Below the pieces are notes generated by a model. It searched no databases, was not told the DNA's origin, and worked only from the letters and a program-made list of their open reading frames with translations. The translations under genes and the position numbers were made by a program. DNA of 64,000 nt. It comes from Pseudophaeomoniella oleicola. Taxonomy: Eukaryota; Ascomycota; Eurotiomycetes; Phaeomoniellales; Phaeomoniellaceae. The stretch spans positions 310,001 through 374,000 of the forward strand of contig QWDQ01000004.1 in assembly GCA_003868215.1 (NCBI GenBank). The letters run 5' to 3'. Below are positions 1 through 64,000 of the stretch, one piece after another (position 1 is the first letter of the stretch; each line of letters starts with the position of its first letter).

Positions 1-27
1 GTGTGTGTGTGTGTGTGTGTGTGTGTG
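1..27. repeat. (GT)n microsatellite, cut by window edge
   Basis: The window opens in an uninterrupted GT dinucleotide run of 27 bases, so the true length is unknown. It is a simple repeat with no coding content. Confidence 0.95.
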
Positions 28-287
28 CAACTTCGTCAATTGGCAGGTTTCACTGGAATACCTCTATCTACCCCTCCCTCCTCCCCCTTCCCTAAATCCC
101 TGCCAGGTGGGCATGATATCTCGTAAGATGGACTGATCACTTAAAACTCCCCTATAATCGATCAGCTCACCCTCTTTCCCCAAAGGACAAGTTCGTACAG
201 CCTGGCCGCCTGTTCCGCCAGCCTCATTGAACGCCTTGCCACTATGGAGTCCGTTACCTTCTTTATAGGCTGGACTAAGGTATCTAG

Positions 288-807
288 CTAGCAACAGTCT
301 TCGACTTCTTCCTAATTACCCAAAGATGTTAGCTAAAGAAGGCAAAATGATGATCCTGTCATTGTGTGCGATGGGGCATCGATGAGAATAAGGCTTCTAT
401 ACGACGCTGTTCGTTCCTTTCGTCGCTTGATAGAAAGGCTTGGGCTGAGAGACATACATCTGTCAGATGACGTGGAGCTTCAATGGTGTAAATCTCACGC
501 TTATACTGCATAACGATTTAGCTGACAAGAAAGGCAGCCGAGGAAGAGAGCTGAAGACTCGGCTGGTTCATGATAGGTAGCAGAAGCCACGCTGTGGACC
601 CTTGGAATACGAGCGACTCACCGACCATGCCCAATTGAGAACCGGGGTCCCTTCGACAATGTCGTAGCGTCCTAGGCGTTGGTTCCAGCTCCGTCTCCCG
701 TTCACGGCATTGTATTTGGGTCCGAAGAGAGCCTCGAGTTTGTTCGAGAGCTTGTCCGGGTCTATGTAGCGGTTATGGATATACTGGGGACGCCTTGGGA
801 GGAGCAT
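288..807 (-). CDS. Small three-exon protein with RYIDPxKL motif, paralogue of 7052-7389
   Basis: I do not know a named family. Predicted exons are 807-706, 505-458 and 311-288, giving about 57 aa. Exon 1 encodes the motif RYIDPDKLSNKLEALFG. Exon 2 is exactly 48 nt and encodes YKREIYTIEAPRHLTD. Exon 3 encodes EEVEDCC followed by a stop. The microgene at 7052-7389 has the same layout: a YIDPGKL motif, a 48-nt middle exon ending in an APRRL motif, and a short acidic last exon. Splice signals are GTATGT at 457 and TAG at 312-314. The first donor is uncertain: GTGAAC at 705 aligns best with the paralogue, but the stronger GTGAGT at 621 would add 28 residues. The first ATG is at 807, and an upstream exon cannot be excluded. 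No signal peptide or membrane segment is seen. Confidence 0.55.
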
Positions 808-1372
808 TTTGACCTTTGCCACTCGGCCTAGATTGCAGGAAGAGAGGAGGAGGTATGTGACTACCAAAGATTTTTCAGCTTGCTAGCGGGAGAAGGCTTG
901 AGGCGTCGCTTTGCGTTTGCAGAAATCCTTTTGCATGAATTCGAAAAGGCGACATGAGGCAACGAGGGAAAGATCTCAGACCACGGCTGAAGCCGTGGGG
1001 GTAAATGACCGGTCTTTCAGGCAGCAAGGCGAGACACGCAGCGTCCAATCAGGTTCCGAGCATCGACTTTAGCCTGTCATCACATGTAAATAAGCTGATA
1101 AATGTCGCAGTATACAATCATTTAGTCAAGCTGCATAATGTCTGACAAGGCTGTGGAAGATACGTTATGTATTACCCCCCTTCATACCGTTTCAGGTCCC
1201 TGTAAGCTCCAGCCATGTGTGTTCTATGCCAACGTAGATCTCCCTGTGCTCCATCCTCATCAACCCTGTACACCATAGTCGCGAAGATTTTCATACGAGC
1301 TGATCACAATGCTACATATAAATTGGGTACATACAAACTGGGCGGCCTGCGTACCTAACGAACCACGTTCAG
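808..1372. other. Intergenic, no gene seen
   Basis: This stretch separates the minus-strand microgene from the 3' end of the kinase gene. I find no convincing open frame. It should hold the microgene promoter and 5' leader and the kinase 3' UTR. Confidence 0.5.
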
Positions 1373-4011
1373 TCATGCAAGGTCTGCATCCTCCTCGATA
1401 GCCCAGGCTTCTGTAAGGGAGCTTCGCCTTGATGAAGGAGTGGCTATGACTGGGGCCTGATCTATAGGTAGATTGAGCGTGCGGTCTTCCCTATAACAGT
1501 TGCGATCTTTCCCGAGCTCCGATTCCGCTTGGTTGACAATTGCATCCAAGTTGTCATGCAACGTCGAAGCTAAAAGCCGCTTGTGCGGCTCCACCACGAG
1601 AAGACTGTCAATGGATTCCAGTACCAACTTGAACGCGCGTTTGTTTCTGCATTGATTTTTGAGATGATCAATGTGCTGAAGAACCACCTCGCGTACCTGG
1701 ACCTTCTCTCCGTCTTTGCTTATTTCCCAGTAACAGTCGGGGGTTTCAGTACTGCTTGTCGCTCCTCCGCGTTCCGTCGCAAAGTGTTCCAAAGCGGCTG
1801 GGCCCAACACGACCCACGTCAAGAATTCCAATAGAACGCAGCCGAAAGACCACATATCGTAGGGGCGAGATGTTTTCCCATTGTTGGTCTTATATTCGGG
1901 CGCCTGATATACGAGAGTGCCTGAGTTATTCTGGGTGAGGTGCGTTTCCATTCCTGACCGCAGTTTGTGTATCTTGCCTGATCCAAAATCGCCAATTTTG
2001 ATATCTCCCCGCCCATTTATCTCCGTCGTGCTTTCAAAGTAAAGCAGGTTCTTCGGTTTTATATCATGGTGATAGCCTGATCTGGTCCTCCTAGATGTCG
2101 GAGAGGCCCCGCCTAGCATAGAAGGATTCTCGTTGCTAGGAGGTAACGAATGATGAATGCGCCTTATTGCATCAGCGAGGTCTCGCAGCTGTTTGAGAAA
2201 CCATAGGACGAAGGACTTCTCCAATATCACTTTCTCCTTCTGCATGTAGTCAAACAGCGTACACTCTGCCAGAGGGAAAAGTATTGAGAAAGCTCCTTCT
2301 TGATGCCAACCAGCCAAATATTTTATGATGTGCTTATGGTTGAAGCCAGCCAGCTGCTTCAACATCGTCGACTCCTTTTCGATGGTTTTGTCTGTCTCTT
2401 TCATATCGCGGAAGACTTTAAGAGCGAAGCATTTGCTTTTGTCCTATCAAGTATGATCAGTCCCATGGTGCCGCCTGTGCGTTCAAGACTTACTGGATGA
2501 AACAGATGATGATCAGGGTGGATAGAGACCTTGTATACATGGCTGTATGCTCCTTGACCGATTTCGTCTTTCTCCCGATCATAACTGATCGGCAAGATTA
2601 CCCGAGGATCGATGATTGGGTTTGGATCATTGCTCTCAGTAGAATTGGAGCTTCTGATACGAGATAGTGCCACGGGTCTTGCAGACATGTCGATGCGTTG
2701 TGGCCACTTGTGTGCCAAAAAGGTCCATTGTCTCTCTGCCAAGCGATCAACAATCTTCATGGTGGCATCATCAGCTTTCGTGTGCTCATTGAACGGGAGA
2801 TCCGTATCTTTGAAGCCGGCATCACACAGAATCTTGAGCTTACACAATGGCATCCGGTCGTATATGCATATAGCAAGCAGTTTTTCTGCGTATACACCAA
2901 TATATCTAGCGAATTCATCTCGATCGAACTCCATATCTTGAAGCGTTTTGTCTTTGTTAATCAGCTGCCTTACCGTGCTTTCTCCCATGATCTGTTTCAG
3001 ATCAAGCCGAGGGATATAGATGGCATCCTTATAGTTCTTTCTTTTCTTCGAAGCGATTTCGCTAAGGACCGTTTCAGAGAAGTCTTCGTTGTCTTTTGCT
3101 TCGATACTAAGAGATGAATATTCCCACTTGATCTCGATTTTAAATCTGGCACGTGGATGATCGACATTAAAATGCTCTATCAGTTCCGTAACCACTCCTA
3201 CCCATTGATGTTGAAACTGTAGTTCTTTTGGGGGATGGGAAAATCGAGTTGAGACAATTTTACAGAAGCCATGCTTGCGATACAGCCGATGCGAATCGAT
3301 GCCAACCAGCTGCGACAAATGTTGCGTGGCTAATGCATCCACTCTGTTGAAGGAATTGGCATCTTTCCAAGATACGACTTGTCTGAAGGAGATTTCCTTA
3401 TCCCCATCCCCATCATACGATAGAAGGATGACACATTCTATCTCGTCGGGGTACGAGACGACATCGCTTCCCCATGCCGAACCATCATCGCTGGCATGCG
3501 AATCTGCTATGGATGAACGTCGGCTTTGGGTACCGCTTTCAAGAAAGTTGTCAGAGCTGGCTTCTTGTGGATTTGGTAGTGACTGATGTTGATAAACTGC
3601 ACGACGTCTATCAGCCACGGGTGTTGCGTAATCAAACTCTCCAGTCGGCTGTCTAACAACCCCGAGCCTAGGTGTCTCAGACATGGGATTACTTGTGTTT
3701 TCAGTCACCTCTAAGGCATTAGCTGATGGGGATAGTGTCTGCTTGGCCATGGCAGAAGGCACTGAGTCTTCGAAAGGCGATGTTTGAATGCCAGCTAGGA
3801 GTCCAGTCAACGTTGTGGACGGCGTATTTACTAGAGTATATGCATACCTTGCTGCAACTTGGCCTTTAATTTTGAGAATTTGATTATGAAAGTAGTTTTG
3901 AATCTGGCAAGGCTCCTTTTGAGCCTCATTGGCATGACTATATGTGGATATATAGCGAAGGGTGGGCAAAAGAAAGCTGTACCACTGTCCAATCTTTAGT
4001 GACAAGGCCAT
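1373..4011 (-). CDS. Divergent serine/threonine protein kinase with a long unassigned N-terminus
   Basis: This is a predicted 862-aa protein from two exons, 4011-2494 and 2443-1373. The 50-bp intron has donor GTAAGT and acceptor TAG, and splicing restores the frame through the ATP-binding lobe. The C-terminal kinase domain shows the glycine loop IGQGAYSHVYKV near residue 485, the ATP lysine in FALKVF at 515, the catalytic loop HHDIKPKN with Asp633, DFG at 658-660 and an APE motif. The Arg of the usual HRD is His, so it is a non-RD kinase. Residues 1-480 carry no domain I recognise: a Ser-rich stretch (about 120-190), then a folded-looking segment. The domain order resembles large, poorly characterised fungal kinases found in accessory regions. 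The neighbour at 4581-6572 lies on the same strand. The substrate is unknown. The start is the first ATG of the long open frame. Confidence 0.85.
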
Positions 4012-4580
4012 CTCTTATTGCCGAATGACATCTATTTCTAATGATCGTCAACTCCCAAACTGGTCACTTGCTGTACAGCGAAGAGTCCAAGAGCCGCAAG
4101 GCGCACCTTTTAGATCAGGCTGAGAAGGATCGAGATGGGTGCCCACCACCACTTGCATCCCTGAAGGACTTGCATCTCGCTAATGCAATGAAGTGCAATT
4201 AGGTAGTAGTACATGCTGTTGCCCATGTTCAAATGCGGTACCAAGGAGACAGCCTCGCCAGGTCGGCTTTCGTAGACAAAATATATCAAGTTCCCTTTGT
4301 TGCCCATGGCGCCAAAACACGGCTAGTTCAGCAGTCCAGGACATCTCATTCTTGTGATGAATTGCCTTTCAGCCAAAAAAGGCAACGTTCCTCTTTTGCC
4401 TTACTGCAGGCTTACTTTTGCCACGGCGCCTACTTGCAACCATAGCCTGAGTAACCTCGTCATTGCCACGAATCATGTAGCAAATGCCAAAAGTATGCTC
4501 AGGTTCTCTCTGGCCCCCAACCCAGTGACGGATAAATTCTCGTGAGAAGCCTTCTGATAGACTGTCGCGGCGAACCACTT

Positions 4581-6572
4581 TCAGTAAGGCATCTTCAGCT
4601 TCGGATACGGAAGTGCAAAATTTTGACCAGGGTCTCTCGAAGCGCTTGAAAACATGGCCTGGCCTCGTCCCTTCAGGGAAGCTGTGAGCGGTGATGTATC
4701 TACCCGTCGAGGATTCCGCCGTATCGAAAAACATCCCCGGAGCAGATCGGCCATCGACCGACACAGTTTTAGGTTGCCATGTGTTTGCCAATGCACCCAC
4801 GTGTGCCATATGGCAAGAGTTGCTACCGTGAGTGGTATCGAAACTGCAATCAGGATCCACCAATCCTTTCCAACGTTTATGCGAGAGCCGCCATCTTTCG
4901 ATGTCGTGGTAGTAACAAACGATGTCGAGAAGAAGTTCTGATAGGAGATCAGTGGCTTGAAAAACACTTTGGATCAAAGTAAAACACACAGAAACCACGG
5001 TTACGGGTAGATAGACGAGAGCTACGACTGAGAGAACTTTCACAGCTGCGGCATCTCGTGTAGACCGTTCTGCCAACTGACGCATTGCCTCGTTTTCAAT
5101 CTTTGTCTCTACCGCCATCACTCGCAAGGCATGGTTGTTGCCCTGGTCAAGGAAACTTGTGAACTATCCCTTGTCAGTAAAGTAGAAGGTGTGCACGCAG
5201 GAGCACTCACCAGGTTCGCAGTGCCTTGTACCGTACAATGTATCTTCTCAGCCTTTGCCTTTAGTAAAAGCATGTCCTTTCTCCTTTCTGTAAGGGTACG
5301 CAAAATAATATCAAGCTCTCCTGCTGTCGAAGAAGATGATGGTGTGCCCAGTCTAGCTACCAAAGTCTTGCAGTATCCGTCTGAGAGACCCTCGATGGTA
5401 TCAATTGTAGATTCCAAGATGATCAATAAATTAAGAACGGAATCTTCCAGCTGCTTTAGTCGCTGGCGCTCTCCAAATTCGCTCACTACGGTCTTGTTAT
5501 CATCAATTGATGCAGCAACTACCCGATCGGTCTGCCGAAGTCAGTGATGAGCAAAGGAAAAGGTGGGAAATCACAGACCTGATCGTTTATGTCTCTGATA
5601 AGATCGGCCACGTACGGCCTCCATGTAGCCGCTGCGGTGTCAATGAACAGTAGATGAAGCTCGAAGGGGCTGAAGTCTGAGTGAGGCCCACATGAATCAA
5701 TGTAGGCGCACAAGCGGGTTCGAAACGTCTGAGAGAGATGGAGGAAGATCCAAGTAGCCGCGACATGATTTGAGTCAGATTTGTGATAGAATGCCGTTTG
5801 TCGTACAGACCATGTCCCTTTCCAATTGCGTTCGACGAATCGAAGGACATAAGCGCATTCTAACCATAAGTATTCGCCTCGTCAATGATTGAAGACGTAC
5901 CAAATGCCACGCTATCATTGTCCCTCGGGTCCAATGTTGACCAGCTCGACCGCATCCTGGGAGGGCCAACATCATTATCTCTGGCCTTAGCTCCAAAGCA
6001 GAGTACAAAATCTTTGAACCCCTCAAACACGGCGCACTGGGAGAGTATCTGCTCGAAGAGATTTCGAGACACGTTCAGTTTGCTGTATGAGTTTTTCTGG
6101 CTGATGAAACTGCAGATTTGTATCAACACCGGAAACGTTCTTCTGAGTCTATGAGTTGTACGCACAACATCCGGATTGACTTGGCACTGCCCTGGAAGGA
6201 GAGTCAATGATGATATATCAGGATCCTCGACCTCTGTGTGCATACTCGAATGAACCATGTTAAGTCTTCAGGATCAGATATTCTCATTCGCAAGATCCTT
6301 TGTGCATCGTCGACGAGGACGCGCTCTCTTGTTTCAGGATCGATTGCCTCTTTTTCACTGGGAGGAAGATAACACCAGTCCGATTTCTCTGCAGAAAGCT
6401 CGCGCAACCGTGGATCGTTACAGAACTGTATGCTATTGGAGCAATAAATGTCTATGAGAGTAGCTTGTGACGGGTCTACAAACAGTGCTGAAGCACGTCC
6501 CTCGAAGTAGTCGATACTTGTTGGACTGAGCTCCTTGAGAGCCATGTCCTGAATGAACTGCGAAATGGCCAT
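4581..6572 (-). CDS. CorA-like transporter domain protein (fungal family), multi-exon
   Basis: This is a multi-exon gene whose product looks like the fungal CorA-like Mg-transporter family: a long soluble region, a coiled helical segment, then two C-terminal membrane helices. Confident introns are 5860-5900, 5532-5578, 5164-5210 and 4938-4989; at least one more lies between about 6200 and 6260 and I could not place it. Recognisable blocks are ISQKNSYSKLNVS, then VLRFVERNWKGTWSVRQTAFY (split by splicing from VAF), then HALRVMAVETKIENEAMRQLAE. The first membrane helix is near VVALVYLPVTVVS, followed by FFSTSFV, which is typical of this family, and the second is WILIAVSIPLTVATLAIW. The classical GMN signature of true CorA channels is not seen, so Mg transport is not implied. 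The function of such fungal proteins is unknown. Another open frame continues from 4580 to 4369, so an alternative C-terminus is possible. Confidence 0.75.
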
Positions 6573-7051
6573 GTTGGAAGCAATTTTTGAAATGAGTAAG
6601 GTATAGCATTGGTAGGAATGTTTGAACCATTGCTGGTGTCATTTGCCATCAAAGTGTTGAGACAGTTGGCTGTTCCAAGGTGGCCGAACGATTGGGTGGG
6701 ACAGCGCACAGGCATTCCTGCAATGGAAAGGCCACCAACCGTCAGCCTGACCAAGGTTCACGATTAATGAACAGCGGCGAGAATAGAGTGCAGTTCGCTT
6801 ACCTACCAGGGTCCTATCACACAATCCCATCCGACCCCATTCTGATGTTAATTGTGCCTGCACTTTATCGACCTTGCGGAGTTTGCACAGTAAGTAGCAT
6901 TTGTTCTTTCTCAGATCCTTGCGTGCATCAAGTTGCCTGTCGCATGACATATAAAGACGCCTTTTCTCTGCTCCCTATCTGTTATTTTTTCCATTCTTCT
7001 CTCTATCTCTCTCCAATTTACATCAACTTGGTCGGCCGCCACGCTACAATT
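6573..7051. promoter_or_regulatory. Divergent intergenic region
   Basis: This 480-bp gap lies between the start of the CorA-like gene (minus) and the second microgene (plus), so it should contain both promoters. A pyrimidine-rich stretch with repeated TCTCT lies just before the plus-strand start at 7052, as in many fungal core promoters. No specific regulator site is identified. Confidence 0.4.
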
Positions 7052-7389
7052 ATGTCTACCTATTACACCTCCAAACCGTCTACATCTTCTGAGCGGAGAG
7101 GCAAGGCTACTCAAACTATAGATGACCGCTACATCGATCCAGGGAAATTGAAATCCATGCTCACTATACTATTTCCAGACGAACAACCTCGAACACAGGT
7201 AGGTCGAGATCGCGTTGGTCACAAATGATCATCTCAACTCATCGCATATACAGTGGAGATCCAACAGATGGATCATCACCGCCCCCCGACGGCTCCAACC
7301 GGTTAGTCCCGTCAACGTCTCTCCCGTCCCTATCAAACAAGTACTGACCCCACGTCGACCAGGACGAAATCGACTGTTTGAGGGTTTGA
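7052..7389 (+). CDS. Small three-exon protein with YIDPGKL motif, paralogue of 288-807
   Basis: This is a predicted 73-aa protein from exons 7052-7198, 7254-7301 and 7363-7389. All three junctions are phase 0, with donors GTAGGT and GTTAGT and acceptors ACAG and CCAG. Exon 1 ends with the block YIDPGKLKSMLTILF, exon 2 (48 nt) encodes WRSNRWIITAPRRLQP, and exon 3 encodes DEIDCLRV and a stop. The N-terminus is Ser/Thr/Lys-rich and looks disordered. The same exon plan and motif order occur at 288-807, which is what makes this a gene and not a chance frame. I recall small fungal proteins with this pattern but no established function. The product is presumably intracellular, since no signal sequence is visible. 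Confidence 0.7.
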
Positions 7390-9050
7390 GAGCAATCATC
7401 CTTCAAGTTGCCTCGTGTGACGAGTCGAGCACCATTCTTGCTTCTTCCATCGATGGCATCGGTGGCTGACGTAATTTTCGCAACGGTTTCTTAGTTTCCG
7501 ACCGATGATCACATGTCTCACGATTCTTTATTTGACTGAAGGTTATCCTCAAGTTTGTCATTTTAGATAGCGCAGTCCTTCCTTACAAGCTTTCTGTTCG
7601 GCCTATTCTACGGCTCATACACGCCTTTCCCCATCTGACCCTTCTGAAGGGTTACTCTTCCAGATATCGTGAGCATACCATTTATGACTCTTTATCTTGG
7701 GTCAGAAGTGCAATCATTCTTTGCCTTTGGATTGGATGTCTTACTGGTCTTGTGATACCCCTTTCGATCAATACCTGAGCGTAACTGATGCGAGCACCTT
7801 ACATTATACCATACCATTCCTCTATTTCAGATCAGAGGATCCAATAGTCTGGCTGCCGCCATCCCAGTATGCCCAGCATTATGGTTTTGTCTTGCTCGCC
7901 AAAGCCCCCGGCTTCTCCTTTAGTCTCACAAGACCGTCGTTCGCCAATCCAAAAAGGTTGATTTCCATCCCAGAGGCATTCGTAAGACACTGCAAATTGA
8001 CGGCACATATCTGGGCTTACTGTGCGTATTGATGTACAGTTCCGATGGTGCCGGCAATACAACTTCGGCCGTGAACTTGCGGGCTAGACCAGGTGATCTA
8101 CTCCGAAAAGCCACAGATTGCCAGACCGTTTACAGGGTGGGAGTGGTCCAATTACCTGGGAAAACGACATCAAACTTCAAGGCGACCCAATCTGGTAATA
8201 GCGGAATTAGTTGGCGGCAGAAGGTAGATTATTCGAAGTGGTCATAGCAAGACAAGACAACAGAAGAGTCAGGCAATGGCAATGATGAGAAGAACGGCAA
8301 AAGCAGGAGCATGATGACTCCGTCGCGGACCTGTACGCCGCGTTCCTTGGTATACGCCGACATCTTCCCCTAATGCCTCTTCGAAGGTCACTGTGAAAAC
8401 TGAAATCATGAGTCACAGTGCCTGCCCAAAACAGCCCGCTGCCTAGGTTCCATCCATCCATCCCCTGGGCCATGATGTGGCACGCCCTGCTCATATCGAC
8501 ACGGTCCCCAGGTTGAATCCTGTATTGCTCTTTAATCGCACAGAGACCTGAACCGAGCCTCGGGCATCAACATCACCCCGTAGATCGTACGAGATCAGTG
8601 GTGGTTTGGTCATGTCTACTATTCGACATCGATGCGAATGAAAGGATTCACCCTGCGTTTATGTCCTAACCCTTCATGTAGTGTAGATTCAAACCGGAAT
8701 CACAATCATTTCAAGTCCGCTGTCGAAGTGGGTCACTCCGGGAACGAACCATCCGGTCTGCCGTTCCCCAATATCAAATTCCTTCACTTCGCCGTCTTCC
8801 TTGTCGTGCTATTCAAGCATTTCGTATACACACATGATACACACATTGGGAGTTCGGCATCTGTATCCCTACGTCCTGCCAACTCCATTCGAGCACCTCT
8901 CATACAACGTACACATGTTAGACTCCGTATCTATTATGCATATCCCCCATCTCCCGACACAACATTATTCTTATCAATCAAGGACCCATTATGAACAGCC
9001 ACGTAACCTATTCTCATTTTCGTTTTCTCATCATAAACACATAGCATATA
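7390..9050. other. Gene-poor stretch with unassigned open fragments
   Basis: I could not build a gene here. A plus-strand frame from about 7540 to 7780 without an ATG reads as a hydrophobic segment (AIILCLWIGCLTGLVIPLS), and other open fragments follow at 7830-8250 with plausible GTAACT...CAG intron borders near 7790-7830. On the minus strand, 8260-8400 also has a hydrophobic tail. This may be a spliced membrane-protein gene I cannot resolve, or a decayed one. The final 600 bp look like non-coding AT-rich sequence. Confidence 0.25.

Positions 9051-9111
<61 letters not shown>
9051..9111. repeat. (TAG)n trinucleotide microsatellite
   Basis: About 20 uninterrupted copies of TAG (CTA on the other strand) lie 410 bp beyond the stop codon of the minus-strand scramblase gene. 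Being outside any predicted coding region, the tract can vary in length freely and would be a good strain marker. Confidence 0.95.
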
Positions 9112-9112
<1 letters not shown>

Positions 9113-9522
9113 TACTTTTCCAAGCCCCTCAATGCTCTCAGTCCGTAATGGATTGGATGAAAAAGGCAATCCCAGGAGACTTGGAAGGCTGATATTTACT
9201 AAGTAGGTACCTAGGTAATTAGCCCCTTTTCCCACTCCTTTTCCCCCTCTTCTGTCCAAAATGAAGAAATGAAATGGAATATGAAATCCAGAGAAGCAGT
9301 CATGTTTGGCGCCTTTTTTGCTCCTGTTTCGCCCATCTTTTCCGAAGAAAAGGGTAATATGTATGTACACAAGCAGGGAAAAGAAGTAGAACGTGATAAG
9401 GTAAGGTAGGCTCATGTTGGTAGGTAATCATCATAATCATCATACATGCAGGAAAAGAAAGAAGGAAGGGTCTTCTGATGTCGATTCTTTCCGGGCCTGG
9501 GGTGCTTTTTGTTTTCTTCAAA

Positions 9523-11236
9523 TCAAAAGAAGTTATCGAGCCAACTTCCATCATCACCACCACCACTACCGCCACCGTCAGCATCACCACCACCTTGATT
9601 CCAAGGATCTTGATGATTTCCCCACAGATCTTCGCCTTCTTGGGTCTGGCCTTGGGGCTCGGGTGGTGCGTAAGGGTTCTGTTGTGCTCCTTCTGCAACA
9701 TCAGCAGGAGCTCCGTCCTCGCCGTGTGGATTCCGATCGCGTAGCATTTCGTAGCCGGCCATGGTCCCTGCACCGGCCATGGCGCCTTCCCCTGCACCGC
9801 TGGCTCCGCCGGCGACTCTGCCCAGGGCGCCACCGGCCCCGGAAGCTGCTTCGCTGCCACCGACGACGGCACCGGTCGCTTCGGCTGCACCGATGGATTC
9901 TGCGCCGGCGGCTCCAGCAGCTCCAGCTCCAGCAGCTTCACCGCCACCCATCCACATTGGGATGGGCATGATGCCGCCGCTGCCGCTGTGGCGGGAGAAG
10001 TAGTCGAAATCGACGGACACGGCTGTCGCCAACATAACCGCACGCTGATCCAATGACATACCCGGAACCGAAGGAACGATTTCGTTTGAACGGCCGGTTT
10101 GCGAAACGAGATGTTTGTTCTGGGCTTCTTCTGTCAACCCTGCCGAGTCCATGCGAAGCGCATATACACCAGTATCTGTGAACAATTCTCTTCCCCAGCC
10201 GGCAAAGTTACGATTGACACTTCCGATTAACCGTTTCTCGCTGTCTAACAAGGAGAAATCCCATGATAGGAAGGGCTCGTCCACTGCGGCGAACTGCATG
10301 AATCTACCTCCACCTGGTTGCTTGTAGACCTGCATCTGTTGCGATGAAGAAAGGTGCTTATCGTTAACGAGTAGCTGTGCAATCGGATGCTGATCTTCGG
10401 GTACGTCGTTGTAGAGGAATAAATTGTACTTTCTCCGTAATGGGGCCCAGACTTGTTGCGCTTCACCTATGATCCTCATATCTGAAATCGGTAGTGTCGA
10501 TACCTGCGGGTTCATTGGATCTACTCCAGGGACAAGAGCCCCGGGGGCGTTATGCGTCGGCGCTTGCTGATATGAAGAATCCCCTACCGGATCATAAACC
10601 CCGATCTTCGAATTGATCCAACTGAATGGACGATGAAACTGTGCGCTCGGTCAGCTGCAATGCACCGCATAAAACTTCCTAACAGTGCCTTACCCTTAAA
10701 ACCTCCCTCGCCGACCGATCGAAAATATGCGTCATGAACGCCCTATGCGTCCGGAACACCTGGCGTGACAACGACTTCCCTATCCCGCCATCATGCTCCG
10801 CCATATACCCGACATGATTCCCCTGCGCATCCAGTATCACGTACCGATTCGCCTGCTCGAACCCCAGGAACACGTTCATCATCTCCAGCTGCCGCTGAAC
10901 CACGAGCCCCGAGTTCGCGAGCAGCGAAGCCGCCGGGTGCCGTTCCTTGAGCACGGCGTTGGGGTCTTCGGGGATGTGTACGGGTGCGAGCAGCGTGTTT
11001 TCGGATGGGTCGGTGTTCTTGAGCGCTTCGGATAGCGAGGGTTGGGTGGCGGCGGCGGCTGGTTCGGCATCTGGAGGATGTTGATGGCTTGGATCTCGTG
11101 CGGCGGACTGGTGAGAGTCTACGGGTTCTCGGGGTCGTGGGATCGGAGGCCGTTGTCTTGATGATGGACGTAGACGAGATGCATATCTTACACCGCAGAT
11201 CGTGCGCGTAGGTGGTCTTAGTCGTGAGAGTAGCAT
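9523..11236 (-). CDS. Phospholipid scramblase family protein, mitochondrial type
   Basis: This is a predicted 552-aa protein from two exons, 11236-10694 and 10638-9523, joined across a 55-bp phase-0 intron (donor GTAAGG, acceptor ACAG). The N-terminus is rich in Arg and Ser with no acidic residues in the first 30, consistent with a mitochondrial targeting signal. The scramblase fold spans about residues 80-345 and includes LLANSGLVVQRQLEMMNVF, the NRYVILDAQGNHVGYMAE segment, LSWDFSLLDSEKRLIGSVNRNF and a hydrophobic segment at MLATAVSVDFDYFSRHSG. The yeast relative is Aim25. The C-terminal 200 residues are low complexity: a Gly/Ala tract, then an acidic Gly/Asp/Trp tail ending WLDNFF. Family members are thought to move or bind phospholipids in mitochondria; direct scrambling by fungal members is not settled. 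Confidence 0.88.
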
Positions 11237-11585
11237 ATTTGCCTTCTCTATTTACTAAGGAAAGAAAAACAGTACAAACAGACTCGCCGGCTGATTGTTG
11301 TTGTCGTTGATTATAAAAAATCGCTAGGCAAAAACATTCATTGTTCAACGGAAGGCGATGTTCGATGACGTTCGCAGGTCATTTCAGGGTCTCACAGTAA
11401 GAGCAGTTCCACCTCGGCCGAACTCGATAGATACCTCAGTGATATATCATTAAGTAGCTCGTTCACTGCTTCGAAAATCAATCTTAAATTTATAATTATA
11501 TTTATATTAATGTTTTAAGCTGTATACACACTTATATATGAGACGCTCTCGTCATGATATTCTCATTCAACCTGGTGATCGAGTC
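11237..11585. other. Intergenic, no gene seen
   Basis: This AT-rich spacer between the scramblase start and the ABC-A transporter stop, both minus strand, should hold the scramblase promoter and the ABC-A 3' UTR. A strongly AT-rich run near 11485-11520 could be the polyadenylation region. Confidence 0.4.
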
Positions 11586-14500
11586 TCAATCACTCCTCTG
11601 GTCCTCACTCTCGACCTGGAACTTCCCAACAATGGTCAAGAAAACTTGATCAAGCGTCGTCTGACTGACACTGTAGTACTCGAAGCCTACTTCTTCTTTA
11701 CTCCGTTCCAGTGCCGAAAACAAAGCAGCTATCCTTATCCTATTACCACTGCTGGCCACCTTATTGTCGTGAGCCTTGGATTCGGACGTCGTTGGATCGT
11801 CTATTGGGACAGAGAAGCGAACTTGGCCGTGATACATCTTGCTTTCAACTATCGCGGTTGGGAAGTTGTGCAAGATCCATTGACGGATTCTGTCCATGTC
11901 TTCATTGGAAGTGTGCGGAGCATTTCTGTGGATGATATGGACATGATAGGCATTCCCGTGTTTTCTTCGGAGAGAATCTGTTGTCCCCAGGGCAAGCATA
12001 CGTCCCGCCATGATACCTGCTCGATTTGCCAGTGCGTCGGCTTCCTCCATTGAGTGAGTAGTCAAGACCAGCGATCTGCCAGGGACAACGGATGCCAGCG
12101 TTCGCCACATGACTCGTTTGCTGGCAGCGTCCATTCCGCTTGATGGCTCGTCTAGAAGTAAGACACTTGGGTTGCCCATGAGCGCGATGCCAAGTGATAA
12201 TTTCCGCTTATTGCCACCAGACAATGCACCGGCCATGCGAGAAGCGTAGGGCTGAAGACCGACAGCTTTCATAACTTCACCCACGTTATGCGCCGGATCG
12301 GGAACACCCCTGATTCTAGCGTAAAAGTCTAGATGTTCTTGTACGGTCATCGTGTCCATCGCATCGAACTGTGGACAAACGCCAAGATGTTGACGAGCTT
12401 GCGCACGTTGCTTGACGATGGAGACGTTCTCTACCAGTATGTCCCCGCCCCTTCTGCTTGGCCGTATGTCGCCGCGGATCATGGAGATTATAGTGCTCTT
12501 ACCGGCACCGTTCGGTCCAAGCAAGGCAAAGACCTCACCACGACCGACACCGAACGATACGTCATCCACCGCGAGATTACTCTTGAATTGCTTAGTCAAA
12601 TGGATGACTCTTAATCCATCGGATGATGAATTTACTCTTGCGATCTCATCACTGACTTCATTTTCTCGAACCTTCTCCTCAGAATCCTCCTCCCTCGATG
12701 TTTTACGCAAAACCTTGAAAAGGGGCCCCCCATCAAGCCAGAGGAGAGCAAGAAATAGTAGGATCGATTGCACAATAAGATATACGATGGGTCCGCCATA
12801 CATTTTCATTGCACCAGGATAGGTCGCAAATGATCGGTCTCGACAGTCAATCGAAAACACGTTGAGGGCAACAAACATTGTTCGCGTTAAACTCCCAATT
12901 GGCGAAATGAGCGAGATAGCGAAATGTGCAACGTTGATGTAATAGTCAATCTTGTTCGTCGGTGCGTACGTCTGGATGGAGAGATATGCAATGAAGTACA
13001 GTAGAAACATGACCGCTTGTCCAGCAGCAGCAAACGCAAACGCTGCAAGTTGAGACCCCGAAAAGAGTGAGATGAGGTAAGCCAAAAGCGTCGATGCAAG
13101 GCCATAAAGGAAGAGTACGACAAATACATATCCGACGTTGTACCAAACATCCGAGACTGCCCGGAAGATGATCGTGGCAAGAGCACTCGAAAGCAGTACA
13201 ATCAAGAAGTCGAATGTGACATATGCTGACCACAAGGGAAGTGAGCGTACACCGTTGCTGTAATGGAGAGCTCGTATATTTCGGAGGCGTTCGATAGTCG
13301 GATACAGAGCGAAAAAAGCCGGATAGACCGAGCATGCCAATCCAAAATACACGATGAGCTGAAGTGCTTTCCCAGCGTCCGGAGCCCAGGGGATATCAAA
13401 AGACTGATATTGACTGCTGATGGACATGTTCGTCAGGACAACATCCATGAAATTCTGTGTTATGGTTGCTAGTGATATATCACCGTTTCCTTTCCAGGCG
13501 AAAACCGGAGACGAGCCAGCAAAGAATCCTCCGGGTGTCACATTCGCATAGTTATTGTCAATATACTGATTGAATTCATCTACCGTATCGACAAATCGCA
13601 ATGACTCAAGAAGGCCGGTATAGTTAGCAGATCCTGATTCTGCTCCTCCGCCGCCCCGCAAGGTGGACGCGAATCTTTGTAGAGCAATATCGGTGATGGC
13701 ACTTCGTGGTCCGACAACGAGATCAAGTTCGATCTCAGAGACAAGCGAGTAGGCGGTGGAGATCGTTATCGTATCTGGGATGCTACACCCAAGCCGACGA
13801 AAATGCTTGAGGAATAGCGTTACCAATCCAGCTGCGATCACTGGTATAAGGAAAGCTGCTGCATATGGTAGGTAATTTCTTCGAAGTACGATGGCCCGTT
13901 TTCGGAAGAGGACTACCGCCTGCTTGAACATACCGATTTGCTGACCGGACATCAGTTCCGGAGTGGCACCCCCCGGAGATTTTACAGACGTATTGACGGT
14001 GATCGCACCCTTACCGCCTATCTCCTCGGAGTTGTCGGATAGCGAAGAGGCAGCCGAGATGTCGGACTTTACTTCCTCGGCTACCTTGAGGAAGACATCC
14101 TCTATTGTCGGCCCGCTGACTTGGTAGTCGTGGATGCTCCGTTGCTCTAGTGTCTCGACGAATTTCGAGGCCTCCAATGAGTCCTTAAGCTTGTAAATCA
14201 TCCTATCGTACTGCTTTTCAGAAGGCACACCTTCGCTGTCAAAATTCTGCGGGGCTGAGTTGTTGTACACGTGTACTCGATATCCAGTACCTGCATGGTG
14301 CTTCAGTTCTACAGAGGTACCGGATGCCCGTAACGCTCCCTTCGATAGAATCACGATGTAGTCAGACAGAAGATCCGCCTCATCGAGGAAATGCGTTGTA
14401 AGGATGATCGACCGTGAACCCCGTTCAGCAAGAAGGATATCCCATATCTTCCGCCGCGACAGCGGATCGATTCCACTTGAGACTTCATCAACCGCGCAGA

Positions 14501-16432
14501 CATTTGAGCCTCCAGTGAACATCATGGCAAGTTGGAGCTTCCTCTTCTGACCACCAGATAATGTTTTCGATTTTGCCTTCAGCTTGTGAGAGATGTCACA
14601 TGCAGATATCAATGCTCTTATTTTGTGCAGTTCGTCAACCGCTTTAGAACATTTGACATGATTCATGATTCGAACGTGCTCCTCAACGGTCAGCTCATCC
14701 CACATGACGTTCTTCTGTGGACAGAGCCCGAAACCGCCGGACTGGGTGGCGTAGTTGAGGTGAATAGCTCCATTGGTGATCTTGGTGAGACCAGCTATGG
14801 CATCCAATGTCGTGGATTTTCCGCTTCCATTTGCTCCCAGGAGCACCATAATCTGGCCCTTTAGTGCTTCAAAGGACAGGTCGTTTACAGCTAGGACAGG
14901 CTCCCTCTTAGATCGAAACATATGGCCGAACTTTTCAACAAACCAGTTTGGCCTGTACTCTTTGGAAAACCCTCTAACTGATACTGCAGTTTTGGAATCG
15001 TCTACTTGAGTAGCAGTGCGACTGGACGAGCTTGTTCCATGTAGTGTTCGCTCTACTAGGGCTCCCAGGAGCGGGAACGCGAAGATCTGTACAATGAAAA
15101 ACACCCACAACGCAATACCTGGAAATGTAGAGGGGTTCCTGGGTGCAGCTTTGACGAGATCAGCTGCCATATTCTGTCTTTCCCACCTTGCGAGAAGGAG
15201 GATGAAGAAAGTGTAGTTCATTGGTGGGAACAGAAGCGATAAGATAGCGACAGCTCCAGTGCCAGTCTCATGAATAACCTGTGCTAAAACTGCAAGCAGT
15301 AGACTGATGATGACTGAAATGATACCACTGAGTTGTGCTTTTCGAAAGAAAGCTGCCCCAAATATAGACATTGATGAAAGTGCAAGTCCAGCCAAGATAT
15401 GGAAAACGAGCAGTATCCCAATCGATGTCTGCGTGAAGACCCCCAGCTTCAAGATTACGGCCATAATGATCCAAGACGGACCATATATAATATCAAATGC
15501 GAGGTGGTTTGCGAGGATCCGTGCCATTTGAGGCTGCCAACGGGCTCGGTTGGGCATCATGCAATCCAGCAACTGGGCCATGCCAGATTCTCTTTCGGAA
15601 GCTATAAGGCCAGTCAACTGGTATGTTACACCGCACATCCCGATGAAGAATGCGACACCAAGTATGTCGATTATTCCGCCCATATATTTAACTCGAATTT
15701 GTCTCTGCCTTTGTGCCTCTGAGACCGACGTATATGGATATTGGTGGATCTCGGAAGCGAGCGCACTCTGATCGACACTTGAGTCTGACCGGGCAATAGC
15801 CATATCAATAGCATGTTGAAAAGGTAATGCATACACCTGTACGTCATTCCTATCAGAGTGAGCCAATATCTTCTCCTCTAAAGCCCCGTCAGCTCGTAAT
15901 GTGTAATTCCAAATACCGCCTGGCCCTTCGGTCGGTGACGAGAAGAAGACGGCTGCTGCAATGCACGAGGACGTCCCTCGTAACGAACTCCGACATAGAT
16001 CAACCAGCTCATCCTCCTGGGAGAGGACTCGAACATCAGTCCCGGCATCTCGTGCTGGCTGTGCAATCTTTTCGATCACGTCTTCGATATCTCCTCCAGT
16101 GAAGCCATTATCCACGAACACAAGCTTATCCCGGCCCCCAGCCACAATATTAAGAGCGCTCGTCAACGACCGAATTGGAGTGGGATGACCGATCCCATAC
16201 ACTGAAGGTGGCACGAATAGGTTCCGCGCATAGGCACTTTCAAACATTGTCAGAAAAGAAACTTTCCTCAAACTTTTGAGTGGGAGTATCGCGGAGGTTG
16301 AACTCACAGGAAAGCCATGAAGACCACCGGCAACACAAATGCTCGAATCGGTGTCGATAACCAATGTCGAACAAGAGCAATCAGTAAATTCTTGACCATC
16401 AAGGTCCATATTTGTCTAGCAAAAAGAGCCAT
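11586..16432 (-). CDS. Full-size ABC-A subfamily transporter
   Basis: This is a predicted 1591-aa protein from two exons, 16432-16308 and 16236-11586. The 71-bp intron (GTGAGT...AAAG) lies inside the first conserved block and rebuilds VFMAFLAYARNLFVPPS, the usual start of fungal ABCA proteins. The order is first membrane helix (about 25-45), large luminal loop, six-helix bundle, NBD1 (Walker A GANGSGKST near 509, signature LSGGQKRKL, Walker B with VDEVSSGID), second membrane half with its own luminal loop, then NBD2 (Walker A GPNGAGKST near 1282, signature LSGGNKRKL, Walker B LLLDEPSSGMD). Both sites keep their key residues, so both should hydrolyse ATP. ABCA proteins move lipids across membranes in animals; fungal substrates are mostly unknown. 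Length and domain count are complete. Confidence 0.93.
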
Positions 16433-17358
16433 GATCGCAATGATAATTCAACGATGACGATCGCTGAGTATCCCTTATCGAACCAAGAAGCATCAAAACA
16501 GATTGGCCTTTCCCAGTGGCGAGCTCCGTAGATAGCAGTAAGTAGGTTGACCTTTCGATCGTATTCCCATGTTGTTTTCCACTTCCCCTCTGTAGATATC
16601 CTCGAATGAATCACAGAAATTATAGCGTCGCAGAACAGTCGCAAAGGCTCTCTCTTTTTCTCAAGGCAGATGACCGCTTCAGTCAATGATTAGCGAATTG
16701 ATAAGTCAACGTCTCGAGACTTGAAACTCGCTACGGACCACCTCGATCAGCGACTGTGCGTACAGTGTATATACAGATGTGATGAGAAAACAAAGGCAAT
16801 TCATATATGTACTTTGCAACTTATTAATGTACAAGATCAAAACAAATGGATTGACCTAGATAAAAGAAAAGAGAAAATAAATTGAGACGAGTAGAAACTA
16901 TGCACCCCGCCGACCGGGGAGTGTGATAATGGTAGAATACAGGGATTCAGAAGACATCATGATACACTTGTTAACTTTCTCCTACAATCCATTCCGCATC
17001 TGGTCCCCACGACTTATGGAGTAGAAATGGCATGGACAAAACAGACAGCGTTACAGAACTTTCTTTAGGCTAGAAGGTTTTATTCACGTAGTAATTATCA
17101 AAGCAGTTCTGAACTATACTAATAAATCACATTTTTTGTCTTAACCTTCCTATGTCAAGGCAAAGGTGGTGGTCGGATTGGCAATACGGCAGCAAGAAGA
17201 GAGATCTTCTGCAGATAAAAATGTGCTGATGAAGATGCAGCATTTCGAAGAAGAAACATCGGCGAGGATTGTGGGATAAGGGATAGATGGGACAAAGTGA
17301 TAGCAGCGTTATTGATTCTATCCATCACGGTTTGACTGTTAGCACATGGCGTTGCATT
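16433..17358. other. Intergenic, no gene seen
   Basis: This 926-bp stretch upstream of the ABC-A gene is AT-rich and without convincing coding frames. It includes the ABC-A promoter and the 3' flank of the esterase. Confidence 0.5.
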
Positions 17359-19482
<2,124 letters not shown>

Positions 19483-20219
19483 TGGCAGCGAGAGACAACT
19501 TTCACGTTAACATATAGGTATAGCACCGAACATTACCCGTCTACCCATCAGTCCGGGAGGGGATCATGCCATATGCTATGAATCGTATTGCGCATCTTGG
19601 ATGAAATTATCCGGTCAAGATGTCGGTGCATCATTCTCATTTCCGATGTGCAGGCTCACAAGACCGGAAGAATCCCTTTGAGAGGCAATAGATATGCCGG
19701 AATGAAATTGAGCCGGCAATCCGGAAAGATCTATGATACCCATCGCGGCACGTCAATCAACATCGGCGGCTGCGAGTGCGATGACAACGTCGTCATCGGA
19801 CCAGATCATCCAGGGACAATCTATGTCGTATATCAACATTGATAGATTGACGGCAGTCGTGACCCCATAAAAGGAGGGGAACAGACAATTTTCCGGAAAC
19901 AAAAGAGGGGAAAAAGGGTCAGGCGTCACGACGAATAACGTACTGCCTGTACCTGATCTACATTGTACGGCATGCTTGATATATGGAAGGATGAAACTTG
20001 GTTGGTTAGCTAGCGGTGTATCTGCTGTATTACTAGTCTATGTTTGTACTCTATCGTTTATATTTTCGTTGTCTACAAGTTACTGCACTCCAAATTCAGC
20101 AGCATTCATCTAATCTGTTCACATCACGAACGCCACCTTTTCTTTTTCTTCCTTTCCTCTAGACAGAATGAAACTCCGTTGTGTCCCCTGCTCTGTCTCC
20201 GTGATCTCTCTCTCCCCTC
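19483..20219. promoter_or_regulatory. Esterase upstream region and PDR transporter 3' flank
   Basis: No gene is seen. Between 19870 and 19915 there are several AGGGG or CCCCT-type pentamers (STRE-like), which in yeasts bind stress zinc-finger factors. They could equally be chance in this G-rich stretch. A pyrimidine-rich run at 20140-20220 abuts the PDR stop codon. Confidence 0.35.
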
Positions 20220-23200
20220 CTATCTTCTGTTGAAGTTCAAGTATCTGCTCGCCAGCAACAAGATGATCAGATTGCTACCAATAAAAGCCGCGAAGATACC
20301 CAGATCCCTCCATCTGTGACTGAACTCGTATCCCAAGGGTTCGTAGAACTGTTGTCCGAGGCTATAAGCGCAGTATTGGCAGTTCTGCGTGTCATTACTG
20401 ACAATGTATCCAGGCCCGTTACGAGCGAAGAAATTCGACATGTAGTCGCCGCACGTGGTGCCGTTAGGGGCCGTGAAGGTGTTGAGTTCGTTGGGCTTGC
20501 AGTTTACCTGGCGGTCATTGAGTTCCGTTACAACCATACCACCAATCAGGCGAGTGAACGGGTCAAGCTGGTAGAGCCAAGCCCGCCAGAATCCAGGGAT
20601 TTGAGGATGAGGGATTGTGACACCGCAGAAGAGGGCGAAAACAATCATGATGGGAGGGTTGAGAAGCATGGCGATAAACGAGGACGGGGTCAATGCTGAA
20701 ATCGTCTGGCCGAGAGTGACAGAGAAGATCTCAGTCAACAGAATCATGAAGAATTGGTATCCAGCACGAGACGAAGCTGCCTGGAACCCTGGAATATAGT
20801 ATAGTGGGAGGAAAAAGACGACGGCACAGAGAACGCTGTATGGCATTTCAGCCACGACCATTGAGAAGGCGAACGGGAATTGCGAGTAGGCTTTCGCAGC
20901 GGATTCGCGGTAGAAAACCAGTCTTGAAAGGTCGTACTTTGGCTCCACTTGGGTAATGACCAGTGCCGGGAGAACTGTACACTGGAAAATAACGAAAATA
21001 CGGTATTGAAGACTTGCACGGCTGTCGTCGAGTTGCAGGTAAGCGAGGCCAGTAAGCAATGCGATAATGACGTGATTGAAGAACCGCGTGAATCCATAGT
21101 TGGGAGATCGCCAAAAGGACAGGTGAGTTCGTCTGCCGACGACCTTGATCTGATGCCACAGTGGCGTTGCATATTCCTTCTGTTCCACTGGCGGCGCATC
21201 GCCAACTTCACGAATACGTCGTTCCTTGATTTCGATGATGTCTTGCTTTATCGCCATCAGTTCTGGGCCGTCACGCCAGATATCAGCCCAGTCTTTGTCG
21301 CCAATACGAGGAGCAATTCCAGCGCCGATTGCATCAAGCATCCATTCTGCTGGATTAGCGTTAGGAGGGCATACTGCACCATTGCGGCGGAAATATTCAA
21401 GGAGGACATTCGCGTCTTTCCCGATATCACCAAAGTACACACATTGTCCACCTCGTTGAAGAAGGAGAAGGCGATCGAAATTCTCAAAGAGCGCAGAGTT
21501 AGGTTGATGAATTGTGCAAAGAATAGCTTGACCAGCCGCAGCGAGTTTACGAAGGAATCGAACAATGTTAAAGGCGGATTGCGAGTCGAGGCCAGATGTA
21601 GGCTCGTCGAGGAAGAGAAGAAGTTCGGGTTTGGCAGCGAGTTCTACACCGATCGTCACCCGTTTGCGTTCTTCAACGGAGAGACCAGACTCAGGACTCC
21701 CGATAATGGCATCTGCTAGGATTTCCAGTTCAAGAAGCGAAATGACCTCTTCAACATAAGCGTACTTTTCGGATTGGGGCACCTCATATGGTTGACGAAG
21801 ATCGGCACTGAATCGCAGAGCTTCACGAACGGTCTGTGTCGGCTCGTGAACGTCAAGTTGTTCTGCATAGGATGTACCACGCTGGAATGCCGTACCTGGC
21901 TTCTTGCCGTCGACAAGAATGTCACCGTGGATGACACCAATGTTCTTACGAGCAGCGAGAACATCAAGCAGGGTAGTCTTTCCAGCGCCGGAAGCACCCA
22001 TCAAAGCCGTTAGTTGACCGGGCTTGACGTAGCCGAAGACGTCATTGAGCAAGCGACGAGTACCTCCAGGAACGGGGACATCGTAGTTGAGATTTTCCCA
22101 GGTGAAGACAGCCTTGGATTCGATCTTGAGGTCGGCACCAGCACCACTGTCCTCCTTTCCTTGACGTTTCTGCTTCTTTTCGACAAGTCTCTGATTCAGT
22201 TCTTTTCGTTCTTTGTCTTCTTTAGCAAACCAAGTGACAGTCCTGCCGCCAGCACCCCATTTCATAACTTCACCGAGGGTTGCATTGGTAAAGAGGAAGA
22301 AAGCGATCAAGGCGACAACGATGCCGAAGTTTCTCCAGAGTTGATTATCCGCAAGTTGGAAGCCAGCCCTGATGTAATCGCTGCCAGACACGAAGCTCGA
22401 CCCAGGACTACTTCCGGCCAGAGTGCAAGACTGATGATCAATATCAGTATATCCTTCACCGGAGGGAACTAAATATGCTGTGTTGCATCTTAGATCGATT
22501 CTCTTGAACTCGTTGATCATCAAAGCCGCGAATGCCAACCCGAGTGCGTTGACGTAGTATATCCATCTCAGCCAGACCTGTTCACTTTGATATTGAATCA
22601 TATAACCACTGGTCAAGACCAACAAGGTTATGATGACAGCGGCAAACTTCATAGCATAATCGAAGTCGGGACAAAGACATCCCGCCGTCCGGAAGAACAG
22701 GGTCATCATCAGATAACCGGAGATGATTAAGAGGACGAACGTGAAGAAGGCGCCAGCGTCCCTGACGAGACCGCACATAAAGTAGACCATGATACTGAAA
22801 ACCAAGATCTGTACACTAGCGAAGGCTGTGTCGACCAGGATTTGAGCTATCCATAAAGCGCCAGGTCGATGGAAGGTAAATGCTCTATGTTTCGCTATAA
22901 TCGGCCGACCCAGCATAGTGGATGCCAGTTCGCTGAATGCCTGAAAGGCGTTGAACAGGAGGGCAATGAATAGCACACCACCACGGGTGAAAGCACCGGA
23001 TGCCGTCTGAGGAAGTCTGAGCCAAACTGTGCCGAGAACGACTGCGATAAGAATAGATGTCATCCAGGAAACCACAAGGGAGAACTTGTCTTGCCATTTG
23101 ATAAGGAATTGTCGTTTCATGAGAATCCAAATTTGCATGTAGAAGGGGATTGAGTAGACCGAAGATTTGGGAGTCCCTTTTCGCTGAGCTTCGCGGTGAG

Positions 23201-24722
23201 CAATCTGGAAGTCTTCGTAAACTTGTTTGTCATGCTCTAATTGTGCTCGATATGAGGCCATCTCCTCGTCCAGTGCCTTCGCCACGGTCGACTTATTGTA
23301 TGCATCAACGAGGGCGTCTGGCGTTGAAGGCACATTTTCGGGTCCTCGGCCTGGTTTGAAATCTCTTTCGAACTCATCTGTGCAGCCGGTCAAGTAATCA
23401 GGTGTCGTTTGGCGAGGCTTTTCGAGAAATCCAAGTCCTTCGAAATAACCCCGGGCCTCCGAAGTTGGACCAAAATAGACTTGACGTCCTTCATCGATGA
23501 CCAGAACCTTATCAAACTGTTCGTAGATATTTTGACTGGCCTGGTACAGAGAAACGAACGTGGTAGTTTGGTAGATGTCAGTCAAAATACGCAGAGATTT
23601 TGCATAATCAAGAGCAGTAGATGCATCCAGCCCACGAGTTGTGTTGTCCCAGGCACATACGGACGCTCCAGTCACCATCATCTCGGCAATAGACACCCGT
23701 TTCCGTTCACCTCCGGATACACCACGTATGAACTGATTGCCGACTACAGTGTTTTTCGTATGCTCGATATTGAACATCTTCAATTGCAGGTTGAGGACGG
23801 CTTCCTTGAACTCCGTCTTTGACATGTTACCAGGCCGCTTGCCAGGCATCTTTGAATCCAGAGCGAAGCCAAGAGTCTGGCCCACAGTCAAAGTGGGATG
23901 ATGGATATCATCTTCTTGGTTGTACACGGCCTCGCCTCGGTATTTCTTGGCGAATGTTGGTGCATCAAAGGGACCGTATTCAACGTCGCCTTCAACAGCA
24001 GTGTAACCGAACCTTTGATTGGCGATCACCTTGAGGAAAGTTGTACAGCCGCTCCCTGGTCGACCCAAGACAAGAACCATTTCAGCTGGCTTTACAACGC
24101 CACGGAAATCTTTCAAGATATTGAATTCCTTGCCTTTCTTGCCGTATCCAAGGAGGTGCATGATAGTCTCTGGGACATTGATGAAGGAGACAAAGGCATC
24201 AGGGAAGGTCTTGACGATGTTTCTCGTACCACCAATACCGCGCACCGTCAAATGGTCCCAGATCACACCAATCCTCTTTGATCGGATTCCAGCGGCTTGG
24301 TCAGCCTCCTTAGCTCCTCTCAAGGTAGCTTGGAGATCCCACTGTTCATCTTCGGTAGACGATGAGGCTTCTGTCGTACTGACAGCCTTCTCCACATCCC
24401 GAACGCCAGACTTCGAGTCACGTCGGGACTCTTTACGACTGATCTGACTGCGTCGGGTAAACTCCCGTTCCAGTTCGGCAAATTCATGCTCTGCCCTGAC
24501 GACATCGACGCCTCCGGTTGCGTTCACGACCCCATTGGGATTGGAATTACGGAGATGCTCCCGTTCTTTCTCATAACCAGCCATGGCGTTCGTTTCCACA
24601 GCCGAGTCGCCATGGCCTGGAATTTCATCGGTCCTGGTATGATCGTCTGGATTAGCTCCGTGTTGTTGCGCAGGTTGTTGTAGACCAACGGCAGCCTCGA
24701 CCTTCTCGGATATAGGTGCCAT
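20220..24722 (-). CDS. Full-size PDR-type (ABC-G) multidrug transporter
   Basis: This is a 1500-aa protein in a single exon, the usual length for Pdr5/Cdr1-like pumps, with the reverse order (NBD-TMD)2. NBD1 has the fungal-type degenerate Walker A GRPGSGCTT (Cys for Lys), signature VSGGERKRVS and Walker B with AWDNTTRGLD. NBD2 has a canonical Walker A GASGAGKTT and LFLDEPTSGLD but a degenerate signature, LSVEERKRVT. This asymmetry is normal for the family, which has one active and one silent ATP site. Two six-helix domains follow the NBDs, with a Cys-containing extracellular loop near the end. The N-terminal 150 residues are charged and disordered. Members export azoles, mycotoxins and other hydrophobic compounds from the plasma membrane. 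There is no intron. The ATG at 24722 is the first in frame. Confidence 0.95.
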   Translation of the reverse strand: MAPISEKVEAAVGLQQPAQQHGANPDDHTRTDEIPGHGDSAVETNAMAGYEKEREHLRNSNPNGVVNATGGVDVVRAEHEFAELEREFTRRSQISRKESRRDSKSGVRDVEKAVSTTEASSSTEDEQWDLQATLRGAKEADQAAGIRSKRIGVIWDHLTVRGIGGTRNIVKTFPDAFVSFINVPETIMHLLGYGKKGKEFNILKDFRGVVKPAEMVLVLGRPGSGCTTFLKVIANQRFGYTAVEGDVEYGPFDAPTFAKKYRGEAVYNQEDDIHHPTLTVGQTLGFALDSKMPGKRPGNMSKTEFKEAVLNLQLKMFNIEHTKNTVVGNQFIRGVSGGERKRVSIAEMMVTGASVCAWDNTTRGLDASTALDYAKSLRILTDIYQTTTFVSLYQASQNIYEQFDKVLVIDEGRQVYFGPTSEARGYFEGLGFLEKPRQTTPDYLTGCTDEFERDFKPGRGPENVPSTPDALVDAYNKSTVAKALDEEMASYRAQLEHDKQVYEDFQIAHREAQRKGTPKSSVYSIPFYMQIWILMKRQFLIKWQDKFSLVVSWMTSILIAVVLGTVWLRLPQTASGAFTRGGVLFIALLFNAFQAFSELASTMLGRPIIAKHRAFTFHRPGALWIAQILVDTAFASVQILVFSIMVYFMCGLVRDAGAFFTFVLLIISGYLMMTLFFRTAGCLCPDFDYAMKFAAVIITLLVLTSGYMIQYQSEQVWLRWIYYVNALGLAFAALMINEFKRIDLRCNTAYLVPSGEGYTDIDHQSCTLAGSSPGSSFVSGSDYIRAGFQLADNQLWRNFGIVVALIAFFLFTNATLGEVMKWGAGGRTVTWFAKEDKERKELNQRLVEKKQKRQGKEDSGAGADLKIESKAVFTWENLNYDVPVPGGTRRLLNDVFGYVKPGQLTALMGASGAGKTTLLDVLAARKNIGVIHGDILVDGKKPGTAFQRGTSYAEQLDVHEPTQTVREALRFSADLRQPYEVPQSEKYAYVEEVISLLELEILADAIIGSPESGLSVEERKRVTIGVELAAKPELLLFLDEPTSGLDSQSAFNIVRFLRKLAAAGQAILCTIHQPNSALFENFDRLLLLQRGGQCVYFGDIGKDANVLLEYFRRNGAVCPPNANPAEWMLDAIGAGIAPRIGDKDWADIWRDGPELMAIKQDIIEIKERRIREVGDAPPVEQKEYATPLWHQIKVVGRRTHLSFWRSPNYGFTRFFNHVIIALLTGLAYLQLDDSRASLQYRIFVIFQCTVLPALVITQVEPKYDLSRLVFYRESAAKAYSQFPFAFSMVVAEMPYSVLCAVVFFLPLYYIPGFQAASSRAGYQFFMILLTEIFSVTLGQTISALTPSSFIAMLLNPPIMIVFALFCGVTIPHPQIPGFWRAWLYQLDPFTRLIGGMVVTELNDRQVNCKPNELNTFTAPNGTTCGDYMSNFFARNGPGYIVSNDTQNCQYCAYSLGQQFYEPLGYEFSHRWRDLGIFAAFIGSNLIILLLASRYLNFNRR

Positions 24723-25277
24723 GGCTATAAAAAATATTTATCGTAAAACGGCTATCGCTGATAAGAAAAAGACAGATTGGTTGGTGTTGAAATGAGTGAT
24801 ATGTAACGGTAGTAGGTACTTCTTGAGGAGAGGTCCCAACTAACTCGATGCCTTAGGACCACTAGTCGGAGAGCTCCGACAGAATGGATGAAGCAATCGG
24901 CGACGGCACACCGCACCGAGCCCTTCCAAAAAGAAATTAAACAGTTATGATGAGGTTGAACCGAATGCAGAGTAGAAATAACAAGAGAAATAGAGGGAGA
25001 GAAAGGAGCACAGGAAGAAGGATGCTAAAGAAAGAGATGAGGGCCGAAATAGTCGAATATATGAGAGAAGAAAAAAAGATGGGAACCTTCACCCTGATTG
25101 TGGTGGGCGGATGAACGATGTTCTCCTTATCTCCGACGAGGTCCACAGGCTGGTTCGAGTCTTTCTATGGTAGATTGTAATTAAGTTACAGGAAAGTAAT
25201 AATCTTTCCATTGTTTACCTGAGTACTCCGTTACCTGCGTTGAGAAAAATCTCTGGTGCGGTTGCTCCACTCGTAGA

Positions 25278-25564
25278 TTATCTGGCAACAATTCGTAATT
25301 CCCCCTTTTGGCCGCTTTGTAAGCGGAAGATATTATTCTGGCACGATGGGCCGATTGGTTTGTCGTCGAGCCCTTGTTGATTTGGTTCTCCATTTCTGTT
25401 CGTCTACATAATAGTATATGACAACGGAGGTAACTTACAAGCTTGTCATTTGTGATGGAGCTTATACCATGTATCTCATTGTATGATAGGGTGAGTCGCT
25501 TCAAGGTTGTCAGTCTCTGCAAAGATCTACTAATTAGGTACGTCGAATCGTGATCTGTGTTCAT
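25278..25564 (-). CDS. Possible small two-exon protein, weak
   Basis: The ATG at 25564 opens a frame with an LRR-like segment, LKRLTLSYNEIHGI. A GTAAGT at 25438 and TAG at 25404-25406 would splice to a second exon ending at 25278, giving 83 aa. The 35-bp intron would be shorter than usual for fungi, and the unspliced frame stays open for longer (to 25181). I recognise no family. It may not be a gene. Confidence 0.2.
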
Positions 25565-26500
25565 CTAAAAACTGTATCTCGGATGTTCGATCTTTCTATC
25601 CTGGTCAGCTGTAATTCATTGTACGTATTACCTAGTAGTATTCACGCCAAGGACGATGTTTGTTCCCTTAAACACAGTTACCTTGAGTAATGTAACCTGC
25701 TACGCCCTATGGGTTACCTTAGTTACCAAGTACTTCACATACCTTAATTTGCGCCGTGTTGACCGAGTCGGCTATACGATCTACGTTGCAAGCAACTCAC
25801 CAAATCAGAAATCCGAAATGTGCCGCTTACAAAGCAACCCCCGATTTATCTGGAAGTTCGAGGCTAGGAATCCCCTGATTCGGTATGGCACGGTGGATGC
25901 ATTGGGTGATAGCCTCGCTCCGAAGTACTACGTATCGTAGTAGTAGATGGGGTGGCGCCGACAGGATTCACACGGCAAAACAAAAGTACAAACTCGGAGT
26001 ATCCATCTCGGCCTTAAGGATAAGTAAGGCTCGAAAGTACCTAATAAGTTACCAAGGGTGTCTAGACACCCAGTTGGGCTCTGCTTCCTCGATTTTCCAG
26101 AAACTACTACCCTCATCATGACTATGGCCATACTACGGGATATGGTACGGCTGCTAAATTACACAAGGGAATATGAGCCTCAATTTTGCAAGTGGTTCGT
26201 GTACTATTGTGGTACCCAATATGTTGTGCTATAAACGACACCAATCAATCCTTTAAGGTAACTTCCTATCATATGTTTCGGAATACTACCGCAAACGCCC
26301 TATCATTGACCTTATTGCACAGACTACATAATTGATATTGCTGGCCTAGGTAGGCATGTACATAGTAGGTACAGGGGGATTATAAATACATAGGCACATC
26401 CCAGCGCCTGCCTTGTCCTCTTTCTCCCTTTGTATCGTATCGGCGTCATGCTTACAGACAATTCCATGCAATCCACCGTTATCACCTCTCTGTCATCCAT

Positions 26501-26514
26501 CTACTACGTAGTAG
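26501..26514. repeat. Perfect 14-nt palindrome CTACTACGTAGTAG
   Basis: The 14 bases equal their own reverse complement. The core TACTACGTAGTA recurs at 26632-26643 and 53418-53429, and in longer form at 54244-54273, always outside predicted coding exons. Confidence 0.8.
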
Positions 26515-27474
26515 TCTAGTAATTTGGACATTCGTCCGTCCGATCGTAGACGGATGGAACCAACCACGGAGCAATAAATAGCCCGAGTCTCACCAGTGAC
26601 GCGGGTGGTCGGTCGGCTGGAGGGGGGACATTACTACGTAGTACAAGTGTTGAAGATATTTCATCGCCAACTGTTCCACTGGCCTTGCTGACGTTGATCT
26701 GTGGGATTTGGTTGGCTGAATTGTGTCTCATCCTTAGTCAGGAAGGATAAGTACCTATTGGCGTGCATACGTTGGTAGATAATCGATCAGTCAGTTCAGT
26801 CAGTCAGCCGGAAACTCATTTCCAACTCTCATTCTATGGGTGTTAGGAAATTACAATGCCTTAGCTCTACTTGTGATTTTGGTGCATACTAGGTACCTAC
26901 CCTATTGACTGTAAGGGTAGGTACCTTGCCCATGCGCGTCGTCTTGATAGGGTTGAAAATCTCACATCAGTAGTCTATCGGTCGCACTAAGGCTTCGAGC
27001 CTCATCCTGAGGTCCACCAAATTCTGAGCGTATTTGAGATGAAGCAAACGGTGGTGGTGACTGCCTGCCACTCATGACGGATAATCTGGTCTGAAGACTT
27101 GCGTTGCGAGATATCACCTGAGTATACAGCGTCCTCGATGTTGTATTGTGAAACTTGTTTGGTGTACGAGAAGTAGAAAATATATTGCGTGGCAGAGGGT
27201 GCTGGGCTTGGCACGGGTGCCTGTAACCGCCAATGATTGCTTGACAGCACATCATCACCGAGACAATTTCACCATCTTCCACCTCTCAAAGTCATCGGTG
27301 GCAAGTATTGTCATAATAGCTGATGATCAAAAATCATTTACATGTAGCCATCCCTTCAGCTTGTAAAGCAGATGTGGCGGTCACAGGACCTTTACGTGCC
27401 GTCAGAGTATTGGATTACCGAGTCCCTTTCTCGCACATAGCATCCATGCGGACGCCCAGCGCCAGCCGGCAACA

Positions 27475-28773
27475 ATGGACGCCCGGCACGATTCTCAGTC
27501 CACACTAGCGCCGAGGTATTGGAATTCCGGAGCGAGATCATCGCTCCCAAGGGAAACACGGTCGTTGCCTGGGTATGGACAACGAAGTGATTTTGGGATC
27601 GGAACAGCAGCGGCCCACTCTCGAGAGCCTATGGGAGCATTGGACGCAGCATCAGGCCTAGATCCCATCCAGAGCATCCGCCTTGGTCATGACTATATGA
27701 CCTATGCCAATCAAGCCTTTGCCGTGTCTACTCCTGCGGTTGTGGAACAATCCAACCATGACGCTCAAAGCTCATCACGGCTCCCTAGTGGAAGTCATAC
27801 TTTAACAGTGGATATGGATGACCGAAGTCCAGAACGGCCACCCAAATTACCACCCGTACATGATTTCAGCCTTGATGGCATACTTGAAGCCATTCAACCT
27901 GAAATACAGACAACCATCGATGAAATTGCTGAAATACTAGGCAGAAGTCGGTACAGTCTCGCGAACGAGTATGGAGCACACATGCCACCGCAAGGAGAAA
28001 TCCGCGCCAGCAGGACACCCGTAGATCAGAACTTATTGCCTGTCGAAGAAGCTAGTTCAAGCAATGAACGGTTAGCTTCCGATCCGGTGGTTATCCTGGG
28101 CGAGGATACCAGTCTTATTGACGGCAGTCATGCTGGCTCAGTTGCTTATGAGTTGCTGGGTCGGATCAGAGCTGCCGCCCGCCGCCAAGGGGCTGATAGC
28201 AGAGACTCGGGTAGACAAGACCGTGACATTATTCCAAACATAACTCAGACCGTTGGTCCACCATTCCAACCACCCACAGATCCAAGCCTCCCTCGAATGC
28301 CACACGCAAATCACCTCGCGCTCCTTCAAAGCAACGGAACACGTCGAATCGACCAGCCAGCAACTATCACTACTTCATCCCCCGCCGCAGCACCTATAGC
28401 CTCCCCCCTCACCGTCCACGAAAGCAGCCGACACTTCTTCCCCTTACACGATTTTGAGCACACCGACCTGCTCCTCGGCGGCCGCGGCGGTGGTAACGGT
28501 CCCGTGGAATCCCGAATTCACAGCCTCGCGATGATCCGTGACCTGCAATCGCTCATGTCCTGGCTTTACCAGAGCGCCGAGCCCCAGCGCCCAACGACAA
28601 CAGTATCAGCCAGCAGTCTTCCGGAGCGTGCCTCTGATAGACTAAGAGGAATCCTCGATCGCCATGACCATGCCGCGGCGGCCGAGCAGTCCCTAGACCA
28701 GCTGCAGCAACAGCAAGATCCGCAACATCACACCGACCCAGAGCGTGTCGCAGCACTCTACGCCGCAGACTGA
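27475..28773 (+). CDS. Hypothetical disordered protein
   Basis: This is an open frame of 432 codons from an ATG at 27475. The composition is rich in Ser, Pro, Arg, Gln and Asp, suggesting disorder. Two segments look folded: residues about 140-165 (DGILEAIQPEIQTTIDEIAEILG), probably helical, and 345-380 (SRIHSLAMIRDLQSLMSWLY). The C-terminus is Gln-rich and coiled-coil prone. No domain, signal peptide or membrane helix is recognised. Length and the absence of stops in one frame support a real gene. It could have a further 5' exon, because the upstream plus strand also carries open segments. Confidence 0.6.
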   Translation: MDARHDSQSTLAPRYWNSGARSSLPRETRSLPGYGQRSDFGIGTAAAHSREPMGALDAASGLDPIQSIRLGHDYMTYANQAFAVSTPAVVEQSNHDAQSSSRLPSGSHTLTVDMDDRSPERPPKLPPVHDFSLDGILEAIQPEIQTTIDEIAEILGRSRYSLANEYGAHMPPQGEIRASRTPVDQNLLPVEEASSSNERLASDPVVILGEDTSLIDGSHAGSVAYELLGRIRAAARRQGADSRDSGRQDRDIIPNITQTVGPPFQPPTDPSLPRMPHANHLALLQSNGTRRIDQPATITTSSPAAAPIASPLTVHESSRHFFPLHDFEHTDLLLGGRGGGNGPVESRIHSLAMIRDLQSLMSWLYQSAEPQRPTTTVSASSLPERASDRLRGILDRHDHAAAAEQSLDQLQQQQDPQHHTDPERVAALYAAD

Positions 28774-29428
28774 GGATTGAGACTGAGGCTCAGATCGAAC
28801 ATTGAGATTCTGTGTACCACTACTTGGTACTCAGCCAATATCGAATTTTTTCTTAGCAGACCAAGAAAACTCCCAATTCAACCAACTCACCAAGCCTCCC
28901 GTGCATTTCATCCATTCTACCCCCTTCCCCTAAACAGAACTAGCCCTACCTCCAGAAATCTCTCTCCCCGCCCCATACGGTACATCTATCCAATCCGGAC
29001 CCATCTGAGTCCCAAGTCTCCAGTCTCCAATCCACCATCACCACCACCACCGCCGCCCAACTTATGATGCTATACAGTAACAACCTCTACATACATATAT
29101 CTACCATTCTACCTCAACGCGCAATACTTCATGCCCTATCAAAACCAGCACCGTTCAAGGGACAGCATGAGACGACATGCTGGAATGATCTTAACGAGGC
29201 CCTTACGACATCAAAACGATTTCCACAATCAATTTATTTCCATGCTCCTTCATTCTGCTATCTCAGGTTTCATTTAAAACGTAACATAACGTACATACAC
29301 ACTTCCCTGACATAGGGAAGAAAGAATATAAACAAAAAAGATTATATTTTGGATATCACACTCATCATCGTCCGGCGACATTGACCCTCCTTAAATCCTA
29401 TGGATCTACCAACCCATCCCTATTCACT
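28774..29428. other. Convergent 3' flanks, no gene seen
   Basis: This stretch lies between the stop of the plus-strand hypothetical gene and the stop of the minus-strand dehydrogenase. It is C-rich at first and AT-rich later, consistent with two 3' UTRs. Confidence 0.45.
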
Positions 29429-30907
29429 TCACTTCTTATAGCTCGTAACCTGCGGCGTCCCCGGAGCCGGGGCGCCTGAAAACTTGGTCTGTACATAAAC
29501 CTTCTGGATGCCTTCCTCGCGCGCATCGTAGCGCTTATACACCTCATCGAGCTCCTCGAGCAGGACACGGTGCGAAAGCATCGGGTACGGGTCGAGTTCG
29601 CCGGTCTCGAGCTTCTTCAGCAGGTCTTTCCAGTACAGGTGGACGGGGGCTTGGCCGTTGCCGATGAAGCGAATGCCACGTTCCATGACGGCGCCGATGT
29701 TGAAGTGGTTTGTCTGGTGGGAGGGTCAGTATTGACATGGAAAAGGGGAAAGGGGGGAGTCGGTTTTAGAAGATGGAACTTACAAATCCGACGTAGACAC
29801 CGGTGATGCCGACGCGACCGTAGCTCTTGACGGATGTGATCATCTCGTTTACGATCTCGCTGGTGTCGGTCTCCATGCCGAGCAAGATCTCAAAGTAGTG
29901 AGCCCATCCCTTGGCATACTCTCCGGCAACGCATTCCAGAGCAACGTCGGGACCACCGTGGACCATAGCTTTCAATTGCGATGTGATGGATTCACCTTTG
30001 GGCAACTTCGAGAAATCGATGGTTTCGATCTTGGGAATTTTGGACTTGACGTAGTCTAACCTCCAAGCACCATGTCCACCATCAATGATAATCACTCTTG
30101 AAGCACCGTTCATGAATGACATTTGCGCAGCCATCTGTCCAATCGGTCCAGCGCCCCACACAGCGACGACGTCGCCCTCTTTGACGCCCGTATCTACGAC
30201 TGCGTTCCACGAGGTAGATAAGACATCCGAGAGGTATAGGCCTTTCTCATCTGGAACGTTGTCTGGGAGAGGTAACAGATTGACATCCCCGTATGCGACA
30301 CGAACATATTCGGCTTGGCCTCCAGCAAATCCACCAGTGAAATGCGAGTATCCCAACATACCAGCTGTTCGGCCACCGTACATCAGATTCTCGATCTTGT
30401 TGTCGTTTGTCTTCTCACACTGTGAGGACAATTTCCTCTGACAATACATGCATGACCCGCATGCAATCTGGAAAGAGCACACAACACGTTGACCTGGTTT
30501 CAGACTCTTGATGCCTGGACCAACTTGTTCGACCAACCCACAGAATTCGTGTCCCAGGATATCGCCTTTCTGGAGTTCAACAACCGCACCTTAAAATACT
30601 GTCAGAATTCATCTCGAATATCAACTCCAATCTGCTTACCGTGCAGAAGATGCAAATCTGAACCGCAGACTGTGCTGCCTGTGACTTTCACGATAACGTC
30701 TGTATCCTCAATCATCTTCGGCTTTGGTGCTTCGACCATCTGCACGGAATTCTTGCCCATCCATGCTAACGCGAGCATCTTCTCACCGCTCGGGTCGGCA
30801 TACTTGGAAGGATCTCTGGCCGGGTTGGACAAGTTCTGCTCAGTCGTCGCATCTCCCGTGTGTCCGATGACATCCTCAAGCTTATTTGCTGCTTGTGATA
30901 GAGCCAT
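29429..30907 (-). CDS. Zinc-dependent alcohol dehydrogenase, formaldehyde-dehydrogenase-like
   Basis: This is a predicted 452-aa protein from exons 30907-30640, 30589-29784 and 29713-29429. The introns (50 and 70 bp) have GTAAGC/GTAAGT donors and AAG/CAG acceptors. The catalytic-zinc residues are visible as Cys81 in VCGSDLHLLHG and GHE (102-104). The structural-zinc loop CGSCMYCQRKLSSQC has all four Cys. The Rossmann motif is VWGAGPIGQMAA. The length and the C-terminal insertion match the glutathione-independent formaldehyde-dehydrogenase-like branch of the MDR superfamily rather than short yeast ADH. It should oxidise an alcohol or aldehyde adduct with NAD(P) in the cytosol; the substrate is unknown. 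The start at 30907 is the first ATG in frame. Confidence 0.9.
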
Positions 30908-32298
30908 GATGTATTCCTCACAATGATCAAAGAGTAGGAAACAATGATAGGAAAGCTGTGCTGGATTGACAATACGGAAGAGATTGCACAATCGTTGAAG
31001 AGAAATGAAAAAGCTTTCTGAACCTACCGAAAGAAGTGAACAAGTTACAGCATTTAACTATCACAGTTTTTTTTCAGTATCTCATACGCTCATCGCCCTT
31101 TTGGTTACCTAGACCTACGTAACTACCGCGAAAAGTTCGAGGAATAGTGACGTTGAAAGATGTCTTTTCGCGGGCGATTCGGGGACGACTCATGACATCA
31201 GAGTGAGATAGCTCAAGATCGACTACCCGTCTCCTCCATATGTATTGTCGCCGTAATGATACATGTAAAAATTATCAGATGGGGAAGCGAACCCCCCATA
31301 AAGTACTGATACAGAATTGTCACATTCTGTAAGTCTCCATGGAAACTTCAGCCGATTTTTTTTAATTCAATCGGCAGTTAATCACACTTACGGAGTACCT
31401 AACCTGACAAGGCTATTTAATATTGATTAAAAAATATCACAGGCATTCGACTCTCCTCTCGTCGCTCGATACTTAGGGCTCCAAAACATCATAAAATACC
31501 TCCCTCCCTCCCTAGATTGATTCTTTTTTCCCATATATAAAACTTGCAGATCTCCAGCAGTAAGGTACCTAAGGTAGGCAGGCTATTTGCCGAATCTGTA
31601 ATTATTCTAATTATTATCTTTCTTTTTAATATAACTAAACCCCCCCCGCGCGCGCATTTCTATTAATTATCTATTCTCAGTGTTTTAGTACACGATCTCC
31701 GTCCGGTGTGGTGTCTTCGAAGTCTCGGCGATGTTCGGGTACATCGAATTCGGGCAATTGATTGATGGCGTCAGTATTAAGCAGATACATAGGTATATAT
31801 ATGGGGTGGGCCGAACTACGACCGCATGTTATAATAATGACGGAGAGTTATATAGACATCAGATGGCTTTTCACGGTGCTAAGGAGTTGGCAAGGGCCCA
31901 GGCAGTAGGAAAATACAATGCGTCTAGGGTTGGTGGTGATGTTGGGAGCGTGCGTGGCTCTTACGGTCATACTGGACGTAGTATGTCTCTGTCGGATATA
32001 GGAGTTTGTAGTCACTGGGGATGGCGGTCACTGAGTTGTAGAAGTGACGACGCCTCTTGCGTTTTCTGGGCTATCTCATAAAGTCATATTCCATACAAAG
32101 CATTTCCTGCATGTGATTGCTTGTGGCACCAGTGATATGGATGGCCAGATCCTTTGCCGACCCCTGAAAGCATCGACAGACCATAGGGCCCCTTAAAATT
32201 CGTTTACTATGCCATCCGCGCCGCCCGATTTTAGCTTGAGTAGAGCTGAATGAGGTTTTGTGTCTTTTGCTTTTCTCCGCTTGCTCCTGTCTATCCGT
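30908..32298. other. Intergenic AT-rich region
   Basis: This is 1.39 kb with no supported gene. It contains the dehydrogenase promoter and the GluRS 3' flank. Near 31640-31660 a run of C passes into alternating CG, and near 31563 there is another copy of the GGTACC-centred motif. A 116-codon plus-strand frame at 31731 has no family features and I do not call it. Confidence 0.4.
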
Positions 32299-34143
32299 CT
32301 ATTTTGGCTTCTCTGCTTTGCCAGTTGGGATGTTGAAAAATACAGCTGGCTCGCCATGCAAGAATGGCTTGTCGCATCGGAAGTAACCCTTCCTCTCGAA
32401 CTGGATAATGTCATGCTCCTTTATTTTGGCAACATTGCAATCAGCAAAGGCTTCGGTCTTGAACTCGGTCTTGGGTGTCAAGAATTGTTCCCAATCGTCG
32501 TCTTCCTCGAGCTTGTCTTTGGTGAGCAGGAAATCGAAATCGACCAGAGTCACTGGAATACGCTCCTGGTCATCAGAAAGCCACGTAATCTTCTTCTCCG
32601 TGGTCTTGAAATCACCTTGTAAGTGCAACTCCATTTCGATTTCGGTTATGTCCCCCAGATGCAGTGGGTTGATGGACTTGGTCTTCGACTTGACAATGGC
32701 ATTGCCCCAGTTCATGAGCGTTATCTCCTCATCATCCGCAAATGACTGTGCGTCTTCTTGCTCGACCCATATCGTTTGGCTGTACCATACCTTCTTTATG
32801 CCGACATCCGGATTCTTCTGATGCTTCGGCTTATCCTCGGAATATGGTGCAGCCCTTGCTCCCTTCACTGTGCACTTCACAGCCCTGTCCGCATTGATAG
32901 CTGTGTGTCTTGGAGCGACCGGATCGATGTGCTTCTTGTTGGTGGCCCAGAAAGTAGTCCAGTCCATGTTGGTGATGTTCTTACTTGGTCCTTGCTTAAG
33001 CATGAACTCGCGCAGCGCCGGGACGGTCATTCCACGTCTACGAATGCCCCTGATAGTAGGGAATCTGGGATCATCCCATCCAGAGACAGTACCCTTGTTG
33101 ACCAGCTTGGTAAGTTTTCTCTTCGACAAAAGGGTACGAACAAAGTTCATTCGAGCAAAATCCCAAATCTGAACCTGGCGTAAGTTGAGCTGATCCAGGA
33201 ACCATTGGTATTGCGGGTTACGATCCCGATATTCGATCGTCCTAAGGGCGTGTGTAACACCTTCCATAGAATCGACAATCGGGCAGCAGAAGTCGTAGGT
33301 AGGGTACATCTTCCAGGTATCGCCGGTACGGACATGGTGGGTTGGGTTGCATCGGTAAATGACTGGATCCCTCATTGCCTTGTTGGGATTGTCGACCGAC
33401 ATCTTCGCTCGGATGCACCATTTCTGACCTTCCTCAGATCCTGTCTTCATCACCTCGAATCTCGCAAGGCTATCCTCCACGCTCTCTTCTCGTCTGCCGC
33501 TAGCAATACCATCCATCCTCTGTGCTCTCATAGTCTCCTGGTCCGTATCATCTGCATACGCTTTGCCCTCCTTGATCAACTGCTTGCAGTATTCATAGAG
33601 TTCTTGGAAGTAGTCGCTGGTGAATGTTGTCTTATCTGGTACGATACCCATAAGCGCAAGATCCTCAACAATAGCTTGTTGGAATTCCTCCTTCTCGTTT
33701 GTCGGGTTGGTATCATCAAAACGGCAGAGCAATGTGCCCTTGTACATTTCGTGGGCGAAGTAGTCGTTCAACAGAGCAGCCTTTGCGTGACCAATGTGAA
33801 GATAGCCGGACGGTTCAGGTGGGAAGCGAGTAATAACACCGTTCTCGGTATTCTTCAATCCGATGTTGTAATTTGCACCACCCTTTCCCTTGGGCTTAGG
33901 AGCAGGCTTGTCTTCGAGTGACGTCCCTTCTAACTGTTCGGTTGTTTTGGCAAGACGGCCTTCCGCCTTTGCTTTTGCCTTTGCAGCATCTTTGGCTGCC
34001 TTCTTCAATGCCTTCTTTGATGGTTTGTTCGGGTCCCCTTCAGCGGCCCCATCAGCACCCTCTTGCGCTGGAGGGGCTACTGGCGCTGGCGGGGCTTGGG
34101 CATTTGCTTGCGCCTTCGCAAGATCTGCCGCGTTGTCCGCCAT
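32299..34143 (-). CDS. Cytosolic glutamyl-tRNA synthetase
   Basis: This is a 614-aa class-I synthetase in a single exon. The HIGH motif is YLHIGHAKAALLN (116-119) and the KMSKS equivalent is LLSKRKL (338-344). The segment NKKHIDPVAPRHTA and the all-beta anticodon-binding domain mark the archaeal/eukaryotic GluRS, not GlnRS, whose motif is usually VMSKRKL. The N-terminal 90 residues are Ala/Lys/Pro-rich and may be too short to contain the GST-like domain that yeast Gus1 uses to bind Arc1; this could be a real loss or a missing 5' exon. It charges tRNA-Glu in cytosolic translation. It shares a 270-bp divergent promoter with mitochondrial L1. Confidence 0.93.
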   Translation of the reverse strand: MADNAADLAKAQANAQAPPAPVAPPAQEGADGAAEGDPNKPSKKALKKAAKDAAKAKAKAEGRLAKTTEQLEGTSLEDKPAPKPKGKGGANYNIGLKNTENGVITRFPPEPSGYLHIGHAKAALLNDYFAHEMYKGTLLCRFDDTNPTNEKEEFQQAIVEDLALMGIVPDKTTFTSDYFQELYEYCKQLIKEGKAYADDTDQETMRAQRMDGIASGRREESVEDSLARFEVMKTGSEEGQKWCIRAKMSVDNPNKAMRDPVIYRCNPTHHVRTGDTWKMYPTYDFCCPIVDSMEGVTHALRTIEYRDRNPQYQWFLDQLNLRQVQIWDFARMNFVRTLLSKRKLTKLVNKGTVSGWDDPRFPTIRGIRRRGMTVPALREFMLKQGPSKNITNMDWTTFWATNKKHIDPVAPRHTAINADRAVKCTVKGARAAPYSEDKPKHQKNPDVGIKKVWYSQTIWVEQEDAQSFADDEEITLMNWGNAIVKSKTKSINPLHLGDITEIEMELHLQGDFKTTEKKITWLSDDQERIPVTLVDFDFLLTKDKLEEDDDWEQFLTPKTEFKTEAFADCNVAKIKEHDIIQFERKGYFRCDKPFLHGEPAVFFNIPTGKAEKPK

Positions 34144-34413
34144 TGTGTGATGCCTTAGGTCTTACAGTTGGACACTATCCTGCTTACACAAGAGAGTATT
34201 TATCTGTGAGAGCAAAAGGAAAAAAAAATTAGTGAAGTGGTGTGACTCAAATGGCACGAAACTTCTGCGTGATGCCCATAGAGGAGGGGATGTTCCGAGT
34301 TGGAGTCGCGATGATTTTTTGGCCGAGATTCTTCAAACGAAACCATCTCCAACTCACGCAACAGCTTGCTCAGCTGATTCTTGCGACACAACACTGGTGA
34401 CAAGGCATTAGCC
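34144..34413. promoter_or_regulatory. Bidirectional promoter, GluRS / mitochondrial L1
   Basis: Only 270 bp separate the two start codons, which point away from each other. Both products serve translation (cytosolic charging, mitochondrial ribosome), so a shared promoter is plausible. No defined factor site was found. Confidence 0.5.
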
Positions 34414-35428
34414 ATGGCCTCCTCCTCGCCATTATTGTCCCTTTTCGGCCGTGCAGTTGAGTCACGGTCGATACTAGCACGATGCAACCTTTTTCAGCAA
34501 CCTTCTCTGACTCCTTTTATTCCGATACGAGGTGCGAAGAATCTTACATCGGCGCAAGCTCGAAGAGAGGCTACGAAGAAGAAAAGAAAGAAGTACCCCA
34601 ATTACAAGCTCGGCGATCTGAAAGCAGCGAAGCAATTCACTCTATGTGATGCGATGCAGTACGTTTGTAATGGTATGTCAGGAGTTTTCGCTAATGTAGA
34701 CCGCAGGTATATCCGCGCTTTCGAAGTCGGACGACCTCCAAACGTTCCCAAATACGAGGTGCATATAAGACTGAAGACAAAACGAGATGGGCCAATTATC
34801 CGAAACCAATTACGTTTACCTCACTCTGTGAAGACGGATCTGAAGATCTGCGCCATTTGTCCGCCGGATTCGAGGGCAGCAGAAGCTGCCAGGATAGCAG
34901 GCGCTACTTTGGTAGGCGAAGATGAGGTCTTTGAAGTCATAAAGTCCGGAAAGATCGACTTCGACAGGGTTCTCGCACATCCGGACAGTCTTCAAAAGAT
35001 GAACAAGGCCGGTCTACCCCGAATACTTGGTCCTCGGGGTCTGATGCCCAACGCCAAAGTGGGCACAATTGTCGAAAACATGGGCGATACCATTGGCAAT
35101 ATGATGGGCGGAAGCATGTACAGAGAGAGAGTTGGTATGCTCAGGATGGCAGTTGGACAACTGGGATTCACTCCGGAACAGCTACGAGATAACATCAAAA
35201 CCTTCATTGAGGCAATTAACAAGGATGCCGCGCAGCTGAGCGATCAGACGCCGAAGAGTATACATGAAGTGGTACGCTGCCCTTTCTACACGAACAGAGT
35301 CTCCAAAAAATGCACTGTGCTAACGATGGGTACAGGTTTTAAGCTCGACAAACTCTCCAGGGTTCGTCTTGAGCGGAGAGTTCAGAAATGAGAACTCTGT
35401 CTCTACGAAGGCATTGTCCATATTGTAA
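34414..35428 (+). CDS. Mitochondrial large-subunit ribosomal protein L1 (uL1m)
   Basis: This is a predicted 300-aa protein from exons 34414-34658, 34707-35271 and 35336-35428. The first intron is 48 nt (GTACGT...GCAG), a multiple of three without an in-frame stop. The correct splice is inferred because it restores DAMQYIRAFEVGRPP. The second intron (64 nt) replaces an unrelated read-through tail with EVVLSSTNSPGFVLSGEFR, the family C-terminus. The N-terminal 50 residues are basic and Ser-rich, a mitochondrial presequence. The L1 core includes GPRGLMPNAKVGT. It is part of the L1 stalk of the mitoribosome. The start at 34414 was chosen because the frame further upstream lacks an ATG. Confidence 0.93.
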
Positions 35429-35511
35429 GATTGAAGGGAACCCAGTACTGTATATATATACATAGTGCATAGCATGGCGTTATATGGTGGTAATGGAAAT
35501 CAATGCCGTGT

Positions 35512-36558
35512 TCATCGAATGGGTATCCCTGTAACAAGAGCAGCGCTCAGTAGTCCTTCAAGCCGGCCCAGTTCCTGGCTTGCTTTCCGGTCATCGCTTT
35601 TCCTCAGGTTCTCTAGATCCAGCAACAAAGTCGATCGTATTTTATCCACCCTTCCGGCCTGTGCCTCCACGAAGGGATGCCCAGTCCCATTCCCATTATA
35701 CGCCGCCATCAGTTTCGTTATGATTTGATATTGCTCAACATGGCGCCGTAATCGTCTGACTTCTGGTGCAGTTACGGCGGTGGCTTCATGACCGTTCACG
35801 GTCTCGTCGCTTTGGCCCAGGATGCTGTTGTTGCTGCTGCTGCTGGTGGTGCTGCTGTCATCCTCGTCGCTCTCGGTGTCGTCCAGTTCGCTTTCCCAGC
35901 CACCGTCATCTGGATCTTCCGGGACATTGCCGTTCGTTTGCTCCTTCTTCTTCTTCTTTTCTCTGAGCAAGAGCGTATCTTCCATGTCTCCGATACGCTC
36001 GTCGATTTCCAACAAACGCCTGCCGAGCGCGACCTCTTGGGCAATCGCTTTCTTTTGCTCGATCGCTGCAGCCATCTCTGTTCTTCTCCCATCGATGGTC
36101 GTCTTCAATTTCTCGATTTCACGCTGAAAGCCCAACATGCCAACCCTGACTTCCTCGACCCGCTCATCACCGCCCTTTAATTGCTTTCCGAGGCCCAGGA
36201 AATCGCTGTAATTCTCATTCACGAGATCGAGCAGTTCGTTATTCAACGTCGACGATAGCGATCGCAGTTCGTCCCGTAGGTCTTCGAGTGTCTGATGACG
36301 CTCCGAAAGCGATGCTAGGAAGTCGGCAGCCGAGAAGTCGCCGCCCTCGGTGGTAGTAGCGAACGAGGCGCGCGACAGCGGCGCAGGGAAGGGGAGAGTG
36401 GTTTCATCGTCTGACCCTGCGCGAGAATCGTCGGGATTGACGTCGTCGTCGAACTAGAAAATTTTAACCGTCTTAGTATAAAATAGAGGTATGCGACAAA
36501 GCAGTTCGAACGGCGCAACGAAGTGCTAGATAGACTGGCTTACGTAGAATCGACTCAT
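35512..36558 (-). CDS. COG2: Conserved oligomeric Golgi complex subunit 2
   Basis: This is a predicted 318-aa protein. Exon 1 (36558-36544) codes only for MSRFY; a 90-bp intron (GTAAGC...CTAG) follows, then exon 2 (36453-35512). The conserved N-terminal block is FSAADFLASLSERHQTLEDLRDELR (split here, FSAADFLASL then the helix) followed by LNNELLDLVNENYSDFLGLG, the recognised Cog2 N-terminal signature. A long coiled coil and an acidic, Ser-rich linker (about 190-230) come next. Cog2 belongs to lobe A of the COG tether at the Golgi, which guides retrograde vesicles. The protein is short compared with animal COG2 but in the range of fungal ones. It is convergent with L1, 83 bp apart. Confidence 0.88.
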
Positions 36559-36920
36559 ATCAGCGTGGTGCAAAAGAGGGAATCGTAATTGGACAGGGGG
36601 ACCATTGCCACATTCAGTTCCTTCACTCCATGTCGAGTCTCATGCTACTTTGCGGTGTTCGTCAGTCAGTAAAGCAGTGAGTGGTCCATATCTCCTTTGC
36701 ACTGCGACTGTGTTCGTTCCTCTGCCCACACAGACTAAAGTAATTAGCATGTCGTGGATCCGAGTTTAGAACCCGAATATTTCCAGGGTCCATCCGTGTT
36801 CTTCTTCCCCCCCACAAGAAGCTTCCCCGCCATGGTTCATGGCTTCGATAAGCTCAGACCAAAGTAGGATTTATAATGCTTCATCGATCTCGCGGATAAA
36901 ATCCAATTGCGGGTGTTTTG
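36559..36920. promoter_or_regulatory. Divergent promoter region, Cog2 / solute-binding-like gene
   Basis: This 362-bp gap between two outward start codons marks the border between the housekeeping block and the candidate hydantoin cluster. No site is identified. Confidence 0.4.
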
Positions 36921-38048
36921 ATGATGGCAGCATCAGTGCGGACTATAAGGATTGGCTACGTGCCTGGTAAGTGTGTGATCTGATTATTGGCAAAGGCTCT
37001 CGAGACATTGTCTATGCATTGTCATCATTCGAATGCAATCTAGTCAGAGCTACATGGTAGTAATAACCAAGCTGACGAACTGTCAACAGAACATTATCTC
37101 CTGCCTTTACACCTTTCTCTACGCCATGTACCTTCCAGCATCAAGTTCGACCTCGTACCCTTCCCATCCGGCACCGGCCATATGATAACATCGCTTCGTG
37201 CCCCTCCATCTTCTTCTGAACGTATAGATCTTGCAATTGGCTTGACCGAAGGTTGGGTTGCTGGACTTCTTCCCCCAAGCCTTCCTTCTGGGGATAGGAA
37301 AGGGTACAACATCGTCGGGCAGTGGGTACAAAATCCGCTGCGATGGGCCATCGTCACAGGGAAGGATCGTGCCAATATCACGTCCGTTGACGACCTCGGT
37401 CAGAGGATACAGGGCGACAAGAAGCTGAAAGTCGGTGTTAGTAGGATGGGCAGTGGCAGCCATGTCATGGCGAGCGTGCTCGCTCAACAGGAGGGTTGGG
37501 ATCAAAAGGGATTGGAGTTCGTGAAATGTGGTCCGTTCGCCGATCTGAGATCTGCCGTGAACGTGGCCGACGAAGATCAGGCCGACGGGAACGGCGCCGA
37601 TTTCTTCATGTGGGAGCATTTCACTACGAAACCGTACTTTCACCAGGAGCCTGGCGAGGAGAGTGGGAAAGTCGTACTGCAGAGACTGGGTGAGATATAC
37701 ACGCCTTGGCCCTCTTGGTGCGTTGTTGCAAGTGAAGAAACGTTCCCGAACCCAGCAAGCGATGAAACCCTAGACGAGGTATTCAAAGTACTGGACAAGG
37801 GCATACAAACCTTTGAGGACGACAGAGAACATGGGATAACGTTGCTGGGAACCGGCGAGCTCGGATGCCACTATACGGAAGAGGATGCTAGGGAATGGTT
37901 AAAAAAGGCAGAGTTCCAGACCAAAGGCGTCAAGGGTGTGGATAGGAAAATGATCGAGGGCGTCGTCGACGTGCTGAATACGGCAGGGGTTGTCCAAGTG
38001 GACACGAAGAGTAAAGAGGTCCAAGATATCCTTGTGTTAGAATCGTGA
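36921..38048 (+). CDS. Periplasmic-binding-protein-like protein, Ca3427/NMT1-like fold
   Basis: This is a predicted 334-aa protein from exons 36921-36966 and 37090-38048, with a 123-bp intron (GTAAGT...ACAG). Splicing yields RIGYVPEHYLLPLHLS, matching the start of the PBP2 Ca3427-like group known from Candida albicans. The group has the type-2 periplasmic-binding fold and is related to ABC solute-binding and thiamin-precursor (THI5/NMT1) proteins. Further blocks are DLAIGLTEGWVAGL and KVGVSRMGSGSHVMASVLA, which line the binding cleft in relatives. No signal peptide or anchor is seen, so it is presumably cytosolic, binding a small ligand or acting enzymatically. It is convergent with the hydantoinase gene, 59 bp away, suggesting a cluster role such as ligand sensing. 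That is inference. Confidence 0.8.
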
Positions 38049-38107
38049 GGATAGTATATCGATAAGACATATATGTCAAGATCTTCATATACGTCGGAGT
38101 CATCAAC

Positions 38108-39935
38108 CTATCCTACTTTCATCCAAAGCCCCCTCTCCCCGCTCTTCATGCCCACAGGAACAACTTCCTCGCCGGCTCCCCCGTCCGGTAATCCCACCCT
38201 TCCGACCACAACCTCTCCTTTCTTCCTCTTCAAGTACTCTCCACCTCCAACCTTGCCCACGATCCCCTTTTCGACTCCCTCGGAACCTCCGACATCCCGA
38301 TCGAAGGCCACCTTGCCCCTGAGGAGGACGTAACGCGGCCAATTGCCGACCTGCACGCCCTCGAAGGGGGTATAATCGATCGCATGGTGCAAGATGTCGT
38401 TCGTGATCGTGGTGCGCGCACGCGGGTGGTTCGAAGGGTACCAGATCACGAGATCGGCGTCGAGGCCGGGGGCGATGCTGCCCTTGCGATCCGAGAGACC
38501 ATATAGCTTCGCGGGGGTCGTCGAGGTCAGGGCGACGAATTTGGGCAGCGAGATCGATGCGTTGAGGCCGAGGTCGGGTGATGTCAGGGTCGGGGTCGTC
38601 GCGGCGGAGAACAGGAGTGGGAGACGAGTTTCCAGACCGGGGAGGCCGTTGGGGATCGTGTTGAAGGTCGGTGGTTGGCCGGTCGCGGAGGAGAGGGCGA
38701 AAGGTCGCATTTTGCCGGCTGGATCAGAGAAAGTACTCGGCGCGTGGTCGGAAGAGATGACATTGATGGTAGAGTTGTTGATGTATGTCCACAGCGCGGA
38801 GAGGTCGAGCGGGCTGTGGCGAAGCGGTGGGGCGCAGACGTTCCGAGCTCCGTGCCATAGCTCCTCGTCATCATGCGTACAGTGACTGTGCGAGCTGTCA
38901 TGGTCCAGAGCAGTGGGACCAAGCGCTGCAGAGAGTAGATAGAGGTAGTGGGGACAGGTCTCGGCGTGGATCGGCAGGAGATTCTTTTGCGATTTCCGAA
39001 CGTGATTGATCGCTGGTGGAGAGGACATATGGACAAGGAGAATCGGCGTTGAAGTGAGAGTCGACAGGGAAATGGCACGGTACGTCGCTTCGGTCTCCGC
39101 CAATTGAGGGCGTGCGATGGCATGGTAACCTGGTGTGTGGTGAGAATTCGCTAGAAGACGTTTGGTGATCCTGAGGAAGAGAGCCATATCTCGTCGTTAG
39201 TTTGGAGTGGTCTCAGCTAGATACAGGGACGACAGTGGAAGATCATGACGAAGCAACATATGCAATAACTGGATAAATCGGCAATTGGCAAGGACATACA
39301 TATCGATCATATCGTTATTCTCAGCATGGATCATGGTCGTCATTCCCAACTCTCTCGTCTTCATCATTACATCCAACAGATTCCCATCGTTCAATTTCAA
39401 GGGATCGTATGTCATATAAAGCTTGACGCTGGTGATCCCCTCCTTCTCTATCATCACGGGTAATTCATCCAGCACTTTCGCCGAAGGATTTGTCAGGATC
39501 AGATGGAAGCCGTAATCCACGTAGCTCTGACCGCGGCTTCTTCGGTGGTACTCTTCTACGACAGGAAACAGGGATTCGTCTGAACGTTTTTGGGAAGCAA
39601 AAGGAAGGACTGTAGTGGTCCCGCCGGCGAGGGCAGAACGTGTTCCGGTAAGGAATCCGTCGCCAGTGGGAGCGTTGTCTTGGGCTAAATGTACATGGCT
39701 GTCTACGCCACCAGGGGTCACATATGCCCCCTCGGCGTCGATGACTTGGGTAGAAGAGCCCACGGGAAGCTCGGAGGCTATACAAGAGAACTTTCCGTCC
39801 TTGATACCGATGGAAAGAGCAGATGGAAGAATCTCCGCCGCGGTAACCTAATGAGATTGTTTAGCTCTGATTGATATACAAGATCCTTGAGATACGCACG
39901 ATCGTTGCATTCTTGATTACCAAGTCAAAGTCCAT
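38108..39935 (-). CDS. Dihydropyrimidinase / D-hydantoinase
   Basis: This is a predicted 548-aa cyclic amidohydrolase from exons 39935-39900, 39847-39300 and 39170-38108; the introns are 52 bp (GTGCGT...TTAG) and 129 bp (GTATGT...TCAG). All metal-site residues are visible: His63 and His65 in GGVDSHVHLAQ, Lys154 in SVKLYMTYD (the carbamylated bridging lysine), His186 in MIHAENND, His242 in LLVHMSS and Asp336 in VISSDHAPST. The order and spacing are those of dihydropyrimidinases and hydantoinases; allantoinases and dihydroorotases differ around the lysine. The reaction is reversible ring opening of dihydropyrimidines or 5-substituted hydantoins to N-carbamoyl amino acids. With a D-carbamoylase and a racemase nearby, hydantoins are the more likely substrate. 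The tail after about 500 is Gly/Val-rich. Confidence 0.92.
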
Positions 39936-39962
39936 GGTGGAAGATCCAGCACTTTCCGGCGC

Positions 39963-40229
39963 TTACTGGGTCTTTCTCTCCTGCTCTACTACTTCTTGAT
40001 TTGTATTGGGAACTCCTGGCTGCTCTCCACCCCACGATAACGAGATGAATAACAGGACTGCGGACAGAAGAGTGAAGGCAAGAATGACGGGGCCTGTGAG
40101 CTCGTCGCCTGTCTTATCGATAGGTAACTTCTCAGACAGAAAATCAGCCACGCGGTGAGCGAAAGTTAGCTGACTTCTGATCATTCTAAAGACGCCGGTA
40201 TTGGCATTTTCAGCCATGAGTGCCTCCAT
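39963..40229 (-). CDS. Small single-pass membrane protein, function unknown
   Basis: This is an 88-aa frame with an ATG at 40229. Residues about 48-65 (VILAFTLLSAVLLFISLSW) form one hydrophobic helix; the N-terminal half is amphipathic and the C-terminal tail is polar. No signal peptide is seen, so a tail-anchored or single-spanning topology is likely. Its stop lies only 27 bp before the hydantoinase start on the same strand, which leaves no room for a separate promoter. It is either read on a shared transcript or forms part of a long 5' leader. I recognise no family. Confidence 0.5.
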   Translation of the reverse strand: MEALMAENANTGVFRMIRSQLTFAHRVADFLSEKLPIDKTGDELTGPVILAFTLLSAVLLFISLSWGGEQPGVPNTNQEVVEQERKTQ

Positions 40230-40879
40230 GATAATGATGTGTTGGCTTCTGATAATACGAAGGGAATGTCCGATGATGGAGAGAAAGAAGCTGCAGATGA
40301 TTCGCGGTGGGTATGGGAATCTTGATTAGAATGGTCAAAGAATAACGTGATGGGCAATGGAAGGAGAATAAGACACGGCTTAAGGCAACGTCGCTATTAT
40401 TAATTACTTGATTGTGAGATGTTATCGTACTACGTCGTGCATCGAGGCGAGCTCAGATCGTTAATACCTTATCTTTCCATGTTCGGAGCTAAGCTCGTCT
40501 TGGATTCTGTTGACATCGACGCCTCATCGCACAACTCCGCTGGTCTACTACGCCGTCTACTACACAGTCTGTAATACGTAGTATGAGCACCGCAGGTCGC
40601 TAACGAAGAGAGACATTTGGTCCAGCTGCCCGAAAGTCAAGTTCAGTGGAGTGTTGAACACCTCAGAAACTTCATCACTATCGGAAGACCGGTGGGTATT
40701 GCACGATCTAGTGGCTTTGTATGTGTGTCTTTAGTGAGTATCATGGCTGTCCTAAGATATATCGTGTAAAAGCAGATATGTCTAGGGAAACCTGTCTTTC
40801 TTCTCAATTAATCCCTTTACAAATGGTTCATTCGTAGTATTTGTATTTTGAAGACTGCTTTTCAAGAGTGACAGACAAG
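40230..40879. promoter_or_regulatory. Divergent promoter region inside the cluster
   Basis: This 650-bp region separates the 88-aa/hydantoinase pair (minus) from the racemase (plus). It contains near-palindromes of the ACTACGT/ATACGTAGTAT type at 40430-40440 and 40572-40583. A Zn2Cys6 regulator would usually bind paired CGG triplets; single CGG/CCG triplets are present but no clear pair stood out. Confidence 0.45.
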
Positions 40880-41686
40880 ATGCCCTTCACGGACGCTTGT
40901 ACAAACCCTTCTCCTTTGCGTCAGATCTCAATTCTTCTCATCAATCCAAATTCTTCAACATTCATGACTGAAGCATGCATCCGGATGGCAGTGGGATACT
41001 TGCCTTCGAACGTCACCCTCACCGGCTTCACAGCTCCTCTTCCTGGTCCCTCGGCCATCGAGAGCTCACTGGACGCCATTCTCAGCGCAGAAGCATGTAT
41101 ACGTGCCCTAGGTTCAGACTCTCACACGAAGTCTTTCGATGCAATGCTGGTGGCCTGCTTCAGCAAACACCCCTTGATAGAAGCCCTGAGGGAGGAGTAC
41201 TCTGTTCCCGTGATCGGAATCATGGAGGCAGCAATATATTCCGCGCGAATGCTGGGGGGCAGATTCGGCATCATCGCCACCGGCGAGCGGAGTAAATTCA
41301 TGCAAGAAGACAGCGTTAGGGCATACGGCGTGGAAGGATATGACGTGGGAAGCGAGGCCACAGGTTTGGGTGTGCTTGAACTGGAGACGAAGCCACGATC
41401 AGAAGTTCTTATGAAAGTTGGGGAGACTGCAAAGACTCTCGTCAACAAGGGGGCAGATTGTATCCTCCTTGGTTGTGCAGGCATGACTGATATGGTCGAA
41501 GCTTGCGAGCAAGCTGTTGGGTATCACGAAACCTCTAAAGATAGAATCGTTAATGTAATTGATGGAGTGGTAGTAGGAGTGCAACTTTTGATTTCGCTCG
41601 TGACGGCAAATTTTGGTACAGCAAAAAGAGGTATCTATAGAAGCGCGAAACAGAGCAGGGACGCGAGGGGACAGGATTGGCTCTGA
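40880..41686 (+). CDS. Asp/Glu/hydantoin racemase family protein
   Basis: This is a 268-aa intronless gene. The paired catalytic cysteines of the family are present: Cys93 in MLVACFSKHPLIEALRE and Cys199 in CILLGCAGMTDM. The N-terminal motif ILLINPNSST is the usual family start. Relatives are bacterial hydantoin racemases (HyuE, HyuA type) and yeast Dcg1, an allantoin-regulated gene of unknown activity. The reaction would be racemisation of 5-monosubstituted hydantoins by two-base proton transfer. The position between a hydantoinase and a D-carbamoylase favours hydantoin over free aspartate or glutamate. ATG 40880 is the first in frame. The gene is convergent with the P450, 75 bp apart. Confidence 0.87.
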   Translation: MPFTDACTNPSPLRQISILLINPNSSTFMTEACIRMAVGYLPSNVTLTGFTAPLPGPSAIESSLDAILSAEACIRALGSDSHTKSFDAMLVACFSKHPLIEALREEYSVPVIGIMEAAIYSARMLGGRFGIIATGERSKFMQEDSVRAYGVEGYDVGSEATGLGVLELETKPRSEVLMKVGETAKTLVNKGADCILLGCAGMTDMVEACEQAVGYHETSKDRIVNVIDGVVVGVQLLISLVTANFGTAKRGIYRSAKQSRDARGQDWL

Positions 41687-41761
41687 GGACATACAGGATG
41701 CTAACCCTCGCCGAAGCCGGCCATCCATCTCGCTGTACGAATAATACATCCCCTGCAACTT

Positions 41762-43306
41762 TTACTTTCTACCTTCCTCCCAAATCAAATCGATCCTCTC
41801 TCCAATAACTTTGCTGTTGAACCATTCAATGATGGGTATGCGTCCCTCAGTGGAGAACTTCTCGTTGAACGGCCTGCTGCCTTTGAGCGAGCCTGCTCTG
41901 ACCATTCCTGCGGTAGCAACAAAGAGCTCCACGGTTGCCAAGTTCCTAGCTATACATTGCCTGGCACCTAATCCAAAAGGCATAAAGTCCCTTCTCATAG
42001 CATCTGTCTCTTTACCTTCGTCCCACCTTTCAGGGTCGAATTTGAAGGGAGAAGGGAACACCTTTGGGTTAAAGTGCATCTCTAGTGGCGTGCATGAGAC
42101 TATCGTCCCGGCAGGAAGGAATATCTTGGAGTCAGATGCTCTACTATATTGCGAGCTTCCAGAAGGGACGAAGGTCCATCCGCTAGGAGGCACCACACGT
42201 CCAAAACGAGACGGATTGGCTAAGCTAATCCTCAACGCTTCCCGCACTACGCCGCGGAGGCAAGGCAAAGACTGAAGTTCAATTGGATCTGTCATTGAAG
42301 CGAATTGATCCGATGTCAGTTCTGCTTCGAGCTTTGCAAGGATTTCAGGTGACCGTGATAAATGAAACATGATGGTTGCCAAGTTCATGCCAGAGGAATC
42401 CGTTCCAGCAAACATGAGATCTTTGCACTGAGCAACAGTTTCATGTCGAGTTATCTTTGCTTGCTCGAGAAGCCGTGATGGAAAATTGCCTTTGTAACGC
42501 GAACCCTTCTCACTTTCGGTCTCCGAAACAACATTCTTGATGAAGCTGTCCACTTTGTCTACCGACTCTTCGGCTTCGTGGTCCGCCGACAGCTTCGCTA
42601 GCAACGTCTCCAGTCGGAAGAAAAGCCAAGATGGTAAATAAAAGAAGCGGTTTCCAGCGACGAAGGTATCCACCATTCCTGCTGCAGACAGGGATTTTTC
42701 GTTTAGGCCTCCATAGCTATACTGGAAAAGATATGTCGAGACTGCGTCTGTGGCAAAGCTGCGTGTCAAATTCAGTACGTTGACTGGCTCCCCGGTCTTG
42801 GCATCTTCGCGAAGCCTCGTTGTCAAACGATCCACGCACTCATAGATCTTGTCGCTACCGGCTCGCAGGCTTGCTGCACTGAACAATGGAAGGACGGCTT
42901 TTGCTCTCGGGGCCCTTAGAGCTGGATCAGTTGAGCTAAAGATCGAGGAATGGCCATCAATGTCGAAGTTCCCATAGTAGTTCGCTTTGAGAAAACCACC
43001 TTTTTCCACATAGATGGGGTTCAAAGCAGCTCCGTCGGCAATATCAACATCGTTAGGTCCTATGCGAACCACGGGCCCGTACTTCTCATGGAGTTTCTGT
43101 ACGGTACTGGCTTCGTCACCAATGTAAGTGTGGTAATTGAGCCACGAAGATGATATGCGAGGGAGGATCGGCCCAGGAACATGTGATAATGGATGCAAGT
43201 AGATCCGATAGATGGTGCGGACGACGAGGAGCAGCAATGGGGTGCCTATCGCTGTCAAAAGCATATGTTCGCCGAGGGCCTGCAGAAGATCTGTAAGGAA
43301 GGCCAT
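41762..43306 (-). CDS. Cytochrome P450 monooxygenase
   Basis: This is a 514-aa intronless P450. An N-terminal membrane anchor (about 15-32, LLTAIGTPLLLLVVRTIY) is followed by the proline hinge HPLSHVPGP. The I-helix motif is MFAGTDSSG, the K-helix ExxR is EALR, the PERF-like motif is FDPERW, and the heme loop is FMPFGLGARQCIARNLA with Cys451. All conserved elements are intact, so it should be active at the ER with a P450 reductase. Fungal P450 families cannot be assigned without a search. It sits inside the hydantoin-type cluster, 593 bp head-to-head from the D-carbamoylase, and could oxidise a side chain of the substrate or product. That is inference. Confidence 0.93.
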   Translation of the reverse strand: MAFLTDLLQALGEHMLLTAIGTPLLLLVVRTIYRIYLHPLSHVPGPILPRISSSWLNYHTYIGDEASTVQKLHEKYGPVVRIGPNDVDIADGAALNPIYVEKGGFLKANYYGNFDIDGHSSIFSSTDPALRAPRAKAVLPLFSAASLRAGSDKIYECVDRLTTRLREDAKTGEPVNVLNLTRSFATDAVSTYLFQYSYGGLNEKSLSAAGMVDTFVAGNRFFYLPSWLFFRLETLLAKLSADHEAEESVDKVDSFIKNVVSETESEKGSRYKGNFPSRLLEQAKITRHETVAQCKDLMFAGTDSSGMNLATIMFHLSRSPEILAKLEAELTSDQFASMTDPIELQSLPCLRGVVREALRISLANPSRFGRVVPPSGWTFVPSGSSQYSRASDSKIFLPAGTIVSCTPLEMHFNPKVFPSPFKFDPERWDEGKETDAMRRDFMPFGLGARQCIARNLATVELFVATAGMVRAGSLKGSRPFNEKFSTEGRIPIIEWFNSKVIGERIDLIWEEGRK

Positions 43307-43899
43307 GCTTGCTTAGACTTCCAGAATGAAGGATGTAGACCTTGGAAGAAGCAGGCCAGACCTTTTGTATGCTTCTTTGGACAGGTTTTCCCAAATTTGA
43401 TACACAGTGCGCAATGCTTTGTGACTCCGCTTTCGAGGGTGTATGATGCTCATCTCCAGGGAGAGGCTTCAGTACACCGGATTTGTCCGCTCGCTCTTCT
43501 CCTCGATGAGCCACCAACGAGACCACATCTCTGGCGAAATTCTACAGATGAGGCTTCATACTTCGACGGGCTGGATTCCTTGATGTCGTGTAAATCCGAA
43601 GATCGAGTCTGATGGATTTGTGCGTTACTTGATCTTCCACTCGCAGTCTAGGTATTATATGTCAAGAGCTTCTCAGTGGTTCGGCTGCTTGAATCAAGCA
43701 GATGTAGCATGGACACTCTCCCGTGTCTTATCAATTTAGGTGTATACCCCTCCGATGATCGCACTTCCGATCACTGCGTCCATGTTCTGGATGACTGGCC
43801 TTCGACAAAAGTAATCGTACACTTACAACCTCGTGAGTATAGCATTCGTTGTCTTTGCCCTTAAGTCCAAGTCCTGTAAGCCATCGTATTCACGCCATC
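43307..43899. promoter_or_regulatory. Divergent promoter region, P450 / D-carbamoylase
   Basis: This is a 593-bp gap between outward start codons, likely containing both promoters. A non-ATG open frame on the minus strand (43116-43526) overlaps it and has no protein features. Confidence 0.45.
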
Positions 43900-45006
43900 A
43901 TGCCTCGAAACGTGATCGTAGCGGGAGCCCAGTTAGGCCCTGTCGATGTGACGACCCCCAGGAAGGAAGTCCTTGATCGTATGATCAAGTTGCTCTCTGA
44001 GGCTCACGACAAGGGTGCAAAGCTGGTCCTTTATCCAGAATGCGCTTTTACCACTTTCTTTCCTCGCCACATGATCAATGACTCGAAAGAACTGGAGTCA
44101 TGGTTTGAGCATGATGTCAATGGGGATCCAACACAAGCGCCAAACATGAAGCCATTGTTCGATAAGGCTCGAGAGTATGGGATTGACATCAGTGTTGGTT
44201 ACGCCGAGCACGATACAAGCAGACCAGAAGAGGAACATGTCCACTACAATACTGCAGTGTATTTCTCGGCGACTGCAGGCAAGGTCATTTCAAAGTACCG
44301 CAAGGTCCATTTGCCGGGAACCGTGGAGCCATATACTACCCCGGGTGCAACACAACAACTAGAAAAGAGATATTTCAAACCGGGGAACCTTGGCTTCGAA
44401 GCATTTCGTGCACCAGGACTTCTCCCCAATGCTGCTAAAAAGGCTAAGACAAACGGTGCCACCAACGGAGATGTTCAACAGTCAAACATACCCTCCCATG
44501 AATACGGCACCGGCGATCCGATCGTCGGCACCTTGATATGTAATGATAGGCGATGGGCTGAGGCATGGAGATGTTATGGCCTCCAGGGAGCTGAGATCGT
44601 TTTATGTGGTTACAACACCACAGGCTGGGCACCAGACCTCCTCGGAACCAACAAGAAGATCAAGACCAAGGAGGACGCATACAATGAGGCGCTATTTCAC
44701 AACCAATTGTCCATGCAACATGGCAGCTATACCAACGCTTGCTTCAGCATCGCAGTCGCCAGGTGTGGCATGGACGATGGCATGTATCCACTAATCGGTG
44801 GTAGCTGCATTGTCGACCCGGACGGAGATGTGATCGCAAAGGCGAAGACTATGGACCAGGATGAATTGATTGTCGCCGAGATCGATTTAGAAGATTGCAG
44901 AAGAGGAAAGGGCAAAGTTTTTGCCTTCGAAAGGCACAGAAGGACAGAGGCTTACGGGAGGATTGTAGAACAGACAGGTGTCGTAGAGCCGCCCTTGCTG
45001 GAGTGA
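43900..45006 (+). CDS. N-carbamoyl-D-amino-acid hydrolase (D-carbamoylase)
   Basis: This is a 368-aa intronless member of the nitrilase superfamily. The catalytic triad is visible: Glu47 in LVLYPECAF, Lys135 in KYRKVHLPG and Cys214 in LICNDRRWAEAWR. The ICNDRRW motif is characteristic of bacterial D-carbamoylases such as the Agrobacterium enzyme; beta-ureidopropionases and plain amidases differ around the Cys. Between Lys and Cys there is an extra polar stretch (about residues 173-206, Ala/Lys/Asn-rich), missing from the compact bacterial enzymes. The reaction is N-carbamoyl-D-amino acid + H2O to D-amino acid, CO2 and NH3. It should act directly on the product of the hydantoinase at 38108-39935. 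The ATG at 43900 gives the family start MPRNVIVAGAQLGP. Confidence 0.92.
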   Translation: MPRNVIVAGAQLGPVDVTTPRKEVLDRMIKLLSEAHDKGAKLVLYPECAFTTFFPRHMINDSKELESWFEHDVNGDPTQAPNMKPLFDKAREYGIDISVGYAEHDTSRPEEEHVHYNTAVYFSATAGKVISKYRKVHLPGTVEPYTTPGATQQLEKRYFKPGNLGFEAFRAPGLLPNAAKKAKTNGATNGDVQQSNIPSHEYGTGDPIVGTLICNDRRWAEAWRCYGLQGAEIVLCGYNTTGWAPDLLGTNKKIKTKEDAYNEALFHNQLSMQHGSYTNACFSIAVARCGMDDGMYPLIGGSCIVDPDGDVIAKAKTMDQDELIVAEIDLEDCRRGKGKVFAFERHRRTEAYGRIVEQTGVVEPPLLE

Positions 45007-45660
45007 GGCTCTAGGGAACTCGAGTACGAGATTTTAAGACGGCGCAGAAATTGCATGACCAGAATAGACAGAAACAAGGACAAATGTGCGCTGTCCCATT
45101 TCATTACAACAGCGTTGAGAATGGTCTCTCGATCTTGATCCATATGATAGCATGATTTGTCTCTTGTTGTTCCACCGCGCAAGGGAGAGAGGGGGGTTGC
45201 TAGACTAATTCAAGGAGATACAGACCTAAGGAACATATTACATGTCAACTTAGCCCCATCGTGACATTTGTTGAACTGCCAGAATACAGATGAGACAAGG
45301 AATAGGAGAGCGAGAATCCGATTGTTACGCAACGAAGCAAGGATCCGCGCAAGGCAAAGCGGCGCGTCCAAGTCGGGCCCACAGTTTCTACCCCAGGAGA
45401 TCAAGTACAATTTTATTTTATATATTAATGTAAGCTTGGGGCGGCACTCTCAGTACTGCGCGGCGCATTCTGGGATTCAACGCACACGATCACGGACTGC
45501 AAACGGTATAATGGCAAGGTCGTGGTGAATACTCGATTATCTGGACTTTTCTTCCTCTTTTCCTCATCGTGAGCGTTCTATAGCGGAACGAATGTCTACA
45601 CAACAAGGGACCGCCGCTTTCTCCTTGTCTTCTCTCTCGTCGCTCGATCTCTCGACCATC
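45007..45660. other. Intergenic, no gene seen
   Basis: This holds the D-carbamoylase 3' flank and the promoter of the next plus-strand gene. It has a CT-rich stretch at 45540-45660 just before the ATG, typical of fungal core promoters. Confidence 0.45.
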
Positions 45661-46667
45661 ATGGCTTTCGTAGGCAAGATCATTGACTTCTTCGCCCCCG
45701 CCTTGTGAGTCGCAACCGTTCTGGAAGGGCTTTTGTTCTTCCTGTATTGACGATGTGATGTCCAGCTTGCTCGCGTCGCCAGTTACCAGCTATGCCGACC
45801 AGATCTACTCAATACACAAAAACAAATCGAGCGCTGGCTTCTCCCTCGATATACCCCTTATCATGCTGGCAGCCTCGATCTTAAAGTAAGCCTGAGTCAA
45901 CAGCGCAAATTTTATCGAATAGCGCTGACGAGTGGTCGATAGGATCTTCTACTGGTTCGGCGCGCATTTCAGCAATGTTCTTCTCTTCCAGGCAATGCTT
46001 ATGGTCGTCGTCCAACTCATCCTCCTCAAAGTCGCATTGGACAATAGACCTTCCCTGAGCGGCAAAAATGGCTTGGGACATAATCCTTTCAGTCATATAA
46101 CGCCCGATGGCACTGTATTACAAACGAGACCCTTCAACTTCTGGCAATGGCGCAGTACTCGTCCGTATGTTCACGCCCTGGGTCAATGCCCTACCTCGGC
46201 CTCTCTTGCGCTACCTGACTGACATTTCCATGCCTAGTTATTACCAATTTTTGATCTACCTCACGGGTACCCTCCTCTTCATCCACCTTATCCTCACCCC
46301 GATCGCTTCAAGTCAGATCTATATCTCGTTCCTCGGTTACCTCGGCCTCGCCATCGAAGCCACACTCCCGCTCCCGCAGATCCTCACCAACCAGCGCGCC
46401 CAATCCTGCAAAGGCTTCCGATTTTCCGTCCTCGCCAACTGGCTCGCCGGTGATGCCATGAAGATGAGCTATTTCTTCCTCAGTTCCGGGGACATACCGT
46501 GGGCGTTCCGGATGTGCGGCATGTTCCAGGTGTGCTGTGATTGCTATTTGGGGCTGCAGTACTGGATGTTTGAGATCAAGCGTCGCGGGACCGAGCCGCG
46601 GCCGGTGGTCGATGCGCAGGGGAATGTTGTGGCAATGAGCGAGAAGGATGGGCGGTTTCCTCGGTAG
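45661..46667 (+). CDS. PQ-loop repeat membrane protein, Any1-like
   Basis: This is a predicted 271-aa protein from exons 45661-45704, 45766-45885, 45943-46164 and 46238-46667; the introns are 57-73 bp with good GT and AG borders and all joins keep frame. It has about seven membrane helices. The first PQ-loop region is LLASPVTSYADQIYSIHKNKSSAGFSL, here quoted in two parts: SPVTSYADQIYSIHKNKSS then AGFSL. The second is ATLPLPQILTNQRAQS with CKGFR. The length and helix layout resemble yeast Any1/Cfs1, an endosome/Golgi protein that affects phospholipid asymmetry, rather than lysosomal amino-acid exporters. Amino-acid transport cannot be excluded. It probably does not belong to the neighbouring catabolic cluster. 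Confidence 0.85.
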
Positions 46668-46927
46668 TGAGGATGGAATCGTGAGGGAGTCCAGGAGGGG
46701 ATTTTGTCGTGGTCTCTGCGGGGTTTGAATGCCGCAAGGCAGGATATTATACATAATTTCAAATGTGCATTGCAGGCGCTTCTAGGGGGGGCGGGGGGGA
46801 TAGATGCATGAGAACAGACTCGGAAAGAAGAATATAGACTGTATAAATAATAGAAATGTATAATCCTTTTTACCTTATATCAAAAGTCACAGGCCTTCTT
46901 CACCACCACCACAAGCCTGCCCACTAG

Positions 46928-49253
46928 CTAGGGCTGCAAGGTCGGTAACTGATCCAAGAACAGAAAGTCATCAAACACGTCCCATCCCAGATCGGCCGGC
47001 ATATGATCCGTCAAGCTCGTCGTCCGTGCGTAGTCGCTGTCCATCGCTGTGGTTCCCGCTGGCAAAGTCGAAATGGGCCCTGCTGCTCCGACGGGTTGAT
47101 GCTCAGATAACGTTGTTGCATTGGCGGTCGAAGCGGGGATATGATTATCGCGACCGGCGTTCGGATTTGCACTGCCGGTATGTTGTTGTTGTCCGTCGCC
47201 ACCGCCACCGGTGTTGGGAACAGCAGCAGCACCAGGAGCAGTGGTAGTGCTCGCACCTGGTGCTCCGTACGTGTTCGGTTGGCCGCCAAACTCTTCGCGA
47301 GACCACCACACGCAATCGTACATGATGCTTAGAGCGCCACGGGTGCGGATACGCAGACCGAGCGGGACGTCTCCCTGTGCGCTGCGGAAGGCTCGGCGGC
47401 TGGTCCACAACTGACTCAGGACCCTGTTGACGCGGAACGGCACGTCGTTGTCGACGTTCGAGAGCGAGGAGATGAGGTTGAGGGAGTAGAAAAAGAGCGT
47501 TTCGCCGGAAGGGACGTCGACGAGGGACGCGAAGGACGGGGATTTCAGCAGCTTGAGGATCGTGAAGCAGGCGACGATCATGGTCTGGAAGATGTAGGTT
47601 GTGATCGAGGAGAGGAAGTTTGGGGTTGAGGATTGGAGAGATTTTAGGGTCCGGATTACGGAGCATGCGATGTCGTAGAGGACGAGGGTCGTGCTAGTGG
47701 GTTCTGGAGGAGAGTCATGGAGGTGGTGGGAGTAAATCATCAGGCGGCTGATGTGCCAGTGAAGGACTTTGAAAGCTGTGAGATTGGAAGATATCAGAGA
47801 GATGCCACAAATCTAAGTGAGGCAAGGGACTCGCGCGTATAGCTTACAGGCATCAATAATATCTGGGTTCTCTGGACGGTAGTCAGAAAGCTGACTATCT
47901 GCAAGACGGATCAGAGGTTCAATCAAGGTCGAGCTGGAGCCCTCGTCCACCTTCTGGCTCTCCGTAGCCAGGACCACAAGATTATGCGCTGTTGTACTTG
48001 ATAGTTGGCTGTAGTAACGGAGTTCTTGAGGGAGGTTATCCCAGAGGTCATGTACCTGCGTCAGATCGGTCGAAAAGTCCTGAGTTGAATAGAAGAAATT
48101 GCCATTTATGATACATAATCTGGTTATAGTCAGCAGGAATATGTCCTCTGGGGATATAACCGACCTCTGATAGAGTAGTATGGTGTGTATCCATATTTCC
48201 GAACGCCGTATCAGATCTTCCTTTGTTAGATAGAGCTTGATCCGATAATAATCTTGACACCTCAGTGGCCTATGTAAGCCAAGGTACATAGCGAGGTGCA
48301 CTAGTGAACCTGCCAGGACAAATGGAAGGTCCTGAAGTGACATCGTCGTCGGGAGCCACCAGGTCATCAAGATTAACAAGCTTTCTGCAACATGTATAGT
48401 TGTGGAAGATCCCCCAACTGCTGCAATGGCTGCAAGTCGGGTGGTCCTTGGAGCTAGTTCATGACGAAGCGATGCATGACCGCTATAGCGCCTTGATGCC
48501 ACGGTCATGATAGTCCAAAAAAGCAAAGGAGACGATTTGTAGTAGTCATCGGGAGATGTTGCTGGGTCCAGAATCGGTACGAATGGTGCATATTCTGTGA
48601 AAAAGCTAGGTCGCTGTCAGTGTATTTCCCGGTACAGGTCGTCATTGCTGGACGAGGTCGAGCTCACATCTCGTGGAGGCTTTGAATCGTAGGCCCATCG
48701 AGTACCAGATCGTCAATCGTTTGAGTTATCGGCATTGATCCGCCAGCTGCTGGTTGAACGATCCCCGGAGCCAAACCCTGGGAGGACAGGCCTGCCGGAT
48801 TGGACATAACCGGTACATGGCTGACATGGTCTCTCTCCCGATGCGCAATGTTGGCAGACGGCGTAGTTGGTGTTGGCTGTGTCCGCGCTTCGGACGCAGG
48901 TCGAATTGGTCTCGATGCGGAGTGCTCATTGCCAGTACTTCTACGTACGGTCAGTGATACCTCTACAATTACTTTGACGCGTTGTTTCATACACGCCGCG
49001 TAATTTTCGCTTGAGTGGCGCAAGAATACAATCGAGCTTTAGACGGCGGCACCGAGAACAAGGCGTGAGTGGTTCTTCTACCACATCGCAGCGTATCTGT
49101 CGACAGTTGGTCAGCCACCCTGTACGACCAGACCATGATTTACGGCCGGCAAAAAAGCGAAATATGCCATTGGCCGATGGAATTGATCACCTTCTGCTCC
49201 CTACAATTTGTGCATGCTCGCTTTGTAACGGGACGTGTTTGCACCTCTGCCAT
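46928..49253 (-). CDS. Zn2Cys6 fungal transcription factor
   Basis: This is a predicted 681-aa protein from exons 49253-49191, 49096-48993, 48940-48668, 48605-47848 and 47775-46928, all joins in frame. The zinc cluster is itself split by a 94-bp intron: exon 1 gives ACTNCREQK and exon 2 gives IRCD...TPCSRCRRLKLDC, a complete C-x2-C-x6-C-x9-C-x2-C-x6-C motif near residues 14-42. A disordered linker follows, then a fungal-specific regulatory domain beginning FFTEYAPFVPILDP and running through helical repeats to about 540. The C-terminal 130 residues are Gly/Thr/Gln-rich and end in an acidic, aromatic stretch (WDVFDDFLFLDQL) that looks like an activation domain. Its place beside the hydantoin-type genes makes it the obvious candidate regulator; this is inference. 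One further short intron near 48150 is possible. Confidence 0.88.
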
Positions 49254-49595
49254 GTCAGTTCTGGGGATCCTCGTCTCTTGACTATCTCGAATCTAGGAAG
49301 CCGATCATTGACATCACTTGTTGGCATTTTTGTCGGGTATCATAATCTGTTCGAATTGGAGGTCGTAACTCCTGGTGTACCTATGTAGCATTGTATTTGG
49401 AGCGTGGAATGAGGAATAAAATGTCATGAACATCCGGAACCTTTCCCCCGAAGCTTCACAACTAATTACGGCAAATGCGCGAGCAACTATTGTACGACAA
49501 TATTTTAAGTACCAATGAAGATATCCTGTTCATTTAAAACTAATGCTAATCGATCGAGCTATCAAGCTACTAGGATCTCGCTAATGATCCTTTGC

Positions 49596-50560
49596 TTACA
49601 GGTACTTCTGGAACCAGTCAATGACCAGTCCGTAACCCCTCTCGTATTCGGCTTTGTTCCTTTCGTCGTTAAGGTCCGCACTGGCGCACATCCAATATCA
49701 GCACAAAGATGAATCATGCAGGATCGTATAAACTTACCGTGCTCCCATCCATCCGTGGACTTGATCGCTAAAGGTTTCAAAGTACTTTTCAGACTTGATA
49801 GTTTCTTCGAACTTCTTTATTTCATCGGCTGGTTCATCCATGGACGGCAATACAATAAGCGGGATTGTGATTCCCTCGCCATCCTTAGCATCCACAAAAG
49901 ATGGATGAACTTGGGCACCGGCCTTGAAGGGGCTTCCTTGGCCCGCAGTGAAAGATACGACCTGCACAACTGTCAATGAAGCCCCCAAAAGAGCGCTGGA
50001 CGCATTACCTTAGTTCCCCAGCACAACCCTAGGGTTCCCCAAGACTTGATGGAGGGATACTTTTGGGAAAGGAGCGATACGATCTTTGGGGTCCTCTCAA
50101 CAGAGTTTGCTGGGTTGCCAACTCCTGAGAAGAACTTGGTTCTCTCCTCCAAAACTTCGGCGGCAGGTTCAGGGGCGAACCACGTGGGCTTCGCAGTCTG
50201 ACCCTCTAGTAGATCCGGAATGAAGACTTGAACATCATCCTTGCCGCTGGAAACGCCCGCAAGAATATCAGCACCCTGGAGGGTCTGGGGAGCGAGGCCG
50301 AAAACATCATATATGACAAAAATTGCCTTGGACGCCGTTGAGGAGCCTGTATGGTCTGTGATCCGCGAGTTAGAATATTTCTGACCTGGACAGAGAAAAC
50401 ATTCTTACAAGTCTTGAGGCCATCGACCTCAATCCATTCGCCTTGAGCTGTGTACTCGGCTTTGGCCGCTGGCCGGGTGCAACACGCCTTTTGAGTATTA
50501 GCTATCATAGACAGCTTATTGACAGTGACCAAGGACACTACAAACCTGAGATGCGACCAT
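49596..50560 (-). CDS. Dienelactone hydrolase family protein
   Basis: This is a predicted 246-aa alpha/beta hydrolase from five exons: 50560-50546, 50487-50409, 50346-50009, 49961-49738 and 49680-49596. The introns are 47-62 bp, and frame is kept at every join. The catalytic triad typical of the family is Cys140 in TLGLCWGTK, Asp186 in PSMDEPA and His213 in QVHGWMGAR. Bacterial dienelactone hydrolases open dienelactone in chloroaromatic degradation; most fungal members have unknown substrates. Exon 1 codes for only five residues. It lies between the regulator and the MFS gene and could take part in the same pathway, but nothing in the sequence shows this. Confidence 0.88.
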
Positions 50561-51171
50561 ATTTGCTATATTACTGCACGGGCACTATTACGCTGCAATA
50601 CCGATTTCGAAGAAACAGCTTGATCTTTCACTCGAAGATGAATGAGAGGGGATAGATACGTGGGGTACTTATTGTTCCTGAATGATTCCATAGATTTCGG
50701 GGAAGTATTCGCTATCCGACACTATTGCCGATCTCTTGATACTTGAACACCGAGACGTGAGGAAAATTTACTGTTAATTAGTAATTAATGGTAGAGATGA
50801 CGAGACATAGTCCACCGAGTACCGACCACCGACCACCGAGTACCGAGCACATTCTTTCACATTGTCCAGCGGTCGGGCCGAGTGACCAATTAGAGCTATG
50901 CAGATAACCGAGTACCGGCCATCCTCAAATGAAGGGCTCCATCAATCGCAGAGAGCATATCGGCGGACGGCAACGGCCTTCGCTTTGATAAATAACGACG
51001 TCTAGAAGCCTGAAATGTGTATAGATGATATTACATAGACTAATTCCGATTTTCTAGATTTCTGCTAATCGTTCCGTTCCTCATTGAAGTGAAAGGTTAT
51101 CATTTTCAAGCGTTGGATGTGCAGTACGGAGAGCAGTCTGGCAGTGATCGAAGACGATCACTCCCGCCATC
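50561..51171. promoter_or_regulatory. Divergent promoter region, hydrolase / MFS transporter
   Basis: This is a 611-bp gap between outward start codons. It includes the CGAGTACCG-type tandem repeat at 50812-50850 described separately. Confidence 0.45.
50812..50850. repeat. Short degenerate tandem repeat, CCGAGTACCGACCA type
   Basis: The units CACCGAGTACCGACC and CACCGAGTACCGAGC lie next to each other, and one more copy of ACCGAGTACCG is found near 50907-50917. The units lie in the region shared by the promoters of the hydrolase and MFS genes, and each contains CCG and CGAG steps that a zinc-cluster protein could contact. Confidence 0.6.
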
Positions 51172-52629
51172 ATGGCAGAAATAGCGAATGCCGAAGAGGA
51201 GTGGTCAGTGTTCTCCCAGAGGAAAAAGTATCTTATTATCTTTTTGGCCGCCTTTGGTGGTTTCTTCTCGCCAGTGTCGGCGGCGATCTATTTTCCAGCC
51301 ATTCAAACACTGGCTCGTGATTTCGACAAATCAACGAGCCTCATCAACCTGACAATCACATCATATATGATCTTTCAAGGAATAGCACCCACGCTTTTTG
51401 GAGACTTGGCTGATATCTTGGGAAAGCGACCGGTCTATTTGATTACATTCACAATCTATATTGGGGCAAACATTGGATTGGCATTGCAAGACAGTTATGC
51501 TGCGTTGATCATTCTTCGCTGTCTGCAAAGTACTGGGAGTAGCGCTACGGTCGCCCTCGCCATCAGCGCTGCTGGAGATGTTGCAAAGGGTAGCGAGCGA
51601 GGCAAGTACGTCGGCTTGACCGCTTCAGGCTTCTTGATAGGTCCTGCGATTGGTCCTATCATTGGGGGGCTCTTGGCTGGCTTTCTTTCTTGGAGAGCGA
51701 TATTTTGGTTTCTCACGATCGCCTCCGGAACATTTTTGGTCATATACGCCCTTTTATGCCCCGAGACCGCAAGATCCGTCGTGGGTAATGGATCAATCAC
51801 ACCACCAAAGCTCAACCGACCTCTGTTGGAGCTGCTGGGTGTGATCGGAAAGACCGGGAAATCTTCCGGCGACATTGAGAAAGACGAAGCTCAGACCCCC
51901 AAGTATAAGAGGAAGTGGCGTGTTCCTAATCCAGGCCGCTCATTGATGCTCCTCGCAGAAAAGGACATTGCGCTAATCCTTTTCTACAATTCTTTACTAT
52001 TTGCTGCGACCTACCAGCTGACAGCAAGCTTGGTGACGATATTCAAAGAGACATACCATTATAACGACATTCAGATTGGGTTGTGTTATATCCCATACGG
52101 TGTGGGCACGTGCCTTAGCAGTTATATAGGGGGTCGGTTGTCGGATTGGAATTTACGCCGCATCGGCAAACAGTTGAACTATGATGTTAACAGGCGGGAT
52201 ACGAGTCCGGAAAGCCAGTCGTTTCCCTGGGAAATGACACGGTTGCAGGTGATCGCACCCGCATCATTCGCGGCTGCAGCACTGTTCATCGCTTATGGAT
52301 GGGTGCTGCAGGCGGAGACCACCGTTGCAGGGCCCCTGATCTTACAGTTTTTCATTGGGATAACGGCGACGGGGGCGACGAATGCTTACAGCGTCATGTT
52401 GGTCGATAGCTACCCCACCAAGTCTGCCACTGCAAGTGCAGCGAACAACTTTACCCGATGTTTACTTGGAGCCGGCGCAACTGCCGCCATTCAGCCTATG
52501 CTTACAACCATGGGTCGAGGGGGATGCTTCTCGTTCGTGGGGGGAGTACTATTCTTCTTCAGCCCGATAATGTGGGTGCTTGTCAAAAAGGGCCCTGAAT
52601 GGAGGAGGCAACGGTTACTGAGGAAATGA
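51172..52629 (+). CDS. MFS transporter, DHA1 (12-helix drug:H+ antiporter) type
   Basis: This is a 485-aa intronless major-facilitator protein with about 12 membrane helices. The loop between helices 2 and 3 is GDLADILGKRPVYLI, the signature of the DHA1 group, and helix 5 contains the antiporter motif region GLTASGFLIGPAIGPIIGGLL. A charged central loop (about 205-260) separates the halves. The best-known relatives are Qdr/Flr-type exporters and citrate exporters, so efflux of a small organic molecule is more likely than uptake. No hydantoin permease of the NCS1 family is found in the window. Its position at the far end of the block makes cluster membership uncertain. The start is the first ATG. 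Confidence 0.92.
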   Translation: MAEIANAEEEWSVFSQRKKYLIIFLAAFGGFFSPVSAAIYFPAIQTLARDFDKSTSLINLTITSYMIFQGIAPTLFGDLADILGKRPVYLITFTIYIGANIGLALQDSYAALIILRCLQSTGSSATVALAISAAGDVAKGSERGKYVGLTASGFLIGPAIGPIIGGLLAGFLSWRAIFWFLTIASGTFLVIYALLCPETARSVVGNGSITPPKLNRPLLELLGVIGKTGKSSGDIEKDEAQTPKYKRKWRVPNPGRSLMLLAEKDIALILFYNSLLFAATYQLTASLVTIFKETYHYNDIQIGLCYIPYGVGTCLSSYIGGRLSDWNLRRIGKQLNYDVNRRDTSPESQSFPWEMTRLQVIAPASFAAAALFIAYGWVLQAETTVAGPLILQFFIGITATGATNAYSVMLVDSYPTKSATASAANNFTRCLLGAGATAAIQPMLTTMGRGGCFSFVGGVLFFFSPIMWVLVKKGPEWRRQRLLRK

Positions 52630-55059
52630 ATCATTGTACCCATAGCCTATGATGATATAGGAATATAAGTTTCATTGGCTGCCAAGCGCGATTAGATGCA
52701 AACGGGCGTCATCATCTCGCATCATCACCATCATCGTCGTCATTATCATCCTATGTCCCTAATATGGAAACATCCCATCGTCTATTCATAGTTCGAGGAG
52801 CATTAAGAGTAAGTTTCATAAGAATATTTGAGTACTACGCACGCTGATACCTCCATCATTCATTGCTCTCGTCAATGTCCACGACAACGTCTGTTTCACG
52901 CTGTCCCTTTTACCGTCTTATCTCATACCTCCATGAACACATGTCTGCCGCGTGCGATGGTACGTAAAGGAGGCAAGGGTTGAGGCAAGAAGGGTGGGTG
53001 GTGTGATAAAGTAATCTGTAATCCGTGCTACAACGTATGAAGCTGTCAAGGCAATGGGGAGTAGAGGTATGCATTGCAGTACAAACGGAAAGGTATTGTT
53101 ATTATGATGTACACTTCGCGTTGAAAGGGTGGTTGTCAGAGGGCTGGAAGAGGGAGGTTAGAAGGGGAGAGGGGGGGTGTCCTTGTAATATTTAACTTAC
53201 ATACTAGGTAACTTAAGGTAATTACCAGTAGTAACTTGCATGGATCAAATACGGAGCGAGGGAGTGAGGGAGTGAGAGAGTGAGGGAGGGCTCGAGAGGG
53301 AAACAGGCCAAGCGCCACCGGCATCATCATGGACCACCGATCTGACATCACATAACGGAGATGATTCTACCAATCAGAGACGTGGACGGACCGTGATCCG
53401 CACTTGGCAACGGGACATACTACGTAGTACCAATTAGGACACTTCACTTGACTTGACTTTAATTACTGCGATCGATGACCTGCCTCACACATGCACGAGA
53501 GCAATGTAAACTGAATTTCATCCGATGAACACTAAGGGTATGCGAGAAAGTCAATTAAACATGGGACTATCTGGGTTTTCCCATCGTTGCAGTCAGCGTC
53601 ATCGTGGTCATTGCCATCCCTATGAGATCTACTGCAAAGACTTCGAACGACGAGACTAAGGGGGAATAAGAACAGCAATAACTGTGTTTGGTATAGAGTA
53701 CTGCCGGGATGAAATAAACTACTGCATACTCGTGTGTTTGCTAATGACACGGTCTAGACAACTCGGGCTTTTCGTATTGGACGCAGAAGTACGGGCAAGT
53801 GGAATCAGTCAGTACAGGACCGAGAGGATAGGTCAGAAAGATCTCGATGTTGGAATCGACATACTCAATGATGATCCATTGAGCCATGGTGGTCCAGGAC
53901 TCTTGATCAAAAACTAATGAGCATCGAACAAGACCACTTCAAGCAATGCAGTTCGGCTCATAGCGACGGGAGGATAGTCGACGGAAAAGCTAACTCCAGT
54001 CCTATTCTCTCCTGCAATTGCCTCGTTAGGCGCTACCTTGCAAGCTCTACCGTCATCAAACTATTCATCATCCTACCTTTGAGTCTTTTTCGAAGCGAAC
54101 CCCCTGAGCTAAAGTCAAATTGAGTGTCAATTTGCTGTTGTGGTGATCTCTGGTGTCTGTCGCTGTCATTGATCGGCAGGGTCTTTTGCCACAAAGGTTA
54201 CAACTTATGCAGTTACAGCTGGTCTTCTTCTTTGATACCATCATACTACTACGTACTACGTAGTACGTACTACGGTAACATACCTAGTGTGTCCCTAATT
54301 CTCTAGGGCACCTCTCGCCTAGTATCCCTCATCCCTCACTCCTTCGACCTTCTGATCTTTTAGACTTTGGGCCAATGACGGAGCCCTCTGACTATGATCT
54401 CAATGCCATCCCGTCGACGTCGACCAACGGCAAAGCCGCATCTACGATCGATAGCAACTCTGCACATTCTTCGTACCTTGTTCACCATATCTCACGTCGG
54501 GAGGGTCTCAGCATTGCTGTCCCACTGAGTCTAGGTCCTGACGACGATAATCACCCTCCACGATCTGCTCCTCTGTAAAGTTCCCCAACCCGTCGCTCGC
54601 CGTCATTGAAATCCTGAACCCTGAACGGCTTAAGGTTAGGCTATGACCACCTCTGACCTCTCTGACCTTCGCTTCCACATACTCACTAATGCGTCTATCC
54701 GCCACTATGATGTCGTTAGGGCCATTTATTGGACCCTGAATGTCATCAGTCAACCGTTCGGTCTCAAACCTAGATGCACTGCAAGTTCATAGTGACCATC
54801 CAACGAATCAGCAGGCCGTCCTGGTCACCATCCATAGTCAAGATCAAGAATATAAACCAAGCAGGAGGTGCAACTTCTCTCCTACCTCGATATACTCTTC
54901 CACGGCAAACAATCAATACACAGTTCTATCAAAGATCATTAGTTAATATCCTCCTCGCATCTTCAGTTCTACAAACAAACATATCTAGCACACCTTCTGC
55001 CTAATTATCAAAACAACCAACATCACCTCTATTGCGACATTACTCTCGCGAGGATCAAA
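52630..55059. other. Long intergenic stretch
   Basis: This is 2.4 kb with no supported gene. It contains a purine-rich GAGGGAGTGA-like tract at 53253-53300, palindromes at 53418-53429 and 54244-54273, and an open plus-strand frame of 67 codons at 54375-54578 (MTEPSDYDLNAIPSTSTN start) that overlaps a minus frame and has no family features. It may contain the promoter and a long leader for the 83-aa gene. Confidence 0.4.
54244..54273. repeat. 30-nt palindromic TACGTA array
   Basis: Three TACGTA units separated by CTACG and GTAC steps form an almost perfect inverted repeat about 30 nt long, centred near 54259. It is the longest member of the TACTACGTAGTA motif group in the window. Confidence 0.8.
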
Positions 55060-55311
55060 ATGTCTTCACCAACGTCATTCTCCCCAGCTCAAATGACAGC
55101 ACAACAAGGCAACATCTTCACGAATCCTCTGGAGTTCAACTACGACGAAGATCCCAATGTCGCATTGGCTTCATATTCTCGTGTGATGCATAATCATACT
55201 CTACGCCAGATGGATGCTGCCAGACGAGCTGCTCACCGAAGGTCGTCGCAGCCAATGGATGCACAAGCATCGATGATGAAATCTGGCAGTATCAGTTCCA
55301 CAGACTCTTAA
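55060..55311 (+). CDS. Small conserved-looking protein of 83 aa
   Basis: This is an ATG at 55060 with an intronless frame. The middle (NPLEFNYDEDPNVALASYS then RVMHNHTLRQMDAARRAAHRR) looks like an ordered helix with a basic end, flanked by Ser-rich disordered tails. I have an impression of similar small proteins in other filamentous ascomycetes but cannot name a family or function. It has no signal peptide or membrane helix. The basic Arg-rich helix would suit a nucleic-acid or membrane-surface contact, which is speculation. Confidence 0.6.
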   Translation: MSSPTSFSPAQMTAQQGNIFTNPLEFNYDEDPNVALASYSRVMHNHTLRQMDAARRAAHRRSSQPMDAQASMMKSGSISSTDS

Positions 55312-56929
55312 TATCACGGAGCTGTTCCTGGCCTTTACATTATTTGAACGATTGCACTTCAGCCATCAATATCAATAACGACTGCTAAATCTCCTCGATC
55401 TGCACAACTAAAAGCTGTCGCTCGATATGATCATTTCGACTATTAGCGATCGCACATTCTATCCACCAGCGAGGGGGCATGGTGTTTACGATATTCTACA
55501 TTTTACGGTTACCACTTCAATTCTGGTCGACGGCGTTTTATGAAAAAGGGTTGGCCTGAGCGTTGAAAGTGACAGCATGCATGAACGGAGTCTTTGTACA
55601 TGATGAAACTATACAATACATTTCCAAATTTAGCGCTTATCACTGTACTTTATTCAAGGAGTGAATTCTACAATTTTACTACTACTACAATCCAAACCAT
55701 GAGATCTGTTGCAGAGTGAGATTCAAGGTGTATCTTAAACCCATCTTTTTCGTTCTTGAAAGGTGTAGAAGAAATTTTGAAGATCGGGGGCATGGTTAGG
55801 TCTGGCAGTGGGTTGACTGGGGTAGGAGGGCTAGTACTACGTGTTACTACGTAGCTCGGCAAATGTGCCCACCTTCAAAATCCACCCAAACGTCATATCC
55901 CCAACTGTAATTTCTGGGGCCAAAAACAATTATGCATGTTCAAGGAAGATAATCAGCAATGCGCGTTTTGGGAATGATGGTATTTTTCAACAATCCGATG
56001 CTTAATCCCTTATTTTTCTTGGCTGGGGTTACTGCCTTCAGGCTACTTTCGGTACCAAACAAAACAAAATAATTACTACCTACCTAGGTACCTACTTAGG
56101 TACTGTACAACGTTGCATCAAACAACACAATGTCACCCAGATAGGTGGTGCCTCAAGTTGGCATCTTGGAGATAATTACAATGGACTTGGCACGTTTCAT
56201 TCCTTCGTGGATTCCCAGATATCGTCATCCTTGAGGCATCATACAGTCGCTCATCATCGCCGTCATTGGAAAGAACACTTCACGCCCAGAGTTCTGTCAT
56301 GGGTGCTGTTATTAAATTCCGATGATTTCCCCTGCCACAGTCAAAGGGTTGGCTCAACTCAATTCTACTATCTCTGGCCGTTGGAGAGGAAGTTACTACT
56401 ATAATGTGCCTTGGTAGGGTGGGCATACGTGAGATTGAGGCCCGGCCCCTGACGGATCTTGAGAGATATACACATACGCTTGCCAGGTTGAACTTTCACT
56501 GGTACTTACTTTCATTGGTGTCATACTAATCATCTTTCCAATCTTTCAAAAAAATCAATGTTTATATCAATTGATTCTGCACATTTTATCTTTCTTGTTT
56601 TACACTTTGGTTCAGTGCTGAAGGTTGTCTAGGTAGGTGTTAAGGTGTATAAAGTATAGTGGTGCATACTTTAGGAAGCCTCGAAAAATCTGGAAGGCAA
56701 AAATGCTCGGGGCAATCAGCATTTGGCACAGACTATAAAGGAAGCGGCGTATATGCCTTGGAAGACTTCTGATGTTTTCTTAAAGGTCTGTGAGACTGTG
56801 CCCGTCCTTCTTCGCTGTGCCCTTGAAGTTGCATCCCGCGCAGTGTTTGTTTTGTTGACGAGGCGGCTATTTACGCGTGCATCAATCTTCGTGTACATCA
56901 ACCACCTAAAGCCATATCACCTACTCACA
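55312..56929. other. Intergenic, with GGTACC-centred palindromes
   Basis: No gene is seen. The stretch at 56075-56106 holds several overlapping copies of CCTAGGTACCTA-like palindromes, and there is a TACTACGTAG copy near 55846. AT-rich sequence follows at 56530-56690. An in-frame extension of the next gene reaches back to about 56723. Confidence 0.45.
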
Positions 56930-58491
56930 ATGACGCACTGGCAACTTCTTCCATTCGAGATAAGGCTTGAGATTCTGAAATTGGTAGCGGAGAGCCCTTA
57001 TACTAACAGGGTCGATGGACCGAAGCGAAAGCTGCTAAGTGTCTACGCCATGGTTTCTAAGGAATGGCTTGCAGTCTTCGGGGAGCAGATTCATCGCCGT
57101 TTGGTATTAAGTCAAGATTGTTTGACTCGGTTCAACAATGTCATTAGCCGACAGAAAGATTTGATAGAGCATATCTGGCTTCGACTAACGCTGCCAACGT
57201 ATACTTGTCGCAATTGCAACAGAGGGGAATCACAGGATGAGCAACTCGAGAATGAAGAGATTATTCGAAAGGCTATATACAAACTTTTCACTATACTAAG
57301 TTTTTGGAAAAGAGATAGCTCTTGGAGAAGTAGAACACTACTCCTAGAGATCAGTGTCCATTCCCTCGGCGACGGCAGACATGCTTTCAAGAACTACGAT
57401 TTCGAGAAGGATGAAGACCTAGAGGCCTCTACGCCCTACGATCTGCCAAATGACATACACAGCGATCACTCGCTTGACTCTGCAGATATAAATCGCCTTT
57501 TTGGGTCTATCATCAACCCTGAGTGGCATTGTCGACTTCCTAAAGCTCCCATCGTAACGAGCTTCCTTGTACGTCGACAAAGCCGTCGTATATGGCACCA
57601 ACCAGCGTTCCATCAAATTCTGCCGAGCCTGCCCAAGCTCGAGCAACTACACTTTGAATCTTGGCAGTTACCACTCGAAAGGCTTCAATTCTGTCAGAAT
57701 CTATGTAGGTCCCCTGAAAAAGGGGAATTCGAATAAGGCGAGACTGATAGAAGTATGTGACAGGTTACGAAGAGATGATCAAGACACTCTTACCAAGTAC
57801 ACTTAGAAGTCTCATTCTCTTCGAAGACTTCAACGAGAACTTTCAAGATATCTTATGGAAACAGTTATTTCAGTTGCCTGCCGATGAGGCAGATCGACTT
57901 TCTTTAGCCATAGCTCTGGCTCAAGCTAGTCTTAACCTCGAGAGGCTTTATGCTTCTTTTATTATCGAAGCAAACGATTTCTTTTGCGCTTGTAAGACAA
58001 ACTGGACCTGGAAAAATCTTTCGTCTTTACATTTGACATCATCACTATTTGATCCCCTCAACATCCACGATACTGACAAGGTCAATGACATGCTGGATAC
58101 TGCAGCTTCTGTGGCAATGACTAGTATGCCAAAGCTCCGGAAAATGGAAACCTGGAATGCCGGAAAGCAAAAGGCTTGCGTTTTCCGATTTCACATGACC
58201 ACAGATTGTGCGTATATCACTTGGCATGGCGGTATTTCGCCTCTACCAATCCAGTCGCGCGTGATCGAAAGCTGGCGGAAAGTCGCACATGAGCAGCTTT
58301 CTTTACAGGTGAGAATGTACCATATTGACATTGTCGATGAGCTTCGGTCGTATGGCGACGCTATCCAGTGTCTGGAGTTGGATCAGGGGATCCTTCATCC
58401 ACGTTCGTTGCGTCAGATACAAATGGAAGGCAGGATATCTTTCTCGTCGCGTGATATGTTTGCTCAATACGGATTTTCTCTATATACATGA
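56930..58491 (+). CDS. F-box-like protein of a fungal family (DUF6546-like)
   Basis: This is a predicted 500-aa protein from exons 56930-57704 and 57764-58491, with a 59-bp intron (GTAGGT...ACAG) joining FCQNLC to YEEMIK. The N-terminus HWQLLPFEIRLEILKLVAE is an F-box-like helix pair, usually the Skp1 contact in SCF ubiquitin ligases. The remainder resembles the long, Leu- and Trp-rich fungal proteins with a C-terminal domain often labelled DUF6546, including WRSRTLLLEISVHS and a late MTTDCAYITWHGG block. The substrate is unknown. ATG 56930 is placed just before the F-box; the open frame also extends upstream to an ATG at 56753 (MPWKTSDVF). Confidence 0.78.
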
Positions 58492-61400
58492 TGATCAAAA
58501 TCACCTCTTATGTCGGCCTCTTCATCTGTGCCTGCATATGTTCCACTTGGGTCTATGTAATTGATGCGATAATGAGGGATTAAACAGATATCTCAAGGTT
58601 CGGATGGTAAGGAACCTATCTTCCCCAATACCATACAGTATCAATCCCGAAACAAAATCAATATGTGGAATGGAAAGTGATGCCGCGCAACGATCACGTG
58701 ACAGTTGTTATGACGTTACTTCTCAATGCGTTCATCGGCGTGGACGAAATTTCAGAACGTCAACAGCGCCCTTGTATGGCTGTCCAAGTTGCAGATCACT
58801 TTCAGCTTCGGTACCTCATGGTACCCCTGTCACCTTTTATTCTAGTGATCGGCTCGATCTAGTGTTGAATTTATTCCGACAGCCTTACATGAGAGCGATA
58901 TGACGCCAAAGGGTTCCAGGGGTGGTTCTGAACCTGGAGGGGGCCACTTCTTTATCTACTACGTATGTTATATTACGCTGAGTAGCTGAAAAGGCGATTT
59001 GCAAGCCCCAGCGAGTCAGAAACAGTAACCGAGGACTCCTCCCAAACGTCAAGAAAACACATGGTATGATGAGACTCTCGGTCACTCGTTGGACCCATTG
59101 CAAGATCATCAATTCCTGAGGTGTTCTGACGATCCTGATTTCACTTTCGCCAGTCGTTGACTGCTAACCTATTCATCATATTCGATGAATGATTGCTCTG
59201 GGTTAAGATATGCATCACTCGAGGTATCGAATCGTTGCATAGTGGCAAGCCCGGGGATGCCAATAGATGACAACATCTGAACCAACTTGCCGATCGCCAG
59301 CACATTACCTAGCCCTGCACGATGATGGCATTGAGGCTAGCCAAGGGCGTGTTCTCTACAACGTCGCATCCCTTTCGTCGGTTAATCAACCAGTTGATTG
59401 TCTTCTCCGTCGACCTGTAACCTCGAGTCCCCCTTCATCCTCAAACGCGACATTTTGCTGATCCGCCTTCTACGTGATCGTCTAGTCTTCGTCTCATTCG
59501 CGATAAGCACGAGGTCGCTATGGTCTGACCGGAATGACTTCATGTCGATATCGAGTGTGATCGGGATCGAAGTCCAATGTCTGCGTCCCATTTTTCAGGG
59601 TTCAGGACACGAAGTATTGAATTCTAAGTCGTGGCGCTTGCCGTCATAAGATTTCAGCTGATACAACCTCGTATCATCCATCTCCAGAATGGGAGCTCAT
59701 TGACTTGCCTTGACCCCAAACAACCTCGTCTCGTTATAGACCGGCAGCTGTCCTAAAAGGCGCGATCGAAGCCAATAATTCGCCTGTCTGTCGCGTCGAG
59801 TAAACAATGATCAATGCTCCAGATCTCACTTTAGGTCAAATCCAATTACAGCTTTTCTCTCTATGTTTTTCACACTACAGTGACCTAACCAACAATGACA
59901 GCCATACATCGACTGCCCCTCGTCAGGACGTTCTAGCTCATCAATCCACTTCGCTCTCGATTTCTGTCTCATTTGTCGTCCAGTCATTGCCACCATGTGT
60001 CTACCCATACGGCATTTTGTCGTGCTTGGTTGAAGCCATTCTGTAAATGGCATCAATCCACGTTGATTGAAGCAATTTTCTACTACTTAATATGTAGTGT
60101 CTTGACGTGGATAACTGACACGCCGACTGACCGTATCACTCCATGTATCTGTTTGGCATTGAATGCATCTGTGCGATCATCCAAGCTGACCAGCAACACC
60201 GTTATTTCTTCGTGAATGACATGCTCTGGGTTTCCTATGCTTGAGTGCTTCCCAATGTCGTCCTATCTCCCACTTTTTGCAGGCTGTCCTCTTCTGGTAA
60301 TTTGCTTTTGTCGCCAGGGTGACTACATTTGATCCAATCCACGGACTCAAGCTTACCTGCATTTCGTCCATCTACCAAGCTGATCCCCGTGACATGATTG
60401 CGCAGCCTTCCTATGAGTGCCAACGATACTTGGCTTTATACGGCAACGGCAATCTCCCAGGGTCCTGGCTCACGTGTTGACTTCCGACTGCAGAACTCCA
60501 ACTAGCAATGATTCCAAACGAGATGGCTAGTCCACAGGTTTGATGCCTGCAAGTTTGAATCTCATCTGATGCAGAACCCTAGGAGTATGCTTTGAACAAC
60601 TACAACGGCTAAACCTGCTCCCTATGTCCCCAGTGGATCTCTGGATCCGGAAAGCAGTTACGTTGTTGAGATTTAAACTATCTAACAAGGCGCCTTTCTA
60701 TTCAGCAGACCCTACGGGTCCATCCGAGTACCCATCCGAGACTCAGTATCTCGACGGAACCGCCCATAGACGACACAGAAGGGCTTGAGAATAAGGACGG
60801 ATATGGAGATTACGAGGGGAATGAAGGACCTGAAGACGCGGGCGATATAGTAGATGGCACTATCGAGAGCTTCATAGACGACAATAGCGCCGAGGGGTCA
60901 CAAGATGTCCGGTACTCTCAGAAGGGTAAGTCTTTGAGGTATACATGTCGCTGACGGGCATGCACATGACCGAGGACAACAAGGAAGGGCATGAGGAGCA
61001 TGCGGAAACGGCCGATACGCTTCGTGCGGAGGTAGCGATTGATGTCCATACAATCTATCCCACATGAATTCCTGCTCTGGGCGTCGTTCAAGCGGCTGTG
61101 CCTCACTTGGAGAAAATTGAGAATGATCTTCATCTTGACACATGCATCATTTGAGAGTAGTTGTCTGCCTACCTATCTACCTTGGTAGACATATTTGCAC
61201 GCCATCAGCGAGATTGTCCAGACCGAGCCGTTATTCCATTTCCAAATCCTTGGAAATGGAATAGACATCGAACTTCTTTTCTATTCACGTCTCCGTAGCC
61301 ATCCAGATCGTACCTTATGTTGTCTTCTTGGCCGATTCCTATGACAGATGCAATTCTGTCTACACCAGTATTATGACGAGGGCATCATGGAGAAAGGTGA

Positions 61401-61855
61401 GCTCGATGTTGTAACGCGGCGATGAGCTGGCTTGGCACGGTGCGGCCGCGCAACCTGACGCGCCTCTTCTTTCCAGTTTCAGTAATCTCTTCAGTCAAGC
61501 GCGTCACTAGCGCGCGGAACCCACCAACTAAAGCACCACTTACCCAACCTCCCGCAAATCTGGCCAACGTCGTGAATGTGGTACAATTCCAATCACACAA
61601 GCATACCAGCCACTGTCGACTACAATCAGTTTCTTTGATAGAGGTGAATCTCACTTCTTTGCGCATCACACAACAGCACTTACGTTCACTGGCAGCTCCA
61701 ACCCGCATTAACGGGTTAGGAGTCTGCTGTTGAGCTGGATATTCAGATCACCGCTTCAGAATGATTTAACAACGTAACGACGAACTTCGATCTTACTAAC
61801 GACAAACACAGCATATTGCGATAACGGTCAGGATATTTGGACTGTTGAGATCACC
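58492..61855. other. Long gene-poor region, possibly decayed coding sequence
   Basis: This is 3.4 kb with many short open fragments on both strands and no joined gene. One fragment (60706-60925, listed separately) looks like a true exon. A 12-13 bp inverted repeat, CATTTCCAA...TTGGAAATG, lies near 61238-61262. The final 150 bp should hold the promoter of the Byr4-like gene. Confidence 0.35.
60706..60925 (+). other. Orphan exon-like fragment, acidic
   Basis: A frame bounded by TTCAG at 60701-60705 and by GTAAGT at 60926 reads through 73 codons. Its composition is strongly acidic (runs such as IDDTEGLENKDGYGDYEG and EDAGDIVDGTIESFIDDN). Splice-like borders at both ends and the biased composition suggest an exon. 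I could not find convincing partner exons, so it may be the remains of a lost gene. Confidence 0.35.
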
Positions 61856-64000
61856 ATGGAGCCGCTACAGCTAAAGAAGCGAGAACCAGGCACAGGATCG
61901 ATTGAAAATTGGGATGACGACGCCGATTTTGAAGTGTTTGATGATTTACCCCTCCGCGCCACATCTACAGCAACATCAGTTGCAAGCTCCTCGCATCCAC
62001 ACCATCGTGACTCTTTGTCATCCCGTTTTTCAAGATCAGAACTGGAATCAAACCATGGAGATGAAGACTGGCAAGTCCTGGTTGACGAGGATAAGGCAAA
62101 CACACAAGATGCAATCGCGGCGGTGAAAGCGAAAGGCATTCCTATTCCAGAAAGCGTTCCAGCGTCGGCGCTTGTTGGCGGCACAATTAGACGGCTAGGA
62201 GGGAAGAAGATACAAAAGGCAATGGGCGACGATTGGTCTGAGGACCTTGACTTTCCTGGTGCAGGTGGGGAACTCAAGCTTGCAAAAGCGGACGAAAAGG
62301 ACTTTGCAGAATCACTCCGACAGATCAGCGCAGCATTCAAGCATCAGAGTCCGGAGGGACCCCGAAAGGTCCAAAACATGGACGATAAAACCATCACGCC
62401 AAAGATAATCCCTTCCTTGATCAATTTAGACGCTTTCAAAGACAATGATGACGATGATGGCTTTGATGATGTCCCGACAATCAAGGTTCAAAAGTCTCGT
62501 CAGAAATTGGCGACCCCTGCACCAAAGCTTCAACTTTCTACTGATGAGAACATCGAGGACGATCTTGAACTTCCGAATGACGGCAAGCTGACCCTTTCAA
62601 AGCGTCGAGAAGTGCCACGTACGCCTTATCAAGACGACGAAATTGATCTTGAATGGGCCGAAGGCAGCCTCGGTACGCGTCATGGAGGGACCAGACGGGA
62701 GGGACCATCTGGACGCAGCTCGTCCATCTCTGTCCTTAGTCCTAGTGTGTCTAGTTGCTTGACTGGTGAGAGCGAGGATGAAGGTCTGGATGGACTGGTT
62801 TTTCCCAATGGACCTCTTAAATTCGACGACGCTCTTAAGAAGAGAATAGAGACTGCTTCGCCGGATCCCGCCAATTATTCAGGAGAGAAGCAGGCTGCAA
62901 AGCGGGCAGCAGCGAAGGAAGATTTCTTCTCCGGCATCGAGATTGGAGATGGAGACGTCTTCGATGCTGGAAAGCTCACGTTGAATAAGAACGTAAAACA
63001 CAAAGTCGAGAGACAAAAGAGCCCTACAAGGAAAATCCAAACGACTGTCACCTTCACCAGCAAACTGTCTGCCACCCAAATGAGCTCTACTCGCATTCCT
63101 AGATTCCATCATGGACTCGAACGCCCCCGATCAACATTGGAGCCTGTGTCTGAAAGCGGTCAACCTGTATCTCGGTTCAGACGACCTGAATCACGACTCG
63201 GCCACTCGGCGCATTCGTCCGTATCCAGTATCCCAGCACCCTCAACCCCATCAACACCTTCAACGCCAAGTCGTAGAGGCCTTAACACTGCGCCATCTCG
63301 GGATTCCCTCCGGCGTGAACCCCCAACCACCACCGGCCCACAACTTCTTCGATCGAAAAGATCCATGCCTGCTATGCGTGTGCAGTCACCTACTAAGAAT
63401 CCTTATCCACGCCCACCTTCCAGGACCGAAGGAGGCGGCAGTCGTCTACATGTCTCTCGCCCCAAGACGCCAACCACTGAGAGGTCAGAGTCCCGATTAG
63501 AAGCCCTACGCCGACCACCTGTACCATTCTTACCTGCCGGATCCTCCTCTGGCCAATCCCAGCACATTAGTATCAAGTCTACGCGTTATCTCCGGAGGCA
63601 TGATTCTGATGGGTCCGTTGAGGGTTTACAACATGGCCCGAGACCCACATCAAGGCTCGGCAGACCCGAAACGCCTGGCTATCGCAAAGACATGGCTGCT
63701 GCAGAGCTGGCTGCCAATGCAAAGCGTCCCATCACTCGACCTGCGAAGCGGAGAAACTACGGCGATGGTACCGAGTTAGACATCTTTGATGATCTACCAA
63801 CCTCAGCAACTCTTGAAAACCGCTATACCAAACAACCAACACAGAGAGGTCACCAACCGCGGAGTCTACGTAACAAACTGGGACAGTCATTTGCAAATCC
63901 ATCGGTGTCGTCGATCGCCACTAGCAGAACTGAAACTCCGATGCCCTCAACACCAAGGAGTCCTGTCAAACAAGAAAATGTGCCTAGGTTTGCCAGAGAT
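61856..64000 (+). CDS. Byr4/Bfa1-type cytokinesis regulator, 5' part
   Basis: The frame is open for 715 codons from the ATG at 61856 to the window edge, so the gene is cut. The start MEPLQLKKREPG followed by IENWDDDADFEVFDDLPLR is the expected N-terminus of Byr4-type proteins, and a second copy of the module, GDGTELDIFDDLPTS, appears near residue 640. Between them the chain is disordered and Ser/Pro/Arg-rich with acidic patches. In fission yeast Byr4 holds the GAP Cdc16 on the spindle pole body and restrains the GTPase Spg1 in the septation initiation network; budding yeast Bfa1 with Bub2 is the counterpart. The C-terminal GAP-binding region lies outside the window. A short 5' exon upstream is possible. 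Confidence 0.87.
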   Translation, partial: MEPLQLKKREPGTGSIENWDDDADFEVFDDLPLRATSTATSVASSSHPHHRDSLSSRFSRSELESNHGDEDWQVLVDEDKANTQDAIAAVKAKGIPIPESVPASALVGGTIRRLGGKKIQKAMGDDWSEDLDFPGAGGELKLAKADEKDFAESLRQISAAFKHQSPEGPRKVQNMDDKTITPKIIPSLINLDAFKDNDDDDGFDDVPTIKVQKSRQKLATPAPKLQLSTDENIEDDLELPNDGKLTLSKRREVPRTPYQDDEIDLEWAEGSLGTRHGGTRREGPSGRSSSISVLSPSVSSCLTGESEDEGLDGLVFPNGPLKFDDALKKRIETASPDPANYSGEKQAAKRAAAKEDFFSGIEIGDGDVFDAGKLTLNKNVKHKVERQKSPTRKIQTTVTFTSKLSATQMSSTRIPRFHHGLERPRSTLEPVSESGQPVSRFRRPESRLGHSAHSSVSSIPAPSTPSTPSTPSRRGLNTAPSRDSLRREPPTTTGPQLLRSKRSMPAMRVQSPTKNPYPRPPSRTEGGGSRLHVSRPKTPTTERSESRLEALRRPPVPFLPAGSSSGQSQHISIKSTRYLRRHDSDGSVEGLQHGPRPTSRLGRPETPGYRKDMAAAELAANAKRPITRPAKRRNYGDGTELDIFDDLPTSATLENRYTKQPTQRGHQPRSLRNKLGQSFANPSVSSIATSRTETPMPSTPRSPVKQENVPRFARD

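Follow-up and report, generated by a model that had tools for sequence, protein, structure and literature searches.

A linked set of hydantoinase, racemase and D-carbamoylase-like genes in Pseudophaeomoniella oleicola: a probable fungal counterpart of the hyu cascade known from bacteria

Three genes packed into less than 7 kb (38108-45006) of the 26-Mb genome of Pseudophaeomoniella oleicola encode a hydantoinase, a hydantoin/allantoin-type racemase and a D-carbamoylase-like hydrolase, and together they probably form a variant, in fungi, of the hyu cascade known from bacteria. The genes lie in the window, by which we mean the whole 64,000-nucleotide stretch of DNA that was analysed, and the nearest named homologues are those of the grapevine-trunk fungus Phaeomoniella chlamydospora. 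The original prediction, of a cluster converting hydantoins to D-amino acids, is supported in part: the enzymes belong to the hyu families, and in other fungi they are linked or fused, whereas membership of the neighbouring genes and a D-amino-acid product of one particular kind are not supported.

In the proposed cascade, the racemase would use a two-cysteine proton transfer to interconvert the L- and D-enantiomers of a 5-substituted hydantoin. The hydantoinase would then open the ring of the D-form to give an N-carbamoyl-D-amino acid, and the carbamoylase-like enzyme would remove the carbamoyl group to leave a D-amino acid, ammonia and CO2. The sequence of these steps, the D-configuration and the use of the pathway in catabolism, to scavenge nitrogen, are inferences.

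Results

Gene models and neighbouring genes

The trio and the genes among which it lies are as follows.

36921..38048, plus strand: PBP2_Ca3427-like protein (neighbour); exons 36921-36966 and 37090-38048, one intron, 334 aa; PF22384; PDB 2x7p
38108..39935, minus strand: hydantoinase (cyclic amidohydrolase); exons 39935-39900, 39847-39300 and 39170-38108, two introns, clean splicing, 548 aa
39963..40229, minus strand: 88-aa ORF (neighbour); one hydrophobic stretch, without a Pfam match
40880..41686, plus strand: hydantoin/allantoin-type racemase; single open frame, 268 aa; PF01177, 174 bits; Cys93 and Cys199
41762..43306, minus strand: cytochrome P450 (neighbour); single open frame, 514 aa; PF00067, 160 bits
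43900..45006, plus strand: D-carbamoylase-like carbon-nitrogen hydrolase; single open frame, 368 aa; PF00795, 150 bits; Glu47-Lys135-Cys214

Gene models, Pfam matches and PDB matches agreed on the three predicted enzymes at these positions, and the catalytic residues of all three, which had also been claimed, were located by motif. In the hydantoinase (PF01979/PF07969), the binuclear metal ligands and the carboxylated lysine were present at what we take to be the relevant positions, H63, H65, K154, H186, H242 and D336.

The solute-binding-like protein, the small ORF and the P450 noted in the same block are also real, as judged by splicing, Pfam and the open reading frame. The P450 gene sits between the racemase and carbamoylase genes, and the PBP2_Ca3427-like protein is the single match of its kind genome-wide. 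In the accessible part of the CA3427 paper, the solute-binding-like family is assigned no function and the word 'hydantoin' is absent (PMC3073944). So far these three genes are mere neighbours, and candidate members of the set at most. The cluster is flanked on the left by genes matching a class-I Glx-tRNA synthetase, the ribosomal protein L1 family and COG2 (Pfam), and on the right by a PQ-loop protein gene followed by two ORFs without a Pfam match.

A motif that we assumed to represent GATA-type nitrogen control occurred 8 times in the gap 39936-40879, the 88-aa ORF included, against 3.8 expected (p = 0.034, uncorrected). The part 40230-40879 of this gap contained 4 (2.8 expected), and two other regions contained 2 (1.5 expected) and 1 (1.9 expected). 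The NCS1-type hydantoin transporter family (PF02133) had 31 matches in the genome and none on the window's contig, C47. No D-amino-acid oxidase was identified when PF01266 was scored for 14 of 78 genome candidates, 15 loci were searched for what we presume to be the signature (present in none) and three loci were read as ORFs. A plasmid search returned 88 records, every one below 60% identity.

The same trio at bacterial carbamoylase loci

By family, the trio is the complete hyu enzyme set that the original prediction had taken it to be. The best 80 bacterial carbamoylase loci included 24 with a hydantoinase scoring above 200 bits, 36 with a racemase and 20 with both, although at one of these 20 (L046) the racemase scored merely 44 bits. 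The available text on Bradyrhizobium describes a racemase gene between two hydrolase genes (PMC3546935).

Against the PDB, the window carbamoylase scored 219-234 bits with N-carbamoyl-D-amino-acid hydrolases, compared to 43.6 bits for the next chain and 39.6 bits for a chain labelled beta-ureidopropionase. It is the only D-carbamoylase-like protein among ten PF00795 matches in the genome.

Substrate-recognition residues of the carbamoylase and racemase

In the sections available, the D-carbamoylase catalytic triad is given as Glu47, Lys127 and Cys172, and the recognition residues as His129, His144, Arg175, Arg176 and His215 (PMC3546935). The window carbamoylase keeps the triad (E47, K135, C214) and four of the five recognition residues (H137, R217, R218, H267), and has Gln (Q153) in place of His144, for which reason we file it as D-carbamoylase-like. 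Gln occupied this position in all 239 database matches checked, comprising 120/120 of the fused type described below and 119/119 other listed matches. With Gln as the His144 equivalent in the fungal enzymes, no particular kind of D-amino acid is supported as the product. Among 85 bacterial carbamoylases the position was His in 63, Gln in 17 and Asn in 5; His was present in all 20 enzymes from loci with both partner enzymes, and all 17 Gln-type enzymes had Ser at the Thr240 position.

The best PDB matches of the racemase were the allantoin racemase 5lfd and 3qvj, which is named KpAllR (PMC12661438), and in the tree it was sister to a hydantoinase-fused racemase (P0283). A second PF01177 protein elsewhere in the genome is 29% identical. 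As given in the part of the source available, the pocket of the KpAllR branch consists of Asn/Asp12 (100%), Met17 (67.7%), Thr/Ser118 (84.2%) and Thr119 (55.6%) (PMC12661438). Three of these four are kept in the window racemase (N24, M29 and T134); the fourth is A133, and Ala was also found there in 19 of 21 hydantoinase-linked bacterial racemases. At Met17 and Thr119 of allantoin racemase, both kept by the window enzyme, the hydantoinase-linked bacterial racemases have mostly Val and Ile.

These residue changes in two enzymes make a shift to polar or acidic hydantoins plausible. The same three reactions may thus serve a restricted natural substrate, for example the hydantoins of aspartate, glutamate or cysteate, in a dedicated pathway rather than a general hydantoin scavenger; judged from sequence, this alternative is possible but on the unlikely side. 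The uniform Gln of the fungal carbamoylases, the pairing of Gln with Ser in the bacterial ones and the allantoin-racemase residues of the window racemase all favour it. So does a Gluconacetobacter locus (L030), where the gene after those for carbamoylase and racemase encodes an amino-acid racemase above the cut-offs for cysteate racemase (235 vs 190) and amino-acid racemase (185 vs 93). Against this, the arguments are from residues only, the amino-acid racemase was examined at one locus, and neighbours were viewed at three of the 17 Gln-type bacterial loci (L030, L031 and L059).

A 2025 paper regards OpaE as the sole fungal member of PF01177 to be well characterised (PMC12661438), and the accessible portion of another study reports 17 transfers in the family, fungi being the recipients in 15 of them, and a single tested member without an obvious role (PMC5169069). 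Since OpaE acts in oxepinamide biosynthesis, as described in the available text (PMC12661438), the racemase and P450 could likewise tailor a peptide-like product, with the hydrolases as accessories, and the location of the P450 gene between those for the racemase and carbamoylase is consistent with this. However, none of the four pocket positions (N24, M29, A133, T134) is of the type given for OpaE-like enzymes, the Pfam-matched flanking genes are of a housekeeping kind, and the proteins scanned, in the cluster and its near flanks, included no peptide synthetase; two right-flank ORFs lack a Pfam match. On these pocket residues and flanking genes, secondary metabolism was rejected as an improbable main role.

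The hydantoinase in relation to pyrimidine and purine degradation

The window hydantoinase scored below both curated NCBIfam cut-offs, with 493 bits for PRK13404 (cut-off 647) and 380 for the D-hydantoinase family TIGR02033 (cut-off 393). For TIGR02033, the P. chlamydospora protein (P0240, 381) was likewise below the cut-off, and the relatives P0293 (430) and P0283 (424) were above it. The best PDB match of the window hydantoinase was the dihydropyrimidinase 2fty (331 bits), which we take to be the Lachancea kluyveri enzyme. Hydantoinase and dihydropyrimidinase activities overlap, and the locus might belong to pyrimidine degradation, with a fungal dihydropyrimidinase as its hydantoinase and a beta-ureidopropionase as its hydrolase. 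However, a paralogue on the same contig outside the window (C47:290233) matched 2fty better (424 bits) and paired with it in the tree (97/89). In contrast, the window hydantoinase fell in a separate fungal clade of 18 rows (100/100), sister to a two-row clade with the L. kluyveri dihydropyrimidinase, although 2fty has a long branch and its placement is less sure. The hydrolase, for its part, is far closer by PDB score to D-carbamoylases than to the beta-ureidopropionase chain, and we know of no place for a racemase in uracil or thymine breakdown. The carbamoylase scores, the better paralogue and the tree led us to reject pyrimidine degradation as very unlikely; two enzymes that are only a dihydropyrimidinase and a beta-ureidopropionase, a possibility raised with the original prediction, are not what the scores and tree show.

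Equally unlikely is a role in allantoin (purine) breakdown, with an allantoin racemase and an allantoinase-like ring opener. The top PDB matches of the racemase and its three KpAllR pocket residues would fit such a role. However, the window hydantoinase scored only 202 bits with AllB against 493 with PRK13404, a separate allantoinase-like gene is located on contig C33 (best family AllB, 233 bits over one exon) with an allantoicase gene on C102, and we know of no purine step with a D-carbamoylase. Allantoin degradation was rejected on the low AllB score and the presence of the allantoinase-like and allantoicase genes elsewhere. Collectively, the dihydropyrimidinase-like, allantoinase-like and second racemase-family genes outside the cluster make both the pyrimidine and the purine reading weak.

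Linkage and fusion in other fungi

Among 120 listed carbamoylase matches, 16 had a counterpart among 120 listed hydantoinase matches with a longest contig of exactly equal size; two control comparisons gave no such pairs, and there were no duplicates inside each list. The locus tags of the two genes are consecutive in Bathelium, Trypethelium and Claussenomyces, and far apart in some of the 16 pairs. Fusion of carbamoylase and racemase was found in all 120 listed matches of a search that used such a fusion as query (query counted), and fusion of hydantoinase and racemase in one protein, P0283 of Aspergillus steynii. None of 119 fused-type matches was paired with a hydantoinase match by equal longest contig. 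In relatives, the linkage evidence concerns the enzymes in pairs, and the trio side by side is directly observed only in this window. The set is not peculiar to this locus, as its relatives were found across many Pezizomycotina, and two basidiomycetes also carry members.

The absence of synteny, which had been named as an argument against the cluster, is thus not what the sequence data show. No described fungal cluster or fusion of these enzymes was found in the titles and abstract openings of the open-licence papers that the searches listed, an absence that carries little weight. The carbamoylase-racemase fusion is not proof of the three-step order, because the expected product of the racemase is not a direct substrate of the carbamoylase.

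The linkage of the three enzymes is unlikely to be of chance origin. Chance neighbours without a common function would be in keeping with the facts that the DNA of only this genome was read and that fused-type matches share no equal-size contig with hydantoinase matches, but this reading is hardly credible and was rejected for the three enzymes given the linkage in other fungi, the two kinds of fusion and a rough chance of ~3e-6 for both partner families lying within 7 kb of the carbamoylase (uniform placement; one carbamoylase, two PF01177 loci and five hydantoinase-like loci).

Discussion

The variant of the hyu cascade proposed here may extend well beyond this genome. We tentatively suggest, although the odds are somewhat against it, a pathway present across the Pezizomycotina and in two basidiomycetes, often carried by a bifunctional carbamoylase-racemase. 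Its substrate would be a physiological hydantoin, or an N-carbamoyl compound, that bears a polar or acidic side chain, and fungi would thereby have a dedicated route leading from ureido compounds of this sort to D-amino acids or, after racemisation, L-amino acids. If so, a natural function would be found both for one branch of the hydantoinases and for numerous fungal PF01177 racemases whose role is unclear. A fungal trio in a cultivable species, in which genes can be deleted one by one, opens this question to direct test, and the industrial hydantoinase process could draw on the carbamoylase-racemase fusions as candidate enzymes.

Like bacterial hyu clusters, the fungal set draws on these three enzyme families, and its members have the catalytic residues. 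In contrast to those clusters, its genes are on both strands, the hydantoinase has introns, and carbamoylase and racemase are fused in many fungi; the fungal enzymes also form clades apart from the sampled bacteria, with Gln for His144 in the carbamoylase and a different racemase pocket. These two residue differences count against the hyu reading, as do the hydantoinase scores below the NCBIfam cut-offs, the lack of an NCS1-type transporter match on contig C47, the wide spacing of some linked pairs and the fused-type matches that pair with no hydantoinase match. Fungal pyrimidine degradation, as in Lachancea kluyveri, is similar in its homologous hydantoinase (331 bits to 2fty), but the closer match to 2fty is a paralogue outside the window, the hydrolase of the set is from another branch and its racemase is extra. 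With purine/allantoin degradation, and with yeast DCG1, the set has in common a PF01177 racemase whose nearest solved structures are allantoin racemases, whereas elsewhere in the genome there are an allantoinase-like gene, an allantoicase gene and another PF01177 gene. Finally, the window racemase belongs to the same superfamily as the oxepinamide epimerase OpaE and has two catalytic cysteines, but differs from it in pocket residues and gene context.

Gene content of the locus

The 26.1-Mb genome (G000) comprises 112 contigs, and the window occupies positions 310001-374000 of one of them (G000:C47:310001-374000). The block of interest contains the following features:

36921-38048: PBP2_Ca3427-like protein, left of the hydantoinase
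38108-39935, minus strand: hydantoinase, two introns, clean gene model
39963-40229, minus strand: 88-aa ORF between hydantoinase and racemase, with one hydrophobic stretch and without a Pfam family
40880-41686, plus strand: racemase, clean gene model
41762-43306, minus strand: P450, between racemase and carbamoylase
43900-45006, plus strand: carbamoylase, clean gene model

The clean gene models of all three enzymes bear out the original prediction that they lie within 7 kb. The catalytic residues, which it had described as all visible, are indeed present: the metal ligands of the hydantoinase, the cysteine pair of the racemase and the Glu-Lys-Cys triad of the carbamoylase. The block is bordered by genes of housekeeping type, with a Glx-tRNA synthetase, L1 and COG2 on the left and a PQ-loop protein on the right, where two more ORFs gave no Pfam match. 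The PBP-like protein, the 88-aa ORF and the P450, which had been noted in the same block, are present there, but nothing beyond position ties them to the pathway. The PBP-like (Ca3427) family is without known function in PMC3073944, and the only match in the genome was the window's own. No NCS1-type transporter was found on the contig, with 31 matches elsewhere in the genome, and GATA motif counts at the locus gave no convincing sign of nitrogen control.

Identity of the three enzymes

The top solved relative of the hydantoinase was the dihydropyrimidinase 2fty (331 bits) from Lachancea kluyveri, followed by bacterial D-hydantoinases (275 bits). Its best NCBIfam models, PRK13404 (493 bits, cut-off 647) and TIGR02033 (380 bits, cut-off 393), both scored under cut-off, and allantoinase models scored 202-205 bits. 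The racemase had its closest solved counterparts in the allantoin racemase 5lfd (74 bits) and in 3qvj (73 bits), named KpAllR in PMC12661438, with an aspartate racemase at 28 bits. Among solved structures the carbamoylase matched N-carbamoyl-D-amino-acid hydrolases at 219-234 bits, the next chain at 43.6 bits and a chain labelled beta-ureidopropionase at 39.6 bits. Judging by these scores, it is near one known family only, the N-carbamoyl-D-amino-acid hydrolases.

The genome contains a second hydantoinase-type gene, a single open frame ~18 kb left of the window (G000:C47:290233-291654; 7215-8711 of the fetched stretch L020). It lies on the same contig as the cluster, less than 60 kb away. This gene is closest to 2fty (424 bits) and pairs with it in the tree (97/89), in a dihydropyrimidinase clade of two rows only, where the branch of 2fty is marked as long. 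The window hydantoinase and 17 of its best 120 database matches together form another, fungal clade (18 rows; 100/100). Since the second gene is the better match and tree partner of 2fty and the window gene lies in another clade, pyrimidine degradation was rejected as a role. Allantoin degradation was rejected because it is covered by an allantoinase-like gene on contig C33 (best family AllB, 233 bits over one exon) and an allantoicase gene on contig C102. The prediction had named enzymes acting only on dihydrouracil and beta-ureidopropionate as the case against it; the carbamoylase's score to beta-ureidopropionase and the separate 2fty-type gene appear to point away from this. The only other match to the racemase family PF01177 in the genome, on contig C80, was 29% identical to the window racemase. 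PF00795 (carbon-nitrogen hydrolases) had ten matches, one of them a carbamoylase of the window kind (632 bits to the fungal carbamoylase profile; next 30.6).

Linkage in other fungi

Phaeomoniella chlamydospora, an ascomycete of the order Phaeomoniellales (Eurotiomycetes), was the top named match of both carbamoylase (89%) and hydantoinase (80%) among the best 120 relatives listed per search. These two sets of 120 were matched by exactly equal longest-contig size, an indirect indication that both genes share a contig. Sixteen of the 120 carbamoylase matches shared a size with a hydantoinase match. No size was repeated inside any one list, and both controls gave 0 (119 fused carbamoylase-racemase matches versus 120 hydantoinase matches; 120 carbamoylase versus 119 fused matches). 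Consecutive locus tags were found for the pairs of Bathelium mastoideum (M1821_003444/003445), Trypethelium eluteriae (Q9157_004882/004883) and Claussenomyces sp. (M1818_003942/003943). The contigs with the two P. chlamydospora genes are 195,885 bases long; for two more pairs the lengths are 9,614 and 18,259 bases. The sixteen also include distant pairs, with locus-tag gaps of 33 (Cladophialophora chaetospira), 99 (Rhinocladiella similis), 317 (Exophiala bonariae) and 2265 (Elasticomyces elasticus). At the level of enzyme pairs, these results support the synteny in other fungi that had been proposed as a check.

Fused proteins and phylogeny

P0118 from Baudoinia panamericana (Dothideomycetes; 612 aa) has a carbamoylase domain followed by a racemase domain, and is the sole two-domain protein among the best 120 carbamoylase matches listed. 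A search with P0118, which favours fused proteins, gave 736 of 8000 scored candidates at E ≤0.001, and all of the best 120 listed (query included) had both domains. Named hosts among these 120 of 736 include Colletotrichum, Alternaria, Aspergillus and Paecilomyces, as well as two basidiomycetes of the Gloeophyllaceae, Gloeophyllum trabeum and Neolentinus lepideus. Twelve of the 120 are named 'Asp/Glu/hydantoin racemase/predicted amidohydrolase' by JGI. Because the basidiomycete forms are nested among ascomycete ones in the carbamoylase tree, it is possible that they were acquired by transfer. Baudoinia panamericana, Hortaea werneckii, Fulvia fulva and Delphinella strobiligena are represented in the fused list as well as in the hydantoinase list, and no contig size was shared between the two lists (0/119). 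For GLRG_10235, a PF01177 gene of Colletotrichum graminicola that is possibly of the fused type, the log2 changes listed in PMC4782317 from one infection stage to the next are -3.24 and +3.21.

P0283 from Aspergillus steynii (767 aa), a hydantoinase with a C-terminal racemase domain, is the sole racemase-bearing protein among the best 120 hydantoinase matches listed. It could be a merged gene model, in which case the genes would still be adjacent. With fusions of both the P0118 and the P0283 type, the racemase is tied to both partners. In the racemase tree the window racemase is sister to the P0283 domain (99/80) and shares one clade of 11 rows with eight sampled fused racemases (100/99); this clade includes the C80 paralogue, whose very long branch makes its placement unsure. 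In the carbamoylase tree, a split of 100/100 divides the 34 rows from fungi (17 standalone and 17 fused) from a sample of 20 of the 85 bacterial sequences. The standalone forms, the window's included, are a clade of 17 (100/99) and the branching order of the fused forms is unsupported, so the tree does not decide between fusion first and separate genes first, and names no donor.

Proposed cascade

The families, catalytic residues and linkage of the three enzymes were observed. Their most likely mechanism is a three-step cascade, in which the racemase would convert L-hydantoin to D-hydantoin, the hydantoinase would open the ring, and the carbamoylase would remove the carbamoyl group to give a D-amino acid, ammonia and CO2. 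The order and chirality of these reactions are as we infer them, and the cascade may serve nitrogen scavenging.

This kind of system is already known from bacteria. No fungal hydantoinase-racemase-carbamoylase set or fusion was found described in the open-licence papers listed by the literature searches, as judged by titles and abstract openings; the prediction, too, had known of no such fungal cluster. Numerous fungal acquisitions of PF01177 racemases by transfer are described in PMC5169069, where neither 'carbamoyl' nor 'fused' occurs in the main text.

Comparison with bacterial hyu systems

Bacterial and archaeal genomes were scanned with the fungal carbamoylase alignment, and the best 80 of 575 relatives were taken (36-45% identity, all bacterial by title). 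Within up to 10 kb each side, often less on short contigs, a hydantoinase (>200 bits) was found at 24, a racemase (E ≤1e-10) at 36 and both at 20 of the 80 loci; at one of the 20, L046, the racemase match scored 44 bits. The trio is thus in bacterial use, though most of the 80 loci show less than the full set, and by family the fungal enzymes are those of bacterial hyu operons, as predicted. In a Flavimaricola MAG (L098:9315-10001, plus strand) a racemase lies directly upstream of the carbamoylase. Among bacterial matches to the fungal racemase profile it ranks first (141 bits, the rest ≤106), and no hydantoinase was found on that stretch.

The D-carbamoylase triad (Glu47, Lys127, Cys172) and recognition residues (His129, His144, Arg175, Arg176, His215) given in PMC3546935 are all kept in the window carbamoylase except His144, which is Gln153. 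Gln occupied this position in 119 of 119 checked matches among the best 120 of the standalone query and in 120 of 120 fused matches listed, all fungal wherever a name is given. In contrast, all 20 bacterial carbamoylases at two-partner loci have His. Across 85 bacterial carbamoylases from the 80 loci the residue was His in 63, Gln in 17 and Asn in 5. At the window's Thr240 position, all 17 Gln-type bacterial enzymes have Ser and the fungal matches Thr. The Gln-type neighbourhoods inspected were L059, L030 and L031, the last listed only. In L059 (Bradyrhizobium, 10001-15797) the carbamoylase is near an ABC permease, a solute-binding protein, a racemase and a polysaccharide-deacetylase-fold protein weakly resembling the allantoinase PuuE (67 bits, cut-off 425). 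These genes may form a parallel system in which another enzyme opens the ring. In L030 (Gluconacetobacter) a neighbouring amino-acid racemase scores above the cysteate-racemase cut-off.

Among the KpAllR pocket residues as given in PMC12661438, the window racemase keeps Asn12, Met17 and Thr119 and has Ala for Thr118. Fused fungal racemases (best 120 of 736) have Met, Ala and Thr at positions 17, 118 and 119 in 117, 115 and 95 of 120. Hydantoinase-linked bacterial racemases mostly have Val (19/21), Ala (19/21) and Ile (16/21) there. Together, the carbamoylase Gln and the racemase pocket changes suggest that the fungal set prefers substrates different from those of bacterial hyu enzymes, with a side chain that we would guess to be polar or acidic.
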